Shown here: piece by piece, positions 1 to 64,000 of the stretch
How the letters are laid out: every line of letters starts with the position of its first letter
How positions within the stretch are numbered: the stretch's first letter is position 1
NCBI RefSeq assembly: GCF_016809835.1
Contig: NZ_JAFBIL020000005.1
Span: 186,001 to 250,000, forward strand
Reading direction: 5' to 3'
DNA from: Massilia soli
GTDB taxonomy: Bacteria > Pseudomonadota > Gammaproteobacteria > Burkholderiales > Burkholderiaceae_D
DNA: 64,000 nt
The notes under the pieces: model-generated
What the model was told of the DNA's origin: nothing
The model's database searches: none
What the model saw: only the letters and a program-made list of their open reading frames with translations
Translations under genes and position numbers: made by a program

Positions 1-1499
<1,499 letters not shown>

Positions 1500-1534
1500 A
1501 TTGAACCTTATTCGTTATCTGTTGGGTTAAAAAC

Positions 1535-1843
1535 TTAGCCTTTGAGGCTGTCGAGGTCTTCCACATTGATCGTGTCCAGGTTACGGAACAAGACCACAAG
1601 GATCGCCAGGCCAATTGCCGACTCTGCTGCTGCAACGGTCAGGATGAAGAACACGAAGATCTGTCCCGACGCGTCGCCCAGGTAATGCGAAAAGGCGATG
1701 AAGTTCATGTTCACTGCCAGCAGCATCAGTTCGATGGCCATCAGCAGGACGATGATGTTCTTACGGTTCAGGAAGATCCCGACGATCGAGATCGCGAACA
1801 GGATCGCGCCCAGGACCAGGTAGTGTGCGAGCGATAAGGTCAT
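1535..1843 (-). CDS. nuoK: NADH-quinone oxidoreductase subunit K
   Basis: A 102-residue three-helix membrane subunit of complex I that takes part in proton pumping. It contains the conserved buried glutamates of the family, one in the segment [18 protein letters not shown] and one in [18 protein letters not shown]. Length matches the usual 100-102 residues. The start codon overlaps the nuoJ stop by 4 bp, implying translational coupling inside the nuo operon. Confidence 0.96.
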
Positions 1844-2514
1844 TTTGTCTCCTTGGCGGCGGCGTCTTGGGCTTCGGCGGCAGCCAGTGCTTCGGCTTTC
1901 GAGACGGCGTCGAGCGCCGGCTGGTCGATCGCGTTCATCTTGACGACGCGCAGGCGGTCGTTACGCTTGACGCGTACGGCGTCGGCCGGATCGATGGCCT
2001 TGGTGTCCTTGCGCTTGCGCAGGGTCAGCGACACTGCGGCGATCATTGCGACAAGCAAGATCACTGCGGCAATTTCAAAGCCATAAATATATTTCGTGTA
2101 GATCAGCAGGCCCAATTCCTTGGTGCCGCCGATGTTCGCCGCAACCGCTTCCGGCGACTGCTCGAAGCCAAGGAAGCCGCGCCACAGCACCGCCGCCATC
2201 TCCAGCACGATCACCGCGCCAATGGCCGAGGCCAGCGGCAGGTGGCTCCAGAAGCCTTCCCGGATCCGGTCCATGTTGATGTCCAACATCATGACCACGA
2301 ACAGGAACAGCACCATCACGGCGCCGACGTAGACCAGCACCAGCACGATGGCCAGGAACTCGGCCTTGAGCAGCATCCAGATGCCGGCGGCGTTGAAGAA
2401 CGCCAGCACCAGGAACAGCGCCGCGGTGACCGGGTTGCGGGCCGTGATAACGCGGGTCGAGGCAATCACCATGATGGCCGCGAACACGTAGAACAAAGCA
2501 GTTTTAAAGTCCAT
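1840..2514 (-). CDS. nuoJ: NADH-quinone oxidoreductase subunit J
   Basis: A 224-residue membrane subunit of complex I. Five hydrophobic segments are visible in roughly the first 165 residues, including the motif [18 protein letters not shown] that is typical of NuoJ helix 3. The last 60 residues are a charged, alanine-rich cytoplasmic tail. It lies 24 bp downstream of nuoI and overlaps nuoK by 4 bp. Nothing unusual is seen. Confidence 0.95.
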
Positions 2515-2538
2515 AACTAAACCTGGTAGCCCTGCAGA

Positions 2539-3027
2539 TTAACGGTAAGGCGCATCGGCGGCGCGGGCGGCGGCGATGTCGGCTTCATAGCGGTCACCGA
2601 CCGCCAGCAGCATTTCCTTCGTGTAGTACAAGTCGCCGCGTTTTTCACCGTGGTACTCGAGCACGTGGGTCTCGACGATCGAGTCGACCGGGCACGATTC
2701 TTCGCAGAAGCCGCAGAAGATGCACTTGGTCAGGTCGATGTCATAGCGCGTGGTGCGGCGCGAACCGTCGTCGCGCTGCTCGGATTCGATGGTGATCGCC
2801 ATCGCCGGGCACACCGCTTCGCACAGCTTGCAGGCGATGCAGCGCTCTTCCCCGTTGGGGTAGCGGCGCAGCGCGTGCAGGCCGCGGAAACGCGGCGACA
2901 TCGGGGTCTTTTCTTCCGGATACTGCACAGTGATTTTGCGCGAGAACATGTACTTTCCCGTCAGCGCCATCCCTTTGAACAGTTCGGTCAGCATCATGCT
3001 GCTGACAAAGTCTTTAAGTCGTTCCAT
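2539..3027 (-). CDS. nuoI: NADH-quinone oxidoreductase subunit I, 2x[4Fe-4S] ferredoxin
   Basis: A 162-residue peripheral-arm subunit that carries clusters N6a and N6b and passes electrons towards NuoB. Two complete ferredoxin motifs are present: C63-x2-C66-x2-C69-x3-C73-P and C102-x2-C105-x2-C108-x3-C112-P. The N-terminal part has the amphipathic membrane-facing segment usual for the family. It is encoded between nuoH (12 bp upstream) and nuoJ. Confidence 0.97.
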
Positions 3028-3039
3028 GATTCCTGTTCC

Positions 3040-4119
3040 TTACTTCCAAATATTCCAGGACGTCTGCATCCAGGCGGCGACCAGCACCAGCCAGAACAGG
3101 ACGAGCGGAATGAAGACTTTCCAGCCGAGGCGCATGATCTGGTCGTAGCGGTAGCGCGGGAAGGTGCCGCGAATCCAGACGAACAGCGAGACGATGAAGA
3201 AGGCTTTCGCAAACAGCCAGAAGAAGCCGCCCAGCGCGCCGAATTCGAGGAAAGCAAACGGTGCCGACCAGCCGCCCAGGAACATGATCGAGGCCAGCGT
3301 CGCGATCAGGATCATGTTGGCGTATTCGGCCAGCATGAACATCGCATACGACATGCCCGAGTACTCGACCATGTGGCCGGCGACGATCTCGGACTCGCCT
3401 TCGACGACGTCGAACGGGTGGCGGTTACATTCGGCCAGGCCGGAAATGATGTAGACGACGAACAGCGGCAGCAGCGGCAGCCAGTTCCACGACAGGAAGT
3501 TCAAGCCCATCTCGGCGAACTGGCCCTTTTGCTGGCCCAGCACGATGTCCGAGAAGTTCAGGCTGCCCGACACCATCAGCACGACCACCAGCGCGAAACC
3601 CATCGGGATTTCGTACGAGATCATCTGCGCCGAGGCGCGCATCGCGCCCATGAACGAGTATTTCGAGTTCGACGCCCAGCCGGCGATGATGATGCCGTAC
3701 ACCTCCATCGAGGTGATCGCCATCAGCAGCAGCAAGCCGGCGTTGACATTGGCCAGTACGATTTCCGGGCCGAAAGGCACGACCGACCAGGCCGCCAGCG
3801 CCGGCATGATCGTCATGATCGGGCCGATGATGAACAGGGTCGATACCGCCTTGGTCGGCACCACGATCTCTTTGAACAGCAGCTTGAGCGCATCGGCGAT
3901 CGGCTGCAGCAGGCCCATCGGACCGACGCGGTTCGGGCCGACGCGGATCTGGATCCAGCCGATCAGCTTGCGTTCCCACAGGGTCGCGTAGGCAACCAGG
4001 CCCATCAGCGGCAGCAGCACGCACAGGATCTTGATCATGGTCCATGCCAGCGGCCATACCGGTCCCAGCAAGCCTTCGCCGGTGGTGGTAAGGGTGTTAA
4101 TGAATTCAGGCATCGCCAT
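3040..4119 (-). CDS. nuoH: NADH-quinone oxidoreductase subunit H
   Basis: A 359-residue membrane subunit that connects the peripheral and membrane arms and helps form the quinone-binding chamber. About eight hydrophobic helices are visible. The family signatures [14 protein letters not shown] (near residue 55) and the acidic loop [16 protein letters not shown] (near residue 235) are intact. The start overlaps the nuoG stop by one base, so the two are translationally coupled. Confidence 0.97.
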
Positions 4120-6458
4120 TACGCACCCTCCCCTGCTTTTTCAACGTGGATCGCACCGAACAGCGCGCCCAGCATGGCGGTCGCGTGGTGCGCGGTCGCG
4201 ACGCGGACGGCGTTGGCCGGCAGGCGGGCATCGATGCCTGCCACCAGCACGGCGCTGCCCGAACCCTGCGTCACCTTGACGGTGTCGCCCGCCTTGACGC
4301 CCAGCTTCTCGGCCAGGGCGCGCGGCAGCTGGACCAGCGGCGCGTTGGCGTCGGCGGTGCGCAGCAGTGGTTCGGAACGGCGCGCGATCGCGTCGGCGAA
4401 GTAGATCGGTACGTCGGTGATGCGTTCCAGCGCGCCGGACGTGCCGAACGCGCTTGCTGCCAGCGCGGCCTTGCCGGTGTTGCTCAGCTTGGCGGACAGG
4501 TCGGTCACGCCCTTGCCGAACAGCTCGTCGCGGATCGCTTCCGAGGTGTCGTACTCAAAGCCTTGCAGGCCCAGCAGGTTGCCCAGCACGCGCAGCACTT
4601 TCCACGCGGGACGGGTGTCGCCGAGCGGCTTGACGGTGCCGTTGAAGCTTTGGGCGCGCCCTTCGCAATTGACGAAGGTGCCCGAGGTTTCGCTGAATGG
4701 CGAAATCGGCAGCAGCACGTCGGCGTACTCGAAGCCATGCTTGAAGGCCGACATCGCAACGACCATCTCGGCGCCCTCCAGAGCGGCGCGGGCCTGCTGC
4801 GGGTTGTGGCTGTCGAGCTCAGGCTCGGCGTTCAGCAGCACGTAGGCTTTCTTCGGCGTGGAGAACACTGGCGCTGCATTCTTGCTGTAGGCGCCGGCCA
4901 GGTAGCCGCCGACCGTATTGGCCGCGTCCACCAGGTAACCCAGCTTGGCGCCGGTTTGTTCGGCGATCCACTGCGCCGCTGCGTGCAACTGCGACGCTTG
5001 CGGGTGCTGGCTGACCGCGTTACCCAGCAGGATCGCGCCTGGCAGGTCTGCGCTGGTCTGGGTCAGGCTGGCGGCGATGGCCTTGGCTGCATCGGACGCT
5101 TGTACGTTCTCGAAACCATTTGGCGCCGCGATACCTTTGGCGCCGGCGATGGCTGCGACCACTTCCGACAGGGCTGCGAGCCAGTCGGACGGCGCGGCGA
5201 TCATCTTGCTGGCGGTCGGGATCAGCAGCTCGTCGTCGGAGGCGTGCAGGATCGACAGCTTGGCGCCGCTCTTGACGGCGGCGCGCAGGCGCGTGGCGAC
5301 CAGCGGGTGATCCTTGCGCAGGAACGAGCCGATCACGAAGGCGCGCGACAGGTTCGACAGCTCGGCGATCGGCATGCCCAGCCATGGGGTGACCGCGCCA
5401 TCGTTGGCGAAGTCGGTCTGGCGCAGGCGGAACTCGATGTTTTCCGAACCGATGCCGCGCATGGCCTTGGCCAGCAGGGTCAGTTCTTCGACGGTCGAAT
5501 GCGGGGTCGCGACAGCGGCGATGGCGTCGGCGCCATGCTCGTGCTTGATGTTACGCAGGCCATGGGCCACGTATTCCAGCGCGGTCTGCCAGTCGGTCTC
5601 GGCCCACTCACCACCCTGCTTGATCATTGGCGAGGTCAGGCGTTCGGCATTGTCCAGCGCTTCGTACGAGAAGCGGTCCTTGTCCGAAATCCAGCATTCG
5701 TTGATCGCTTCGTTTTCCAGCGGCAGTACGCGCATGACCTTGCCGCCCTTGACCTGGACGATCAGGTTGGTGCCGAGCGAATCGTGCGGGCTGACCGACT
5801 TGCGGCGCGACAGTTCCCAGGTACGGGCGCTGTAGCGGAAAGGCTTGGAGGTCAGCGCGCCGACCGGGCACAGGTCGATCATGTTGCCCGACACTTCGGA
5901 GTCGACGGTCTTGCCGACGAACGAGGTGATTTCGGCGTGTTCGCCGCGGCCCAGCATGCCCAGTTCCATCACGCCGGCAACTTCCTGGCCGAAACGTACG
6001 CAACGGGTGCAGTGGATGCAGCGGGTCATCTCTTGCATCGAGATCAAGGGGCCGGCGTCTTTCGGCGGCACCACGCGCTTTTCTTCTTCGTAGCGCGAAC
6101 CGGACTTGCCGTAACCGACCGCCAGATCCTGCAGCTGGCATTCGCCGCCCTGGTCGCAGATCGGGCAATCGAGCGGGTGGTTAATCAGCAGGAATTCCAT
6201 CACGGATTTCTGTGCCTGCACCGCCTTGTCGCTGTTCGAGCGCACGATCATGCCTGCCGAGACTGGCGTGGCGCAAGCCGGCAAAGGCTTCGGGGCCTTC
6301 TCGACTTCTACCAGGCACATGCGGCAGTTCGCTGCGATCGACAATTTCTTGTGATAGCAAAAATGCGGGATGTAGGTGCCAAGCTTGTTGGCCGCGTCCA
6401 TCACCATGCTGCCTGGTGGGACTTCTACCTTTTTACCGTCAATTTCAATTTCAACCAT
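4119..6458 (-). CDS. nuoG: NADH-quinone oxidoreductase subunit G
   Basis: The 779-residue large peripheral-arm subunit that carries several iron-sulfur clusters of the electron path from NuoE/NuoF to NuoI. N-terminal [2Fe-2S] ligands are visible at C34, C45, C48 and C62. The unusual His-ligated [4Fe-4S] site reads H94, C98, C101, C107, and a further site begins at C147, C150, C153 with its distal cysteine in DLCPVGAL near residue 197. The rest is a molybdopterin-oxidoreductase-like domain that is catalytically inert in this family. Upstream spacing to nuoF is 15 bp. Confidence 0.97.
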
Positions 6459-6473
6459 GAGAGTTCTCTGGCC

Positions 6474-7769
6474 TTAGAGATAAGTCGGCACGAGGCAATG
6501 CTTGTGCTCGATGTGATATTCAAATTCTTCGCGGAAGTTCTTGATCATGGCGCGTACCGGCATCGCCGCCGCATCGCCCAGCGCGCAAATGGTGCGTCCC
6601 TGGATGTTGTCGGCGATCGAGTTCAGCATGTCCAGGTCGTCTGCGCGGCCCTGGCCGTGCTCGATACGGTGGACCATGCGGTACATCCAGCCCGTGCCTT
6701 CGCGGCATGGCGTGCACTGGCCGCACGATTCTTCGTAATAGAAGTACGACAGGCGCAGCAGCGACTTGACCATGCAGCGGGTCTCGTCCATGACGATGAC
6801 GGCGCCCGAACCGAGCATCGAGCCGGCCTTGGCGATCGCGTCGTAGTCGAGATCGGTGTCCATCATGACCTCGCCGCGGATCACCGGCGCGGACGAACCG
6901 CCAGGAATGACCGCCTTGATCTTTTTGCCGCCGCGCATGCCGCCGGCCAGCTCCATCAGCTTGGCGAATGGCGTGCCCAGTGGCACTTCGTAATTGCCTG
7001 GACGCTCGACGTCGCCCGAGATCGAAAAGATCTTGGTGCCGCCGTTATTCGGCTTGCCCAGGCCGAGGTAGTTCTCTGCGCCCATGTTCAAAATGAACGG
7101 GACGGCAGCGAAGGTCTCGGTGTTGTTGATCGTGGTCGGCTTGCCGTACAGGCCGAACGAGGCCGGGAACGGCGGCTTGAAGCGCGGCTGTCCCTTCTTG
7201 CCTTCGAGCGACTCCAGCAGCGCGGTTTCTTCGCCGCAGATGTAGGCGCCGTAGCCGTGATGCGCGTGCAGCTGGAAGGAAAAATCGCTGCCCATGATCT
7301 TGTCGCCCAGGAAGCCCGCCGCGCGCGCTTCTTCCAGCGCGTCTTCGAAGCGCAGGTAGTCTTCGAAGATCTCGCCGTGGATGTAGTTGTAGCCGACGGT
7401 GATGCCCATCGCGTACGCGCCGATGGCCATGCCCTCGATCAGCGAATGCGGGTTGTAGCGAATGATGTCGCGGTCCTTGAACGTGCCCGGCTCGCCTTCG
7501 TCGGTATTGCAGACGAGGTATTTCTGGCCTGGGTACTGGCGCGGCATGAAGCTCCACTTCAGGCCGGTCGGGAAACCGGCGCCGCCGCGGCCGCGCAGGC
7601 CCGAGGCCTTGAGGTCGGCAATGATCTGTTCCGGGGTGATCTTTTCTTCGATGATACGGCGCAAGGCGCTGTAGCCGCCGCGCTTGACGTACTCGTTCAG
7701 GCCCCAGTTGTCGCCGTTCAGATCCTTCAGGATCAGCGGATTGATGTGACGGTCGTGCAGGCTGGTCAT
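6474..7769 (-). CDS. nuoF: NADH-quinone oxidoreductase subunit F (FMN, NADH-binding)
   Basis: The 431-residue subunit that oxidises NADH through FMN. The start chosen is the ATG at 7769-7767, which overlaps the nuoE stop in an ATGA arrangement; the frame stays open further upstream but would run into nuoE. The FMN/NADH signature [10 protein letters not shown] is at residues 60-69, [19 protein letters not shown] lies near residue 180, and the [4Fe-4S] motif [12 protein letters not shown] lies near residue 350 with its fourth cysteine downstream. Length and motifs are normal. Confidence 0.96.
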
Positions 7770-8245
7770 TTGTTGAGTTCCTCTACCAGTGCGTCGATCT
7801 TGTCGTCGGTCATGAACGAGCACATGCGGTGGTTGTTAACGATCATGACCGGTGCGTCGCCGCACGCGCCCATGCATTCGCCTTCCACCAGCGTGAACTG
7901 GCCGTCATGGGTGGTTTCGCGGTAGCCGATGCCCAGCATTTCCTGCAGGCGCTTGCCGGCGCGTTCGCCGCCCGACAGCGCGCATGGCAGGTTGGTGCAC
8001 ACGGTGATCTTGTGCTTGCCGACCGGCTTGACGTTGTACATGTTGTAGAAGGTCGCCACTTCCTGCACGGCGATCGCAGGCATACCGATGTAGTCGGCCA
8101 CTTCCTGCATCACTTCCGGCGACAGCCAGCTGGTTTCCACCTGCGCGTGCGCCAGCGCGGCCATCACGGCGGACTGGCGCTGGTCGGCCGGGTACTTGGC
8201 CAGCTCGCGGTCGATCTTTTTGTAGCACTGTTCTGATAACAACAT
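7766..8245 (-). CDS. nuoE: NADH-quinone oxidoreductase subunit E, [2Fe-2S]
   Basis: A thioredoxin-fold subunit of complex I carrying cluster N1a. The start is placed at the ATG at 8245-8243, giving 159 residues and an N-terminus [10 protein letters not shown]. It is preceded by a purine-rich GAGAGAGAG ribosome-binding stretch. A GTG at 8284 that overlaps the nuoD stop is the alternative start and would add 13 residues. [2Fe-2S] ligands are C83, C88, C124 and C128. The 3' end overlaps nuoF by 4 bp. Confidence 0.94.
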
Positions 8246-8280
8246 AAATTTCTCTCTCTCGGGCTTACCGGACGCGAGCG

Positions 8281-9534
8281 TCACCTGTCAATACTGCCGA
8301 ATACGATGTCCTGGGTTCCGATGATGGTGACGGCGTCTGCCAGCATGTGGCCGCGCGCCATTTCGTCAAGGCTCTGCAGGTGGGCGTAGTCGGGCGTGCG
8401 CAGCTTCAGGCGGTACGGCTTGTTGGCGCCGTCGGAGACGATATAGACGCCCATCTCGCCTTTCGGATGCTCGACTGCCGCGTAGACTTCGCCTGGCGGT
8501 ACGTGCATGCCTTCGGTAAACAGCTTGAAGTGGTGAATCAAGGATTCCATGTTCGACTTCATCTCGGTGCGCTTTGGCGGCGCCACCTTGTGGTTGTCGA
8601 CCATGACCGGGCCCGGGTTGGCGCGCAGCCAGCTCGATGCCTGCTTGATGATGCGGTTCGACTGGCGCATTTCTTCCACGCGCACCAGGTAGCGGTCATA
8701 GCAGTCGCCATTGGTGCCGACCGGGATGTCGAAGTCCATCTTGTCGTAGACGGCGTACGGCTGCATCTTGCGCAAGTCCCATTCGACGCCCGAACCGCGC
8801 AGCATGGCGCCGGTGAAGCCCATCGCCTTGGCCGCTTCCGGCGAGACCACGCCGATGCCGACGGTACGCTGTTTCCAGATCCGGTTGTCGGTCAGCAGGG
8901 TTTCGTATTCGTCGACATAGGTCACGAAACGCTTGGTGAAATCGTCGATGAAGTCCAGCAGCGAGCCCTGGCGCGCTTCATTGAGCTCGTCGATGGCCTT
9001 GGCGCTGCGGATGATCGACGCCTTGTGCTTTGGCATCGCGTCGGGCAGGTCGCGGTACACGCCGCCCGGACGGTAGTAGGCCGCGTGCATGCGCGCCCCC
9101 GACACCGCTTCGTAGCAGTCGAACAAATCTTCGCGGTCGCGGAACGCGTACAGGAACGGGCCCATCGCGCCGACGTCGAGCGCGTGCGTGCCGAGCCACA
9201 TCAGGTGGTTCAGCAGGCGCGTCATTTCGTCGAACATCACGCGGATGTACTGCGCGCGTACCGGCACCTCGATGCCGAGCAGCTTTTCGATGGCCATCAC
9301 GTAGGCGTGCTCGTTGGACATCATCGACACGTAATCGAGGCGGTCCATGTACGGCACCGACTGCAGGTAGGTGCGGGTTTCGGCCAGCTTCTCGGTGGCG
9401 CGGTGCAGCAGGCCGATGTGCGGATCGGCGCGCTGGATCACTTCGCCGTCGAGCTCGAGCACCAGGCGCAGCACGCCGTGCGCGGCCGGGTGCTGGGGAC
9501 CGAAGTTCAGGGTGTAATTCTTAATCTCAGCCAT
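8281..9534 (-). CDS. nuoD: NADH-quinone oxidoreductase subunit D
   Basis: A 417-residue peripheral-arm subunit related to the large subunit of NiFe hydrogenases; with NuoB it forms the quinone site. The N-terminal signature [16 protein letters not shown] and the segment [18 protein letters not shown] are intact, and the C-terminus ends in DIVFGSIDR, as is usual for NuoD. NuoC and NuoD are separate here, not fused as in Escherichia coli. The start overlaps the nuoC stop by one base (TAATG). Confidence 0.97.
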
Positions 9535-10127
9535 TATTTCATCCCGTAGGTTTCTTCGCGGATCACGCGCGGAATGATTTCACGCGGCTCGATCGTCACG
9601 GGTTGGTAGATCACGCGCTTCTGCTCGGGGTCGTAGCGCATTTCGACATAGCCGGAGATCGGGAAGTCCTTGCGGAACGGATGGCCGATGAAGCCGTAGT
9701 CGGTCAGGATGCGGCGCAGGTCGTTGTGGCCTTCGAACAGGATGCCGAACAGGTCGAACGCTTCGCGCTCGTACCAGTTGGCGGCACGCCAGATGCCGGT
9801 CACCGAGGCGAACACCGGCATCTCGTCGTCCGGCGCGAACGCGCGCACGCGCACGCGCCAGTTGTGGGCGATCGACAGCAGGTGCGACACGGCCGCGAAA
9901 CGCGGGCCTTCCCACGTGCCTTCGCCGTAGGTCGAATAATCGACGCCGCACAGGTCGATCAGCTGATCGAACTGCAGCGCCGGATCGTCGCGCAGGGTCT
10001 GCATCGCCGCCAGGTAGCCGGCCGCCGGAACGACGACGGTCAGTTCGCCGAGCGCGCTGGAAATAACCGCGCCCTCGCCCAGCGCAGCCTGCAGCGCCCG
10101 TTCGAGGGTTTCGAGTTTTGATGTCAT
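9534..10127 (-). CDS. nuoC: NADH-quinone oxidoreductase subunit C
   Basis: A 197-residue peripheral-arm subunit (30 kDa-type). The conserved segment [31 protein letters not shown] holds the family signature; within it ERE-x-FDLFGI and HPDLRR-like HNDLRR can be read, followed by GHPFRKDFP. It lies 15 bp downstream of nuoB and overlaps nuoD by one base. Nothing unusual is seen. Confidence 0.96.
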
Positions 10128-10142
10128 GATGGGAGCCGCTTC

Positions 10143-10619
10143 TTATCGAGCAATGGTGTTGGTGCGCTTGATCTTGTTCTGCAACTGCAGGATGCCGTAC
10201 AGCAGCGCCTCAGCGGTTGGAGGACAGCCAGGCACATACACGTCGACCGGCACGATGCGGTCGCAACCGCGCACCACCGAGTACGAATAGTGGTAGTAGC
10301 CGCCGCCGTTGGCGCAGGAGCCCATCGAGATCACCCAGCGCGGTTCCGGCATCTGGTCGTAGACCTTGCGCAGCGCCGGCGCCATCTTGTTGCACAGCGT
10401 GCCGGCGACAATCATCACGTCCGACTGGCGCGGCGATGGGCGGAAGACCACGCCGAAGCGGTCCATATCGTAACGGGCCGCGCCCGTGTGCATCATCTCG
10501 ACCGCGCAGCAAGCCAGACCGAACGTCATCGGGAACATCGAACCCGTGCGCGCCCAGTTGATCAGCTTGTCGGCTGTGGTGGTGATGAAACCTTCGTTTA
10601 ATACGCCTTCAATTGACAT
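10143..10619 (-). CDS. nuoB: NADH-quinone oxidoreductase subunit B, cluster N2
   Basis: A 158-residue subunit that binds cluster N2, the last iron-sulfur centre before quinone. The tandem cysteines C37-C38 together with C102 and C132 form the expected ligand set, in [18 protein letters not shown] and [10 protein letters not shown]. It is encoded 3 bp after nuoA and 15 bp before nuoC. Confidence 0.97.
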
Positions 10620-10622
10620 GGC

Positions 10623-10982
10623 TTATTCCCAATCAAGGGCACCTTTCTTCCAGATGTACCAAAAACCAACCACGAATTCAGCGATGAAGATCATCATCGT
10701 GACGAAGCCGGGCCAGCCCAGTTCTTTCATGGAGACACCCCATGGGAAGAAGAATGCCGTTTCCAGATCAAACAAAATAAACAGGATCGCGACCAGGTAG
10801 TACCGGACGTCGAATTTCATGCGTGCGTCTTCGAACGCTTCGAAGCCGCATTCGTATGGGGAAAGTTTTGCAGTGTCAGGCTTGTTCGGGCCGAGCAGGT
10901 AGCCGAGTACCTGGGGGACGACACCGACGCCGATGCCGACAAGAATGAACAACAGGACGGGGAAATAATTTTCGAGGTTCAC
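10623..10982 (-). CDS. nuoA: NADH-quinone oxidoreductase subunit A
   Basis: A 119-residue three-helix membrane subunit and the first gene of the nuo operon. The conserved loop [10 protein letters not shown] (near residue 42) and the segment [19 protein letters not shown] are intact. The operon promoter should lie in the roughly 115 bp between this start and the tRNA terminator at 11097-11130. I could not pick a convincing -35/-10 pair there. Confidence 0.96.
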
Positions 10983-11096
10983 GGAGATGAGCCTTTGTTG
11001 AACGATCGGTTAATGAACCACTGCTTCGCAAGCAGCGCCCTACCGCGCGATCCTGGCTTTCTGATCATGCGACCAGGACCGAACGTCTGATCCCGT

Positions 11097-11130
11097 AAAA
11101 AAGCCAGCAAAGGCGCAGCCCTTGCTGGCT
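11097..11130 (-). terminator. Intrinsic terminator after tRNA-Leu
   Basis: On the minus strand the 9-bp stem AGCCAGCAA/TTGCTGGCT closes an 11-nt loop and is followed directly by six T residues. It sits about 10 bp downstream of the tRNA-Leu 3' end. It therefore ends the tRNA (and possibly secG) transcript and insulates it from the nuo operon. Confidence 0.9.
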
Positions 11131-11139
11131 TCTGGATTC

Positions 11140-11224
11140 TGGTGCCGACGGCGAGACTCGAACTCGCACAGCTTGCGCCACTACCCCCTCAAGATAGCGT
11201 GTCTACCAATTTCACCACGTCGGC
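11140..11224 (-). tRNA. tRNA-Leu (GAG anticodon)
   Basis: The minus strand folds as a class II tRNA of 85 nt including an encoded CCA. The acceptor stem is GCCGACG/CGTCGGC with discriminator A. The D arm contains GTGGTGAAATTGGTAGACAC, and the anticodon stem CTATC/GGTAG encloses the loop TTGAGGG, giving anticodon GAG (leucine codons CUC/CUU). There is a long variable arm (TGGCGCAAGCTGT), and the T arm contains GTTCGAGTC. It lies between secG and nuoA. Confidence 0.97.
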
Positions 11225-11364
11225 AGTGAAGTCCGCTATTCTACAGCGTTACCTCTTACTGTTCAATGCGTACTTGCGATAAAACAAGGAAAAAACAAAA
11301 AAACTAGACTGCTTTTTTGACAAGGACCCGAGGAAGGCCCCTGCCTGCCAACCCACCCGGCAGA

Positions 11365-11829
11365 TTACTTCGGCACTTCGGTCGCCGGGGCCGCCGGCGC
11401 TGGGGCCGGCGCTGCAGGGACCGCGCCAGGAGTCGCCACTGGCGCCGCAGGAACGGCTGCCTCAGGGGCGGTCGCGGTCGGCAGCGATGGGTCCACTGGC
11501 GCAGCAGGCGCGGTGGTGGTCGAAGGAATCGCAGCCGGGCCAGTGACAGGCGTTGCGCGCTCCATCACGCCGCCGCCGACGGCCACTTCACGGTCGCTGC
11601 TGAAGTACGCCAGCGCCAGGGTCGCGCTGAAGAAGATCGCGGCGAAGACGCCGGTCGACTTCGACATGAAGTTGGACGAACCCGATGCGCCGAACAGGCT
11701 GCCCGAGGCGCCCGAACCGAAAGCGGCGCCCATGTCGGCGCCCTTGCCGTGCTGGAGCAGAACGAGGCCGATGATGATCAGGGCCGACAGAACCTGCACG
11801 ACGACGACCAGATTGTAAAAGGTGTTCAT
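11365..11829 (-). CDS. secG: Preprotein translocase subunit SecG
   Basis: Accessory inner-membrane subunit of the SecYEG translocon. The N-terminal 85 residues show the two SecG helices separated by the conserved Gly/Ser-rich loop (HGKGADMGAAFGSGAS, then GSLFGASGSSNFMSKST). At 154 residues it is longer than the roughly 110-residue E. coli protein because of a low-complexity Ala/Pro-rich tail of about 50 residues. It is 28 bp downstream of tpiA, the usual gene order. Confidence 0.95.
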   Translation of the reverse strand: MNTFYNLVVVVQVLSALIIIGLVLLQHGKGADMGAAFGSGASGSLFGASGSSNFMSKSTGVFAAIFFSATLALAYFSSDREVAVGGGVMERATPVTGPAAIPSTTTAPAAPVDPSLPTATAPEAAVPAAPVATPGAVPAAPAPAPAAPATEVPK

Positions 11830-11857
11830 TGCTATTCCATTCCAAGATTAACTAAGT

Positions 11858-12613
11858 TTAAGTATTCGTTGCTGCGTGGATGATGGCGAGGAAATCCGCC
11901 GCCTTCAATGCTGCTCCACCGATCAGGCCGCCATCGATATCAGGCTGCGCCATCAATTCTTTTGCGTTATCGGGTTTCATGCTGCCGCCGTACAAAATCT
12001 GCACCTTGCCGGCCGCCACTGCATTCTTTTCCGCCAACTGCGCGCGCAAGCGCGCATGCACTTCCTGGGCCATCTCCGGCGTGGCCGTGCGGCCAGTGCC
12101 GATCGCCCAGACCGGCTCGTAGGCGACGACGATCTTTTCCAGGCCGTCCGCATCGAGACGCTCGAGCACCTGGGCGAGCTGGTTGCGCACCACCACGCTG
12201 GTCTGCCCTGCTTCGCGCTCATCGAGCGTTTCGCCCACGCAAACGATCGGCGTCATGCCCGCAGCAATGACTGCGACCGCCTTTTGGGCCACGAGTTCAC
12301 TGCTTTCGGCGTGGTACGCGCGGCGTTCCGAGTGGCCGACGATCACATAGCGGCAACCGAGGTCGGCCAGCATCTGTGCCGACACTTCGCCGGTATAGGC
12401 GCCGCTGGCGTGGGCCGAGACATCCTGCGCGCCCCAGCCGATCGGCGAACCGGCCAGCGCCGCTTCGCACTGGGCCAGGTAAGGCGCCGGTGCGCACACG
12501 GCAGCTTCGGCCGTGGCAGCGTCGAAGCCGCTAACAATGCCCGACAACAGGGTGGCATTAGCGGCACGGCTGCCGTTCATCTTCCAATTACCTACGACGA
12601 GTTTGCGACGCAT
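11858..12613 (-). CDS. tpiA: Triosephosphate isomerase
   Basis: A 251-residue TIM-barrel enzyme interconverting glyceraldehyde 3-phosphate and dihydroxyacetone phosphate. N-terminal [10 protein letters not shown] supplies the catalytic Asn/Lys pair, VIVGHSERR the electrophilic His, and [12 protein letters not shown] the catalytic Glu. The phosphate-binding [13 protein letters not shown] segment is near the C-terminus. It heads the tpiA-secG-tRNA group. All catalytic residues are present. Confidence 0.97.
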
Positions 12614-12708
12614 AGTAGCCCAGATCTAAATAACCCGCTATTCTAACCCCCGTTCCTATGTGGGTCAAACAATGGACAGCGGGAACCGCCAATCTGCGCG
12701 CAAGCGTA

Positions 12709-13689
12709 TCAAATTAGCTGCAAGACAATCTTTCCAACGTGGGTAGACGACTCCATCAGCGTGTGGGCCTGGGCGGCCTGGGCGAGCGGGAAGGTCTTGA
12801 AAATGACTGGGCGAATCTTGCCCTCCTCGATCAGCGGCCAGACTTTTTCCTGCAGGCGCCAGGCGATCGCCGCCTTGAAGGCGACCGGGCGCGGGCGCAG
12901 CGTTGACCCGCTGATGCTCAGGCGGCGGCGCAACACCTGGCCGAGGTCGACATTGGCCTTGGCGCCGCCGAGCAGCGCGATCAGGGCGATGCGGCCGTCG
13001 TCGGCCAGGCAGCCGATCTCGCGCGCCACGTAGTCGCCGGCCACCATGTCGAGGATCACATCGACGCCCTTGCCCGCGGTGAGCTCCTTGACCACCTCGA
13101 CGAAATCTTCGGTGCGGTAGTTAATGCCCCGCTCGGCCCCCAGCTCCTCGCAGGCACGGCATTTCTCGTCGCTGCCGGCGGTGGCGAACACCCGGTGGCC
13201 CAGCGCGGTGGCGATCTGGATGGCGGTGACGCCGATGCCGGAGCTGCCGCCCTGGACCAGCAGGGTCTGTCCGTCCGACAGTCCGGCGCGGTCGAACACA
13301 TTACTCCAGACGGTGAAAAACGTTTCAGGCAGGCTGGCCGCCTCCAGCGGGGTCAGGCCGGCCGGGATCGGCAGGCATTGCTGCAGGGGCGCCGCGCAAT
13401 ATTCCGCGTAGCCACCGCCCTGCACCAGCGCGCATACCATGCTGCCGATCTTGAACGGGCTGCCATCGAGGTCGCCGCCGACGATCTCGCCGGCCACTTC
13501 CAGGCCTGGCAGGTCGGAGGCGCCGGGCGGCACCGGATAATGGCCGAGGCGCTGCAGCACGTCGGGCCGGTTGATGCCGGCCGCGTGCACCTTGATCAGC
13601 ACTTCGCCGGCCTTCAGCTCGGGAAGGGGACGTTCGCACAGCTGCAGGACGTCGGGCGGGCCGGGCTGGGTGATTTCAATTGCGCGCAT
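12709..13689 (-). CDS. NAD(P)H:quinone oxidoreductase, zinc-independent MDR family
   Basis: A 326-residue medium-chain dehydrogenase/reductase of the quinone oxidoreductase / PIG3-like type, expected to reduce quinones or enones with NADPH. The start is the ATG at 13689, preceded by AAGGAG; an earlier in-frame start would add 30 residues with no family likeness. The N-terminal GroES-like domain contains EVLIKVHAAGINRPDVLQR, and the Rossmann motif GGSSGIGVTAIQIA follows near residue 150. The cysteines of a structural zinc site are absent, as in the quinone reductase branch. The true substrate is unknown. Confidence 0.88.
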   Translation of the reverse strand: MRAIEITQPGPPDVLQLCERPLPELKAGEVLIKVHAAGINRPDVLQRLGHYPVPPGASDLPGLEVAGEIVGGDLDGSPFKIGSMVCALVQGGGYAEYCAAPLQQCLPIPAGLTPLEAASLPETFFTVWSNVFDRAGLSDGQTLLVQGGSSGIGVTAIQIATALGHRVFATAGSDEKCRACEELGAERGINYRTEDFVEVVKELTAGKGVDVILDMVAGDYVAREIGCLADDGRIALIALLGGAKANVDLGQVLRRRLSISGSTLRPRPVAFKAAIAWRLQEKVWPLIEEGKIRPVIFKTFPLAQAAQAHTLMESSTHVGKIVLQLI

Positions 13690-13806
13690 GGGAATCGCTC
13701 CTTGGTCGGAAACAGCGATTGTAAGGGAGCGCGGCGATGCGCGTTTGGCGCGCTCAAAACGCCGCGCACCGGCCCCCAAGGCCGCGAGTGGGGATATAGT
13801 ACGGCC

Positions 13807-14148
13807 ATGCCCTCATCCGAGAAATATCCGTGCACGCCCGATGGCCGCTACTTTGTGGTGGCTGGACGCCTTTGGCGCATGAGCAATCCCGGGCTGGCGC
13901 CGGAACAACGCCAGCAGCTGGTGGACCAGCTGATGACGGCGCGCCGCCAGGTCGGCGCGGCCAAGCGAAGCCAGGATGCCGCGGCCGAGCGCGCCGCCCG
14001 GGCGGCGGTCGATCTCGCCAAGCGCGCGCTGGGTGAGCGCGGCCCCGTATGGTGGACCGATGGCGCGCCCGATTTCAACCGGCGCAAGGTGGCCAATACG
14101 CCCTACGCCGACTGGCACGCGACGATCGCATCGAACCAGCCGGCCTGA
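13807..14148 (+). CDS. Conserved small protein of unknown function
   Basis: A 113-residue soluble, Arg/Ala-rich protein. The ATG at 13807 was chosen because the conserved-looking core starts there (YPCTPDGRYFVVAGRLWRMS) and the long upstream extension of the frame overlaps the divergent oxidoreductase gene. The middle is a predicted helical, charged segment, and the C-terminus contains LGERGPVWWTDGAPDFNR. Similar short proteins occur in many proteobacteria without assigned function; I recognise the pattern but not a role. Confidence 0.75.
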   Translation: MPSSEKYPCTPDGRYFVVAGRLWRMSNPGLAPEQRQQLVDQLMTARRQVGAAKRSQDAAAERAARAAVDLAKRALGERGPVWWTDGAPDFNRRKVANTPYADWHATIASNQPA

Positions 14149-14151
14149 CCG

Positions 14152-14631
14152 TCATCCGCGCCGCGCCGCCTCGATCCTGGCGATGTCGATCTTGCCCATC
14201 TGCATCATGGCGTCGAAGGCGCGCTTGGCCGCCGCACGGTCCGGATCGGCGATTGCTTCGGTCAGCACGCGCGGCGTGATTTGCCACGACAGTCCCCATT
14301 TGTCGCGGCACCAGCCGCAGGCGCTGGCCTGGCCGCCGTTGTCGATGATCGCATTCCACAGGCGGTCGGTCTCGGCCTGGTCATCGGTGGCGACCTGGAA
14401 CGAAAAAGCTTCGGAATGCTTGAACGCCGGGCCGCCGTTCAGCCCAAGGCAGGGAATGCCCATCACGTTGAACTCGACCGTGAGGACATCGCCCTGCTTG
14501 CCGGACGGGTAGTCGCCTGGCGCCCGGTGTACCGCCGTCACCGCGCTATCAGGAAACGTTTCTGCATAGAACCTGGCCGCCTCCTCGGCGGCGCCATCGA
14601 ACCAAAGACAAATCGTGTTCTTGCTGACCAT
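14152..14631 (-). CDS. VOC family protein (3-demethylubiquinone methyltransferase-like fold)
   Basis: A 159-residue protein of the glyoxalase/VOC superfamily, PhnB-like subgroup annotated as 3-dmu-9_3-mt. The N-terminus TICLWFDGAAEEAARFYAE and the C-terminal AFDAMMQMGKIDIARIEAA are characteristic of this subgroup. The reaction is unknown; the methyltransferase name is historical and should not be read as an activity. It converges on the small protein ending 3 bp away. Confidence 0.85.
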   Translation of the reverse strand: MVSKNTICLWFDGAAEEAARFYAETFPDSAVTAVHRAPGDYPSGKQGDVLTVEFNVMGIPCLGLNGGPAFKHSEAFSFQVATDDQAETDRLWNAIIDNGGQASACGWCRDKWGLSWQITPRVLTEAIADPDRAAAKRAFDAMMQMGKIDIARIEAARRG

Positions 14632-14662
14632 GTTTTTTCTCCTGTCATTGACGAAAGTGGGC

Positions 14663-15142
14663 TTAAGCGGCGTCCAGCATTTTGCTCATTACGGCGTTAT
14701 CGAGTTCGACACCGCGGATCGTCGGGCGTTGCCTCGCCTCGACGATAAAACCGGCTTGCCGAAAAAACGGCTCGGCCGCCAGGCTCACGTGCGCGAACAG
14801 CTTCACGGTGCCGCGCGCGCGTGCAACGTCATGCAAGTGGCGCATCAACGCCATGCCAATACCGTGGCGGGCAAACTCCGCCGCGACAAAGAAATGGTCG
14901 ATGTAGCCGGATGGCTGGACGTCCGCGAATGCGGCCAGGCGGCCATCCACGTCCACCACCCACGGCTGGTTGGACCGAATGCGCCGCACCCACTGCTCGC
15001 GCAACTCGGCGCCCTCCTCGGGCGGCGACCAGGCGTCGATCTGCAGCGGCGTGTATTGCTGACATGCCAGACCGCGGACCGACGAGCGGAAAATCGCCCG
15101 AAGCGCAGCTTCTTCCCCCTCGGCATACCGTCGTATCTGCAT
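14663..15142 (-). CDS. GNAT family N-acetyltransferase
   Basis: A 159-residue acetyltransferase of the GNAT fold. The acetyl-CoA-binding segment reads YIDHFFVAAEFARHGIGMALM followed by RHLHDVARARG; the pyrophosphate-binding loop is of the R-x2-G-x-G/A type. The C-terminal FRQAGFIVEARQ motif is typical. The ATG at 15142 gives the family-like N-terminus MQIRRYAEGEEAALRAIF; an upstream in-frame ATG would add 13 residues. Its 5' end faces the divergent hybrid kinase at 15314, so the roughly 170 bp between them should hold both promoters. The substrate is unknown. Confidence 0.85.
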   Translation of the reverse strand: MQIRRYAEGEEAALRAIFRSSVRGLACQQYTPLQIDAWSPPEEGAELREQWVRRIRSNQPWVVDVDGRLAAFADVQPSGYIDHFFVAAEFARHGIGMALMRHLHDVARARGTVKLFAHVSLAAEPFFRQAGFIVEARQRPTIRGVELDNAVMSKMLDAA

Positions 15143-15313
15143 ATGGACTGATAGAAATGATAGATAGATCGGCGACGCCATCCCAGCGTGCGGCACGGCC
15201 AGCGCCGGCGAGCCGGCGCTGGCCCCACAAGGATTGTCAGTCGCGCTGCAATTAGACCAGAACAATGTATTCTTCGTAGATAATTCGTTCAACCGACATT
15301 TTACGTATTCATT

Positions 15314-18187
15314 GTGACCCACAGCGACCAGGCCCCAGACGATTCCCCACTTTCTCCGGACTTCGCGGCGCTGTTCAACGCCACTCCAGCCGCCTGCCTG
15401 GTGGTGTCGCCGGCGTTTACCATCGTTGCCGTCAGCGACGCGCATCTGGCCGCCACCGGCGCCAGGCGTGAGGATATTGTAGGCCGCAACATTTTCGACG
15501 CGTTTCCGGATAACCCCGACGAGCCTGGCGCGACCGGCGTTGCCAACGTGCGCGCGGCGATCCTGCGGGTATTGCAAACCAGGGCCGCCGATGTCATGCC
15601 GATCCTGCGCTACGACGTCGCCAACCCGGCCCTGCCCGGCGCCGAATTCTCCGAGAAATACTGGAAACCGACCCATTCGCCCATCTTCGATGCGCGCGGC
15701 GAGGTGCAGTACGTGATGCAGTATGTCGAGGACGTCACCGAGCAGTTCAGGAACGTCGCCGAAGCCGATCAGATGCGATCGGAGATCTCGGCGCAGGCGC
15801 GGCAGATCCGCGACCAGCAGCACGTGACCGAGTTGTTCCAGCAGGCGCCGGCGTTCATGGCCATCCTGGCCGGTCCCGACCATCGGGTCGAGTTTGTCAA
15901 TCCCGGCTATCGGAAGCTGATCGGCCACCGCGACATCGTTGGCATGACCATCGCCGAAGGCCTGCCCGACGCCGCGGCGCAGGGGTACGTCAAGCTGCTC
16001 GACGCGGTGTATCAGGGCGGCACGCCATTTACCGCCGACGGCGCGAAGTATGCGGTGCAGGCCACGCCGGGCGGCGCGGTCGATGAGCGCTACGTCGATT
16101 TTGTGTTCCAGCCGGTGCGCGACGCCGCCGGCGCCGTTTCCGGCATCCTGGTACAGGGTGTTGATGTCACCGGACGGGTGCTGGCCGAGGCGCGCCGCGA
16201 TGCCCTGGTCCGCTTGAATGACGTGGTGCGCAACCTGAAGACGCCGGACGAAATCATTTTCCAGGCCTGCACGATCCTGGGCGAGACGCTGGGCGTGAGC
16301 CGGGTTGGCTACGGGACCATCAATGCGGACGCCGAGACCCTCACGGTCGAGCGCGACTGGAACGCGCCGGGCGTGGACACGGTGGCAGGCACCATGAACA
16401 TGCGCGATTACGGCTCCTACATCGACGACCTGAAGCTGGGCAAGGTGGTGGCCATTGCCGACGTCGCCAACGATGAGCGGACCCGGGAATCGCTCGCGGC
16501 GCTCAAGGCGCGCCACGCGGGCGCCCTCGTGAATGTGCCTGTAACCGAGCACGGCAAGCTGGTTGCGCTGATGTTCCTCAACAGTAGCGAGGCGCGCAGC
16601 TGGCCCGCCGAAGAGCTTGCGCTGATCCAGGAAATCGCCGAGCGTACCCGGAGCGCCAGCGAACGCTCGCGCAGCGAGCTGGCCGTGCGCCTGAGCGAGG
16701 CCAAGTTCCGCACGATGACCGATGCGATGCCGCAAATGGTCTGGTCGACCCTGCCCGACGGCTTTCACGATTACTACAACCAGCAATGGTACGACTTTAC
16801 CGGACTGCCGCACGGCTCGACCGACGGCGATGCCTGGAACGATGTGTTCCACCCCGACGACCAGCACCACGCGTGGCAACGCTGGCGCCACAGCCTGGCA
16901 ACCGGCGACATCTACGAGATCCAGTATCGGCTGCGGCACCACACCGGCCAGTACCGCTGGGTGCTCGGACGCGCGCTGCCTGTTGAGGATGAGTCCGGCG
17001 TGATCGTGCGCTGGATGGGTACCTGCACCGACATCCATGCCCAGAAGCTGTCCGAAGACGAGTGGCGCGAGTCCAGCCAGCGGAAGGACGAGTTCCTGGC
17101 GATGCTGGCGCACGAGCTGCGCAACCCGCTGGCGCCGATCAGCACCGCGGCGCAGCTGCTGAAAATCCAGGGCGCCGATCCCAAGCGCATCGCCCAGGCC
17201 AGCGAGATCATCAGCCGCCAGGTCAAGCACATGACCAACCTGGTCGACGACCTGCTGGACGTGTCGCGCGTCACCCGCGGCCTGGTCGAACTGGCCAACG
17301 ATGACCTCGACCTGAAGGCGATCGTCCAGGGGGCGATCGAACAGGCGCGGCCGTTGCTGGAAGCGCGCCATCACGAGCTGGTGCTGAGGATCCCATCGGC
17401 GCAAACGCATGTGCGCGGCGACAAGACCCGGCTGGTACAGGCGATTTCGAACGTCCTCAACAATGCCGCCAAATACACGCCGCCGCGCGGCACGATTGCG
17501 CTTGCCCTCGACGTGGACCAGCAGCAGGTGCGGATCAGCGTCAGCGACGACGGGATCGGCATGGCGCCGGAATTGCTGCCAAGGGTGTTCGACCTGTTTG
17601 CGCAGGCCGAACGCACGCCCGACCGCGCCCAGGGCGGCCTTGGCCTGGGATTGGCGCTGGTCAAGAGCATCGCCCTGCTGCATGGCGGGACCGCGACCGC
17701 GGACAGCGCCGGGGCCGGGAAAGGCAGCACCTTCACGATCATCCTTCCCCGCAGCACGCCGGAACAGCGGCGCGAACTGGCGCCGGCGGCCGAACCGCTG
17801 GCGAAGGCGCCGATCGCGCTGCGCCTGATGATTGTCGACGACAACCAGGACGCCGCGTTCGCGCTTGGTGCGCTGCTGGAGGCAACCGGCCACCAGGTGC
17901 TGGTGTTCGACGACGCCGAAAGCGCGCTGAAGGCGGCCGGCGAGGCCGACACCCAGGCCTTCATCCTCGATATCGGTCTGCCCGACATGGACGGCTATCA
18001 GCTTGCCCGGCACCTGCGCGCCAATCCCAGGACGGCCGGCACGGTGCTGATCGCGCTGACCGGGTATGGACAGGCCCACGACCGCGTGCTGTCGAAAGCA
18101 GCCGGATTCGACCACCATTTCGTCAAGCCGGTCGACAGCGCCGAGCTGGCCCATGTCCTCGCCAACATCGCTCCCGGACGGTCGTAG
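15314..18187 (+). CDS. PAS/GAF hybrid sensor histidine kinase with C-terminal receiver
   Basis: A 957-residue hybrid kinase starting at a GTG. Domain order by eye: PAS at about 15-130, PAS at about 165-285, GAF at about 300-455, PAS/PAC at about 465-585, HisKA with H600 in LAHELRNPL, HATPase_c at about 700-815 (DDGIGMAPELL; GGLGLGLALVKS), and receiver at 836-957 with phosphoacceptor D886 in FILDIGLPDMDG and the conserved Lys in HFVKP. No membrane segment is evident, so sensing is probably cytoplasmic. No cognate regulator gene is adjacent. The ribosome-binding site before the GTG is weak, so the exact start is less sure than the identity. Confidence 0.93.
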   Translation: MTHSDQAPDDSPLSPDFAALFNATPAACLVVSPAFTIVAVSDAHLAATGARREDIVGRNIFDAFPDNPDEPGATGVANVRAAILRVLQTRAADVMPILRYDVANPALPGAEFSEKYWKPTHSPIFDARGEVQYVMQYVEDVTEQFRNVAEADQMRSEISAQARQIRDQQHVTELFQQAPAFMAILAGPDHRVEFVNPGYRKLIGHRDIVGMTIAEGLPDAAAQGYVKLLDAVYQGGTPFTADGAKYAVQATPGGAVDERYVDFVFQPVRDAAGAVSGILVQGVDVTGRVLAEARRDALVRLNDVVRNLKTPDEIIFQACTILGETLGVSRVGYGTINADAETLTVERDWNAPGVDTVAGTMNMRDYGSYIDDLKLGKVVAIADVANDERTRESLAALKARHAGALVNVPVTEHGKLVALMFLNSSEARSWPAEELALIQEIAERTRSASERSRSELAVRLSEAKFRTMTDAMPQMVWSTLPDGFHDYYNQQWYDFTGLPHGSTDGDAWNDVFHPDDQHHAWQRWRHSLATGDIYEIQYRLRHHTGQYRWVLGRALPVEDESGVIVRWMGTCTDIHAQKLSEDEWRESSQRKDEFLAMLAHELRNPLAPISTAAQLLKIQGADPKRIAQASEIISRQVKHMTNLVDDLLDVSRVTRGLVELANDDLDLKAIVQGAIEQARPLLEARHHELVLRIPSAQTHVRGDKTRLVQAISNVLNNAAKYTPPRGTIALALDVDQQQVRISVSDDGIGMAPELLPRVFDLFAQAERTPDRAQGGLGLGLALVKSIALLHGGTATADSAGAGKGSTFTIILPRSTPEQRRELAPAAEPLAKAPIALRLMIVDDNQDAAFALGALLEATGHQVLVFDDAESALKAAGEADTQAFILDIGLPDMDGYQLARHLRANPRTAGTVLIALTGYGQAHDRVLSKAAGFDHHFVKPVDSAELAHVLANIAPGRS

Positions 18188-18206
18188 GGCTGTCCTCTGC
18201 GCGCCG

Positions 18207-20111
18207 CTAGTAACCCGGCGGGAAGGTAAGCAGATTGACCTGATAGGCAAGCCACAGCGACGCAAGCGCGGCCATGTACACCAGTCCCAGGTGGACCAGC
18301 ACGGTTGCCGGCTGCGCCTGCTTGCCATGCAGGCGCTTCCAGCGCCATGCCAGCCCTCCGAGAATCAGCGGGCTCAACCATCCCGCCACCTGCAGGACCT
18401 GCAGCGAGGTGTCGAACCACGCTGACGGCAAGCGCTCGATGTGCGTCGCCGCCGCCACGGCAAGCGCGGCCGCGGCGCCCCACATCGACAAGGTAATGGC
18501 CGCAGCGGCATGAATCGGCGCATGTGCGGCCAGCTTTCCGGTGCCGCGGCCGGCGCGGCGCCGGCGCCACGCCGCCACCGGCCACGCCGCCACGCTCAGC
18601 GCCGATACACCGATGGACAACACGGCCAGCCCCATCACCACGCGCTGGTCCTGGTACCACGCGGCACGCTGCTGGACATTGCCGGGATTACCATCGCTAA
18701 ACTGCCACTGGCCAGAGGAGTCGCGCTTGAATATCAGGTGCCGCCGCAGCCCGGCATTGTCCTCCCAATAGCCGGGCGCCGTCTGGCGCCAGGCGATCGG
18801 CGGCTGGCGCGACTGCCCCAGCAGTCTTTCAACGCGGATGGTTCCGTCCCGGTTGGCAGAAACGCGCGTCTGTCCAAGCAACGCCGCCAGGTAGGCCAGG
18901 TTCGATTGTCCGCGCCGGCTCGGCATATACGATCCGGCAATGTCGGGCATGGCGCTTGCCGGCATGGACAGGCTTGGCCGAGCGGGCGGGGGATGAGGAA
19001 AGTAGCGCTCAAAGAAGGCGCGCAGTACCGGCCCCGACGCGCCCCCCGCCCCATTCCCGCTACTGTTATAAGCAATGAAGATACCGGTACCGGCGGCGGG
19101 AACCAGCACCAGGTTCGCGTGGAAGTACAAGGTTGCGCCGTCGTGGCCGATCAGGCGCTGGCCGTTGCGCGCCAGGTTCGTCCAGCCCAGGCCGACGGCG
19201 TTGTCGCGCCCATCGAAGGCATGCTGGGGCGAGTGCATCAGTGCGGTCGTGCCCGGGTCAAGGATGCGCGCGCCGCCCAGGTTCGCCAGCATGAAGCGCG
19301 CCATATCGGTGGCGGTCGCCGACGCGCCGCCTGCCGGGGACAGCATCAGTTCAAACGGCTTCGCGCCGCCTGAACCAAGCCGGTAACCTGACGACATGTG
19401 TGGCGCAAGCGCGCCGGGCAGCGGCTGCAGGAATGTCGTGCGGGACATCCCGAGGCGGCCGGTGATGTGCCGCTCGACGTAGGCATCGAACGGCTCGCCC
19501 GAGACCCGTTGCACGATGTAGCCGGCAAGGGCGGCGCCATAGTTGGAGTAGGCGGCGACTGTCCCCGGCGCGAATATCCGTTGCGGTACGCGCATGGCGG
19601 TGTCGAGCCGGAGATACGGGCTCTGGTCGGGACGCTGGCGCCACAAGCCCTGGTACGCATCCTCGAAGCCTGCCGTATGCGTCATCAGGTGGCGCATGGT
19701 GACCGGCTTGCCGAAGGCATCGGGAATGCGGAAGTCCAGGTATTGGTTGACGTCCGCCGACAGGTCGATCTTGCCCTGCTCGACAAGCTGCATCACGGCA
19801 GTCCATGTGAACAGTTTTGATACCGAGCCAATACGGAACAAGGTGTCCGAGGCAGACACGGGCTTCCGGCTGGCCGCATCGGCATAGCCGTAGCCCTTGG
19901 CGAAGACGACCCGGCCGTCGCGTACGACAGCCACTGCCGCGCCGGCGATATCGTTGTGCGCCAGTTGCGCCGGAATGATCGCGTCGAACAGGCTGGCGAG
20001 GTCGGCGCTCGTCATGCGCTCCAGTGCCGGCCTTGCGGTGGCCGCAGCGGCCGACGACGCCCAGGCGGGCGCCATCAGCAGCGCTCCACAGAGCAGGAGC
20101 CTGCCGAGCAT
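18207..20111 (-). CDS. S12-family serine hydrolase (beta-lactamase-like) with C-terminal membrane helices
   Basis: A 634-residue predicted exported protein. An N-terminal hydrophobic signal (MLGRLLLCGALLMAPAWASS) precedes a penicillin-binding-protein/beta-lactamase class C fold. The SxxK catalytic motif is S96-V-S-K99, and the Tyr motif is Y188-S-N190. A third motif of the HxG type is probably in LIGHDGATLYF. The last 150 residues hold about four hydrophobic segments, an arrangement of periplasmic hydrolase plus membrane tail. Such proteins are variously peptidases or esterases; the substrate here is unknown. The start overlaps the Sel1 gene stop by one base, so the two are coupled. Confidence 0.88.
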   Translation of the reverse strand: MLGRLLLCGALLMAPAWASSAAAATARPALERMTSADLASLFDAIIPAQLAHNDIAGAAVAVVRDGRVVFAKGYGYADAASRKPVSASDTLFRIGSVSKLFTWTAVMQLVEQGKIDLSADVNQYLDFRIPDAFGKPVTMRHLMTHTAGFEDAYQGLWRQRPDQSPYLRLDTAMRVPQRIFAPGTVAAYSNYGAALAGYIVQRVSGEPFDAYVERHITGRLGMSRTTFLQPLPGALAPHMSSGYRLGSGGAKPFELMLSPAGGASATATDMARFMLANLGGARILDPGTTALMHSPQHAFDGRDNAVGLGWTNLARNGQRLIGHDGATLYFHANLVLVPAAGTGIFIAYNSSGNGAGGASGPVLRAFFERYFPHPPPARPSLSMPASAMPDIAGSYMPSRRGQSNLAYLAALLGQTRVSANRDGTIRVERLLGQSRQPPIAWRQTAPGYWEDNAGLRRHLIFKRDSSGQWQFSDGNPGNVQQRAAWYQDQRVVMGLAVLSIGVSALSVAAWPVAAWRRRRAGRGTGKLAAHAPIHAAAAITLSMWGAAAALAVAAATHIERLPSAWFDTSLQVLQVAGWLSPLILGGLAWRWKRLHGKQAQPATVLVHLGLVYMAALASLWLAYQVNLLTFPPGY

Positions 20112-20722
20112 CAGGTATTGTCGCCAGTCCTGGACTTCAGTGGCAAAGGCGTGCCCGGCCGCCACGAGCGCGACATCGCCTGCGCTTCCTCGATCTGCTC
20201 GGGCGTCATGCGGCGCGCGATGGCGGCGCGCTGCTCGACGGCGTTGGCGTTGCCGCTGGCGGCCGCCAGGTTCCACAGCATGTAGGCGAGCACCACGTCC
20301 TGCGGCAGCCCCGCCGCATGGTAGCGGTACATCAGCCCGAGCGCGTGCTGCGCCTCTGCATGGCCCTGCTCCGCCGCCTTGCGGAACCACGAAATCGCGG
20401 TCTTGTGATCCTGCGGCACGGTGTTGCCTGTGTAATACATGGCGCCGACGACGTACTGCGCGTCGGCCTTGCCTTGCATTGCCGCCTTGCGGTGCCATTG
20501 CAGCGCCTGCTTGTAGTCGCGCGCCACGCCGCGGCCCATGTAGTACATCAGGCCGAGCAAATGCTGCGCGTCCGCGTGCCCCTTCTTGGCCAGCGGCGTG
20601 ACTTCCTTCAGCGCCAGCGCGTAGTTCTTGGCATTGTAGGCATTGGCGCCTTCAGTAAAGCCTGCCAGCGCGCCGGTATGCAGGCCTAGTGCGAATGTGA
20701 TCGCAACGAATAATTTTTTCAT
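20111..20722 (-). CDS. Sel1-repeat (SLR) protein, exported
   Basis: A 203-residue protein with a signal peptide (MKKLFVAITFALGLHTGALA) followed by about three to four Sel1-like repeats. The repeat pattern is visible as ADAQHLLGLMYYMGRGVARD, ADAQYVVGAMYYTGNTVPQD and AEAQHALGLMYRYHAAGLPQD. SLR proteins are helical scaffolds for protein-protein contacts, so it may assist the serine hydrolase translated from the same message (stop/start overlap TGATG). That partnership is inference. Confidence 0.9.
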   Translation of the reverse strand: MKKLFVAITFALGLHTGALAGFTEGANAYNAKNYALALKEVTPLAKKGHADAQHLLGLMYYMGRGVARDYKQALQWHRKAAMQGKADAQYVVGAMYYTGNTVPQDHKTAISWFRKAAEQGHAEAQHALGLMYRYHAAGLPQDVVLAYMLWNLAAASGNANAVEQRAAIARRMTPEQIEEAQAMSRSWRPGTPLPLKSRTGDNT

Positions 20723-20781
20723 GTCTCAAACTGGGTTCTGTTAGTACACCCTGCCGGTCCTCTTGAAAGGACTGCTCGCTT

Positions 20782-21555
20782 TTATTTCCAGCTGACCTTG
20801 CCGAGGCCGTCGACGCTGACACTGCGGTTGGCCGGCTTGCCGTACACCGTCACCGAGCCCATGCCCGACAGATTCAGCGTGGCGTTCTCGCGCGCCGATA
20901 CCGAGGCATTGCCCAGGCCGCTCAGCTCGAGGTTGACGGTGTCGACCTGGAAGTGCTGCGCATCGAGGCCGCCAAGGCCACCCAGCGATGCCTTGAGCCA
21001 CTTGCTGCGGCCGTGCAGCGTGACAAAACCGGCGCCGCGCAGGTTCAGGTCGATGCCCTCGCTGTCGAGGCCGTCAATATTCATGCTGCCCACGCCGCCC
21101 AGGCTGGCCGTGATGATGCGGTATTGGCAGCTGACCTTGATCGAGCCGGCGCCCTCCAGCGAGAGGTCGAGTTCGTCGCCGGAGAAGCCGCGGATCTCGG
21201 TCCAGCCGACGCTTTCGGACGAGACTTCGCGCAGGTTCGGCAAGGTCAGTTCGGCGCGCACGCTGCCGTGGCGGTTCAGCTTGAAGCCGCGCATCTCGGT
21301 GCCGATGTTGAGCGTATCGCCGTGCTGCACGACGGTGGTCTTGTCAAGCCAGCGCCGGTCGCCGGTAAGGACGAGGTTGGCGACCGGCCCCTGGCGCAGC
21401 TTGAGGTCGATGACGCCATCGAGCTTGACGCGCACCGCGCGCGCATCGACAGGACGGGTCTCGGTCACGACTTCGTCGCCGGCGGCCGCGAAGGCGCTTC
21501 CGATCATGGCGAAAAACGCCGCAATGACAACGCCCAGATTCAAGTACTTGCTCAT
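20782..21555 (-). CDS. DUF2807 (GIN-domain) exported protein
   Basis: A 257-residue protein with a signal peptide (cleavage near residue 24) and a repetitive beta-rich body. It has the alternating Gly/Ser/Asn pattern of the putative auto-transporter adhesin head GIN domain: LSLEGAGSIKVS, LGGVGSMNIDGL, LRGAGFVTLHG, LGGLGGLDAQHF, LSGLGNASVSA. These repeats predict a right-handed beta-helix. The function in Gram-negative bacteria is not settled. It is 60 bp upstream of the Sel1 gene and may share its transcript. Confidence 0.88.
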   Translation of the reverse strand: MSKYLNLGVVIAAFFAMIGSAFAAAGDEVVTETRPVDARAVRVKLDGVIDLKLRQGPVANLVLTGDRRWLDKTTVVQHGDTLNIGTEMRGFKLNRHGSVRAELTLPNLREVSSESVGWTEIRGFSGDELDLSLEGAGSIKVSCQYRIITASLGGVGSMNIDGLDSEGIDLNLRGAGFVTLHGRSKWLKASLGGLGGLDAQHFQVDTVNLELSGLGNASVSARENATLNLSGMGSVTVYGKPANRSVSVDGLGKVSWK

Positions 21556-22077
21556 TCCATCTCCATACGGTTCGCTGCCGGTTTAATGCTGGCGAGCTTG
21601 GTTTCATGCCGCGCCGGCACGCTGGTCAATACACTACCAGTTAGCTGGGCGGTGTTCCAGCGGATTGTTCACAATCCCGGCGCGTTATCCAGGCCGTGAC
21701 TATAGACAGCGCTTGCACGCGGAACCACGGAAATGCGACGAACTGCATTTTTGACTATACAGATGACATATACGCGGGATGGTTTCCCGTCCCCAACCCC
21801 GAGTACGGGCGCAAACATCGGGTGAAACAGCCAGTTTGCAAGGCGCTGTAACCGTTCAGGAAAACCCGGCACAGCGCGGTCAGCCCTCGCTTAAACCGTT
21901 CTGACCGCATGCGGTCCATAGGACAAAAGTACCAGGCGCAATGGGATCGCCAGACTAGCTGGCCGGCCAAAAATCAGGAGCCTCATCCCCCCGGCAAAAG
22001 GACATCCCTCCGATTCGCAGAAGAGCTCGCCTAAATATACTCAAGCCATCGATCACCACCTCATTGCGGGAACGATC
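21556..22077 (+). other. Intergenic region upstream of the Tad locus
   Basis: A 522-bp stretch without a convincing gene between two divergently transcribed units. Short open frames here show no family likeness and no good ribosome-binding site. It should contain the promoter for the pilus locus; a TATACT hexamer near 22036 is a possible -10 element, but no matching -35 was found. I saw no clear sigma-54 or operator motif. Confidence 0.5.
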
Positions 22078-22662
22078 ATGGCTGAAATTGCTTCCTTCTT
22101 AGAATTGCTCGGCATGCTGGTCACCGACCCGCGTACCGGCGTGCTGCTGGCCCTGCTGGTGGCCGCGGCGGTCAGCGATCTCCGTACTTTCCGCATTCCC
22201 AACCGCATCACCGGCGGCGGCATCGTCTTCGCGCTGCTCTACAACACCATCGTCCCGCCCGAGTGGCACGCGGACTGGACCTGGGCGCCGGCCGGCATGC
22301 TGCTGGGCTTTTTCGCGATGCTGCCGATGTACCTGATCCGCGCCATGGGCGCCGGCGATGTCAAGCTGATGGCAATGGTCGGCGCCTTCCTGGGCGTCGC
22401 CGATACCGCCTACGCGCTGCTGTTCTGCATCGTCACGGCCGGCCTCTCCGCCCTGGTCTGGGCGCTGCACAAGGGTGTGATGCGCCGCATCCTGAGCAAC
22501 ACCGGCGCCGTCCTGCGCGGCATGTTCTGGTCATCCGTCGCCACCGGCAACCCGCAACTTCATCCCAACGCGATCGAATCGGTCGGCAAGCTCGCGTACG
22601 GAATCAGCATCGCGTTCGGCACCATCAGTTTCCTGATCGCACGGCAGTTCAACCTCGTCTAA
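22078..22662 (+). CDS. tadV: Prepilin peptidase of the Tad system (A24 family)
   Basis: A 194-residue inner-membrane aspartic peptidase that processes Flp pilin and the TadE/TadF pseudopilins. The two catalytic aspartates are visible in AAVSDLRTFRIPN (near residue 37) and MGAGDVKLMAMVG (near residue 98). Five to six hydrophobic segments are present, and the methyltransferase domain of classical type IV prepilin peptidases is absent, as is usual for TadV/CpaA. First gene of the Tad locus. Confidence 0.93.
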   Translation: MAEIASFLELLGMLVTDPRTGVLLALLVAAAVSDLRTFRIPNRITGGGIVFALLYNTIVPPEWHADWTWAPAGMLLGFFAMLPMYLIRAMGAGDVKLMAMVGAFLGVADTAYALLFCIVTAGLSALVWALHKGVMRRILSNTGAVLRGMFWSSVATGNPQLHPNAIESVGKLAYGISIAFGTISFLIARQFNLV

Positions 22663-22683
22663 CCGTCGCCCGGAGATATCACC

Positions 22684-23517
22684 ATGAAGAACTTCAAAGC
22701 GCTCGGGCTGATCCTGCTGGCCCTGCTGATCGGCCTTGCCGCGGCCGCCTACGCCACCGGATGGGTGTCGCGCCAGGCCGGCATCGCCTCGAACAAGGTG
22801 GTGGTGGCGGCAGTCGACATCGAGCTGGGCACCAGGATCAATGCCGAGATGCTGTCGACGCTGGACTGGCCTTCGGCTGCGGTGCCGCCAGGCGCGTTCA
22901 TCGACGCAAAGGACCTGCAGGACCGCATCGCCAAGGTCGGCATCCTGCGCGGCGAGCCGTTGATCGAGCGCAAGCTAGCGCCGCTGGGCACCCTGGGCGG
23001 CTTGTCGGCCGTCATCGCCGAGGGCAAGCGGGCCATGACCGTCAGGGTCAATGACGTGGTCGGCGTGGCAGGCTTCGCCCTGCCCGGCAACTATGTCGAC
23101 GTGATGGTCAACGCCCAGCAGGACAAGGACGGCGCCGAAGAGGGCAAGCAGATCAGCATCACGGTGCTCGAGCGCGTGCTGGTGCTTGCCGTGGCCCAGG
23201 AGGCCGGCCGCGACGACACCAAGCCGAAGGTCGTCAGCGCCGTCACCCTCGAATTATCGCCCGAAGATTCTGAGAAGCTCGACCTGGCGCGCAGCGTCGG
23301 CACCCTGTCACTGGTGCTGCGCAACCAGGTCGACCAGAAGACCGTCGCTACCGCAGGCATCACCAAGACCGAGCTGTTCGGCACCCCGAAGAAGCCGGCG
23401 CCCAAGCCTGCGGTAGCGGTCAAACGGCGCGTCGCCGCAGCCCCCCGCCCTCTCGCCGCCAGGCGCACTTGTGTGGAAGTGATCCAGCACGGCGCATCCA
23501 CGCTGAGCTGCTTTTGA
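22684..23517 (+). CDS. cpaB: Flp pilus assembly protein CpaB/RcpC
   Basis: A 277-residue protein with an N-terminal membrane anchor (residues about 5-28) and a SAF domain (residues about 38-105: VVAAVDIELGTRINAEMLS). The RcpC/CpaB core includes RAMTVRVNDVVGVAGFALPG. It is thought to act in the periplasm with the RcpA secretin. A basic Pro/Ala-rich stretch precedes a short C-terminal tail that contains two cysteines. It starts 21 bp after tadV. Confidence 0.92.
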   Translation: MKNFKALGLILLALLIGLAAAAYATGWVSRQAGIASNKVVVAAVDIELGTRINAEMLSTLDWPSAAVPPGAFIDAKDLQDRIAKVGILRGEPLIERKLAPLGTLGGLSAVIAEGKRAMTVRVNDVVGVAGFALPGNYVDVMVNAQQDKDGAEEGKQISITVLERVLVLAVAQEAGRDDTKPKVVSAVTLELSPEDSEKLDLARSVGTLSLVLRNQVDQKTVATAGITKTELFGTPKKPAPKPAVAVKRRVAAAPRPLAARRTCVEVIQHGASTLSCF

Positions 23518-23538
23518 CCCGCCACGGAGAACACAGCC

Positions 23539-25146
23539 ATGAACAAGCATATTGTCATTGCAGCCTGCAGCGCCGCCTTCGCTGCGCCCGCCTTCGCAGC
23601 GGCAGCCCCCAGCACCGGCACCTGCAAGGCCGTCGTCGTCGCCCAGACCGTGCAGGTAATGCTCGGCAAATCGTCGGTGGTGCCGCTGTCGGCTGCCGTC
23701 AAGCGCATCGTCGCCGGCGGGCAGGCCGCGGCAAAGCCTGGAGGGGCGCCGGCACCGGCGCCGGCAGAGGCCGCCGACACCGGCAGCATCGCCGACCTGG
23801 ATGTTTTGCTGCTGAGCCCGACGGACCTGTTCCTGCGCGGTAAAAAAGCCGGCGCTGCCAATGTCATCATGCAGGACGCCGCCGGCGTCTGCTACCTGCT
23901 CGACATCATCGTCGCGATCGACCCTGCCACCTTGCAGTCGAAACTGGCCGAGCTGATGCCGGAGGAAACCGGCATCAGCGTGCGCAGCGCCGAGAACGCG
24001 ATCGTGCTGACCGGCAAAGTCAGCGACGCCACCAAGCTCGACGAAGCGATGCGGGTGGCCGGCGCCTACGGCGGCGGCAAGCGCGTGGTCAACCTGCTGC
24101 GCGTCACCTCGCCCCAGCAAGTAATGCTCGAAGTGAAGATCGCTGAAGTGAGCAAGTCACTGCTGGACAAGTTCGGAATCGATTTCGCGCGCATGTTCAC
24201 GTCGGCCGACGGGCTGACCTCGCGTGTCATCTCGGGCATTTTCGGCGGCAACCCCGCCCTGCTGGGCAAGTTCGGCAACAATCTTGCCGGTGGCGCGGTC
24301 GAGAGCATTGCCGATGTGGCGGTCGGCGGCGGCAACTCCGCCGCGCGCTCCCGGCTGGCCGCAGCGGGCAAGAATTCCACGCTGCTCGGCATCGACGCCG
24401 AGAAGAAAGACGGCCTGGTGCGTGTCCTCGCCGAACCCAACATCATGGCGATCAGCGGCCAGTCCGCCAGCTTCCTCTCCGGCGGCAAGATCTTTATCCC
24501 GGTGGCCCAGTCGCGCGACAACGGCGGCACCACGATCACGCTGGAAGAAAAGGAATTCGGCGTGGGACTGAAGTTTTCGCCGACCGTGCTCGATGGCACC
24601 CGCGTCAACCTGAAGCTGGTATCGGAGGTGTCGGAACTGGCCCAGACCGGCTCGCCCTTCACCACCGTGGGCGGCGTCACCTCGGTGCTGCCCTCGATCA
24701 CCACGCGCAAGATCGACACCACGGTGCAGCTCAACGACGGGCAAAGCTTCGCCGTCGCCGGCCTGATCCGCAATAACGTCACCGAAACACTGTCGCGCTT
24801 CCCGGGACTGGGCGAGCTTCCGGTGCTCGGCGCGCTGTTCCGCTCGACCGAATTCCAGAAGGACCAGACCGAACTGATCTTCATCATCACCCCGCGCCTG
24901 GTCAAGCCAGCGACCGCGCTGGCCGCCCCGACCGACAAGCCGGCCGCCGAGGCGACCCTAGGCGAGTCGGTACGCGCCGCGCGCACATCGATGACGGTCA
25001 ATCCGGAGGCTTCGGCCAGCTCGGACCCGGCCACGGGCATCGACGGCCAGGCCGCGAAACAGGCGATCGACCGCTACCACGACAGCTTCAAGGCGCCGCC
25101 TCCGGTCGTCAACGTGATCAACATCGGCGGGACCCCAGCGAAATAG
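23539..25146 (+). CDS. cpaC: Tad secretin CpaC/RcpA
   Basis: A 535-residue outer-membrane secretin subunit. It has a signal peptide (about residues 1-21), a pilus/secretin N-terminal domain with a BON-like segment (ENAIVLTGKVSDATKLDEA), and the secretin domain from about residue 190 to 455. The domain's typical end reads RFPGLGELPVLGALFRST followed by TELIFIITPRLV. The C-terminal 80 residues are Ala-rich and look disordered. It forms the pore through which the Flp fibre leaves the cell. Confidence 0.94.
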   Translation: MNKHIVIAACSAAFAAPAFAAAAPSTGTCKAVVVAQTVQVMLGKSSVVPLSAAVKRIVAGGQAAAKPGGAPAPAPAEAADTGSIADLDVLLLSPTDLFLRGKKAGAANVIMQDAAGVCYLLDIIVAIDPATLQSKLAELMPEETGISVRSAENAIVLTGKVSDATKLDEAMRVAGAYGGGKRVVNLLRVTSPQQVMLEVKIAEVSKSLLDKFGIDFARMFTSADGLTSRVISGIFGGNPALLGKFGNNLAGGAVESIADVAVGGGNSAARSRLAAAGKNSTLLGIDAEKKDGLVRVLAEPNIMAISGQSASFLSGGKIFIPVAQSRDNGGTTITLEEKEFGVGLKFSPTVLDGTRVNLKLVSEVSELAQTGSPFTTVGGVTSVLPSITTRKIDTTVQLNDGQSFAVAGLIRNNVTETLSRFPGLGELPVLGALFRSTEFQKDQTELIFIITPRLVKPATALAAPTDKPAAEATLGESVRAARTSMTVNPEASASSDPATGIDGQAAKQAIDRYHDSFKAPPPVVNVINIGGTPAK

Positions 25147-25168
25147 GGGACGCCGCCCACAGAATCCA

Positions 25169-25220
25169 GCACCGGCTCTCCCTGCCGGTGCGCGGAGCAG
25201 CAAGCCATCCAGCCGGATGG
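25169..25220 (+). other. Two stem-loops between cpaC and flp
   Basis: Two perfect hairpins lie in the 107-bp gap: GCACCGGC/GCCGGTGC (25169-25176 with 25184-25191, 7-nt loop) and CCATCC/GGATGG (25205-25210 with 25215-25220). Neither is followed by a T-tract, so they are more likely RNA-processing or stabilising structures than terminators. They could raise pilin expression above that of the upstream genes; this role is inference. Confidence 0.6.
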
Positions 25221-25253
25221 ATCGTTATTAACCTCACCTTAAAAGGCCACAAA

Positions 25254-25460
25254 ATGAACAGCTTCCTGAAAACGGTAAAACAATCGGTCAAATCCTTCGC
25301 ACAGGACGATGAAGGCGCCCAGGTCGTCGAATACGCGCTGATCATCGCCGTGGTGTCGATCATCCTGGTGGTCGCACTGCGCAACCTGACTGGCACCAGT
25401 TTCAGCGGCTTCATCGACCGCGTCGCCACCTGCCTGACTACCTCGGCGTCCTGCGCCTGA
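25254..25460 (+). CDS. flp: Flp-type major pilin
   Basis: A 68-residue type IVb prepilin. The short leader ends at Gly and is followed by the processed N-terminus AQVVEYALIIAVVSIILVVAL, with the required Glu at +5 and Tyr at +6. TadV is expected to cleave between EG and AQ. The start at 25254 was chosen over an upstream in-frame codon because the pilin leader pattern begins here and the SD-like AAAAGG precedes it. It lies inside the locus, after the secretin gene, rather than first as in many Tad clusters. Confidence 0.94.
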   Translation: MNSFLKTVKQSVKSFAQDDEGAQVVEYALIIAVVSIILVVALRNLTGTSFSGFIDRVATCLTTSASCA

Positions 25461-25512
25461 TTGGCCAGCCGGCGGACCGCGCGCGGCAGCGCGGTCCGCC
25501 ACTGACGGAGAT

Positions 25513-26937
25513 ATGACCATGCACACGCTTACGCTCCATAGCCAGCCGCCGTTCCCGCGACAGCGCGAACCGGTACCGACGGCGATCAGTCGCCGGGTGC
25601 CCCGGTTTCACCGGCCCGCGCGCACGATGGGTCCGCGCATGCGCGGGAACGACGCCGGGGGCCGGTTCGCCCGCCGCCAGGGCGGCGCCGTGATGCTGAT
25701 GGTCTGCTTCCTGCTCTTTTTCCTGCTCGGATTCGTCGCGATCGCGTTCGATTTCGGCCGCCTGTTCATCGTCAAGACCGAACTCCAGACCGCCATGGAC
25801 AGCTGCGCGCTCGCGGCCGCCCAGGAGCTCGACAGCCAGGCCAGTTCCATGAGCCGCGCGCGCAGCGCCGGCATGACCGCCGCGAACGCCAACGGGGTCA
25901 ATCTGCAGTCGCCCAGCTGGGACGGTAAAGGCAAGGTCACCAGCGCCGAGATCACCTTCAAGGACGCGGCCTATGCGCCTCCCACGGCAGGCTGCTGCGC
26001 GCGCTATGTCCAATGCGAGCACCGCCAGGCCGGCGTGCGCACCTGGCTGATGCACGCAATGGCCGCCTTCACCGGCGACAGCGCGGCCTTCCCCGCTTCC
26101 CGCGACGTCGTCGCCAGCGCCGTCGCCACCCGCGCCAGCGCGCAAAGCACCTGCCCGATCCCGGTCGCCATCATGGCCCGCCCGGGCGGCACCCCGGCCA
26201 ACAACTTCGGCTTCCTGGTCGGCGAATGGGTCACCGTGTTCGACAAGGCCGGCGTCGGCATTTCGCCCGGCGAAATGGGCTGGTACAACCTGGACGGCAG
26301 CCGCAGCGCCAGCGAGACCGCGGCCGAACTGTCCGAGGGCGGCCGCTGCGGCACGCGCATCGGCGACACCTTGGGCACCCCTGGCGCGCAGACCAGCGTC
26401 GACCGGCCATGGAACTTCCGCTTCGGCATCTACAAAAACGCCGACTCGCCCAGCGAACACCATCCGGACCAGACCGGCTACGCCTACACCGAAGCGAACT
26501 GGAAGAACGCCGTGCCGCAGAACGCCTTCTCGGGAACACCGGCCGCCGGCTCGCACCCGACTGCGCAGAACTACATCACCAAGCGCGCCGCGTTCGCCTC
26601 GTTCGCCGACACCGGCAGCAACCTGAAAACCGGTTCGCAGATCGCCTTCAACGACAGCAACAAGCTAAACAGTTTTCACAAGCTGGCCACTCCCGGCGCC
26701 GGCGGCCAGCACCGCCAGTACGGATACAGCCGCCGCGTGGTCGTGGTCCCGGTCATCAATGGCAGCGCGCAGGTGATCGATTATGTGTGCATGTTCATGC
26801 TGCATCCGCTCAGTGGCCCGAACGATACGGCCAGGCTCGAGTTCCGCGGCCTGGCCAGCATCCCTGAAACCCCATGCGCCCCAAGCGGCATGCCCGGCGG
26901 CTCCGCCGGTCCGCTGGTGCCGGTACTGGTGAGGTGA
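25513..26937 (+). CDS. tadG: TadG-like pilus assembly protein with N-terminal TadE-type helix
   Basis: A 474-residue protein whose membrane segment (MLMVCFLLFFLLGFVAIAFDFG, residues about 59-80) follows RRQGGAV in the TadG/Flp-related pattern (putative Flp pilus-assembly TadG-like N-terminal domain). The rest is presumably periplasmic. The segment FIVKTELQTAMDSCALAAAQELD is typical. The first 55 residues are unusual: residues about 13-47 are encoded by a REP-like inverted pair (see repeat at 25549-25653). Translation could instead begin nearer the membrane helix, but the ATG at 25513 has a GGAG upstream. Confidence 0.85.
   Translation: MTMHTLTLHSQPPFPRQREPVPTAISRRVPRFHRPARTMGPRMRGNDAGGRFARRQGGAVMLMVCFLLFFLLGFVAIAFDFGRLFIVKTELQTAMDSCALAAAQELDSQASSMSRARSAGMTAANANGVNLQSPSWDGKGKVTSAEITFKDAAYAPPTAGCCARYVQCEHRQAGVRTWLMHAMAAFTGDSAAFPASRDVVASAVATRASAQSTCPIPVAIMARPGGTPANNFGFLVGEWVTVFDKAGVGISPGEMGWYNLDGSRSASETAAELSEGGRCGTRIGDTLGTPGAQTSVDRPWNFRFGIYKNADSPSEHHPDQTGYAYTEANWKNAVPQNAFSGTPAAGSHPTAQNYITKRAAFASFADTGSNLKTGSQIAFNDSNKLNSFHKLATPGAGGQHRQYGYSRRVVVVPVINGSAQVIDYVCMFMLHPLSGPNDTARLEFRGLASIPETPCAPSGMPGGSAGPLVPVLVR
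25549..25653 (+). repeat. REP-like inverted pair inside the tadG reading frame
   Basis: The left unit CCGTTCCCGCGACAGCGCG (25549-25572, continuing into AACC) and the right unit (25629-25653, with the core GCGCATGCGCGGGAACGAC) are inverted relative to each other and about 55 bp apart. Both share the CGCGGGAACG(A/G) end found in the intergenic palindromes at 46902 and 50406. The open frame is maintained through the whole element. Confidence 0.7.
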
Positions 26938-26940
26938 GCG

Positions 26941-27369
26941 ATGAGATCCCGTCAACATGGCGTCGCGCTGGTCGAATTTGCGTTCGTGCTGCCGCTGCTG
27001 CTGGTGCTGTCCCTGCTCAGCACCGAACTTGGGCGCGCGGTGTACCGCTACAACACCACCGCCAAGGTGGTGCGCGACGCGGTGCGCTACCTGTCGACGC
27101 AAACGCCCGGCACCCACGTCACCGAGGCCCGCAACCTGATCTTGTACGGTAACGTGGCCGGCACCGGCGAGCTGCTCGACGATGCGCTTACCGCCGCCAA
27201 CGTCCCGGCGCCAACCTGGCAGACAGCCGGCAGCAACCCCTTGATCAATACGGTCACGGTGCGCGTTACCGGCTACCAGTTCCGCCCGATGATCGCCAAT
27301 ATGTTCGGCGCCCGGTTCGCCGCGATCCCGTTCAACGACATCAGCGCGACGATGCGGAGTCCGATATGA
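26941..27369 (+). CDS. tadE: TadE-like pseudopilin
   Basis: A 142-residue minor pseudopilin. The leader MRSRQHG is followed by VALVEFAFVLPLLLVLSLL with Glu at +5 of the predicted mature protein, so it should be a TadV substrate. The single N-terminal helix is followed by a periplasmic domain. Starts 3 bp after tadG and overlaps the next gene by 4 bp. Confidence 0.9.
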   Translation: MRSRQHGVALVEFAFVLPLLLVLSLLSTELGRAVYRYNTTAKVVRDAVRYLSTQTPGTHVTEARNLILYGNVAGTGELLDDALTAANVPAPTWQTAGSNPLINTVTVRVTGYQFRPMIANMFGARFAAIPFNDISATMRSPI

Positions 27370-27794
27370 GAACGCGGCAGGCAGGTGCGACGACGGTGGA
27401 GCTGGCGCTCGTGCTGGTGGTGTTCTTCATGTTCCTGCTCGGGGTGACGGACTTCAGCCGCATGCTGTTCACCTGGAACGCCGCCACCGAAGCGACCCGC
27501 CTGGGCGCGCGCTTCGCGGTGGTGTGCGCCGACCCGGCCAACCAGCAGCAGGTGGTGGAAAAAATGCGCAGGATGGTGCCCGAAATCGGCGGCGTCAACC
27601 TGGCCTGGCAACCGGCCGGCTGCGACGCCACCAACTGCGCCGGCGTCACCGTGACCATCACCGCACTGAACTACCGCTGGATATCGCCGATTGCCGGCGC
27701 CGTGATGCCGGTGCGCTCGCTGCCGACCTTCAGCACCTACCTGCCGCGCGAGATGATGCGCCAGGACCCGAATAACGCGCTCATTTGCCAATAA
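27366..27794 (+). CDS. tadF: TadE/TadF-like pseudopilin
   Basis: A 142-residue pseudopilin. The leader MRTRQAG is followed by ATTVELALVLVVFFMFLLGV, again with Glu at +5. The downstream domain has one cysteine pair (CDATNC near residue 91) and a C-terminal cysteine. The start overlaps the tadE stop (ATGA). The tadE/tadF naming is by order; the two are similar to each other in layout. Confidence 0.88.
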   Translation: MRTRQAGATTVELALVLVVFFMFLLGVTDFSRMLFTWNAATEATRLGARFAVVCADPANQQQVVEKMRRMVPEIGGVNLAWQPAGCDATNCAGVTVTITALNYRWISPIAGAVMPVRSLPTFSTYLPREMMRQDPNNALICQ

Positions 27795-27813
27795 CCGAAG
27801 CGAGGGAACCGCC

Positions 27814-29004
27814 ATGAAGATCGCCATCGTCTCACCCAACAAGATCCTGCTGAACGAGATCGGCAAACTTCTGCAGGCCGCCTCGCATGTGGCGGTACTG
27901 GCCGAAGGCGGCAAGGAAAAGCTGCGCCAGGTGGCCGAACGGGACCAGCCGGACCTGATGCTGGTCGATGGCGGCGCTTTTTGCGACGGCAATAGCCTGG
28001 CGCCGATCGAAGACCTGACCACGCGCCATCCGCATCTCGCGGTGGTGCTGCTGTGCGGCGGCTGCTCGCCCGACTTCCTGATCAGCGCCATGCGCTCGGG
28101 CGTGCGTGAAGTGCTTGCGTCGCCGGTGGTGCCGGCCGACCTGGCGGCGACAGTCGAGCGCATCGGCAGCAAGCTGCGCAGCGCACAAAGCCGGGCCATC
28201 GGCAAGGTGCTGGCCTTCATCCCTTGCAAAGGCGGCAGCGGCGCCACCTTCCTCGCCACCAGCCTTGCCTTCCAGCTGTCGGAGACCAGGTCGGTGCTGC
28301 TGATCGACCTGAACCTCCAGTTCGGCGACGCACTGTCGTTCGTCCATGAGGGCCGCCCGCCGTCCACCCTGGCCGACGTGGCGCGCGCCATCGACCGGCT
28401 CGACGCGTCGTTTCTCGCGGCCAGCACGGCGCGGGTCGCGCCCAACTTCAGCATCATGGCCGCGCCGGACGACCATGCGCAGGCGGTCGAGATCACGCCG
28501 TCGCAAGTCGATGCGATACTCGCAGTCGCCGTCCTGCACTACGATTTTGTCGTGCTCGACCTCGGGCGCTCGGTCGACAACCTGAGCATCAAGGCGCTCG
28601 ACCGCGCCGACACGATCTACGCGGTGATGCAGGCCGGCCTGCCGTCGATCCGCAACGCCAAGAAGATGCTGGCCATCTTCAAGTCCCTCGACTATGGCCC
28701 CGCCAAGATCGCGCTGATCGTCAACCGCTTCGACCGCAAAGGCGCAATCGGCGTCGCCGAGATCGAGCGCACGCTGGGCAAGTTCACCATTCATACCGTG
28801 CCTAACTCGTACAAGCATGTCACCACCGCCATCGACCATGGCGAGCCGCTGGTGACCAGTGCGCGCTCCGACCCGGTGCTGCGCAACGTGGCGGAGCTGG
28901 CCGATTCGCTCAGCCCCCGCCCTCACGCCCCGCGCAACATGTTCGAACGCTTGCTCGCACGCGCCGCCGCTTCGACTTCAGGAGACTCCCATGTCCTTCC
29001 GTGA
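27814..29004 (+). CDS. tadZ: Pilus assembly ATPase-like protein CpaE/TadZ
   Basis: A 396-residue protein that places the Tad machine at its cellular site. The N-terminal 120 residues form a receiver-like domain, followed by a ParA/MinD-type domain with the deviant Walker [20 protein letters not shown] (near residue 133). There the usual second Lys is replaced by Ala, as is common in CpaE/Tad[16 protein letters not shown] gives the switch region. The 3' end overlaps tadA by 14 bp. Confidence 0.92.
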
Positions 29005-30340
29005 GAAATTGACCGCCATCGACGGCAGTGCCGCCGAGGCCCGGGCTCCGGCAGCAGGCGCCAGCGACGACTACTTTGCCATCAAGACCCGCATCCACCT
29101 CAAGCTGCTCGACAAATTCGACCTCGCCGCGCTGGAGGCGCTGCCAGGCCCGCTGCTGCGCGCCGAGATCGCGGCCATGACCGAACGCCTGCTGGACGAC
29201 GAACAGGCCGCGATCAATGAGCTGGAGCGCCGCTCGCTGATCCGCGATATCCAGCACGAGATGCTCGGCTTCGGCCCGCTCGAACTGCTGATGGCCGATC
29301 CGACCGTGTCCGACATCCTGGTCAACAGTTACCACCGCATTTTTGTGGAACGCCGCGGCAAGCTCGAACTGTCGCCGGTGCGCTTTACCGACGAAAAGCA
29401 CCTGCTGCGCATCATCGACAAGATCGTTTCCCTGGTCGGACGCCGCATCGACGAATCGAGCCCGATGGTCGATGCGCGCCTGCCCGACGGCTCGCGCGTC
29501 AACGCCGTGATCGCGCCGGTCGCCCTCGACGGGCCGATGATGTCGATCCGCCGCTTCGCCCATATCCCGCTCAAGATGCACAACCTCGTCAACGACCTGC
29601 GCAGCCTCACGCCCGACATGGCCACCATGCTTGAGGGCCTGTGCAAGGCCAAGGTCAACATGGTGATCTCGGGCGGCACCGGCGCGGGCAAGACCACGCT
29701 GCTGAATATCCTTTCCGGCTTCATCCCGCCGGACGAGCGCATCGTCACGCTGGAAGACGCGGCCGAACTGCAGCTGCAGCAACCGCACGTGGTGCGCATG
29801 GAGACGCGCCCGCCGAACATCGAAGGCAAAGGCGAGATCACCCAGCGCGCGCTGGTACGCAACGCGCTGCGCATGCGGCCCGACCGCATCATCATCGGCG
29901 AGGTGCGCGGCGCCGAGGCGGTCGACATGCTGCAGGCGATGAACACCGGCCACGACGGCTCGCTGACGACGATCCACGCCAACAACCCGCGCGACGCGCT
30001 GTCGCGCCTGGAAAACATGGTGGGCATGGCGAACCTGAACCTGCCGCACAAGGCGGCGCGCCAGCAGATCGCATCGGCCATCACTGTGGTAATCCAGGCA
30101 CTGCGCCTGATCGACGGGCGCCGCAAGATCACCAGCATCCAGGAGATCACCGGCATGGAAGGCGACATCATCACGATGCAGGAGATCTTCGCTTTCCGCC
30201 AGACTGGCGTCGCCACCGACGGCACGGTCGAAGGCTACTTCCAGGCCACCGGCGTGCGGCCCAAGTTCAGCGAGCGCCTGCGCTCATTCGGCATCGCCAT
30301 GCCCGACACGATGTTCGACAGCGCGCGCCGCTTCCAGTAG
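28991..30340 (+). CDS. tadA: Tad secretion ATPase (CpaF)
   Basis: A 449-residue VirB11/GspE-family hexameric ATPase that powers Flp assembly. Walker A is [13 protein letters not shown] (about residues 227-239), and the Walker B/His-box region reads [18 protein letters not shown] followed by [15 protein letters not shown]. The ATG at 28991 lies within the last codons of tadZ and is preceded by AGGAGA; an upstream start in this frame would be buried in tadZ. Confidence 0.95.
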
Positions 30341-30349
30341 GAGCCGACC

Positions 30350-31342
30350 ATGACCGCCAATGCCGCCGGCCACACCTCGCTGATCCTGTCGATGCTGGTT
30401 TTCATCGCAGTGATCCTGCTGCTCGAAGGGCTATACCTGATGTGGAAGACCTACAAGGGCCCAAAGGTGAAAAAGGTCCACCTGCGCCTGAAAGCGCTGT
30501 CGGCCGCCGGCGACAGTTCGGCCCAGTCGCACCTGCTGCGCGAGCGGATGATGAGCGAATTGCCGCCGTTCCAGCGCTTCCTGCTTCGCCTCCCGCGCGC
30601 GCACCAGCTGGACCGCGTACTGCTCCAGGCGAACCTGGGCTGGTCGGTCGCCAACCTGCTGCTCGCCTGCGTGGCGCTGTCCGCGGCCAGCTACCTGGCC
30701 GTAACGGGGATGCTGCACCAGTCCATGCTGGCCGGCCTGCTGGCCGCCGGCGGCACCGCCTGGCTGCCGCTGGCCTATGTACAGTACCGCCGCTCCAGGC
30801 GCCTGAGAAAGCTGGAACAGCAGCTGCCCGACGCGCTCGACCTGCTGGCGCGCGCGCTGCGCGCGGGCCACGCCTTCGGCGCCGGCCTGCAGATGATCGG
30901 CGAGGAGATGAGCGAGCCGATCGCCAGCGAATTCCGTTTCGTGCACGACGAAGTCAACTTCGGTGTGTCGCTCGAACAGGCGCTGTCGAACCTGTCAGTG
31001 CGCGTGCCGATCACCGACCTGCGCTATTTCGTCGTGGCGGTGCTGATCCAGCGTGAATCGGGCGGCAACCTGACCGAGGTGTTGACCAACCTGTCGCGGT
31101 TGATCCGGCAAAGGCTCAAGCTGTTCTGGCACGTGCGGGTGCTGTCGGCTGAAGGCCGCCTGTCCGCCTGGCTGCTGTCGCTGCTACCGTTCGCGATCGG
31201 CGGCCTGATGACGGTGTTTAACCCGACCTTCATGGAGCCCATGTGGACCGACCCGATTGGCCAGACGCTGGTGCAAAGCCTGCTGGTGTCGATGGCGCTC
31301 GGAATCCTGATGCTTCGCAAGATTATCCGTATCCGTATCTGA
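30350..31342 (+). CDS. tadB: Tad inner-membrane protein TadB
   Basis: A 330-residue GspF-domain membrane protein. It has an N-terminal helix, a helix pair around residues 95-145, the cytoplasmic T2SSF domain (QLPDALDLLARALRAGHAFGAGLQMIGEEM), and two C-terminal helices. The conserved NLTEVLTNLSRLIRQR segment is present. With TadC it forms the inner-membrane platform that couples to TadA. It follows tadA by 9 bp. Confidence 0.93.
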   Translation: MTANAAGHTSLILSMLVFIAVILLLEGLYLMWKTYKGPKVKKVHLRLKALSAAGDSSAQSHLLRERMMSELPPFQRFLLRLPRAHQLDRVLLQANLGWSVANLLLACVALSAASYLAVTGMLHQSMLAGLLAAGGTAWLPLAYVQYRRSRRLRKLEQQLPDALDLLARALRAGHAFGAGLQMIGEEMSEPIASEFRFVHDEVNFGVSLEQALSNLSVRVPITDLRYFVVAVLIQRESGGNLTEVLTNLSRLIRQRLKLFWHVRVLSAEGRLSAWLLSLLPFAIGGLMTVFNPTFMEPMWTDPIGQTLVQSLLVSMALGILMLRKIIRIRI

Positions 31343-31346
31343 GGGG

Positions 31347-32258
31347 ATGACCATGTTCGTGCTCGCCGCCCTAGTCTGCCTGGCCGTCAGCGCCGCTGTC
31401 GCAGGCCTGTTCATGCTGCTGGTGCCAAACCGCGTGTACCAGCGCCTCCAGAGCATTGAGAATCCCGCCGCCGCCGACTGGGGCGCGACCGTCGCCCAGG
31501 CGGTCGGTCCGTTCGCGCGTGTGCTGGCGCCCACCGGGCCATGGGAAGACTCGCCCCTGCGCCTGCGCTTCATCAACGCCGGCATCCGCCGCGGAGACGC
31601 GCGCCTGATCTACTTCGGCCTGAAAGCGGTGCTGCCGGTGGTGTTCGCGTTCGGCACCTGGCTGCTGCTGCGCGCCTTCACCAGCATGGAGGGGATCACC
31701 GCGCTGATGAACCTGATGATCGCCGCGCTGATTGGCTGCTACCTGCCCAACCTGGCGCTGTGGCTGCGGCTGCGCGATCGCAAGCGCGAGATTTTCGAGA
31801 ACTTTCCCGACGCCGCCGACCTGATGCTGGTGTGCGTCGAAGCAGGGCTCGGCCTCGATGCGGCCCTGACCCGCATCGCCGACGAGATGGGCATGAAAAG
31901 CCGTGCGCTGGCCGAAGAGCTGCACCTGACGAACCTGGAGATGCGTGCCGGCGCCAGCCGCGCCCAGTCGCTGCGCAACCTGGCCCTGCGCTGCGGCATC
32001 GAGGAGATCGGCACCTTTGCGACGATGCTGACGCAATCGGAGAAGTTCGGCACCAGCGTGGGCGATTCGCTGCGGGTGTTCTCGGAAGACCTGCGCCACA
32101 AGCGCCAGGTGCGCGCCGAAGAACACGCGGCCAAGGTGCCGACCAAGATGCTCATTCCGCTGGCACTGTTCATTTTCCCGGCGATTATCATGGTGGTGCT
32201 GGGGCCTGCGATGATCGTCATCATCCGCACCATCGGTCCGATCCTCAGTGCCCGCTAA
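31347..32258 (+). CDS. tadC: Tad inner-membrane protein TadC
   Basis: A 303-residue GspF-domain protein related to TadB, with helices near residues 3-25, 90-140 and 265-300. The T2SSF signature (NFPDAADLMLVCVEAGLGLDAALTRIADEM) is intact. Last gene of the locus, 4 bp after tadB. Its 3' end overlaps the convergent response-regulator gene by 14 bp. No rcpB or tadD homologue was seen between tadV and tadC. Confidence 0.93.
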   Translation: MTMFVLAALVCLAVSAAVAGLFMLLVPNRVYQRLQSIENPAAADWGATVAQAVGPFARVLAPTGPWEDSPLRLRFINAGIRRGDARLIYFGLKAVLPVVFAFGTWLLLRAFTSMEGITALMNLMIAALIGCYLPNLALWLRLRDRKREIFENFPDAADLMLVCVEAGLGLDAALTRIADEMGMKSRALAEELHLTNLEMRAGASRAQSLRNLALRCGIEEIGTFATMLTQSEKFGTSVGDSLRVFSEDLRHKRQVRAEEHAAKVPTKMLIPLALFIFPAIIMVVLGPAMIVIIRTIGPILSAR

Positions 32259-32982
32259 GGGGCTCCTGGCGCGGCCGGGCCACCTCCGGCTGCACCAGCC
32301 CGTGCCGGATCGCGTAGACGTACATCTCGAGCCGGTTGGTGACGTTAAGCTTGCGGTAGATGGAGGTGAGGTGATTGCGCAGCGTGTGCTCGGAGATGAA
32401 CAGGCGCTCGGCCACCACATGGTTGGCGCTGCCGCTATGTTCGACCGCGGCGCTGACGATGGCGCGTTCGCGCGCAGTCAGGCTGGCGTGCTTTTCCTGC
32501 GCGGGGTCGACCCGCGCGGGAGTGCGTGCGCCGAGCAGCTGGCCGAATACGCGGTCCATGGTCGCGCAATCGAACCACAACTCGCCGCGATGGATTTTGC
32601 CGATCGCTTTGAGCACCTGTTCGGCCGACACCTCCTTGTGCAGGATGCCGCGCGCGCCGCGGCGCACCGCGAGGTCGAGCCGCTCCGCGTTGTGCGCCGC
32701 TGTCAGCACCAGCGCGCGCGACAGGCCGTTGGCCAGCAGCTCGGGCAGGAAGTCGATCATCGACACGCCGCCCAGGTCAAGGTCGAGCAGGATGACGTCG
32801 GGGGCCAGCTGCGCGGCCGCGGCCAGTGCTTCGCTACAGGTGCGCGCGGTGCCGACGACGATCATGCGCGGGCGTTCGGAGTCGATCAGTTTTTGCAGGC
32901 CCCACAGCATGGTCTGATGGTCTTCGACGAGCAGCACACTGATGGTGCTGCCTCTTTGTTCCGGCGATGCGCTGCTGTTCAT
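32245..32982 (-). CDS. NarL/LuxR-type response regulator
   Basis: A 245-residue regulator with an N-terminal receiver (phosphoacceptor D67 in ILLDLDLGG; acidic pocket VLLVEDHQ) and a C-terminal LuxR HTH (LTARERAIVSAAVEH, then NHVVAERLFISEHTLRNHLTSIYRKLNV). The ATG at 32982 overlaps the kinase stop by 4 bp and is the natural start; the longer upstream frame lies in the kinase gene. It converges on tadC, so control of the pilus locus is a reasonable but unproven guess. Confidence 0.93.
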   Translation of the reverse strand: MNSSASPEQRGSTISVLLVEDHQTMLWGLQKLIDSERPRMIVVGTARTCSEALAAAAQLAPDVILLDLDLGGVSMIDFLPELLANGLSRALVLTAAHNAERLDLAVRRGARGILHKEVSAEQVLKAIGKIHRGELWFDCATMDRVFGQLLGARTPARVDPAQEKHASLTARERAIVSAAVEHSGSANHVVAERLFISEHTLRNHLTSIYRKLNVTNRLEMYVYAIRHGLVQPEVARPRQEPLSGH

Positions 32983-34664
32983 AATGGAATCTCCACGCAA
33001 ACAATGGTGTCGTTGAACCTGCCCTGGCATACGAACGCGGCGCCGCCCAGGGCGATGGCGCGCTCGCTGATTGAATGCGGACGGAACGGCGGTGGCTGGC
33101 CGCCGCCATGCTCGTTGTTGATCTCGATGCGCAGCAGGCTTTCGCTGCAGCGAAGCAGGACCGCCGCGCGCTTGGCTTCGGTATGGCGGCACACATTGCT
33201 GATCCCCTCGCGCACGATTTGCAGCACCTCGGCGGTGAGCCGGTCACCGAGGTCGAGCGGTCCGTCGACCTCGATCCGGACGTCGACACCGTATGACGTC
33301 ATCGCCTGCGCCGCCTGGCGCCGCAGCGCGGTGAGGAAAATCGGTTCGCTCCCCGCCGGCTTGCCACAGGCGCCCTGAGCGAAGTCGCGCAGCTGCACCA
33401 CGACCTCGCCGGCCATTGCCACCAGCTTGGCCAGCTCGTCGTTCAGCGGGTTCGACGGCGTGGCGTGGCGCGAAAGTGCGACCAGCCCAAGCTGCAGGCC
33501 GATATAGGACTGGATAGCCGTGTCGTGCAGGTCAAGCGCGATCCGCTTGCGCTCCATCGCGGCAGCGTCGGAAGCGATGCGATCGAGCATGTCGATGCTG
33601 TCGATGGCGTGCAGTTCCTGCGCCGCGATCCGCGCGAGGAAGAGCGCATCGCTTCGGCTCAGGTTGCGGGTGCTGGCGGTGACGAAAACACGGCCCTTGC
33701 CGCGTCCAAAGACCAAGGGCGCGCTGATATACGATCCCGCTTCGAGCAGCTCGCCGAGGTTATGCATGCTGGGGCCTTCATGCGGCACCCAGCCGCCAGC
33801 AGTGCCGGGATGCGTCAGCGCTGCGGCGGCCGCGCCCAGCCCCCAGCTATGCGGGCCAACGTAAAACAGCACATGGTTGCGCAGTGCGGGCAGCATGGCG
33901 CGCGCCAGGGCGGCATCGACAGCCTGCGCCGGCGCCGCTACCGGACCGTCCTTGCGCACCGCGCGGATCTCGTACAGGCCGGAGTCGCTGTCCTGCAGCA
34001 CCGTGAAGCAGGTGCTCGCCCTGAAGTAGGCGCGAATGTGTTCAAGCGCCGCGGTCATGGTGCGGTCGATGCCAAAGCGCGGATTCGACACCTGGTTCAG
34101 GTCGCGCAGCAGCGCTTCGCGGCGCGCGGCCTGAATGTGCCGCTCCCCCAGCTGGGCGATAGCGCGGCCAAACGCCAGCAGGAGCGCGGCACGCAGGTAC
34201 AGGCGCGCCTCGGCCACGGCATGGGTATTGGCGATGGTGGCGGCGCAGTACAGCACCACCGCCATGATGGTGACGCGCGCGCCCTCCTCCAAGCCGTAGC
34301 GCAGCGATGCGACCACGATGGCGAAAAACATGAACACCAGCGGGAATATGTCGGCCTGCCCCCCGGCCGCAATCATCGCCCCGCACATGGCCGCGTCGAC
34401 CCGGTGCATCAGCTTTCCGCGCGTCCACTTTTGCTCGAACCGTGTGCAGACGTAGGCCAGCGCGCAGGCCGCGGCATAGGCGGACAGGACCAGCAGCGCC
34501 GCCTTGTTCGCCCGGCCCGGCCCGATCACGTCGGTGATTGCGACGAGCAATGCCGACAGCGCCAGCATCAGCCTGATGCGGGCGACCAGTTCGTTGTCGG
34601 CCCGGTCCGAATGCGCCGGCGCGGCCGCTGCATTCTTGTCCAATATGGAGCTTGAAGGTGCCAT
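32979..34664 (-). CDS. Membrane sensor histidine kinase, HisKA_3 (NarX/DegS type)
   Basis: A 561-residue kinase with about five N-terminal membrane helices (residues 28-170), a GAF-like middle domain (about 195-345), a HisKA_3 dimerisation domain with phosphoacceptor H380 in ERKRIALDLHDTAIQSYI, and a C-terminal HATPase_c domain. In the ATPase the usual N box is weak: VCRHTEAKRAAVLLRC and HGGGQPPPFRPHSISERAIALGG are the visible pieces. It is encoded with the response regulator downstream (4-bp overlap). The signal is unknown. Confidence 0.9.
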   Translation of the reverse strand: MAPSSSILDKNAAAAPAHSDRADNELVARIRLMLALSALLVAITDVIGPGRANKAALLVLSAYAAACALAYVCTRFEQKWTRGKLMHRVDAAMCGAMIAAGGQADIFPLVFMFFAIVVASLRYGLEEGARVTIMAVVLYCAATIANTHAVAEARLYLRAALLLAFGRAIAQLGERHIQAARREALLRDLNQVSNPRFGIDRTMTAALEHIRAYFRASTCFTVLQDSDSGLYEIRAVRKDGPVAAPAQAVDAALARAMLPALRNHVLFYVGPHSWGLGAAAAALTHPGTAGGWVPHEGPSMHNLGELLEAGSYISAPLVFGRGKGRVFVTASTRNLSRSDALFLARIAAQELHAIDSIDMLDRIASDAAAMERKRIALDLHDTAIQSYIGLQLGLVALSRHATPSNPLNDELAKLVAMAGEVVVQLRDFAQGACGKPAGSEPIFLTALRRQAAQAMTSYGVDVRIEVDGPLDLGDRLTAEVLQIVREGISNVCRHTEAKRAAVLLRCSESLLRIEINNEHGGGQPPPFRPHSISERAIALGGAAFVCQGRFNDTIVCVEIPL

Positions 34665-34845
34665 GACTCACTTGCCGTAGGTTCGCCGCAGAGCAACATC
34701 GCCGCCCAGGCCGACATTGCTACCGTTAACTCCTTCCTTGAGTCTACGTTCATATTTTTATGACAAGATGATGTGGGTCAGGGCATCTGGTTTGACGTGG
34801 CGCCATTGCACAGCGATACTCTGGTTCGATTCCCCCGGTCCCCGT

Positions 34846-36138
34846 ATGCAAACAAGTATTCCTCAATCGTTTGACGTCATCGTTGTCGGCAGCGGCCCTG
34901 GCGGCGCGGCGGTCGCGCGCGAACTTGCGCGCGCGGGCAAGCGCGTGCTGATTCTCGAACAAGGCAGCGCCGCGCCGGTCACCGGAAAACTCGGGCAAAT
35001 GGCGGCAATGGCAGCCGTGCCAGGGCGCGGCGCGTTCATCCATCGCGATGCGTCGTTGCTGGTGCAGGGAATCACCGCCGGCGGCAGCTCGACGGTGAAC
35101 TTTGCCACCGCGGCCAATCCGCCGCTGTCGATGTTTGCTGCGCATGGCATTGATCTTGGCCCTGCGCTGCAGGCGCTGCGCGAAGAGTTGCCGATCGGCC
35201 CGTTACCGGATTCGCTGATTGGCCCGATGGCCACGCGCCTGATGCAGGCGGCGCGCTCGCTGGGCATGGACTGGCAGAAACTCGACAAGATGATCCGCCC
35301 TCAGATCTGCCGCAGCGGCTGCTGGCGGTGCGTCTACGGCTGTCCGTTCGGCGCCAAATGGACGGCGCGCGACTTCGTCGACCAGGCTGTCGAGCATGGC
35401 GCAACCTTGCTCGATGGCGCCAAGGTGCTGCGCGTGACGATCGAGAATGATGCGGCGACCGGCGTCGAATTCGTGCGCGGCGGACGGCGGCAGCGCGCGG
35501 CGGCGAAGGTGGTGGTGCTGGCGGGCGGCGGCATCGGCAGCCCTCGCCTGCTGCACAACACGGGGCTGATGGCGTCGACGGCGCGTTTCTTCAGCGATCC
35601 GGTGGTCGCCGTCATGGGCAGCGTGCCGGACATCGATGGCGGTGCCGAGGTGCCGATGGCGGCCGGCGTGCGCTTCGACGCGGACGGCATTTCGCTCGCC
35701 GACATGACCTTGCCGCAGCCGATGTACCAGGGCTTCGCCGCGCAGGTCGGGCGCTTCGATCGCCTGTTCGCGCATCGCCGTACCTTGACCTTGATGGTCA
35801 AGGTACGCGACGAGATCGGCGGGAGCATCGGCCCGCGCTGGGTGGACAAGACCTTGCAGGCGGCCGATCGCAACAAGCTGAAGGATGGGACGGAGATGGC
35901 GCGCGGTATCCTGAAGGCGGCCGGCGCGCGGCACATCTTCAAGAGCTGGCATTTCGCCGCGCATCCGGGCGGCAGCGTGCGTATTGGCGAGGGTGTTGCG
36001 GGCGACTTGCAGACCAAGGCTGCGGGGCTGTATGTGTGCGATGCATCGGTGATACCAGAGGCGTGGGGCTTGCCGCCGACCTTGACGCTGCTGTGCCTGG
36101 GAAAGCGATTGGGATCGCAACTTGTCCACGGGCTGTAG
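34846..36138 (+). CDS. GMC-family FAD oxidoreductase with four-cysteine cluster
   Basis: A 430-residue flavoprotein. The FAD-binding motif is VIVVGSGPGGAAVARELARA (residues 11-30), and the C-terminal GMC signature HPGGSVRIG followed by LYVCDASVIPEAWGLPPT is intact. Between them, C155-x3-C159-x2-C162-x3-C166-P resembles a [4Fe-4S]-type ligand set (CRSGCWRCVYGCPFGAKW), which classical choline or glucose dehydrogenases do not have. The start at 34846 was chosen because the Rossmann fold begins there; the upstream extension has no family likeness. The substrate is unknown; it may oxidise an alcohol and pass electrons to the cluster. Confidence 0.85.
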   Translation: MQTSIPQSFDVIVVGSGPGGAAVARELARAGKRVLILEQGSAAPVTGKLGQMAAMAAVPGRGAFIHRDASLLVQGITAGGSSTVNFATAANPPLSMFAAHGIDLGPALQALREELPIGPLPDSLIGPMATRLMQAARSLGMDWQKLDKMIRPQICRSGCWRCVYGCPFGAKWTARDFVDQAVEHGATLLDGAKVLRVTIENDAATGVEFVRGGRRQRAAAKVVVLAGGGIGSPRLLHNTGLMASTARFFSDPVVAVMGSVPDIDGGAEVPMAAGVRFDADGISLADMTLPQPMYQGFAAQVGRFDRLFAHRRTLTLMVKVRDEIGGSIGPRWVDKTLQAADRNKLKDGTEMARGILKAAGARHIFKSWHFAAHPGGSVRIGEGVAGDLQTKAAGLYVCDASVIPEAWGLPPTLTLLCLGKRLGSQLVHGL

Positions 36139-36438
36139 GTTCCCGCTTTCGCGCACTGCTGTCCGGAATAATCTTGTTGACAGTGCCATTGCATCAATCG
36201 GGTTCGGGGCGCTCACAGAAATCGCGGCATTGAGACTTGGAATGCAAGACTTAACGTCGCCCCTGCGAAGGCAGGGGTCCATACTCGGCACGATTCGTAT
36301 GGGCCCCTGCCTGCGCAGGGGCGACGTTGGCCTGCATTGCCGATTTCCTTGTGGCTGTAGCTTCTAAAACGACGCTTGGCTGCCGAGCGATTCGTGTCAA
36401 GCAGAATATTCCGGACAGCAGTGCGCTTTCGAGGGAAC
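36139..36438. mobile_element. About 300-bp inverted-repeat (MITE-like) element with REPIN-like core
   Basis: The ends are inverted repeats. The 20 bases at 36151-36170 (GCGCACTGCTGTCCGGAATA) recur exactly in reverse complement at 36407-36426, and weaker pairing extends out to 36139/36438 and in to 36182/36395. The inner flanks also show partial inverted likeness. The centre is the palindrome at 36253-36328. No transposase is encoded. It starts at the base after the GMC stop codon. Calling it mobile is inference from structure; no target duplication was identified. Confidence 0.55.
36253..36328. repeat. REPIN-like palindrome
   Basis: Two inverted copies of a short palindromic unit, AACGTCGCCCCTGCGAAGGC (continuing to AGGGGTCCATAC) and its near reverse complement (ending GCAGGGGCGACGTT), are separated by a 12-bp spacer. 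The whole block can fold as one long cruciform. It forms the core of the 36139-36438 element. Confidence 0.8.
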
Positions 36439-36447
36439 GACGATACG

Positions 36448-36486
36448 AAAAAAAACCGCCAGACGCTTGCGCGCTGGCGGTTTTTT
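36448..36486 (-). terminator. Intrinsic terminator of pnp (bidirectional)
   Basis: The stem CCGCCAG/CTGGCGG (36456-36462 with 36474-36480) is flanked by an A-tract on the left and a T-tract on the right of the plus strand. It can therefore end transcription from either side. It lies 22 bp beyond the pnp stop codon. Confidence 0.92.
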
Positions 36487-36508
36487 GCTGGCCTAAGCCA
36501 GGTGCTAA

Positions 36509-38638
36509 TTACACAGCGGCAGGCGCTTCGGCTGCACCTTCAGCGGCCTTCATCGACAGCTTCAGGCGGCCGCGGTCGTCGGTCTCGAGGACCTTGACGC
36601 GCACTTGCTGGCCTTCTTTCAGGTAGTCGGCAACGGCGTTCACACGCTCGTTGGCGATCTGCGAGATGTGCAGCAGGCCGTCCTTGCCTGGCATGACCTG
36701 AACGATCGCGCCGAAGTCCAGCAGCTTCAGGACCACGCCGTCGTAGGTCTTGCCTACTTCGACCGATGCGGTCAGCTCTTCGATGCGGCGCTTGGCTTCC
36801 TGGCCGGCAGCGGCGTCAACCGACGCGATGGTCACAACGCCTTCGTCGCTGATGTCGATCTGGGTGCCGGTCTCTTCGGTCAGCGCGCGGATGACTGCGC
36901 CGCCCTTGCCGATGACGTCACGGATCTTCTCCGGGTTGATCTTGATCGTGATCAGGCGTGGTGCGAAGTCCGACAGTTCGGTCTTCACGTGCGGCATTGC
37001 CTTCTGCATTTCACCCAGGATGTGCTGGCGGCCTTCTTTGGCTTGCGCCAGTGCCACTTGCATGATTTCCTTGGTGATGCCCATGATCTTGATGTCCATC
37101 TGCAGCGCGGTAATGCCCTGGGCAGTACCAGCCACCTTGAAGTCCATGTCGCCGAGGTGATCTTCGTCGCCCAGGATGTCCGACAGGACTGCGAACTTGC
37201 CGCCTTCCTTGATCAGGCCCATCGCGATACCGGCAACGTGTGCCTTCATCGGCACGCCAGCGTCCATCAGTGCCAGGCAGCCGCCGCACACCGACGCCAT
37301 CGACGACGAACCGTTCGATTCGGTGATTTCCGATACCAGGCGGACCGAGTAGCTGAAGTCTTCCGGTGCCGGCAGCGCAGCGATCAGCGCGCGCTTGGCC
37401 AGGCGGCCGTGGCCGATTTCGCGGCGCTTCGGGGTGCCAACACGGCCGGTTTCGCCGGTGGCGAACGGAGGCATGTTGTAGTGCATCATGAAGTCGTCGG
37501 TGTACTCGCCCATCAGCGCATCGATCTTCTGGCTGTCGCGTGCGGTGCCGAGGGTGGCAACCACCAGCGCCTGGGTTTCACCGCGGGTGAACAGCGCCGA
37601 ACCGTGGGTACGCGGCAGGATGCTGGTGCGGATCGCGATTGGACGCACGGTGCGGGTGTCGCGGCCGTCGATACGCGGCTCGCCGTTCAGGATCTGCGAA
37701 CGGACCACTTTTGCTTCGATATCGAACAGGACGTTGCCGACATCGACATTGTCCGGCGCCGAGACGCCGCTTGCTTCCGCATCCGACTTCAGTGCCGCGT
37801 AGACGTCGGCGAAGGTGGACTTCAGCATCGCGGTACGGGCGACTTTGTCCTTGATCTGGTAGGTCTCGTTGATCTTCGCGCCAGCCAGTTCGTTGACGCG
37901 GGCGATCAGCGTTTCGTTCTTGGCAGGTGCGGTCCACTCGACTTCCGGCTTGCCGCCGTCGCGTACCAGTTCATGGATCGCGTCGATGACAGCTTTCATC
38001 TGGTCATGACCGAACACGACTGCGCCGAGCATGATTTCTTCCGACAGCTGCTTGGCTTCCGATTCGACCATCAGCACAGCGGTTTCGGTACCGGCGACAA
38101 CCAGGTCCATTTCCGAGGTCTTGAGCTGGGTGGTGGTCGGGTTCAGGATGTACTGGCCATTGGCGTAGCCGACGCGCGCTGCGCCAACCGGGCCGTTGAA
38201 CGGTACGCCGGAGACCGACAGGGCGGCCGATGCGCCGATCATCGCGGCGATGTCAGGATCGATCTCCGGGTTCACCGACAGAACGTGGATGATGACCTGG
38301 ACTTCGTTCAGGTAACCTTCTGGGAACAACGGGCGGATCGGACGGTCGATCAGGCGCGAGGTCAGGGTTTCTTTTTCGGATGGACGGCCTTCACGCTTGA
38401 AGAAACCGCCTGGGATTTTACCGGCTGCGTAAGTTTTCTCGACGTAGTCGACCGTCAGCGGGAAGAAGTCCTGGCCTGGCTTGGCATCCTTGCGCGCAAC
38501 GACGGTTGCCAGCACGACGGTATCTTCGATCGATACCATCACGGCGCCGGAAGCTTGACGAGCGATTTCGCCAGTTTCCAGGGTCACGGTGTGTTGGCCG
38601 TACTGGAAGGTTTTGGTAACTTTATTGAACTGTAACAT
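36509..38638 (-). CDS. pnp: Polyribonucleotide nucleotidyltransferase (PNPase)
   Basis: A 709-residue phosphorolytic 3'-5' exoribonuclease and degradosome partner. It has two RNase PH domains (first ending near residue 215; second containing [13 protein letters not shown] and [20 protein letters not shown]), a KH domain near residues 555-615 ([19 protein letters not shown]), and an S1 domain near 622-692 ([20 protein letters not shown]). The C-terminus is a short acidic/Ala tail. Encoded downstream of rpsO, the conserved order. Confidence 0.97.
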
Positions 38639-38659
38639 GGGTAATCCCTTTCTATTTGC

Positions 38660-38682
38660 CGACAGATTTTCAGGAGCTGTCG
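38660..38682 (-). promoter_or_regulatory. Stem-loop in the pnp leader
   Basis: On the minus strand CGACAG and CTGTCG pair around an 11-nt loop, ending about 20 nt before the pnp start and close to the ribosome-binding AAAGGGA. In enterobacteria the pnp leader hairpin is the target of RNase III and PNPase autocontrol; a similar role here is inference from position. Confidence 0.45.
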
Positions 38683-38743
38683 TTCACCTCACCACAGACA
38701 ACCGAAGTTGCCTTTACGACTTATTTACTGCTTTTTAAATGAA

Positions 38744-38777
38744 AAATGCCCGCGACAGCGAACTGACGCAGGCATTT
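38744..38777 (-). terminator. Terminator-like hairpin after rpsO
   Basis: On the minus strand AAATGCCTGCG pairs with CGCGGGCATTT (one G-T wobble) and the right arm runs into TTTCATTT. It lies about 24 bp past the rpsO stop, where partial termination between rpsO and pnp is expected. Confidence 0.75.
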
Positions 38778-38800
38778 CACTAAATCTTGTGCGGCAAAAA

Positions 38801-39070
38801 TTACTTACGCAGGCCGAGTTTAGCGATCAGGTCACGGTAGCGACCCAGATCTTTGCTCTTCAGGTAGGACAGCAGGCTCTTACGACGGTTGACCATCATG
38901 ATCAGGCCGCGGCGCGAGTGGTGATCCTTCTGGTGTGCCTTGAAGTGGCCGTTCAGTTCGTTGATGCGTGCGGTCAGCAGTGCGACCTGAACTTCTGGGG
39001 AGCCGGTGTCGTTCTGACCACGAGCGTTGTCCGCGATGATCGCGGCTTTGTTGATGTTTTCTACGGACAT
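38801..39070 (-). CDS. rpsO: 30S ribosomal protein S15
   Basis: An 89-residue primary 16S rRNA-binding protein. The sequence contains the family signature [21 protein letters not shown] and [18 protein letters not shown]. The ATG at 39070 gives exactly the usual length; a longer open frame upstream is not family-like. Cotranscribed with pnp. Confidence 0.97.
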
Positions 39071-39246
39071 GATGTTACCTTTCACATGCGGTGCAAGAGT
39101 CGGAACCCAGCGCACCGTGAACTTCGATGGATAAAGCTGACCAAAAGGCCAGACGCGCAAGTATATGTCAAAACGCATCGTGCAGCCAGTGATGATTGCA
39201 ATCGACTGGTGCATGATAGGAGTTTTCCGGGCCAGGAGTAGTTTTT

Positions 39247-39747
39247 ATGCAAAAACTTATCAAGATGCTCATTGTTGGAAGTGCGGCCGCGCTCGCTGGC
39301 TGCGTTGGGATGACGCGCACGGCGCCGGTTCCGGGCGACACGGTGGCCGATACACAGGCGAAATTCGGCGCGCCGACGGCGGTCTATGCTGCTCCGTCGG
39401 GACAGGTAATGGAATACGCGACCGGTCCGATGGGCCAGTACACCTGGATGGCCAAGGTCGGCCCCGACGGACGGCTGGTGTCGTTCGAACAGGTGCTCAC
39501 CGGCGAGAAGTTCGCCACGCTCAAGATCGGCAAGGCGCGCAAGGAAGACGTGCTGCGCACGATCGGCAGGCCGGCCGAGACCTCGTTCCTGTCGCTGCCG
39601 CAGCTGGAAGTCTGGTCCTATCGCTACAAGGAAGCGGGCGTGTGGAACTCGATGATGCACGTTCACTTCGACCGCAGCGGCGTGCTGTCGATGATGCAGA
39701 ACGGGCCCGACCCGATGTACGAAGAGCGGCGCTTCTTCCTTGATTAA
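39247..39747 (+). CDS. Small outer-membrane-type lipoprotein, intact copy
   Basis: A 166-residue predicted lipoprotein. The signal peptide MQKLIKMLIVGSAAALAGC ends in a lipobox LAGC. Two similar segments follow that resemble the small BamE-type fold (LTGEKFATLKIGKARKEDVLRTIGRPAET, then FLSLPQLEVWSYRYKEAGVW), but the family assignment is only a guess. The 3' 255 bp are repeated almost exactly at 44854-45108, where the 5' part is missing. This is the left boundary gene of the tandem duplication. Confidence 0.85.
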   Translation: MQKLIKMLIVGSAAALAGCVGMTRTAPVPGDTVADTQAKFGAPTAVYAAPSGQVMEYATGPMGQYTWMAKVGPDGRLVSFEQVLTGEKFATLKIGKARKEDVLRTIGRPAETSFLSLPQLEVWSYRYKEAGVWNSMMHVHFDRSGVLSMMQNGPDPMYEERRFFLD

Positions 39748-39767
39748 AGGTCGAGCAGCGCCGCGCC

Positions 39768-42700
39768 TTAGCCGTATGGCTGGTAAAGAAAACCGTTACC
39801 GATCACGCTGGCGAGCGCGCCCTGGTTCTCCGCCGATTCGCTGAAACCCGTCAGCACTTGGTCACGCGTCGCGCCATTGGCGAGCGAGTTCACCCAGAAA
39901 TCGATTCCGCCCTGCTCCCCTTTGCGGTGCAGGATGTTGTCGTAGAGTAGATCGACGAACTGCGCGTTCGTTGGCGAGGCGCCGTACAGCGTGCGGAACT
40001 CGTCGCTGGCGACGAAGTTGCTGGCCACCGTGGTGAGGGCCATGCCGCGATCCATCTGCGCAATCCAATAGCCGAGCCCGCCATGGTCGGGAGCGCGGTC
40101 GAACGCCGCCTGGTACAGGCGGTAGGCCTGCCCGGCGTTCCCGCTGATGTCGAGGGCAATGGCGCCATCGGCAAACAGCAGGCGTTCAATGCCGGTCAAA
40201 GCATCGCCTGTGGCCCCATTCCGATAGACGACCAGGGCATCGCCGCCGTTGCGCACCACGCGGTAATTTGCCATGCTCTCGGCATACGGGGCGGTATCGA
40301 TGCCAGCGCCGCCATCAATGCGGGTGCCATTGCCAAAGCCCGTCATCAAGTCATTGCCTGTCGTGGCTGTACTGGCGATCGCCGTCGTGGTGAACGTAAA
40401 TGATTTCACGCCAGCATACGGATTTCCCGCGTAGTCCATGACGCTTCCAACGGGCAGTTCCAGCGTATAGGTAGTGCCCGCGCGCAGCGTAGCATCGGCC
40501 GCCATGATGAGCTTGTTACCAGTTTCGATAGGAGCCTGAAGCGCGATTGCGCCGCCCGATCCCGTGCGTAGCAAGATCGGGCCACCACCAACTTTAACGC
40601 CTTCACTGAAGGTCAGCACGAAATCGCCAGTGAGGCTGACGCCGGTTGCGCCATTGGAAATCCACTGCGCCGCCAGGGTCGGCGCGACGGTATCGTCGAC
40701 TACTTCAGTCGCCTTGACGGTGTACGTTCCGGCATTTTTATCATACCCATGGGCTAACAGGAAATAGTCGCCCGTTTCCCGTGCCGTAAACTGGATGTAA
40801 GGCGAGCCGCGATTGGCTTCCGTTGCGATCGTATCGAGCCGCATCGCGTCGGGCCCAAGCAATCTGAAGATGGAGCCGCTCTGTGTATCCAGAGTACCGC
40901 CGCCACCGAGCACGCCGATCAGTTCGAAGGCATATGTCTTGCCGGCTGTTAGCGACACCTTGAACGCGTCTTCATCAAAGATATGTTCGAGCCTGCCTTT
41001 GGTTTGGCCGTTGATGGCGACAACACCCGCTGTCGACCCGGTAGAGCCGAAGTCGTCGCGCCCGACGGAATAGGCATTGATCGCATACGATCCCACACCG
41101 CCGCCCGCTGCGCCATCCATGGTCACCAGATAGTCGCCGGACGAGGTCGCGTCCACCACAACATATTGATAGCCCAAGCTGAAATCGCCGGTTCCCTGTC
41201 CAACACGGGACACGCCGCTGCCATCGACTACCTCGATATCCGTATAGCCGAACGAGTCGGCGACCGGCCGGGTCTTGACCTCGATAACGTATTGGTTGCC
41301 TGCAGTGACCGCCAGCTTGAAGCTGTCGCGGTCGCCCATCACCTCCAGGGCGCCAGCCTGGGACACCCCCTCGGTGAGGCGGCCAGCAGTTGCACTGGTG
41401 TGCCCGAAGTCGTCGTTTGGAATTTGCTTGGCGGCGATCGTGTAGGCCCCACTGCCGCTCGGCGCCGATAATTCAAAAAAGTATTTCCCGCTTGTCGCAG
41501 CGGCGAACGTCAGCTCCAGCCCATCCAGGCTCCACGACGGACTGCTTGCCAAAGGGTTGCCGTTGGAATCGAGGATTTTTGCGATAACCGACGCGTCGAA
41601 GCTGGTCGCATCGGCGCTCGCGGTAGTGAACGAGTAACGCTGGCCAGCGGTCAAGGTAACGCCAAACCAGTCGCGGTCACCGCCGCCCGACGTCAGCTTG
41701 CCGGAGACGGAACTGCCGATGACCAGTTTTCCGGCCGTCGCCGCGGTCACGCCGAAATCATCGGTCTCAAGTGTGGCTTTGAACGTGAATGCGCCGCCCG
41801 TCGGTCCTGCCGATGCCGACACATAATAGGTGCCGCTACTTTGCGGTGTGAAGGTGTGCGAAAGCAGCATGCCTCCTTCTGAGTACACGCCTCCGGCAAC
41901 AGTCGAAATGGCCATGCCCACGCCGGTGCCCGCCCTGCCGGATGCCATTTCGAACACGTAGCTTTTACCGGCCTGCAGGTCCAGTTTCAAGACGTCGATA
42001 TCGCCAGCGCCGTCGAGCACGCCGCTGACGGTGGCGCCGAGCGCGACGGCACTAGCGTTGGCGTAATTGTCTCCAAAGTCATCGCCCGCGACCGGACGCA
42101 CCCATTTCAGTGTGTAAGGGCTGCGCGTCACGCCATTGAATAATTGTTCGCCATCGACGACGAAGTAGTAGTCGCCTGCGGTGGCCGGCGTGAACGTCAA
42201 TGTCGCCCTCCCCGCCGCTGGTGACGATTGCGACAGCGGCACCCATTCCCCGGCCGCGTTTCTCAGAGAAATACTGAGAGCAGAAATATCCGAGAGATGG
42301 GCAGCAAGTTCGAACGTGTACGCAACACCCGCGGCAAGGGTCGTCTTGATGTAATCCGTGTCGGCGCGGAACTGGATCGCGCCTGTGATATCGGCGCCGG
42401 CACGCAGGACTGCGGTGGTGCTCATGTCCCCTGCATAGTCATCGGTGGCCAGCGTGCGCGAGACAATCGAATACGTCCCGGGCTGGTGCGAACCGACAGC
42501 AACATAATAATCGCCGGTTACCGATGGATTGAAGGGGTAGATCGGATACTCGACACCGTTGCTGTCGAATATCTGCATGCCCCCGGGTGATACGAAGGGC
42601 GCTACTGTCTCGCTGCCGAACGAATAATGCTTGCCGGCTTCTGCCCGGAACCGGAACCAGTCGATATCGCCGGCGAACTCGAAAGTGCCACTGGCTTTTC

Positions 42701-43139
42701 CTGATGCGACCAACACCCCTGCTGTCGTGGCATTGCTGGCGAAATCATCAGCCACTGCCGGCTTGATGGCAGCGGCCACGTTGTAGCTGCCGTATTGGTG
42801 TGCGTCAGGGTTCCAGCTTCGCGTCTCAAGGAAGTAGCTACCAGACACCTTCGCCGTGTACTCGAAGGTGGGGCCGAACTGCCCTGAGCCAGACTGGTCC
42901 CAGAGCAGTGCGCCACCGGGACCGCGCAGTGCGAGTTCAGTAGAACTGAACGACGTGAAGCCACCCAATCCGGTAGGATGCGATGGCATCGAAAAGACGT
43001 ACGAGGTACCTGCAACAAGGTCGACTTTCACCCAGTCCGAATCATACTCACGGTCAATACGCCCAGTCAGCGTGCCGCCAACCGTCAGTACGCCAGTGGT
43101 TGAGGAATCCCCTGGGAAGTCGTCGGCTGCGTGCGTCAT
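39768..43139 (-). CDS. PPC-repeat / Ig-like / DUF4214 large secreted-type protein
   Basis: A 1,123-residue protein without a signal peptide. Seven repeats of the pre-peptidase C-terminal (PPC) type cover about residues 1-800, each opening with (A/D)DD(F/Y) and containing a D-x-D-(W/S/A)-F/V-x-V-x-L-x-AG-x2-Y-x-F core. A SwmB/Big_5-like domain follows at about 815-925 (LTFSEGVKVGGGPILLRTG), then a short RTX-like stretch (GNDLMTGFGNGTRIDGGAG, about 935-950). A DUF4214 domain occupies 1003-1115 (AAFDRAPDHGGLGYWIAQMD and ILHRKGEQGGIDFWVNSLA). The layout suggests type I secretion, but no transporter genes are nearby. It lies in copy A of the duplication only. Confidence 0.85.
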   Translation of the reverse strand: MTHAADDFPGDSSTTGVLTVGGTLTGRIDREYDSDWVKVDLVAGTSYVFSMPSHPTGLGGFTSFSSTELALRGPGGALLWDQSGSGQFGPTFEYTAKVSGSYFLETRSWNPDAHQYGSYNVAAAIKPAVADDFASNATTAGVLVASGKASGTFEFAGDIDWFRFRAEAGKHYSFGSETVAPFVSPGGMQIFDSNGVEYPIYPFNPSVTGDYYVAVGSHQPGTYSIVSRTLATDDYAGDMSTTAVLRAGADITGAIQFRADTDYIKTTLAAGVAYTFELAAHLSDISALSISLRNAAGEWVPLSQSSPAAGRATLTFTPATAGDYYFVVDGEQLFNGVTRSPYTLKWVRPVAGDDFGDNYANASAVALGATVSGVLDGAGDIDVLKLDLQAGKSYVFEMASGRAGTGVGMAISTVAGGVYSEGGMLLSHTFTPQSSGTYYVSASAGPTGGAFTFKATLETDDFGVTAATAGKLVIGSSVSGKLTSGGGDRDWFGVTLTAGQRYSFTTASADATSFDASVIAKILDSNGNPLASSPSWSLDGLELTFAAATSGKYFFELSAPSGSGAYTIAAKQIPNDDFGHTSATAGRLTEGVSQAGALEVMGDRDSFKLAVTAGNQYVIEVKTRPVADSFGYTDIEVVDGSGVSRVGQGTGDFSLGYQYVVVDATSSGDYLVTMDGAAGGGVGSYAINAYSVGRDDFGSTGSTAGVVAINGQTKGRLEHIFDEDAFKVSLTAGKTYAFELIGVLGGGGTLDTQSGSIFRLLGPDAMRLDTIATEANRGSPYIQFTARETGDYFLLAHGYDKNAGTYTVKATEVVDDTVAPTLAAQWISNGATGVSLTGDFVLTFSEGVKVGGGPILLRTGSGGAIALQAPIETGNKLIMAADATLRAGTTYTLELPVGSVMDYAGNPYAGVKSFTFTTTAIASTATTGNDLMTGFGNGTRIDGGAGIDTAPYAESMANYRVVRNGGDALVVYRNGATGDALTGIERLLFADGAIALDISGNAGQAYRLYQAAFDRAPDHGGLGYWIAQMDRGMALTTVASNFVASDEFRTLYGASPTNAQFVDLLYDNILHRKGEQGGIDFWVNSLANGATRDQVLTGFSESAENQGALASVIGNGFLYQPYG

Positions 43140-43365
43140 AGAAATGATTAACCGTTAAATTGAATTGGAAGTAGCTTACCAGAAACACACGCTCCAAGTT
43201 GCAAGTTTATTAAGTTACTTGCCAATATGCATAACGCATCAGCGACTTTCATACACGTTCAGATGAGGGATCTTCGGTGCGACGGAACAAGCGTCTATGC
43301 ATTACAGATTGCTGTCTATGTAGGGGGGTATTGTCGGTCGCAAGACCACCACACGCGGAGTAAAA

Positions 43366-43842
43366 ATGCTGCAGCAACAAGAGTCCGAGATCGAATACGC
43401 TGGGTTTTGGTCTCGGGTTGGGGCAACGCTGATCGACACCATCATTCTCATGATCGTCTCGATACCGCTGCTGCTGGCCTTTTACGGTACCAGCTACTGG
43501 GAGAACACATCGTTCGTCGCTGGCCCGGCCGGCTTCCTTATTTCCTATGTTCTGCCGGCAGTCGCCGTCATCCTGCTGTGGATCAAGTTTTCGGCAACCC
43601 AGCGAAAGATGGCGATTGGCGCAACCGTGGTCGATGCCCGGACCGGCGGCAAACCAGGGACCTCCCAGTTTCTCATCCGCTACCTCGGCTATTTCGTCTC
43701 CACCATCCCACTGTTCCTCGGATTGATCTGGGTTGGCATCGATCCGCGCAAGCAGGGCTGGCACGACAAGATGGCCGGCACGGTCGTGGTCAAGCGGAAG
43801 GCTGGCGGGGCCGTGCCAGTCCGCTTCGACCAAGCAGGCTAA
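43366..43842 (+). CDS. RDD family membrane protein, copy A
   Basis: A 158-residue protein with the RDD domain: three hydrophobic segments (residues about 20-44, 51-73 and 109-127). The signature EYAGFWSRVGATLIDTIILMI carries the Arg and Asp, and KMAIGATVVDARTGGKP is conserved. GGAG precedes the ATG by 7 bp. It is a diverged paralogue of the protein at 45228 (roughly three quarters identical by eye) and arose with the tandem duplication. The function of the family is unclear; ion or small-molecule transport has been proposed for some members. Confidence 0.9.
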   Translation: MLQQQESEIEYAGFWSRVGATLIDTIILMIVSIPLLLAFYGTSYWENTSFVAGPAGFLISYVLPAVAVILLWIKFSATQRKMAIGATVVDARTGGKPGTSQFLIRYLGYFVSTIPLFLGLIWVGIDPRKQGWHDKMAGTVVVKRKAGGAVPVRFDQAG

Positions 43843-43850
43843 ACTGCCGC

Positions 43851-43920
43851 CTACGCCATGGAATGCAGGCCGATCATATTGCCTTCGGTATCAGTGACCA
43901 GGGCAATGTGGCCGTACTCG
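43851..43920 (-). pseudogene. Remnant of the VOC gene 3' end
   Basis: The last 23 codons of the VOC gene at 45707-46078 recur here (EYGHIALVTDTEGNMIGLHSM, then stop). Differences are nearly all third-position changes; the final Glu has become Ala. The rest of the gene is gone; the likeness stops at 43920, just before an unrelated membrane-protein gene on the other strand. Confidence 0.85.
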
Positions 43921-43937
43921 TTAGCACAAGAGGTCCG

Positions 43938-44333
43938 ATGACCAAACAGACTGGCTCCCATGAGGGAAAAATACCCCGATTAAATACTTTTATGGGGCTC
44001 ACGATCGCTTGCCTCTCAGGACTTGCGTTGGTATTTGGCATCGCAGCGCCCGGCTTAGGGTGGGCGATTTCCGTCTCTATTTTATTGTTAGCAACCGCGC
44101 TTGCAAAAATAATCCGAGCGCGCTGGCTAACAGCTTCCATTGCGATCTCGATCGTTCATTTGTTGGCTTTCGGCCCTTTAGCAAATTTCGAGCTTCAACC
44201 AGGCGTATCTGCGACATTCGCCTTCTGGATAATTATCCTACCGCTGACGGTAGCCGCTGTTGCCGTTTGGGCCGTCATGGAAAAACGACCGAAAAAAAGA
44301 CCTACTGACAAGGCGAAGATCGGCCATTCGTAA
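43938..44333 (+). CDS. Small integral membrane protein of unknown function
   Basis: A 131-residue protein with about four hydrophobic segments (residues about 19-40, 42-58, 63-80 and 88-110) and a basic C-terminus (MEKRPKKRPTDKAKIGHS). AGAGG precedes the ATG by about 3 bp. I do not recognise a family. The coding sequence is visibly richer in A/T codons than its neighbours (TTA, AAA, ATT), suggesting separate origin. It occupies the place where copy B has the VOC 5' part and the TonB-like gene. Confidence 0.6.
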   Translation: MTKQTGSHEGKIPRLNTFMGLTIACLSGLALVFGIAAPGLGWAISVSILLLATALAKIIRARWLTASIAISIVHLLAFGPLANFELQPGVSATFAFWIIILPLTVAAVAVWAVMEKRPKKRPTDKAKIGHS

Positions 44334-44407
44334 TCCGTCCGCCTGCGGTCTTGGCCAACGAGGTTTCGGGCGAATGTGCATGTTGCCAAAAGCCAGGCCG
44401 GGTACGT

Positions 44408-44854
44408 TTATAGCTGCGGATTGACCCGCTCGATTTTTGAATGCAGCTTGTTCAGCCCTGACAGATACGCCTTGGCTGACGCGACGACGATATCCGGGTC
44501 GGACCCCACACCATCGACGATCCTGCCCGACCGCGACAGGCGCATGGTCACTTCGCCTTGCGATTCGGTGCCATTGCTGATCGCATTAATCGAGAACAGC
44601 ACCAGCTCGGCGCCGCTGGCGGCCTGCTTTTCAATCGCGTTGACTGTCGCGTCGGCCGGGCCGTCGCCCTGCCCTTCGCAGGTGTGCTCCTTGCCGTCCA
44701 TGGTAAACACCACTTTGGCCGTCGGTGTCTTGCCCGTTTCGGACTGCTGCGCCAGCGACACGAAGCGGTAATGCTCGCCTTCGCTCGCGTGCTCTTCATC
44801 CGATACCAGCGCCATGATGTCCTCATCGAAGATCTCCGACTTGCGGTCGGCCAG
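44408..44854 (-). pseudogene. leuA: leuA 3' fragment (copy A)
   Basis: A 447-bp fragment matching the last 148 codons of intact leuA (46931-47377) without indels, that is, the C-terminal regulatory domain. It has no start of its own in the leuA frame other than an internal Met (44815), and its 5' side is fused to the lipoprotein fragment on the opposite strand. The stop is conserved as TAA against TAG. By eye there are 14 differences in the 93 bp next to the stop, all synonymous, but only 6 in the other 354 bp, two of which change residues (N to D, V to A). Confidence 0.9.
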
Positions 44855-45108
44855 TGCTCACCGGCGAGAAGTTCACCACGCTCAAGATCGGCAAGGCAGC
44901 CAAGGAAGACGTGCTGCGCACCATCGGCAGGTCCGCGGAGACCTCGTTCCTGTCGCTGCCACAGCTGGAAGTCTGGTCGTACCGGTACAAGGAAGCGGGC
45001 GTGTGGAACTCGATGATGCACGTTCACTTCGACCGCAGCGGCGTGCTGTCGATGATGCAGAACGGGCCCGACCCGATGTACGAGGAAAAGCGTTTCTTCC
45101 GCGACTAG
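44854..45108 (+). pseudogene. Lipoprotein 3' fragment (copy B)
   Basis: Matches the last 85 codons of the lipoprotein gene at 39247-39747 in frame to its stop. The signal peptide and first 82 codons are missing, so no lipoprotein can be made. A GTG at the junction could in principle start translation of 84 residues in the cytoplasm. Most substitutions are silent; changed residues include A to T, R to A, P to S and L to R. Confidence 0.88.
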
Positions 45109-45227
45109 CGGCCGGTCCAACCCGGCAGTGGACGCCGCAGGAAAACGCGTATGCCGCGCGCATTGCGCGATGGTTGATCGGGTGTTATCGTCAGCAACAT
45201 CTCATCGTCAACGCGGAACGGGCACCA

Positions 45228-45701
45228 ATGGAACAACAATTGTCGGACGTCGAATACGCGGGCTTTTGGTCGCGCGTCGGCGCCACGATCATCGACACCA
45301 TCATTTTGATGATCGTCACCGTGCCGTTGTTATGGACCATTTACGGAGCCAGCTATTGGGAAAGTGACGCGCTGGTCGCCGGCCCCGCCGACTTCGTGGT
45401 GTCTTACCTGCTCCCGGCAGTTGCAGTGATCCTGCTTTGGATCAGGCTTTCAGCAACGCCCGGCAAAATCGCGATCGGCGCGACCATTGTCGACGCCAGG
45501 ACGGGCGGCAAACCAACCGCGGGGCAGTTTGTCATCCGTTACCTCGGCTATTTCGTGTCTACCATTCCGCTTTGCCTTGGACTGATCTGGGTAGGCTTCG
45601 ATTCGCGCAAGCAGGGCTGGCATGACAAGATGGCCGGCACCGTCGTCATTAAACGCAGGGGCGGCGGCGCCGAACCCGTCAGTTTCGACCAGCCAGGCTA
45701 A
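45228..45701 (+). CDS. RDD family membrane protein, copy B
   Basis: A 157-residue paralogue of the protein at 43366 with the same RDD layout: three hydrophobic segments, EYAGFWSRVGATIIDTIILMI near the N-terminus, and KIAIGATIVDARTGGKP. The upstream 45 bp also resemble those of copy A (GGGT-x-TT-x-TCG-x3-GCAA). The first Met at 45228 was chosen by alignment with copy A. Followed by the convergent VOC gene 5 bp after its stop. Confidence 0.9.
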   Translation: MEQQLSDVEYAGFWSRVGATIIDTIILMIVTVPLLWTIYGASYWESDALVAGPADFVVSYLLPAVAVILLWIRLSATPGKIAIGATIVDARTGGKPTAGQFVIRYLGYFVSTIPLCLGLIWVGFDSRKQGWHDKMAGTVVIKRRGGGAEPVSFDQPG

Positions 45702-45706
45702 CGCGG

Positions 45707-46078
45707 TTATTCCATCGAATGCAGGCCGATCATATTGCCCTCGGTATCGGTGACCAGGGCGATGTGACCATACTCACCGATGGAGAATTTCTCTTTTTCG
45801 ACCTTGCCGCCGAAAGTGGCCGCCTTCGCCGCCTCAACCGCGCAATCATCGCATACGAAGTAGACCAGAACACTGTTTCCGCCTGACGGAATACCCGGCA
45901 TTTTCACCAGCGCGCCGGGTGAGCCGTAGCGTTCCGAGTCCATCGGAAATGCCAGCATCTCGATTCCCGGACTCGGCAGCGGAGCCAGCGGTGTGCCGAA
46001 TACGCCTTCGTAAAAAGCCTTCGCACGCTCCATGTCCTGCACGTAGATTTCAAACCATCCAACGGCGTTGCTGTTCAT
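45707..46078 (-). CDS. VOC/glyoxalase family protein, intact copy
   Basis: A 123-residue single-module VOC protein. It starts MNSNAVGWFEIYVQDMERAK, has a central GALVKMPGIPSGGNSVLVYF, and ends GHIALVTDTEGNMIGLHSME. His and Glu residues at equivalent module positions could bind a metal. AAAGGA precedes the ATG at 46078 by 7 bp; the upstream extension of the frame is not family-like. The reaction is unknown. A 70-bp remnant of its duplicate lies at 43851. Confidence 0.9.
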   Translation of the reverse strand: MNSNAVGWFEIYVQDMERAKAFYEGVFGTPLAPLPSPGIEMLAFPMDSERYGSPGALVKMPGIPSGGNSVLVYFVCDDCAVEAAKAATFGGKVEKEKFSIGEYGHIALVTDTEGNMIGLHSME

Positions 46079-46183
46079 GGCAATCCTTTCGAAGTTCGGT
46101 GTGGTTGAGGGTAGCGGTATGCTGCCACGGAAAGATTGGCAAGACAATCAGCCGAGGCTGGTTCTTGTTTATGATTCTGCTGA

Positions 46184-46879
46184 ATGATGCTGACTTCGCC
46201 CCTCCTCCGAAATGACCGCCGCGTGGGCGCGCTTGCGCTGACGCTCGGCATGCATCTGGTTATCGTGTACGGCTGGCATCTCAATAGCCGCATTCGTGAC
46301 CATGAGGACAGCGACGCCGGCAGCCGGATTCAATGGCTGCTGGTTCCGAAGGCTGAACCCGTCGCGGCGCCAAAGCCGAAGCCGCAGGTATCAAAGCCTG
46401 TTGCCGCAGCGCCCCGGCCGCAGGCGTCGGCAGCGCCGGTGGCGCCATCGGATGAGGCTCCATCTTTGCCAGCCGATGTTGCCTTGCAAGACGCGCCGAC
46501 ACCTGCTCCGGTAATAGGTCTGCTTGACCGCGCGCGCAGCGCCGTCGGGGAAATCGATCGCGGTTTGCAAGAAGCGAACACGAGCAAGCTGATTCGCGCG
46601 AAACCGGTCTCCACCCAGATGCGCCTGGAACGCGCGATGCAAAAGGCCCACGACATGGCGCCGAACAAATGGTACGAGGCGCCCAAGGTGACTGAGATCA
46701 TTGACCCGGGCGGGTACGGCCGGCGCCGCTATCGGGTAGTCGGGGCGAACGGTACCTATTGCATCACGGTCGAGTCGAACCACGCGCCCGATGGCATCGA
46801 TACCATGCAGCATGGAATAAAGCCGAAGCTGACCAATTGCGACACCGACGAACAGGCCGCGACGAAGCAGGATTGGTAG
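46184..46879 (+). CDS. Single-pass protein with TonB-like N-terminus, unknown function
   Basis: A 231-residue protein. The membrane segment VGALALTLGMHLVIVYGWHL (residues about 14-33) is followed by a Pro/Ala/Lys-rich spacer (residues about 55-110) like those of TonB or TolA. A C-terminal domain (about 115-231) contains two cysteines (YCITVES and LTNCDTDE) that could form a disulfide. The C-terminal domain is not recognisably TonB. No ExbB/ExbD genes are nearby. It could be a small envelope-spanning adaptor; this is inference. Present only in copy B of the duplication. Confidence 0.7.
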   Translation: MMLTSPLLRNDRRVGALALTLGMHLVIVYGWHLNSRIRDHEDSDAGSRIQWLLVPKAEPVAAPKPKPQVSKPVAAAPRPQASAAPVAPSDEAPSLPADVALQDAPTPAPVIGLLDRARSAVGEIDRGLQEANTSKLIRAKPVSTQMRLERAMQKAHDMAPNKWYEAPKVTEIIDPGGYGRRRYRVVGANGTYCITVESNHAPDGIDTMQHGIKPKLTNCDTDEQAATKQDW

Positions 46880-46901
46880 CGCCGCATGCCCGACTCGGCA
46901 T

Positions 46902-46927
46902 GGGCTCCCGCATTCGCGGGAGCGACG
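46902..46927. repeat. Single REP-like palindrome
   Basis: GCTCCCGCATTCGCGGGAGC forms a near-perfect hairpin ending in GACG. It sits between the convergent ends of the TonB-like gene and leuA and may also limit read-through. It shares the GCGGGA(A/G)CGAC end with the elements at 25549 and 50406. Confidence 0.75.
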
Positions 46928-46930
46928 GCT

Positions 46931-48475
46931 CTACAGCTGCGGATTGACCCGCTCGATCTTCGAGTGGAGTTTGTTCAGCCCTGACAGATAGGCTTTCGCC
47001 GAGGCCACGACGATGTCCGGGTCGGACCCCACACCATTGACGATCCTGCCCGAACGCGACAGGCGCATGGTCACTTCGCCTTGCGATTCGGTGCCATTGC
47101 TGATCGCATTAATCGAGAACAGCACCAGCTCGGCGCCGCTGGCGGCCTGCTTTTCAATCGCGTTGACTGTCGCGTCGACCGGGCCGTCGCCCTGCCCTTC
47201 GCAGGTGTGCTCCTTGCCGTCCATGGTAAACACCACTTTGGCCGTCGGTGTCTTGCCCGTTTCGGACTGCTGCGCAAGCGACACGAAGCGGTAATGCTCG
47301 CCTTCGCTCGCGTGTTCTTCATCCGATACCAGCGCCATGATGTCCTCGTCGAAGATCTCCGACTTGCGGTCGGCCAGCTCCTTGAAGCGCGCGAATGCGG
47401 CGTTCACTTCTTCCTCGGTCTTGAGGTCGATGCCCAGCTCCTGCAGGCGCTGCTTGAAGGCGTTGCGGCCGGAGAGCTTGCCCAGCACGATCTTGGTGGC
47501 GGCCCAGCCCACGTCTTCCGCGCGCATGATCTCGTAGGTCTCGCGCGACTTGAGCATGCCGTCCTGGTGGATGCCCGAGGCGTGTGCAAAGGCGTTGGCG
47601 CCGACCACCGCCTTGTTCGGCTGTACTGCGAAGCCGGTGATCTGCGAGACCATCTTGGATGCGGCCACGATCTGCGTGGTATCGATGCCCAATTCGAGCT
47701 TGAAGATGTCCGGACGCGTGCGCACCGCCATCACCACTTCTTCCAGCGCCGTGTTCCCTGCGCGTTCGCCCAGGCCGTTGATGGTGCATTCGATCTGGCG
47801 CGCGCCGCCGATGGTGACGCCGGCCAGCGAATTGGCGACCGCGAGGCCAAGGTCGTTGTGGCAGTGGACCGACCATACGGCCTCGTCGGAATTGGGAATG
47901 CGCTCGCGCAGGCGGCGGATGGTTTCGCCGAACACTTCCGGCACCGCGTAGCCGACGGTGTCGGGGAAGTTGATGGTGGTGGCGCCTTCGGCGATCACCG
48001 CTTCCAGCACGCGGCACAGGAAGTCTTCTTCCGAGCGGCTGCCGTCTTCCGGGCTGAACTCGATGTCGTCGGTGTACTGGCGCGCGTAGCGGATTGCCTG
48101 CTTGGCCTGTTCCAGTACCTGCTCCGGCTGCATGCGCAGCTTGATCTGCATGTGCAGCGGCGAGGTGGCGATAAAGGTGTGAATACGCTTGCGCGGCGCC
48201 GGCATCAACGCTTCGGCGGCGCGTGCGATGTCGCGCTCATTGGCGCGCGACAGCGAGCAAATGGTGGAGTCCTTGATGACGCTGGCGATCGCGCGGATCG
48301 CTTCGAAGTCGCCCGGCGAGGCAGCGGCGAAGCCGGCTTCAATCACGTCGACCCGCAGGCGCTCAAGCTGGCGCGCGATGCGGACTTTTTCGTCGCGGGT
48401 CATCGAAGCGCCCGGCGATTGCTCGCCGTCGCGCAGGGTCGTATCAAAAATGATGAGGCGGTTCGAGTTGGTCAT
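46931..48475 (-). CDS. leuA: 2-isopropylmalate synthase
   Basis: A 514-residue enzyme joining acetyl-CoA and 2-oxoisovalerate in leucine synthesis. The catalytic TIM barrel opens with [20 protein letters not shown] (Arg and Asp of the metal/catalytic site), and the metal-binding HxH lies in [31 protein letters not shown] is also intact. The C-terminal 130 residues form the leucine-sensing domain. Length is normal. It follows pssA by 61 bp. Its last 447 bp are duplicated at 44408-44854. Confidence 0.97.
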
Positions 48476-48536
48476 GGAGGGGCTCCGTCATAGCTAAATA
48501 AATAGCAGGCGCCCCGCCATCGACCAAAGTCGACGG

Positions 48537-49400
48537 TCAGCGGCGCTCGCTCGCGTCAACCGGCTCGTCGTCGGTCTGCACGATGGACACGGGCTTGCCT
48601 TTTGCAAGGCGCCACAGGTACACGGCATAACCGGACAAACCATATAAAACAAAGATCGGCATCAGGACTTTCGGCGGGTCGATCGATACCAGCGCCAGCG
48701 CCAGTGCGATCAGGAACACCACGATGAACGGTACCGACTTGCGGAAGTTCACGTCCTTGAAGCTGTAATACGGTACGTTGGTGACCATCGTCAGTCCGGC
48801 GAACAGCGCGATGCCGAACGAGATCCACGGCAATTGGAAGCCGCTGATTAACAGGTCGTCCATCAGCAGCACAAAGCCCGCCACCATCGCCGCCGCCGCA
48901 GGGCTTGGCAAGCCCTGGAAGAAGCGCTTGTCGACGACTTCGATATTGGTGTTGAAGCGGGCCAGGCGCAGCGCGGCGCCGGCGCAGTAGACGAAGGCGG
49001 CGATCCAGCCAAGCTTGCCCAAGCCGCGCAGCGACCATTCGTAAATCACCAGCGCCGGTGCGGCGCCGAACGACACCATGTCGGACAGGCTGTCGTACTG
49101 GGCGCCGAATTCGGACTGGGTGTTGGTCAGGCGCGCGATGCGGCCGTCCAGGCTATCGAGGATCATCGCGATAAAGATCGCCCACGCGGCGTATTCGAAA
49201 CGCTGGTTCATCGACATGACGATCGCGTAGAAGCCGCAGAACAGCGCCGCTGTGGTGAAGGCGTTTGGCAGCAGGTAGATCCCGCGCGAGCGCACCGGCA
49301 TGCCGTCGGCATCGAATTTCGGGCGGCGGCGGAAACGGGGAATTTTCGCGGCTTTCGCGGACAGGGTTCCGGGCTTTCGGCGGCGTGGGAAGGTGGGCAT
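48537..49400 (-). CDS. pssA: CDP-diacylglycerol-serine O-phosphatidyltransferase
   Basis: A 287-residue inner-membrane CDP-alcohol phosphotransferase making phosphatidylserine. The active-site motif D-x2-D-G-x2-AR-x8-G-x3-D-x3-D is complete in DSLDGRIARLTNTQSEFGAQ followed by YDSLSD. Seven to eight hydrophobic segments follow an Arg/Lys-rich N-terminus. The ATG at 49400 was chosen; a TTG five codons upstream is the alternative. The gene order ilvC / pssA / leuA is common in Burkholderiales. Confidence 0.94.
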   Translation of the reverse strand: MPTFPRRRKPGTLSAKAAKIPRFRRRPKFDADGMPVRSRGIYLLPNAFTTAALFCGFYAIVMSMNQRFEYAAWAIFIAMILDSLDGRIARLTNTQSEFGAQYDSLSDMVSFGAAPALVIYEWSLRGLGKLGWIAAFVYCAGAALRLARFNTNIEVVDKRFFQGLPSPAAAAMVAGFVLLMDDLLISGFQLPWISFGIALFAGLTMVTNVPYYSFKDVNFRKSVPFIVVFLIALALALVSIDPPKVLMPIFVLYGLSGYAVYLWRLAKGKPVSIVQTDDEPVDASERR

Positions 49401-49525
49401 AAGTTTCCGTTTCAAGTGATTGTGTCGCTCTTTGCGGCCGCGCCAGGTTCAGGCGCGCCTGTGCCCAGGTATGCCGGGCTACCTTATTATAGTGGGCAGC
49501 CCGTCAACTTAGCGAACAGATACTG

Positions 49526-50269
49526 TTACTTGAATTTCACCTTTCCTACGAGACGCATTTGGAGGGTGGTTTCGCCCGGCTCGAAGCTGGGTTCGGCGAC
49601 CTGGCCGGAGTCAGCCATCTTGGCAGAGCGCATGCTGGCCATCTCCATTTGCTGCGGAGCGCCGGCATAGTTGCCTGAGCCTTCGAAATCGACCGTATCG
49701 AGCACGGCTTCGCCTGGCTGGCGGCCCATCGCCTTGGCAATCGACGCGATCCGCTCGTTCAGGTTGCGGTAGGTGACGGCAATGCGCTGGTCATCCAGCT
49801 TTTTGGTGGTTTCCGCCGACAGGCCGTAGTTCAGGCCATTCAGACCCAGTACTTTCTGGGCGGCAGCGGTGGTTTTCGGCAACCCCGTCAGGTTATTCGT
49901 CTTGACTTCCAGGTACTGCCCGACGCGCCAGCCGACGATGCTTGGCTTTGGCATGGTGCCGTTCGGCAACGGGCGCACTTCCGAATGCACCGGGTAGGTG
50001 TAGTAGCCGTAGGTCTTCAGCTTGGCCTGCGGATCTTCCTTGCGGATGATCTCGGTGCCCTGCTTCATTTTCTGGTTGACGCGCGAAGCCGCCGCGGCCT
50101 TGTCCTTGTCCTGCTCTTCAATCATGAAGTGCGCAAGCGCCTCGTCGTTGGCGTGGGTGACTTCACCGAAGGCCGGGACGACGACCATGGTGCCGCTGGT
50201 CGATTGGGCGAATGCTGCTTGCGATGCCAGTGCGACACTGGCGAGGACGAGGATGGTTTTGAGCGACAT
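49526..50269 (-). CDS. SIMPL-domain (DUF541) periplasmic protein
   Basis: A 247-residue protein with a signal peptide (MSLKTILVLASVALASQAAFA) and a SIMPL/DUF541 domain covering most of the rest: GTMVVVPAFGEVTHANDEAL near the N-terminus and GLNYGLSAETTKKLDDQRIA in the middle. The family includes oxidative-stress and envelope proteins without a fixed reaction. GGAGAAAA precedes the ATG at 50269. Its place between pssA and ilvC seems incidental. Confidence 0.88.
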   Translation of the reverse strand: MSLKTILVLASVALASQAAFAQSTSGTMVVVPAFGEVTHANDEALAHFMIEEQDKDKAAAASRVNQKMKQGTEIIRKEDPQAKLKTYGYYTYPVHSEVRPLPNGTMPKPSIVGWRVGQYLEVKTNNLTGLPKTTAAAQKVLGLNGLNYGLSAETTKKLDDQRIAVTYRNLNERIASIAKAMGRQPGEAVLDTVDFEGSGNYAGAPQQMEMASMRSAKMADSGQVAEPSFEPGETTLQMRLVGKVKFK

Positions 50270-50405
50270 TGTTTTTCTCCAAGGGTTGATGTGCGGGCGA
50301 CCGCGTAGTATCAACAATACAATCAAATCAATAATCGCTGTGCCACGGAAATATATGGTTGCACATTGGTTGATTTGTAACCTTGGTGGGAATGGGCGGA
50401 TCATA

Positions 50406-50463
50406 GGGTTTCCGCCTGCGCCGGAACGACGGCAAATCGTCGTTCCCGCGCAGGCGGGAACCC
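50406..50463. repeat. REPIN-like palindrome
   Basis: GGGTTTCCGCCTGCGCCGGA (continuing to ACGAC) and its imperfect reverse complement, TCGTTCCCGCGCAGGCGGGA (continuing to ACCC), are separated by about 7 bp. It lies 13 bp past the ilvC stop codon. Compare 36253 and 25549. Confidence 0.8.
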
Positions 50464-50476
50464 ATGCATGACTTGC

Positions 50477-51532
<1,056 letters not shown>

Positions 51533-52024
51533 TTAAACTTTGAGGATGCGTTCGCCGCGGCCGATGCCCGATCCGCCGGTTCGCACCGTTTCGAGGATGG
51601 AGGCGCGGTCGATCGAGTCGATGAACGCGTCGAGCTTGCCCTTGTTGCCGGTCAGTTCGATCGTATAGGTCTTCTCGGTCACGTCGATGATGCGGCCGCG
51701 GAAGATGTCCGCCGTGCGCTTCATCTCTTCGCGTTCCTTGCCGACCGCCCTGACCTTGATCAGCATGAGCTCGCGCTCGATGTGCTGGCCTTCGGTGAGG
51801 TCAACCACTTTCACCACTTCAATCAGGCGGTTCAGGTGCTTGGTGATCTGCTCGATGATGTCGTCCGAGCCGCTGGTGACAATCGTCATGCGCGACAGGG
51901 TGGCGTCTTCGGTCGGCGCCACCGTCAGGGTCTCGATGTTGTAGCCGCGCGCGGAAAACAGGCCCACGACGCGCGACAGCGCACCGGCTTCGTTCTCAAG
52001 CAATACAGAAATAATATGGCGCAT
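51533..52024 (-). CDS. ilvH: Acetolactate synthase small (regulatory) subunit
   Basis: A 163-residue regulatory subunit. The N-terminal ACT domain (HIISVLLENEAGALSRVVGL) binds valine, and the C-terminal domain interacts with the large subunit. The start overlaps the ilvI stop by one base (TAATG), so the two subunits are coupled. Confidence 0.97.
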   Translation of the reverse strand: MRHIISVLLENEAGALSRVVGLFSARGYNIETLTVAPTEDATLSRMTIVTSGSDDIIEQITKHLNRLIEVVKVVDLTEGQHIERELMLIKVRAVGKEREEMKRTADIFRGRIIDVTEKTYTIELTGNKGKLDAFIDSIDRASILETVRTGGSGIGRGERILKV

Positions 52025-53751
52025 TACAGGTCCTCCGATCCGAGCAGCATTTCGGACAGGCCTTTGCCCGACTTGACCATCGGCCAGACATTCTCGGACT
52101 GGTCGGTGATGAAGTTCATGAACACCAGGCGGTCCTTCATGCCGAAGGCTTCCTTGAGCGCGCCGTCGACGTCGCCGGGTTTCTCGATGCGCATGCCGAC
52201 GTGGCCATACGCTTCGGCCAGCTTTTCAAAGTCGGGCAGCGATTCCATGTAGGACTCCGAATAGCGCGAGCCGTAGTCGATTTCCTGCCACTGCCGGACC
52301 ATGCCGAGGAAGCGGTTGTTGAGCATGATGATCTTCGGCGTCAGGTGATACTGCTTGCAGGTGGCAAGTTCCTGGATGCACATCTGGATCGAGCCTTCGC
52401 CGGTGATGCAGGCAACCGTCGCGCCGGGGTTGGCCATCTGCACGCCCATGGCGTACGGCAGGCCCACGCCCATCGTGCCCAGGCCACCGGAGTTGATCCA
52501 GCGGCGCGGCTTGTCGAACGGGTAGTATTGCGCGGCCCACATCTGGTGCTGGCCGACGTCGGAGGTGATGAAGGCGTCGCCCTTGGTCACTTCCCATACC
52601 TTTTCAACTACCGACTGCGGCTTGATCAGCGTATCGGAGCCGGCGTACTTCAGGCATTCGCGTCCGCGCCATTCGTCGATCTGCTTCCACCAGTCGGTGA
52701 TGTTGGCCGGGTTCGGCTTGACCTCGGCGGCGTCGAGCTGGGCGAGGAACTCGACCAGCACCTCCTTGACGTTGCCGACGATCGGAATATCGACCTTGAC
52801 GCGCTTGGAGATCGACGATGGATCGATGTCGATATGGATGATCTTGCGCGGGTTCGATGCAAAGTGCTTCGGGTTGCCGATCACGCGGTCGTCGAAGCGG
52901 GCGCCGATGGCGATCAGGACGTCGCAGTGCTGCATCGCCATGTTCGCTTCGTAAGTACCGTGCATGCCAGGCATGCCGACGAAGTTCTTGCTCGACGCGC
53001 GGTACGCACCCAGGCCCATCAGGGTGTTGGTAACCGGGAAGCCAAGCTTGTCGACCAGGCGGTTCAGCTCCGGCGAGGCGTTCGCGAGAATGACGCCGCC
53101 GCCGCTGTAGATCATCGGGCGTTCGGCCTGCAGCAGCATCTGCACTGCCTTGCGGATCTGCCCGGTGTGGCCCTTGTCGACCGGCTTGTACGAGCGCATC
53201 TCGATATCCTTCGGATAGTCGTAGACGCACTTGTGCATGCTGATGTCTTTCGGGATATCGACCAGCACCGGTCCCGGACGGCCGGTCCTGGCGATGAAGA
53301 AGGCTTTCTTGATGGTCGATGCCAGGTCGCGGACATCCTTGACCAGGAAGTTGTGCTTGACCACGGGGCGGGTGATGCCCACGGTGTCGCATTCCTGGAA
53401 GGCGTCCTGGCCAATGGCGTGGCTCGGCACCTGGCCGGAGATCACCACCATCGGGATCGAGTCCATGTACGCGGTCGACAGGCCGGTGACGGCGTTGGTG
53501 ACCCCGGGACCGGACGTGACGAGGGCGACGCCAACGGTGTTCGAGCTGCGCGAATAGGCGTCGGCAGCGTGGACGGCGGCCTGTTCGTGGCGCACCAATA
53601 CGTGCTGGAATTTGTCTTGCTGGAAGATGGCGTCGTAGATATACAGGACTGCCCCGCCCGGATAGCCAAAGACGTGTTTCACGCCCTCTTCGGCCAGGCA
53701 ACGCACGACGATCTCAGCGCCCGTGATGGGAGCCGTTGTTTCGTTACTCAT
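52024..53751 (-). CDS. ilvI: Acetolactate synthase large (catalytic) subunit
   Basis: A 575-residue ThDP enzyme making acetolactate or acetohydroxybutyrate. The catalytic Glu lies in VRHEQAAVHAADAYSR, the ThDP/Mg motif is in ITGEGSIQMCIQELATCKQYHL continuing to NNRFLGMVRQWQ, and the FAD region is intact. First gene of ilvI-ilvH-ilvC. AAAGGA precedes the ATG. Confidence 0.97.
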   Translation of the reverse strand: MSNETTAPITGAEIVVRCLAEEGVKHVFGYPGGAVLYIYDAIFQQDKFQHVLVRHEQAAVHAADAYSRSSNTVGVALVTSGPGVTNAVTGLSTAYMDSIPMVVISGQVPSHAIGQDAFQECDTVGITRPVVKHNFLVKDVRDLASTIKKAFFIARTGRPGPVLVDIPKDISMHKCVYDYPKDIEMRSYKPVDKGHTGQIRKAVQMLLQAERPMIYSGGGVILANASPELNRLVDKLGFPVTNTLMGLGAYRASSKNFVGMPGMHGTYEANMAMQHCDVLIAIGARFDDRVIGNPKHFASNPRKIIHIDIDPSSISKRVKVDIPIVGNVKEVLVEFLAQLDAAEVKPNPANITDWWKQIDEWRGRECLKYAGSDTLIKPQSVVEKVWEVTKGDAFITSDVGQHQMWAAQYYPFDKPRRWINSGGLGTMGVGLPYAMGVQMANPGATVACITGEGSIQMCIQELATCKQYHLTPKIIMLNNRFLGMVRQWQEIDYGSRYSESYMESLPDFEKLAEAYGHVGMRIEKPGDVDGALKEAFGMKDRLVFMNFITDQSENVWPMVKSGKGLSEMLLGSEDL

Positions 53752-54213
53752 GATACATTCCTTTCAAAACCCATTGGGAGGTGATCGGATGCTCTTTCCT
53801 AACGAAGTACGCGTGCCGCGACAGTGCTCAGGCTTCCCTTCTTTCTGCGGTCGCCGCAATCCTTCTCGTACCCATAGGTACGTTACGAACTGAGGCTAAA
53901 CGCAACTCGTTTGGCATGAGTTTCTGTAGCGGCTGTACGAACCTCTCACGCTTGTGGCGCGGGTTAGAGCAAACTGCCTACATATGAAAGCGCGCCAGTG
54001 CGTTGCCGGCATTGTGCGCCGGCCGCGACCGGCCTGAGCTTTGGGAGTGCAAAGCGTCCCTAACCTTACTGCGTTGCACCATTTTGGTCAAGATAAAAAA
54101 ATGCGCTTTTTCAGGGCAAAATGGCGCAAAAACGGTAAATTTCCAGCAAGAAGGCCGGTAATTTGCTAGCATGCCTCAGTTTTTCCACCCGGCCATACCG
54201 TTCCTCCTTTTGC
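53752..54213. other. ilvI leader and sigma-factor promoter region
   Basis: A 462-bp gap between divergent genes. On the minus strand it holds the leader of ilvI with a 29-codon upstream frame (53828-53917) and a GC-rich hairpin-forming stretch near 54020 (GCCGGCCGCGACCGGC). No intrinsic terminator with a T-tract was found between the small frame and ilvI. On the plus strand the sigma-factor promoter should lie near 54100-54200; it was not resolved. Confidence 0.5.
53828..53917 (-). CDS. Candidate ilv leader peptide (upstream ORF)
   Basis: An ATG-initiated frame of 29 codons ending in TGA, 77 bp before the ilvI start. The peptide starts MPNELRLASVRNVPMGTRR and is rich in Arg, Leu, Val and Ile; 5 of 29 codons are branched-chain (L5, L7, V10, V13, I20), and two basic RR pairs follow. 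No strong SD precedes the ATG. A role in attenuation or translational sensing of branched-chain amino acids is inference. Confidence 0.4.
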   Translation of the reverse strand: MPNELRLASVRNVPMGTRRIAATAERREA

Positions 54214-54783
54214 ATGGCGACCGATAAAGAACTCTCCGATTTCCTCGCGCACGTAGAAAAGCGCGCATTCAAGCAGGCCGTCTACGCGGTCCGCAAGGAT
54301 GAGTCTGCCCTTGATATCGTGCAGGACGCGATGATCAAGCTTGCCGAAAAATACGGAGACAAGCCCGCCGCCGAGCTGCCGATGCTGTTCCAGCGCATTT
54401 TGCAAAACACCATCCTCGATTACTTCCGGCGCGAAAAGGTGCGCAATACCTGGATCAGCCTGTTCTCCGGCATGGGAAAGCGCGATGGCGACCATGACGA
54501 TTTTGATATACTCGACTCTTACGAGGCGGAGGACGGATCGCGGGCATCGGAGTCAACCGCGGACCAGTTCGAGCGCATGCAGACGCTCGGCCTGATCGAA
54601 GCGGAAGTACAAAAGCTGCCGACGCGTCAACGCGAAGCCTTCCTCATGCGTTACTGGCAGGATATGGACGTGGCTGAAACGGCCGAGGCGATGGGATGTT
54701 CGGAGGGCAGCGTCAAGACGCACTGCTCGCGGGCCACGCACACACTGGCGGCGTCGCTGAAAGCCAAGGGAATTAAACTATGA
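54214..54783 (+). CDS. RNA polymerase sigma factor, sigma-70 family (ECF-type)
   Basis: A 189-residue sigma factor. Region 2 covers about residues 25-95 (ALDIVQDAMIKLAEKYGD; FQRILQNTILDYFRREKVRN), a variable acidic linker follows, and region 4 covers about 130-185 (LPTRQREAFLMRYWQDMDVAETAEAMGCSEG, then SVKTHCSRATHTLA). The ATG at 54214 was chosen because the upstream extension is not sigma-like. It overlaps the DUF3619 gene by 4 bp; the membrane protein there could act as its anti-sigma partner, by analogy with other ECF pairs. Confidence 0.92.
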   Translation: MATDKELSDFLAHVEKRAFKQAVYAVRKDESALDIVQDAMIKLAEKYGDKPAAELPMLFQRILQNTILDYFRREKVRNTWISLFSGMGKRDGDHDDFDILDSYEAEDGSRASESTADQFERMQTLGLIEAEVQKLPTRQREAFLMRYWQDMDVAETAEAMGCSEGSVKTHCSRATHTLAASLKAKGIKL

Positions 54784-55175
54784 ACACCGACGACCTCAAT
54801 TTTGCGTACAAGGTAAGACATGCCTTGAACGACAACCTCGACAACCTGCCGCCTTCGACGACGGACCGACTCGCTGCCGCGCGCAAGCTCGCCGTGTCGC
54901 GCAAGAAAGCCAACGCCAGCCCGCTGCGCGCCGTTCATCACGCCATCGCCGGCAACGCCTCTTCGCTGTTGTCGTTCGAGTGGCTCGGCCGCATGGGCGT
55001 GGCGGTGCCGTTGATGGTGATGGTCGCCGGCCTGGCCGGCATCTACCAGTTCCAGGAAGAACAGCGTATCGCTGAAGTTGCCGAGCTCGATGCCGGCGTA
55101 CTGTCCGACGAATTGCCGCTGACCGCCTATCTCGACCAGGGCTTCAACGCCTACGTCGACGAGCGCACCCAATGA
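54780..55175 (+). CDS. DUF3619 single-pass membrane protein
   Basis: A 131-residue protein with a cytoplasmic-looking N-terminal 70 residues, one membrane helix (about 78-96: MGVAVPLMVMVAGLAGIYQF) and a short acidic C-terminal part. It matches the DUF3619 pattern seen next to this type of sigma factor in Burkholderiales. Start and stop both overlap the neighbours by 4 bp. The position suggests an anti-sigma role; unproven. Confidence 0.88.
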   Translation: MNTDDLNFAYKVRHALNDNLDNLPPSTTDRLAAARKLAVSRKKANASPLRAVHHAIAGNASSLLSFEWLGRMGVAVPLMVMVAGLAGIYQFQEEQRIAEVAELDAGVLSDELPLTAYLDQGFNAYVDERTQ

Positions 55176-55702
55176 TCGTCAAGCTGTTACGCGCAGCCGC
55201 CGTCGCGGCGGCCATGCTGGCCGGTGTGGTGGCGGTCGCACAGTCGGCGCCGCCCAAACACGGCGCGGTTCCGTCCGCAACCAAGCCGTCATGGGCCGAG
55301 CTGACGCCCGCCCAGCAAATGGCGCTCTCGCCGCTCAAGGGCGAGTGGAACACGCTGGAAGCGGTGCGCAAGCAGAAGTGGCTGGAGATCGCCAACCGTT
55401 TTTCGTCGATGCAGCCGGGCGAGCAGCAGCGCATGCATGACCGCATGCGCGACTGGGTCAAGCTGACGCCGGAACAGCGCAAGGTCGCGCGCGAAAACTA
55501 TGCGCGCGTCAAGAAGATCGACAAGGACGAGCGCAGCGCCAAGTGGCAGCAGTACCAGCAGCTTCCCGAAGAACAAAAGCAGAAGCTGGCCGCCGACGCC
55601 GCGCGCAAGCGCAAGGCAGGCGCCGCTTCGCCCAAACCTGGCGACACGCCACCATCCACCTCACCGGCCCAGCCGGCACCGCCCGCACCAAATGCAAAAT
55701 AG
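55172..55702 (+). CDS. DUF3106 exported protein
   Basis: A 176-residue protein with an N-terminal signal (cleavage near residue 25). A helical, Lys/Gln-rich DUF3106 core follows (LTPAQQMALSPLKGEWNTLE; RMRDWVKLTPEQRKVARENY), with a Pro/Ala-rich tail. It is probably periplasmic. The pattern of repeated L(T/S)P-x-(E/Q) segments recalls periplasmic metal- or stress-sensing helical proteins. Its 3' end overlaps the next gene by 11 bp. Confidence 0.87.
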   Translation: MIVKLLRAAAVAAAMLAGVVAVAQSAPPKHGAVPSATKPSWAELTPAQQMALSPLKGEWNTLEAVRKQKWLEIANRFSSMQPGEQQRMHDRMRDWVKLTPEQRKVARENYARVKKIDKDERSAKWQQYQQLPEEQKQKLAADAARKRKAGAASPKPGDTPPSTSPAQPAPPAPNAK

Positions 55703-56231
55703 TAAGCCGCTCGTCGTCACACCCACCCTGAAACGCCGTTTTATCTGCCTGGTTTATGAAGCGTTTTTGCTGACCGCCGTGGTCATGTTCGCGCTGTTCG
55801 TGTTCCTGTTCCTCACTCAGAAGCTGCAGGGCGGGCCGGTGCAGGAATATGGCCGCCAGATCGTGCTGTTTCTCGCCTCGGGCGCCTACTTCATCCACTC
55901 CTGGACTGGCAGCGGCCACACGCTGGCGATGAAAACCTGGCGTATCAAGCTGGTCAAGGTCGGCCATGCGGCCGTGCCGTTCAAGACGGCGTTGCTGCGC
56001 TATGTGTTTGCCTGGGGCTGGGTGTTCCCTGCCCTGGCCATCTGCTACGCATTCGGATTGACCAGCAAAGCCCAGGTCAGCGCGGCGCTGGCGATCAATA
56101 TCGTGCTGTGGGGCCTGAGCGCCCTGGTCGACAGGGATGGCCAGTTCCTGCATGACCGCCTCGCCGGTACGCGGCTGATCCAGCTGCCAAAACCGGTCAA
56201 GGCGCAAAAGGCCAAGGCCGCAGTGTCGTAG
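55692..56231 (+). CDS. RDD family membrane protein
   Basis: A 179-residue RDD protein with about four hydrophobic segments. The signature is LKRRFICLVYEAFLLTAVVM near the N-terminus, KTWRIKLVKVGHAAVPFKTALLRYV in the middle, and DRDGQFLHDRLAGTRLIQLP at the end. It ends the sigma - DUF3619 - DUF3106 - RDD transcription unit. It is not a close relative of the two duplicated RDD proteins at 43366 and 45228. Confidence 0.9.
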   Translation: MQNSKPLVVTPTLKRRFICLVYEAFLLTAVVMFALFVFLFLTQKLQGGPVQEYGRQIVLFLASGAYFIHSWTGSGHTLAMKTWRIKLVKVGHAAVPFKTALLRYVFAWGWVFPALAICYAFGLTSKAQVSAALAINIVLWGLSALVDRDGQFLHDRLAGTRLIQLPKPVKAQKAKAAVS

Positions 56232-56307
56232 GGACGTATCGACGTATGATCGGGAACGTGGAATCTTGAAGTATCATTAACTACTTCCATTCCATGCGAG
56301 TCTCGTC

Positions 56308-57810
56308 ATGTCCACGCTGCTGCCGATTGCCAAAGCCACCTCCTCCACGCTCGGCCCCCTCTCCAACCTCGTCAACCGCCATGGCTGCATCACCGGCGCC
56401 ACCGGCACCGGCAAGACCGTCACGCTGCAGGTCATCGCGCAGGCGCTGTCCGGCATCGGCGTGCCGGTGTTCATGGCCGACGTAAAGGGCGACTTATCCG
56501 GCATGGCAAAAGCCGGCGCGCTGTCGGAAAAAATGGGCGCGCGCCTGCAGTCGCTGGGCGTCGATGCGCCGCAGTGGGCCGGCTGCCCGGTCACCTTCTG
56601 GGACGTGTTCGGCGAGAAGGGCCACCCGGTGCGCGCGACCATCTCCGACCTCGGCCCGCTGCTGCTGGCGCGCATGCTGAACCTGAACGACACCCAGGAA
56701 GGCGTGCTGCAGCTGGTCTTCAAGATCGCCGACGACAGCGGCATGCTGCTGCTCGACACGCGCGACCTGCGCACGATGCTGCAGCACGTCGGCGACAATG
56801 CGGCCGACTACCGCACCGAATACGGCAACATCTCGGCCGCCAGCATCGGCGCGATCCAGCGCGGGCTGATCGGCATCGAGGAGCAAGGCGGCGACCAGTT
56901 CTTCGGCGAGCCGATGCTGAACATCGACGACCTGCTGCAGACCGATGCGCGCGGCAAGGGCGTGGTCAACATCCTGGCCGCCGACAAGCTGATGAACGCG
57001 CCGCGGCTGTACTCCGTGTTCCTGCTGTGGATGCTCTCGGAACTGTTCGAAAACCTGCCCGAAGTGGGCGATCTCGATAAGCCGAAGCTGGTGTTCTTCT
57101 TCGACGAGGCGCACCTGCTGTTCGACGAGGCGCCCAAGGCGCTGCTGCAAAAGATCGAGCAAGTGGTGCGGCTGATCCGCTCGAAGGGCGTCGGCGTTTT
57201 CTTCGTTACGCAAAATCCCCTGGATATCCCGGAAACCGTGCTCGGACAGCTGGGCAACCGCGTCCAGCATGCGCTGCGCGCCTACACGCCGCGCGACCAG
57301 AAGGCCGTCAAGGCCGCCGCTGAAACCTTCCGCCCCAACCCCGCGCTGGACACCGCGCAGGTGATCACCGGACTTGGCGTGGGCGAGGCGCTGGTATCCT
57401 TCCTCGATGAGAAGGGACGCCCGAACATGGTCGAACGCGCGTTCATCCTGCCGCCTGCTTCGCAGATCGGACCGATTAACGATGCCGAACGCCAGCAAGT
57501 GACGGCAAGCTCCGTGGTCGCGGGCGTCTATGAAAAGACCATCGACCGCGAATCGGCGCACGAGATGATCAGCGCAAGGGTCGCGGCGGCCGCCGCGGTT
57601 CAGCAGCCGGCACCCGCGGCGAAAGGCAAGGCAGCACCGGCTGAGGAGCCAGCCGCTGGCGGGATGTTCGGCGGTTTGTTCGGCGGCGGCTCCAGCAAGC
57701 GCGAGTCGCCGGTTCAGGCGATGATGAAATCGGCGGCGCGCAGCATCGGCTCGCAGGTAGGACGCGAGATCATTCGCGGGGTGCTCGGGTCGATTCTCAA
57801 GAAGCGCTGA
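56308..57810 (+). CDS. HerA-like ATPase (DUF853)
   Basis: A 500-residue P-loop ATPase of the HerA/FtsK superfamily. Walker A is [13 protein letters not shown] (residues about 29-41), and Walker B is [18 protein letters not shown] (near residue 260). The central segment [21 protein letters not shown] and sensor-like [20 protein letters not shown] are typical. The C-terminus is Gly/Ala-rich ([15 protein letters not shown]) and then basic. A DNA-handling role is assumed from the family; no NurA-like nuclease gene is adjacent. Confidence 0.92.
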
Positions 57811-57813
57811 CGC

Positions 57814-58488
57814 CTAGCACGGCGCCACCACGCGCACCACCGTCTCCTTGTAGTCCTTGAATCCCATGCGCAGGTATAGCGCATGGGCGCTGGCGTTGGT
57901 GCTCATCACGTGCAGGAACGGGGTCTCGCCGCGCTGCATCTGGCGCATCAACAGCTTTGCCATCAGGCGGCGCGCGTAGCCCCTGCCCTGGTAATCGGGA
58001 TGGGTGCACACGCCGCTGATCTCGCGCAGGCCGGTGGCGGCCGCGCGCTCGCCCGCCATCGCGACCAGGCGTCCATTGTCCACATAACCGAAGTACTCTC
58101 CCAGTTCCGGCGTGCGCGGGCCGAACGGGCCGGGGCGGGTGAGCATCGCCAGGTCGTACGCCTGCTGCGCATGCTCCGGCCCGAGCAAAATGGCGTCCGG
58201 CGCCTCGTCGTGCGGCGGGGGCGGCGCATCCCACACCATCAGGTACATCGTGGATTCGGCTTCGATCACCCATCCGTCGGGCACCTGGCCGGACCACCCT
58301 TCGCAATAGAAGTGCTCGCCCGGCGTGCAGAAAGGCCGCAGGGACGCGAAGTCGGGCCGACTGGCATCGGGAAAGGCGACGATCGGCGAGAAGCCGGGCG
58401 CGAAGCGGAGCGCAGCCGGCGTGCCGGTAGCAAATTTTGCATGTGGGCCAGTGAGGCAAGCCCAAAAGATATTCTCAAGCGCCAGCAC
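57814..58488 (-). CDS. GNAT family N-acetyltransferase
   Basis: A 224-residue acetyltransferase. The acetyl-CoA motif region reads ISGVCTHPDYQGRGYARRLM (Q/R-x2-G-x-G/A type) near residues 160-180, followed by TPFLHVMSTNASAHALYLRM and GFKDYKETVVRVV. The N-terminal half is more variable and could hold the substrate site. It resembles FR47-like proteins. It converges on the HerA gene, 3 bp apart. Confidence 0.88.
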   Translation of the reverse strand: MLALENIFWACLTGPHAKFATGTPAALRFAPGFSPIVAFPDASRPDFASLRPFCTPGEHFYCEGWSGQVPDGWVIEAESTMYLMVWDAPPPPHDEAPDAILLGPEHAQQAYDLAMLTRPGPFGPRTPELGEYFGYVDNGRLVAMAGERAAATGLREISGVCTHPDYQGRGYARRLMAKLLMRQMQRGETPFLHVMSTNASAHALYLRMGFKDYKETVVRVVAPC

Positions 58489-58737
58489 ACCCGGTCTCCT
58501 GCGATCTTAGAGATGCACAGCATACAGCAGCCCGGCCTAAGGCGAGGAGTAAGCAAGTGGCAACACACGACCACTCTTTTTCTACTATGAAAAAAGCATT
58601 GTTTGTTGATTATTCGCAATAACAGGGCAGCTACTGTTGCGCTGCGACATCATTTTGTTTTGGAATTGATATTGTTGCCTACACCTGCGCCGCATATTGG
58701 TGCGCATTTTCTTTCCGTTGGGCTACTCTGTATACAC

Positions 58738-58769
58738 GTCGGCCCCCTGTCCCTTTGGGACAAGCCGAC
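58738..58769 (+). promoter_or_regulatory. Long hairpin in the chemoreceptor leader
   Basis: Outer arms GTCGGC/GCCGAC and inner arms TGTCCC/GGGACA (loop TTT) form one long stem about 50 bp upstream of the chemoreceptor start, within a 330-bp gap (58489-58818) that holds no other gene. There is no T-tract after it, so it is more likely a leader structure or protein-binding palindrome than a terminator. Confidence 0.5.
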
Positions 58770-58818
58770 TTCGTTTGCCCTGACGCTCTCGTTGCGGACT
58801 CGTTTTAAGATTGGAACA

Positions 58819-60498
58819 ATGATGAAGATTTCAGATTTAAAAATTGGCGTTCGACTGGGCTCAGCATTTGGCGCCGTGCTGCTACTGATGGCCGCGATGG
58901 TCGCCGTTGGCATTTGGGAGATATCCAAAATTGCGGACGCCAAAGTGGAGATGAAATCCACCGCCTACAAACAGCGCCTGGCGGCGAACTGGCTCCAAGG
59001 CATCGCGACCAATGCCGTCCGGACCTACGCCAAGGTGCGAAGTTCCACGGCCGAGGATGAACAGTTCTTCGGCGACGAGATGAAAAAGACGAGCGCGGAC
59101 ATCACAAAAATCCAGAAAGAACTCGAAACACTGATTCAAAGCGATGAAGGCAAAGCCCTGTTTACGGCAGTGGGAGAAAAGCGCAAGTCCTATGTCAGCA
59201 TCCGCGACGCCGCGTTCAAGCTCAAGGCTGACCCCGCCGGCAACATGGATGACCTCAACAACAAGGTCCGCAATGAACTGCTGCCGGCAATGGCCGCCTA
59301 TACCAAGTCGGTTGAGAACGTGGCTATTTTCCAGAAATCACTGTTCGACCAGGCCGACGCCACCATCGACGACGTGTATGCCCAAGCGATCAACCGCCTG
59401 GCGGCGCTCGGCGCAGCCGGACTGGTGCTTGGCACGCTGATGGCATGGCTCCTCTCGCGCAGCATCACCCGTCCGCTGGCCCATGCGGTGACGCTTGCCG
59501 AGACCGTCGCCATGGGCGACTTGCGCAGCGAGATCGACGTCAACTCGCGCGATGAAGTCGGCCAGCTGCTCGGCGCGCTCAAACGCATGAACGAGAGCCT
59601 GCGCACCACCGTCATCCAGGTTCACAGCGGCACCGACATGATCTCGACGGCATCGCAGGAAATCGCAGCGGGCAACATGGACCTGTCGTCACGCACCGAG
59701 CAGCAAGCCAGTTCGCTGGAAGAGACGGCATCGTCGATGGAAGAGCTGACCAGCACCGTCAAGCAAAACGCCGACAACGCCCGCCAGGCCAACGCGCTGG
59801 CCGTGTCGGCGTCGGAAGTGGCGGTGAAAGGCGGCACCGTGGTGTCGGAAGTCGTCGATACGATGGCATCGATCAATGAGTCCTCGCGCAAGATCGTCGA
59901 CATCATCGGAGTCATCGACGGCATCGCGTTCCAGACCAATATCCTGGCGCTGAATGCGGCGGTGGAAGCGGCGCGCGCCGGTGAACAAGGCCGCGGTTTT
60001 GCGGTCGTGGCATCCGAAGTACGCAACCTGGCGCAACGCTCGGCCGCCGCCGCGAAAGAGATCAAGACCCTGATCAACGACTCGGTCACCAAGGTCGATG
60101 CCGGCGGCAAGCTGGTCGACCAGGCCGGCGCCACCATGACCGAAATCGTCCAGTCGATCACGCGCGTTACCGACATCATGTCCGAAATCGCGTCCGCCAG
60201 CATCGAGCAAACCAGCGGCATTGAGCAGATCAATATGGCGATCAGCCAGATGGACCAGGTCACGCAGCAAAATGCCGCGCTGGTCGAGGAAGCCGCCGCT
60301 GCCGCCGGTTCGCTGCAGGATCAGGCGAGCGCGCTGGCCAAGGTGGTTAGCGTGTTCAATGTCGGTGACGCGCACGTCGTCGCGGCGGCGCCGAAGCGCG
60401 CGGCCAAGCCGGCGGCGCGTCCCGCTTCAACCCAGGCCGCACGCAAGTCGCCGCGGCTTGCGGTTGCCGGTGGTGCTGACGACTGGGAAGCGTTTTAA
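58819..60498 (+). CDS. Methyl-accepting chemotaxis protein
   Basis: A 559-residue transmembrane chemoreceptor. Helix 1 is at about residues 12-33, a four-helix-bundle-type periplasmic domain at about 35-190, helix 2 at about 195-213, HAMP at about 213-265, and the signalling domain follows. The hairpin tip is intact ([20 protein letters not shown], then [15 protein letters not shown]). The very C-terminus DDWEAF resembles the NWETF-type tether for CheR/CheB. The start is the first of two adjacent ATGs at 58819. The ligand is unknown; no other che genes are present in the window. Confidence 0.94.
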
Positions 60499-60506
60499 GA
60501 GCAAGC

Positions 60507-60543
60507 GGCGGATGCGTTTCGCTTACGCGAACGCGCATCCGCC
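60507..60543. terminator. Strong hairpin between convergent genes
   Basis: GGCGGATGCG and CGCATCCGCC pair perfectly (60507-60516 with 60534-60543), with TTCGC/GCGAA pairing inside. It lies between the chemoreceptor stop and the convergent pseudouridine-synthase-like gene. T-tracts are lacking on both sides, so termination efficiency is uncertain. Confidence 0.65.
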
Positions 60544-60562
60544 GAATTGATTTGAAAGAGCC

Positions 60563-61296
60563 TTAGAACCGCTCGTAGTCGTGCAGGTAGCGCCACTGCC
60601 CCGCAGGCAGCCCGGCCATCGGCAAGCGCCCGATACGGATGCGCTTCATGCCCACCACTTTCAGTCCGACCATCCGGCACATGTGCTCCAGCTGCCCCGG
60701 CTTGACGCCCTTGGCGGCGAACCGCAGGCGCGTCTCGTTCTGCCAGCTGACCTTCATCGGCGCGATCGGCTTGCCATTGAACGGCAGCCCGTGATTGAGC
60801 AGCGCCAGGCCGCCCTCGGCGATTGCGCCCGCGGTTTCGACGATGTACTCGTTCTCGACTCGCATGCCCTCTTCCACCAACTTGCGCGCGACGCGGAAGT
60901 CCTGCGTGTACACCACCAGCCCGCTGGCCATGGTTTCCAGCGGCGAGGCGATCGTCAGGTTGGCCGTATGCCGTTTCAGGAAACGCTGCTGCTTGCCGTG
61001 ATCGGCAGGCAGCAGTGTTTCGGCCGTCACCAGGTTCAAGGCCGGCGTGCCGTCGCTGCCGATGCCCGCGTTGTAGCCAGCCGGTTTATGCAGCAAGATC
61101 GTCACCGGCGGGATCTCGTCGGCGCGCGCATCCGGGTGCAGCACGACATCCTGCGCGTCAAGCACGCGCATGCCTGGATCCTCAGCCACCGCACCGTCGA
61201 CGCTGACCCAGCCGCCGGCGATGTATCGCTCAGCTTCGGCGCGCGAGCAGGGAATCATTTCGGCCACGCGCTTGGCCAGGCGAATCGAGGAATCGG

Positions 61297-61300
<4 letters not shown>
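60563..61300 (-). CDS. RsuA/RluF-family pseudouridine synthase-like protein
   Basis: A 245-residue protein with an S4-like RNA-binding N-terminus (RLAKRVAEMIPCSRAEAERYIAGGWVSVDG, residues about 7-36) and a pseudouridine-synthase fold (TILLHKPAGYNAG near residue 68; ENEYIVETAG; GLKVVGMKRIRIGRLPMAGL). At the usual R-L-D catalytic position the sequence reads SPLETMASGLVVYTQD, so Glu122 stands where the catalytic Asp is expected. It may be inactive, altered, or a subfamily variant. The start overlaps the ltaE stop by 4 bp. Confidence 0.85.
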
Positions 61301-62328
<1,028 letters not shown>

Positions 62329-62348
62329 GATGTTCGTCTCTTGATGTG

Positions 62349-63242
62349 TTATTTAGCCGCCGACATGGTTTCGGCTTCGGCCAGTTTCTCGCAGTAGAAG
62401 CGCTCGCCCATTTCTTCCAGGCCCAGCGTCGCCAGCACTTCCTGCAGGCGCTCGGTCGGACGCTTGCGCGGCAGGTTCTTGTAGCTGGCGATGATCAATT
62501 CGTTCTTCATCGAGTGCTCCCAGCCCACCAATTCGGTCACGTTGACCTGGTAGCCGTGCGCTTCGAGCTGCAGGCAGCGCAGCACGTTGGTGACCTGGCT
62601 GCCGAATTCGCGCGTGTGCAGCGGGTGGCGCCAGATTTCGGTCAGCGCGCTCTTGCCCAGGTCCTTGCCTTTGTTCTTGCGCAGGACGCTGGCCACCTCG
62701 GCCTGGCAGCACGGCACCAGCACCATGAACTTGGCGTTTTTCTTGAGCGCGAAGTCAATGGCGTCATCGGTGGCGGTGTTACAGGCGTGCAGCGCGGTGA
62801 CGATGTCGATTTGCGCCGGCAGCTGGTTCGACCTGGTCGACTCAGCCACCGACAGGTTCAGGAACGACATGCCCGGAAAGCCAAGGCGTGCAGCCAGCTC
62901 GGTCGACTTCTGCACCAGTTCTTCACGCGTCTCGATGCCGTAGATGCGCGAGCCGTCGTCCAGTCCCTTGAAGAACAGGTCGTACAGGATGAACCCGAGG
63001 TAGGACTTGCCGGCGCCGTGGTCGACCAGCGAAATGCCCGGGTGGTCCTGCTGGACTTCCTTGAGCAGCGGCTCGATGAACTGGTACAGGTGGTACACCT
63101 GCTTGAGCTTGCGGCGGCTGTCCTGATTCAGCTTGCCGTCGCGCGTGAGGATGTGCAGTTCCTGCAGCAGTTCGATGGATTGGCCGGGACGCACTTCCGG
63201 CGGCAGGACCATACCCTGCTGCCTGGTCTCAGCGCGCTTCAT
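62349..63242 (-). CDS. SAM-dependent methyltransferase, class I
   Basis: A 297-residue protein with a Rossmann methyltransferase core. The motif I region is ISLVDHGAGKSYLGFILYDLFF (residues about 69-90), an acidic residue follows in IYGIETREELV, and the region IDIVTALHACNTATDDAIDFAL plus FMVLVPCCQAEVASVL matches the Methyltransf_32 / GSTCD-like family. The start at 63242 sits within iscX (14-bp overlap) and gives the natural N-terminus. Its substrate is unknown. Confidence 0.85.
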   Translation of the reverse strand: MKRAETRQQGMVLPPEVRPGQSIELLQELHILTRDGKLNQDSRRKLKQVYHLYQFIEPLLKEVQQDHPGISLVDHGAGKSYLGFILYDLFFKGLDDGSRIYGIETREELVQKSTELAARLGFPGMSFLNLSVAESTRSNQLPAQIDIVTALHACNTATDDAIDFALKKNAKFMVLVPCCQAEVASVLRKNKGKDLGKSALTEIWRHPLHTREFGSQVTNVLRCLQLEAHGYQVNVTELVGWEHSMKNELIIASYKNLPRKRPTERLQEVLATLGLEEMGERFYCEKLAEAETMSAAK

Positions 63243-63423
63243 CGATCCACGCCTGTTGAATCGCTTCGAGAACCTTCTCGCCGCCGCGGGTGCGGTCGTC
63301 GTCGAAGCCGTCCAGCGCCACCACCCAGTTATGCAGGTCGACGAAACGCACGGTGGCGGGATCGACGTCCGGATACAGGTCGTACAGTGCCTCGGCAATG
63401 GCCGGGATATCGCTCCACTTCAT
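63229..63423 (-). CDS. iscX: Fe-S assembly protein IscX
   Basis: A 64-residue acidic protein that binds IscS and modulates iron-sulfur assembly. The N-terminus MKWSDIPAIAEALYDLYPDVDP and WVVALDGFDDD are characteristic. Encoded directly after fdx (12 bp), the usual isc order. Confidence 0.95.
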   Translation of the reverse strand: MKWSDIPAIAEALYDLYPDVDPATVRFVDLHNWVVALDGFDDDRTRGGEKVLEAIQQAWIDEAR

Positions 63424-63435
63424 CGTACGCTCCGG

Positions 63436-63777
63436 TCAGTGGCTTTTTTCAGCCGCGTGATTGATCGTATATTTCGGCAGCTCGACCACCAGGTCCTGCT
63501 GGCCGACGATCGCCTGGCACGACAGGCGCGACACAGGCTCCAGGCCCCAGGCGCGGTCGAGCAGGTCTTCTTCGTCTTCTTCCAGCTCGTTGAGCGAATT
63601 GAAGCCTTCGCGGATCAGCACGTGGCAGGTGGTGCAGGCGCACACGCGGTCGCACGCGTGCTCGATTTCGATATCGTTCGCGAGCAGCGTGTCGCAGACC
63701 GACTGGCCGGTCGGCGCTTCGAGCACGGCGCCTTCAGGGCAGTACTCGGGATGTGGAAGGATGACGATTTGTGGCAC
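63436..63777 (-). CDS. fdx: [2Fe-2S] ferredoxin of the isc cluster
   Basis: A 113-residue adrenodoxin-type ferredoxin. The ligand pattern is in HACDRVCACTTCHVLI with the fourth Cys in RLSCQAIVG. The start is the GTG at 63777, preceded by AGAGGTAAT; the longer upstream frame has no family likeness. It supplies electrons for cluster assembly. Confidence 0.95.
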   Translation of the reverse strand: MPQIVILPHPEYCPEGAVLEAPTGQSVCDTLLANDIEIEHACDRVCACTTCHVLIREGFNSLNELEEDEEDLLDRAWGLEPVSRLSCQAIVGQQDLVVELPKYTINHAAEKSH

Positions 63778-63808
63778 GGGATTACCTCTTGATTGTGTAT
63801 ATATTCGT

Positions 63809-64000
63809 TCAGACTTCGTCGAGCTTCTTGCCGGCCAGCGCGCTGCGCACGCTCTGGTCCATGCGGCGCGATGCAAAGTCTTCGGTGCCCTGCGCAAGGG
63901 CGGCCACGGCCGAATGCAGCGCCGCCTGCTTGAGCGCGACGTCCGCAGGGTCGACCGGCATCGCGATGGCGTCGCGCACCTTGTTCATCAGCGCGGCGAT
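63809..64000 (-). CDS. hscA: Fe-S protein assembly chaperone HscA (C-terminal end only)
   Basis: The last 63 codons plus stop of a DnaK-family protein, running off the right edge. The sequence ends SVRSALAGKKLDEV, typical of HscA C-termini, and it is immediately upstream of fdx as in the isc operon. The rest of the gene lies outside the window. Confidence 0.88.
   Translation of the reverse strand: MAALMNKVRDAIAMPVDPADVALKQAALHSAVAALAQGTEDFASRRMDQSVRSALAGKKLDEV

Follow-up and report, generated by a model that had tools for sequence, protein, structure and literature searches.

Two Diverged Alleles of a Variable Lipoprotein–leuA Slot Probably Lie in Tandem in a Massilia Genome

Introduction

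When a block of genes occurs twice in a row, are its halves one sequence that was copied and left to drift, or two alleles of different descent that came to lie side by side? This question is raised by a locus in a Massilia genome, positions 39247..48475 of the window (the whole stretch of DNA analysed, 64,000 nucleotides long), where a lipoprotein-like gene and leuA enclose a repeated set of genes and gene fragments.

Structure of the Locus

Self-BLAST of the window reveals three direct repeats inside the locus, which together form two copies (A and B) of one block. In both, the order is lipoprotein 3' part, RDD, VOC 3' end, leuA 3' part, and the orientation is identical. The lipoprotein repeat pairs 39493-39739 with 44854-45100 (247 bp, 93.1% identity, no gaps), the repeat spanning RDD and the VOC end pairs 43375-43919 with 45234-45775 (548 bp, 77%), and the leuA repeat pairs 44409-44854 with 46932-47377 (446 bp, 95.7%, no gaps). 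The features of the locus are the following.

39247..39747, + strand: lipoprotein-like gene, intact, 166 aa; left slot border, repeated in copy B from 39493 onward; no Pfam hit
39768..43139, - strand: 1123-aa gene with PPC, Big_5 and DUF4214 domains; copy A only
43366..43842, + strand: RDD1, RDD-family membrane protein (Pfam RDD); copy A; dS 1.02 to RDD2
43856..43919, - strand: remnant of the VOC gene 3' end, 64 bp; copy A; the 6 positions that differ from copy B are all third positions of codons
43938..44333, + strand: 131-aa ORF, no Pfam family; copy A only
44408..44854, - strand: leuA 3' fragment of copy A, with the LeuA allosteric domain; divergent over its last 86 bp, remainder near-identical to the full gene
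44854..44854, no strand: inner leuA/lipoprotein junction, one shared base; missing in 16/16 congeners
44854..45108, + strand: lipoprotein 3' fragment of copy B; differs at 21 of 255 bp (14 of these are third codon positions), with one 98-bp stretch free of differences
45228..45701, + strand: RDD2 (Pfam RDD); copy B
45707..46147, - strand: VOC/glyoxalase-family gene (Pfam), intact; copy B
46184..46879, + strand: TonB-like gene, 231 aa, no Pfam hit; copy B; synonymous divergence out of line with the flanking genes
46931..48475, - strand: leuA, intact, 514 aa; right slot border; putative homologous crossover between ~47015 and 47178

The leuA and lipoprotein matches overlap by a single base, 44854, which defines the inner junction, and the reading frames of both outer genes are open. 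A first-pass annotation of this DNA had claimed that the blocks occur twice in the same order and orientation, that they meet at this base, and that the outer lipoprotein and leuA genes are intact; the alignments and reading frames agree on each point. Copy B lacks the 1123-aa gene and the 131-aa ORF of copy A; copy A in turn lacks the TonB-like gene and has just 64 bp of the VOC gene that is complete in copy B. The name "lipoprotein" was carried over from the same sequence-only annotation, with no Pfam hit behind it. The product of 46184..46879 is one that we take to be TonB-like from the look of the protein.

Within the genome itself, a 700-bp junction query matches three places and the RDD1 block two, every one of them inside the window. 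An artefact of assembly or strain mixture, chaining the alleles of two strains, might be suspected in a draft genome of 39 contigs, but the junction is internal to a 497-kb contig, the listed contamination is 0.01, no additional copy of the junction query occurs elsewhere in the genome, and a read would have to be chimeric precisely at a junction of one base. Such an artefact is therefore considered very improbable.

The Slot in Related Genomes

The leuA part is matched in 16 of 16 congeners and a separate lipoprotein part in 14 of them, and the leuA–lipoprotein junction occurs in none of the 16. The comparison set contains one genome per species, and the nearest relatives are M. polaris (G008, L067) and M. 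agrisoli (G003, L068). All 12 regions of relatives that were read have the single order pnp-rpsO-lipoprotein-slot-leuA-pssA-ilvC, which places the lipoprotein gene in a pnp-rpsO-lipoprotein neighbourhood. An unduplicated order in relatives, which the first-pass annotation had proposed to look for, is what these genomes display. The lipoprotein and leuA genes are convergent, pointing towards each other, and the slot between them measures 6-11,347 bp where both borders could be placed (44 of 82 loci, the window included, two being repeat records of the same species). Its ORFs differ among the nine relatives examined, so that conserved flanks and variable cargo, the mark of a transfer hotspot, are found together at this site.

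The contents of the two copies can be set beside this background. The TonB-like gene is present over at least 100 aa in 8 of 10 congeners read, and is absent from copy A. A scan of genome contigs with the lipoprotein gene yielded 73 matching loci, some of which end before leuA, and none of these contains RDD, VOC, the 131-aa ORF or the 1123-aa gene, judged by hits at E 1e-6 that cover 25% or more of the query.

Fragments of border genes were also encountered inside the slots of other species. In M. rubra (L070), 69 bp from the 3' end of its lipoprotein gene recur 1.55 kb inside the slot at 87% identity, and this piece runs up to the stop codon. J. fluminis (L081) has two extra copies of the leuA 3' end, arranged as a short tandem array with units of ~172 bp; these were not counted as import scars, since such short tandem units probably reflect a different, local event. 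Other leuA-end matches are marginal (36 bp in L078, 21 bp in L137), and pieces from the beginnings of the genes, run as controls, also produced two marginal matches (21 and 26 bp, in L038 and L075).

Divergence Between the Two Copies

The 447-bp leuA block consists of two parts that differ sharply in divergence. Over the 361 bp adjoining the junction the copies differ at 6 positions (1.7%, or 98.3% identity), whereas the last 86 bp contain 14 differences (16%, or 83.7% identity), a contrast with a Fisher p of 5e-7. The best breakpoint falls at position 362 of 447; permuting all sites reached its score 3 times in 5,000, and permuting third positions 0 times in 5,000. The ratio of end to core divergence is 9.8 for this pair, against a maximum of 1.85 in 1,325 pairs formed from 52 distinct leuA sequences. 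A plain duplication should have one divergence age, but within this single block dS is 0.048 over 120 codons and 1.14 over the last 28. A duplication that diverged under a uniform clock was rejected on the end/core contrast, the dS values and the breakpoint.

Each of the 14 differences at the leuA end affects the third position of a codon, in one case the stop codon. Although the junction itself cut the fragment off from its start, such a pattern implies that these differences most likely arose in working genes of separate lineages. Of the six differences in the core, M. polaris and M. agrisoli, used as references, place three in the fragment, and two of these three alter the protein; such fragment-specific changes look as expected for recent decay. 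On this reading, the stretch of leuA beside the junction would have one recent origin in both copies.

The remaining parts of the block are also divergent. The lipoprotein parts differ with a dS of 0.285 between copies, next to 0.35 for the outer gene against M. agrisoli and 0.36 against M. polaris, and RDD1 and RDD2 differ with a dS of 1.02; judged by these rates, the divergence of the lipoprotein part and of RDD is at a between-species level. In the 64-bp VOC piece all six differences between copies occupy third positions. In the lipoprotein part this holds for 14 of 21, and the seven located elsewhere make some decay of the copy B fragment likely. The lipoprotein parts begin to diverge 21 bases from the junction, and one stretch of 98 bp is identical in both copies, a length reached in 5 of 10,000 permutations.

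These observations bear on an ordinary tandem duplication, in which the copies drifted, gained and lost genes, and had leuA homogenised beside the junction by gene conversion. The repeat structure and the junction fit such an origin, conversion between copies is plausible and may account for the identical 98-bp stretch, and the seven lipoprotein differences outside third positions may partly represent decay. However, an old truncated leuA would hardly gather 14 changes that are all at third positions, with none altering the protein and no gap, and the duplication is shared by 0 of 16 congeners despite the age that it requires. Ordinary duplication is accordingly held to be unlikely.

The preferred reading is that two diverged alleles of the slot lie in tandem in this genome, which the sequence comparisons make probable. 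The first-pass annotation had proposed a tandem duplication by illegitimate end joining. The tandem layout and a junction of illegitimate type stand, but one sequence copied and then drifting is at odds with the two-phase divergence of leuA. Its further suggestion, that each copy later gained or lost different genes, gives way to a better fit, since the gene differences agree more closely with two different slot alleles.

Origin of the Tandem Alleles

How could two alleles of one slot come to lie in tandem? A one-step import with copy B as the newcomer is given about an even chance of being correct. In this model, DNA from a related Massilia would enter the cell as a piece that starts within the donor's lipoprotein gene, takes in RDD2, VOC and the TonB-like gene, and stops in the terminal part of the donor's leuA. 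The donor leuA end would recombine homologously with the resident leuA, with the crossover between about 47015 and 47178, and the broken donor lipoprotein end would be ligated, with no homology involved, to a leuA broken on a sister chromosome copy. The product would consist of the native slot A, a truncated leuA, the junction, a truncated donor lipoprotein gene, the donor slot B and an intact chimeric leuA.

With copy B read as the newcomer, a single event suffices, and the onset of lipoprotein divergence 21 bases from the junction is as predicted for a donor piece that begins at this point. To accommodate the identical 98-bp stretch of the lipoprotein, one-step import must also invoke a conversion tract or an import in patches. 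A donor circle integrating through one crossover was rejected: it predicts divergence on both sides of the leuA crossover, and 361 bp there are near-identical. Counting against the one-step view is the observation that copy A, the supposed native slot, is without the TonB-like gene common in congeners (8 of 10).

Components relevant to such joining are encoded in this genome. Among 21 genomes, Ku is present in this one and in 12 of 12 congeners, and LigD_N lies ~3 kb from Ku in this genome. The ComEC and DprA families are present here too, but they say little about competence, since they also occur in 10 and 11, respectively, of 14 control genomes.

The direction of import was approached through the distances to relatives. 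At flanking genes this genome, M. polaris and M. agrisoli appear about equidistant: the confidence interval (CI) of the third-position excess includes 0 for pnp, the leuA core, pssA and ilvC, as well as for the SIMPL-family gene (+0.044, CI -0.009 to 0.093). The TonB-like gene of copy B has an excess of 0.111 (CI 0.046-0.179), that is, it is farther from M. polaris and M. agrisoli than those two are from each other. This excess is confined to synonymous sites; in dN the three species are evenly spaced (0.204, 0.184 and 0.185). At the leuA end, the full gene is 83.3% and 82.2% identical to M. polaris and M. agrisoli and the fragment 85.6% to each. The end of the full gene is closer to several other congeners, and the fragment's end is also near some distant congeners (L040, 87.8%; L137, 86.7%). 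The corresponding direction test, which has 29 codons only, points the same way as the TonB-like gene and is not significant. For the lipoprotein parts, the third-position test marks neither copy B nor the outer gene as an outsider. Taken together, these distances suggest copy B as the likelier newcomer.

The same data can be read as two steps. A native tandem duplication by end joining would have produced the junction and copy B, and homologous recombination with a related strain would then have overwritten copy A, the replaced tract extending from the lipoprotein gene to a point within the end of the leuA fragment. This order of events accounts for the same two-phase divergence and would likewise leave an abrupt switch of identity in leuA; copy B would simply retain the TonB-like gene, like 8 of 10 congeners. 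Recombination in flanking core genes is, moreover, a route of slot turnover described in the available part of a study of hotspots (PMC5635113). Nevertheless, two events are required, and the outer lipoprotein gene is not an outsider, whereas the TonB-like gene of copy B is one at synonymous sites. The two-step origin is possible, with a probability well short of even.

As for the source of the newcomer in a one-step import, RDD2, the 131-aa ORF and VOC were each searched in 294 family genomes, an even sample of a larger group. RDD (E 1e-15) and VOC (E 1e-30) matched 0 of 16 congeners. Relatives exist in other genera, with RDD matches in 51 and VOC matches in 21 of the 294 genomes, the genome's own included. 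The 131-aa ORF has 4 distant matches, at 27-30% identity, among the 293 other family genomes.

A broader proposal is that the slot stacks whole alleles repeatedly, with one end homologous and the other closed by Ku/LigD end joining, so that cargo is gained and the old is kept, the scars here and in M. rubra being footprints of this process. This generalisation is offered as a rather doubtful conjecture.

Significance

If one-step import is true, the locus would be a readable fossil of a single import, with its illegitimate end placed to one base and its homologous end within about 160 bases. It would also show how, in a bacterium, a variable locus can acquire a second allele alongside the first rather than have one swapped for another. 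Tandem duplicate blocks may then be stacked alleles of different lineages, and genes such as RDD1 and RDD2 would be misdated if treated as paralogues born together.

Comparison With Known Systems

In the literature found, there is no report of a leuA duplication in Massilia, of a Massilia hotspot at rpsO/pnp/leuA or of Massilia natural competence, and nothing closer than the systems described below (PMC5361080, PMC3240628, PMC3784515, PMC5635113).

In homology-facilitated illegitimate recombination, as the accessible text of two sources presents it, incoming DNA joins by homology at one end and without homology at the other (PMC5361080, PMC3240628). The abrupt identity switch in leuA resembles the homologous end of such an event, and the one-base junction resembles the non-homologous end. 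Unlike that process, the product here keeps both alleles in tandem together with remnants of both border genes, and it is read from sequence rather than observed in action. Homology-facilitated illegitimate recombination usually involves a short G+C-rich microhomology at the illegitimate end, although this is not strictly defining. With one shared base, the junction falls below the short homologies of laboratory cases. The locus is not filed as a proven case of this process because no donor was found and the junction shares one base.

Transformation-induced merodiploids of Streptococcus pneumoniae offer a second parallel. In the portion of the source at hand, imported DNA bridges sister chromatids and thereby generates a tandem duplication (PMC3784515), which is the likeness to the present model. 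Those merodiploids, in the same text, need repeats in donor and host (IS861) and span about 100-900 kb, whereas there is no repeat at the junction here and the block extends over a few kb.

A third system is formed by the orphan immunity gene arrays of the Vibrio cholerae T6SS, in which, according to the available excerpt, successive imports at a fixed place push older gene ends downstream, and a half-homologous insertion has been proposed (PMC5361080). Unlike these arrays, the slot described here has no recognised effector or immunity genes and lies between two convergent conserved genes.

Finally, horizontal-transfer hotspots without mobile elements carry variable cargo between core genes and exchange it by recombination in the flanks, as set out in the accessible part of their description (PMC5635113). 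The lipoprotein–leuA slot shares the variable cargo between conserved core genes; those hotspots, as that text has it, were studied within species, whereas the variation here is seen between species only. By analogy, the locus appears to work like a combination of merodiploids, stacking of the V. cholerae type and core-flanked hotspots, a class of mechanism that is already known.

In copy A of the slot, the variable stretch between the convergent lipoprotein and leuA genes, the leuA fragment that the inner junction separates from its start retains an open frame (44411-44815, minus strand), and its predicted product of 135 aa would span the LeuA allosteric domain. Self-BLAST of the window also returned two imperfect palindromic elements:

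36241-36338, imperfect palindromic element, about 100 bp
50406-50463, imperfect palindromic element, about 58 bp

Remnants and repeats of genes in or bordering the slot are also found in relatives (coordinates within each locus). In the M. cavernae locus (L069), 28 codons left over from the TonB-like gene lie at 3997-4080, immediately after the lipoprotein gene and distant from leuA. The slot of M. rubra (L070) contains a lipoprotein 3' remnant at 12060-12131, in unchanged orientation and with about 87% identity, which ends at the stop codon and is possibly a further import scar. In Janthinobacterium fluminis (L081), the leuA 3' end (97 bp) is repeated in the units, each of about 172 bp, of a short tandem array at 10511-11026. 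Tandem pairs of lipoprotein paralogues occupy the same site in further members of Massilia/Telluria and in a single Herbaspirillum MAG (L086, L088, L089, L102-L111, L113-L115, L132 and L139).
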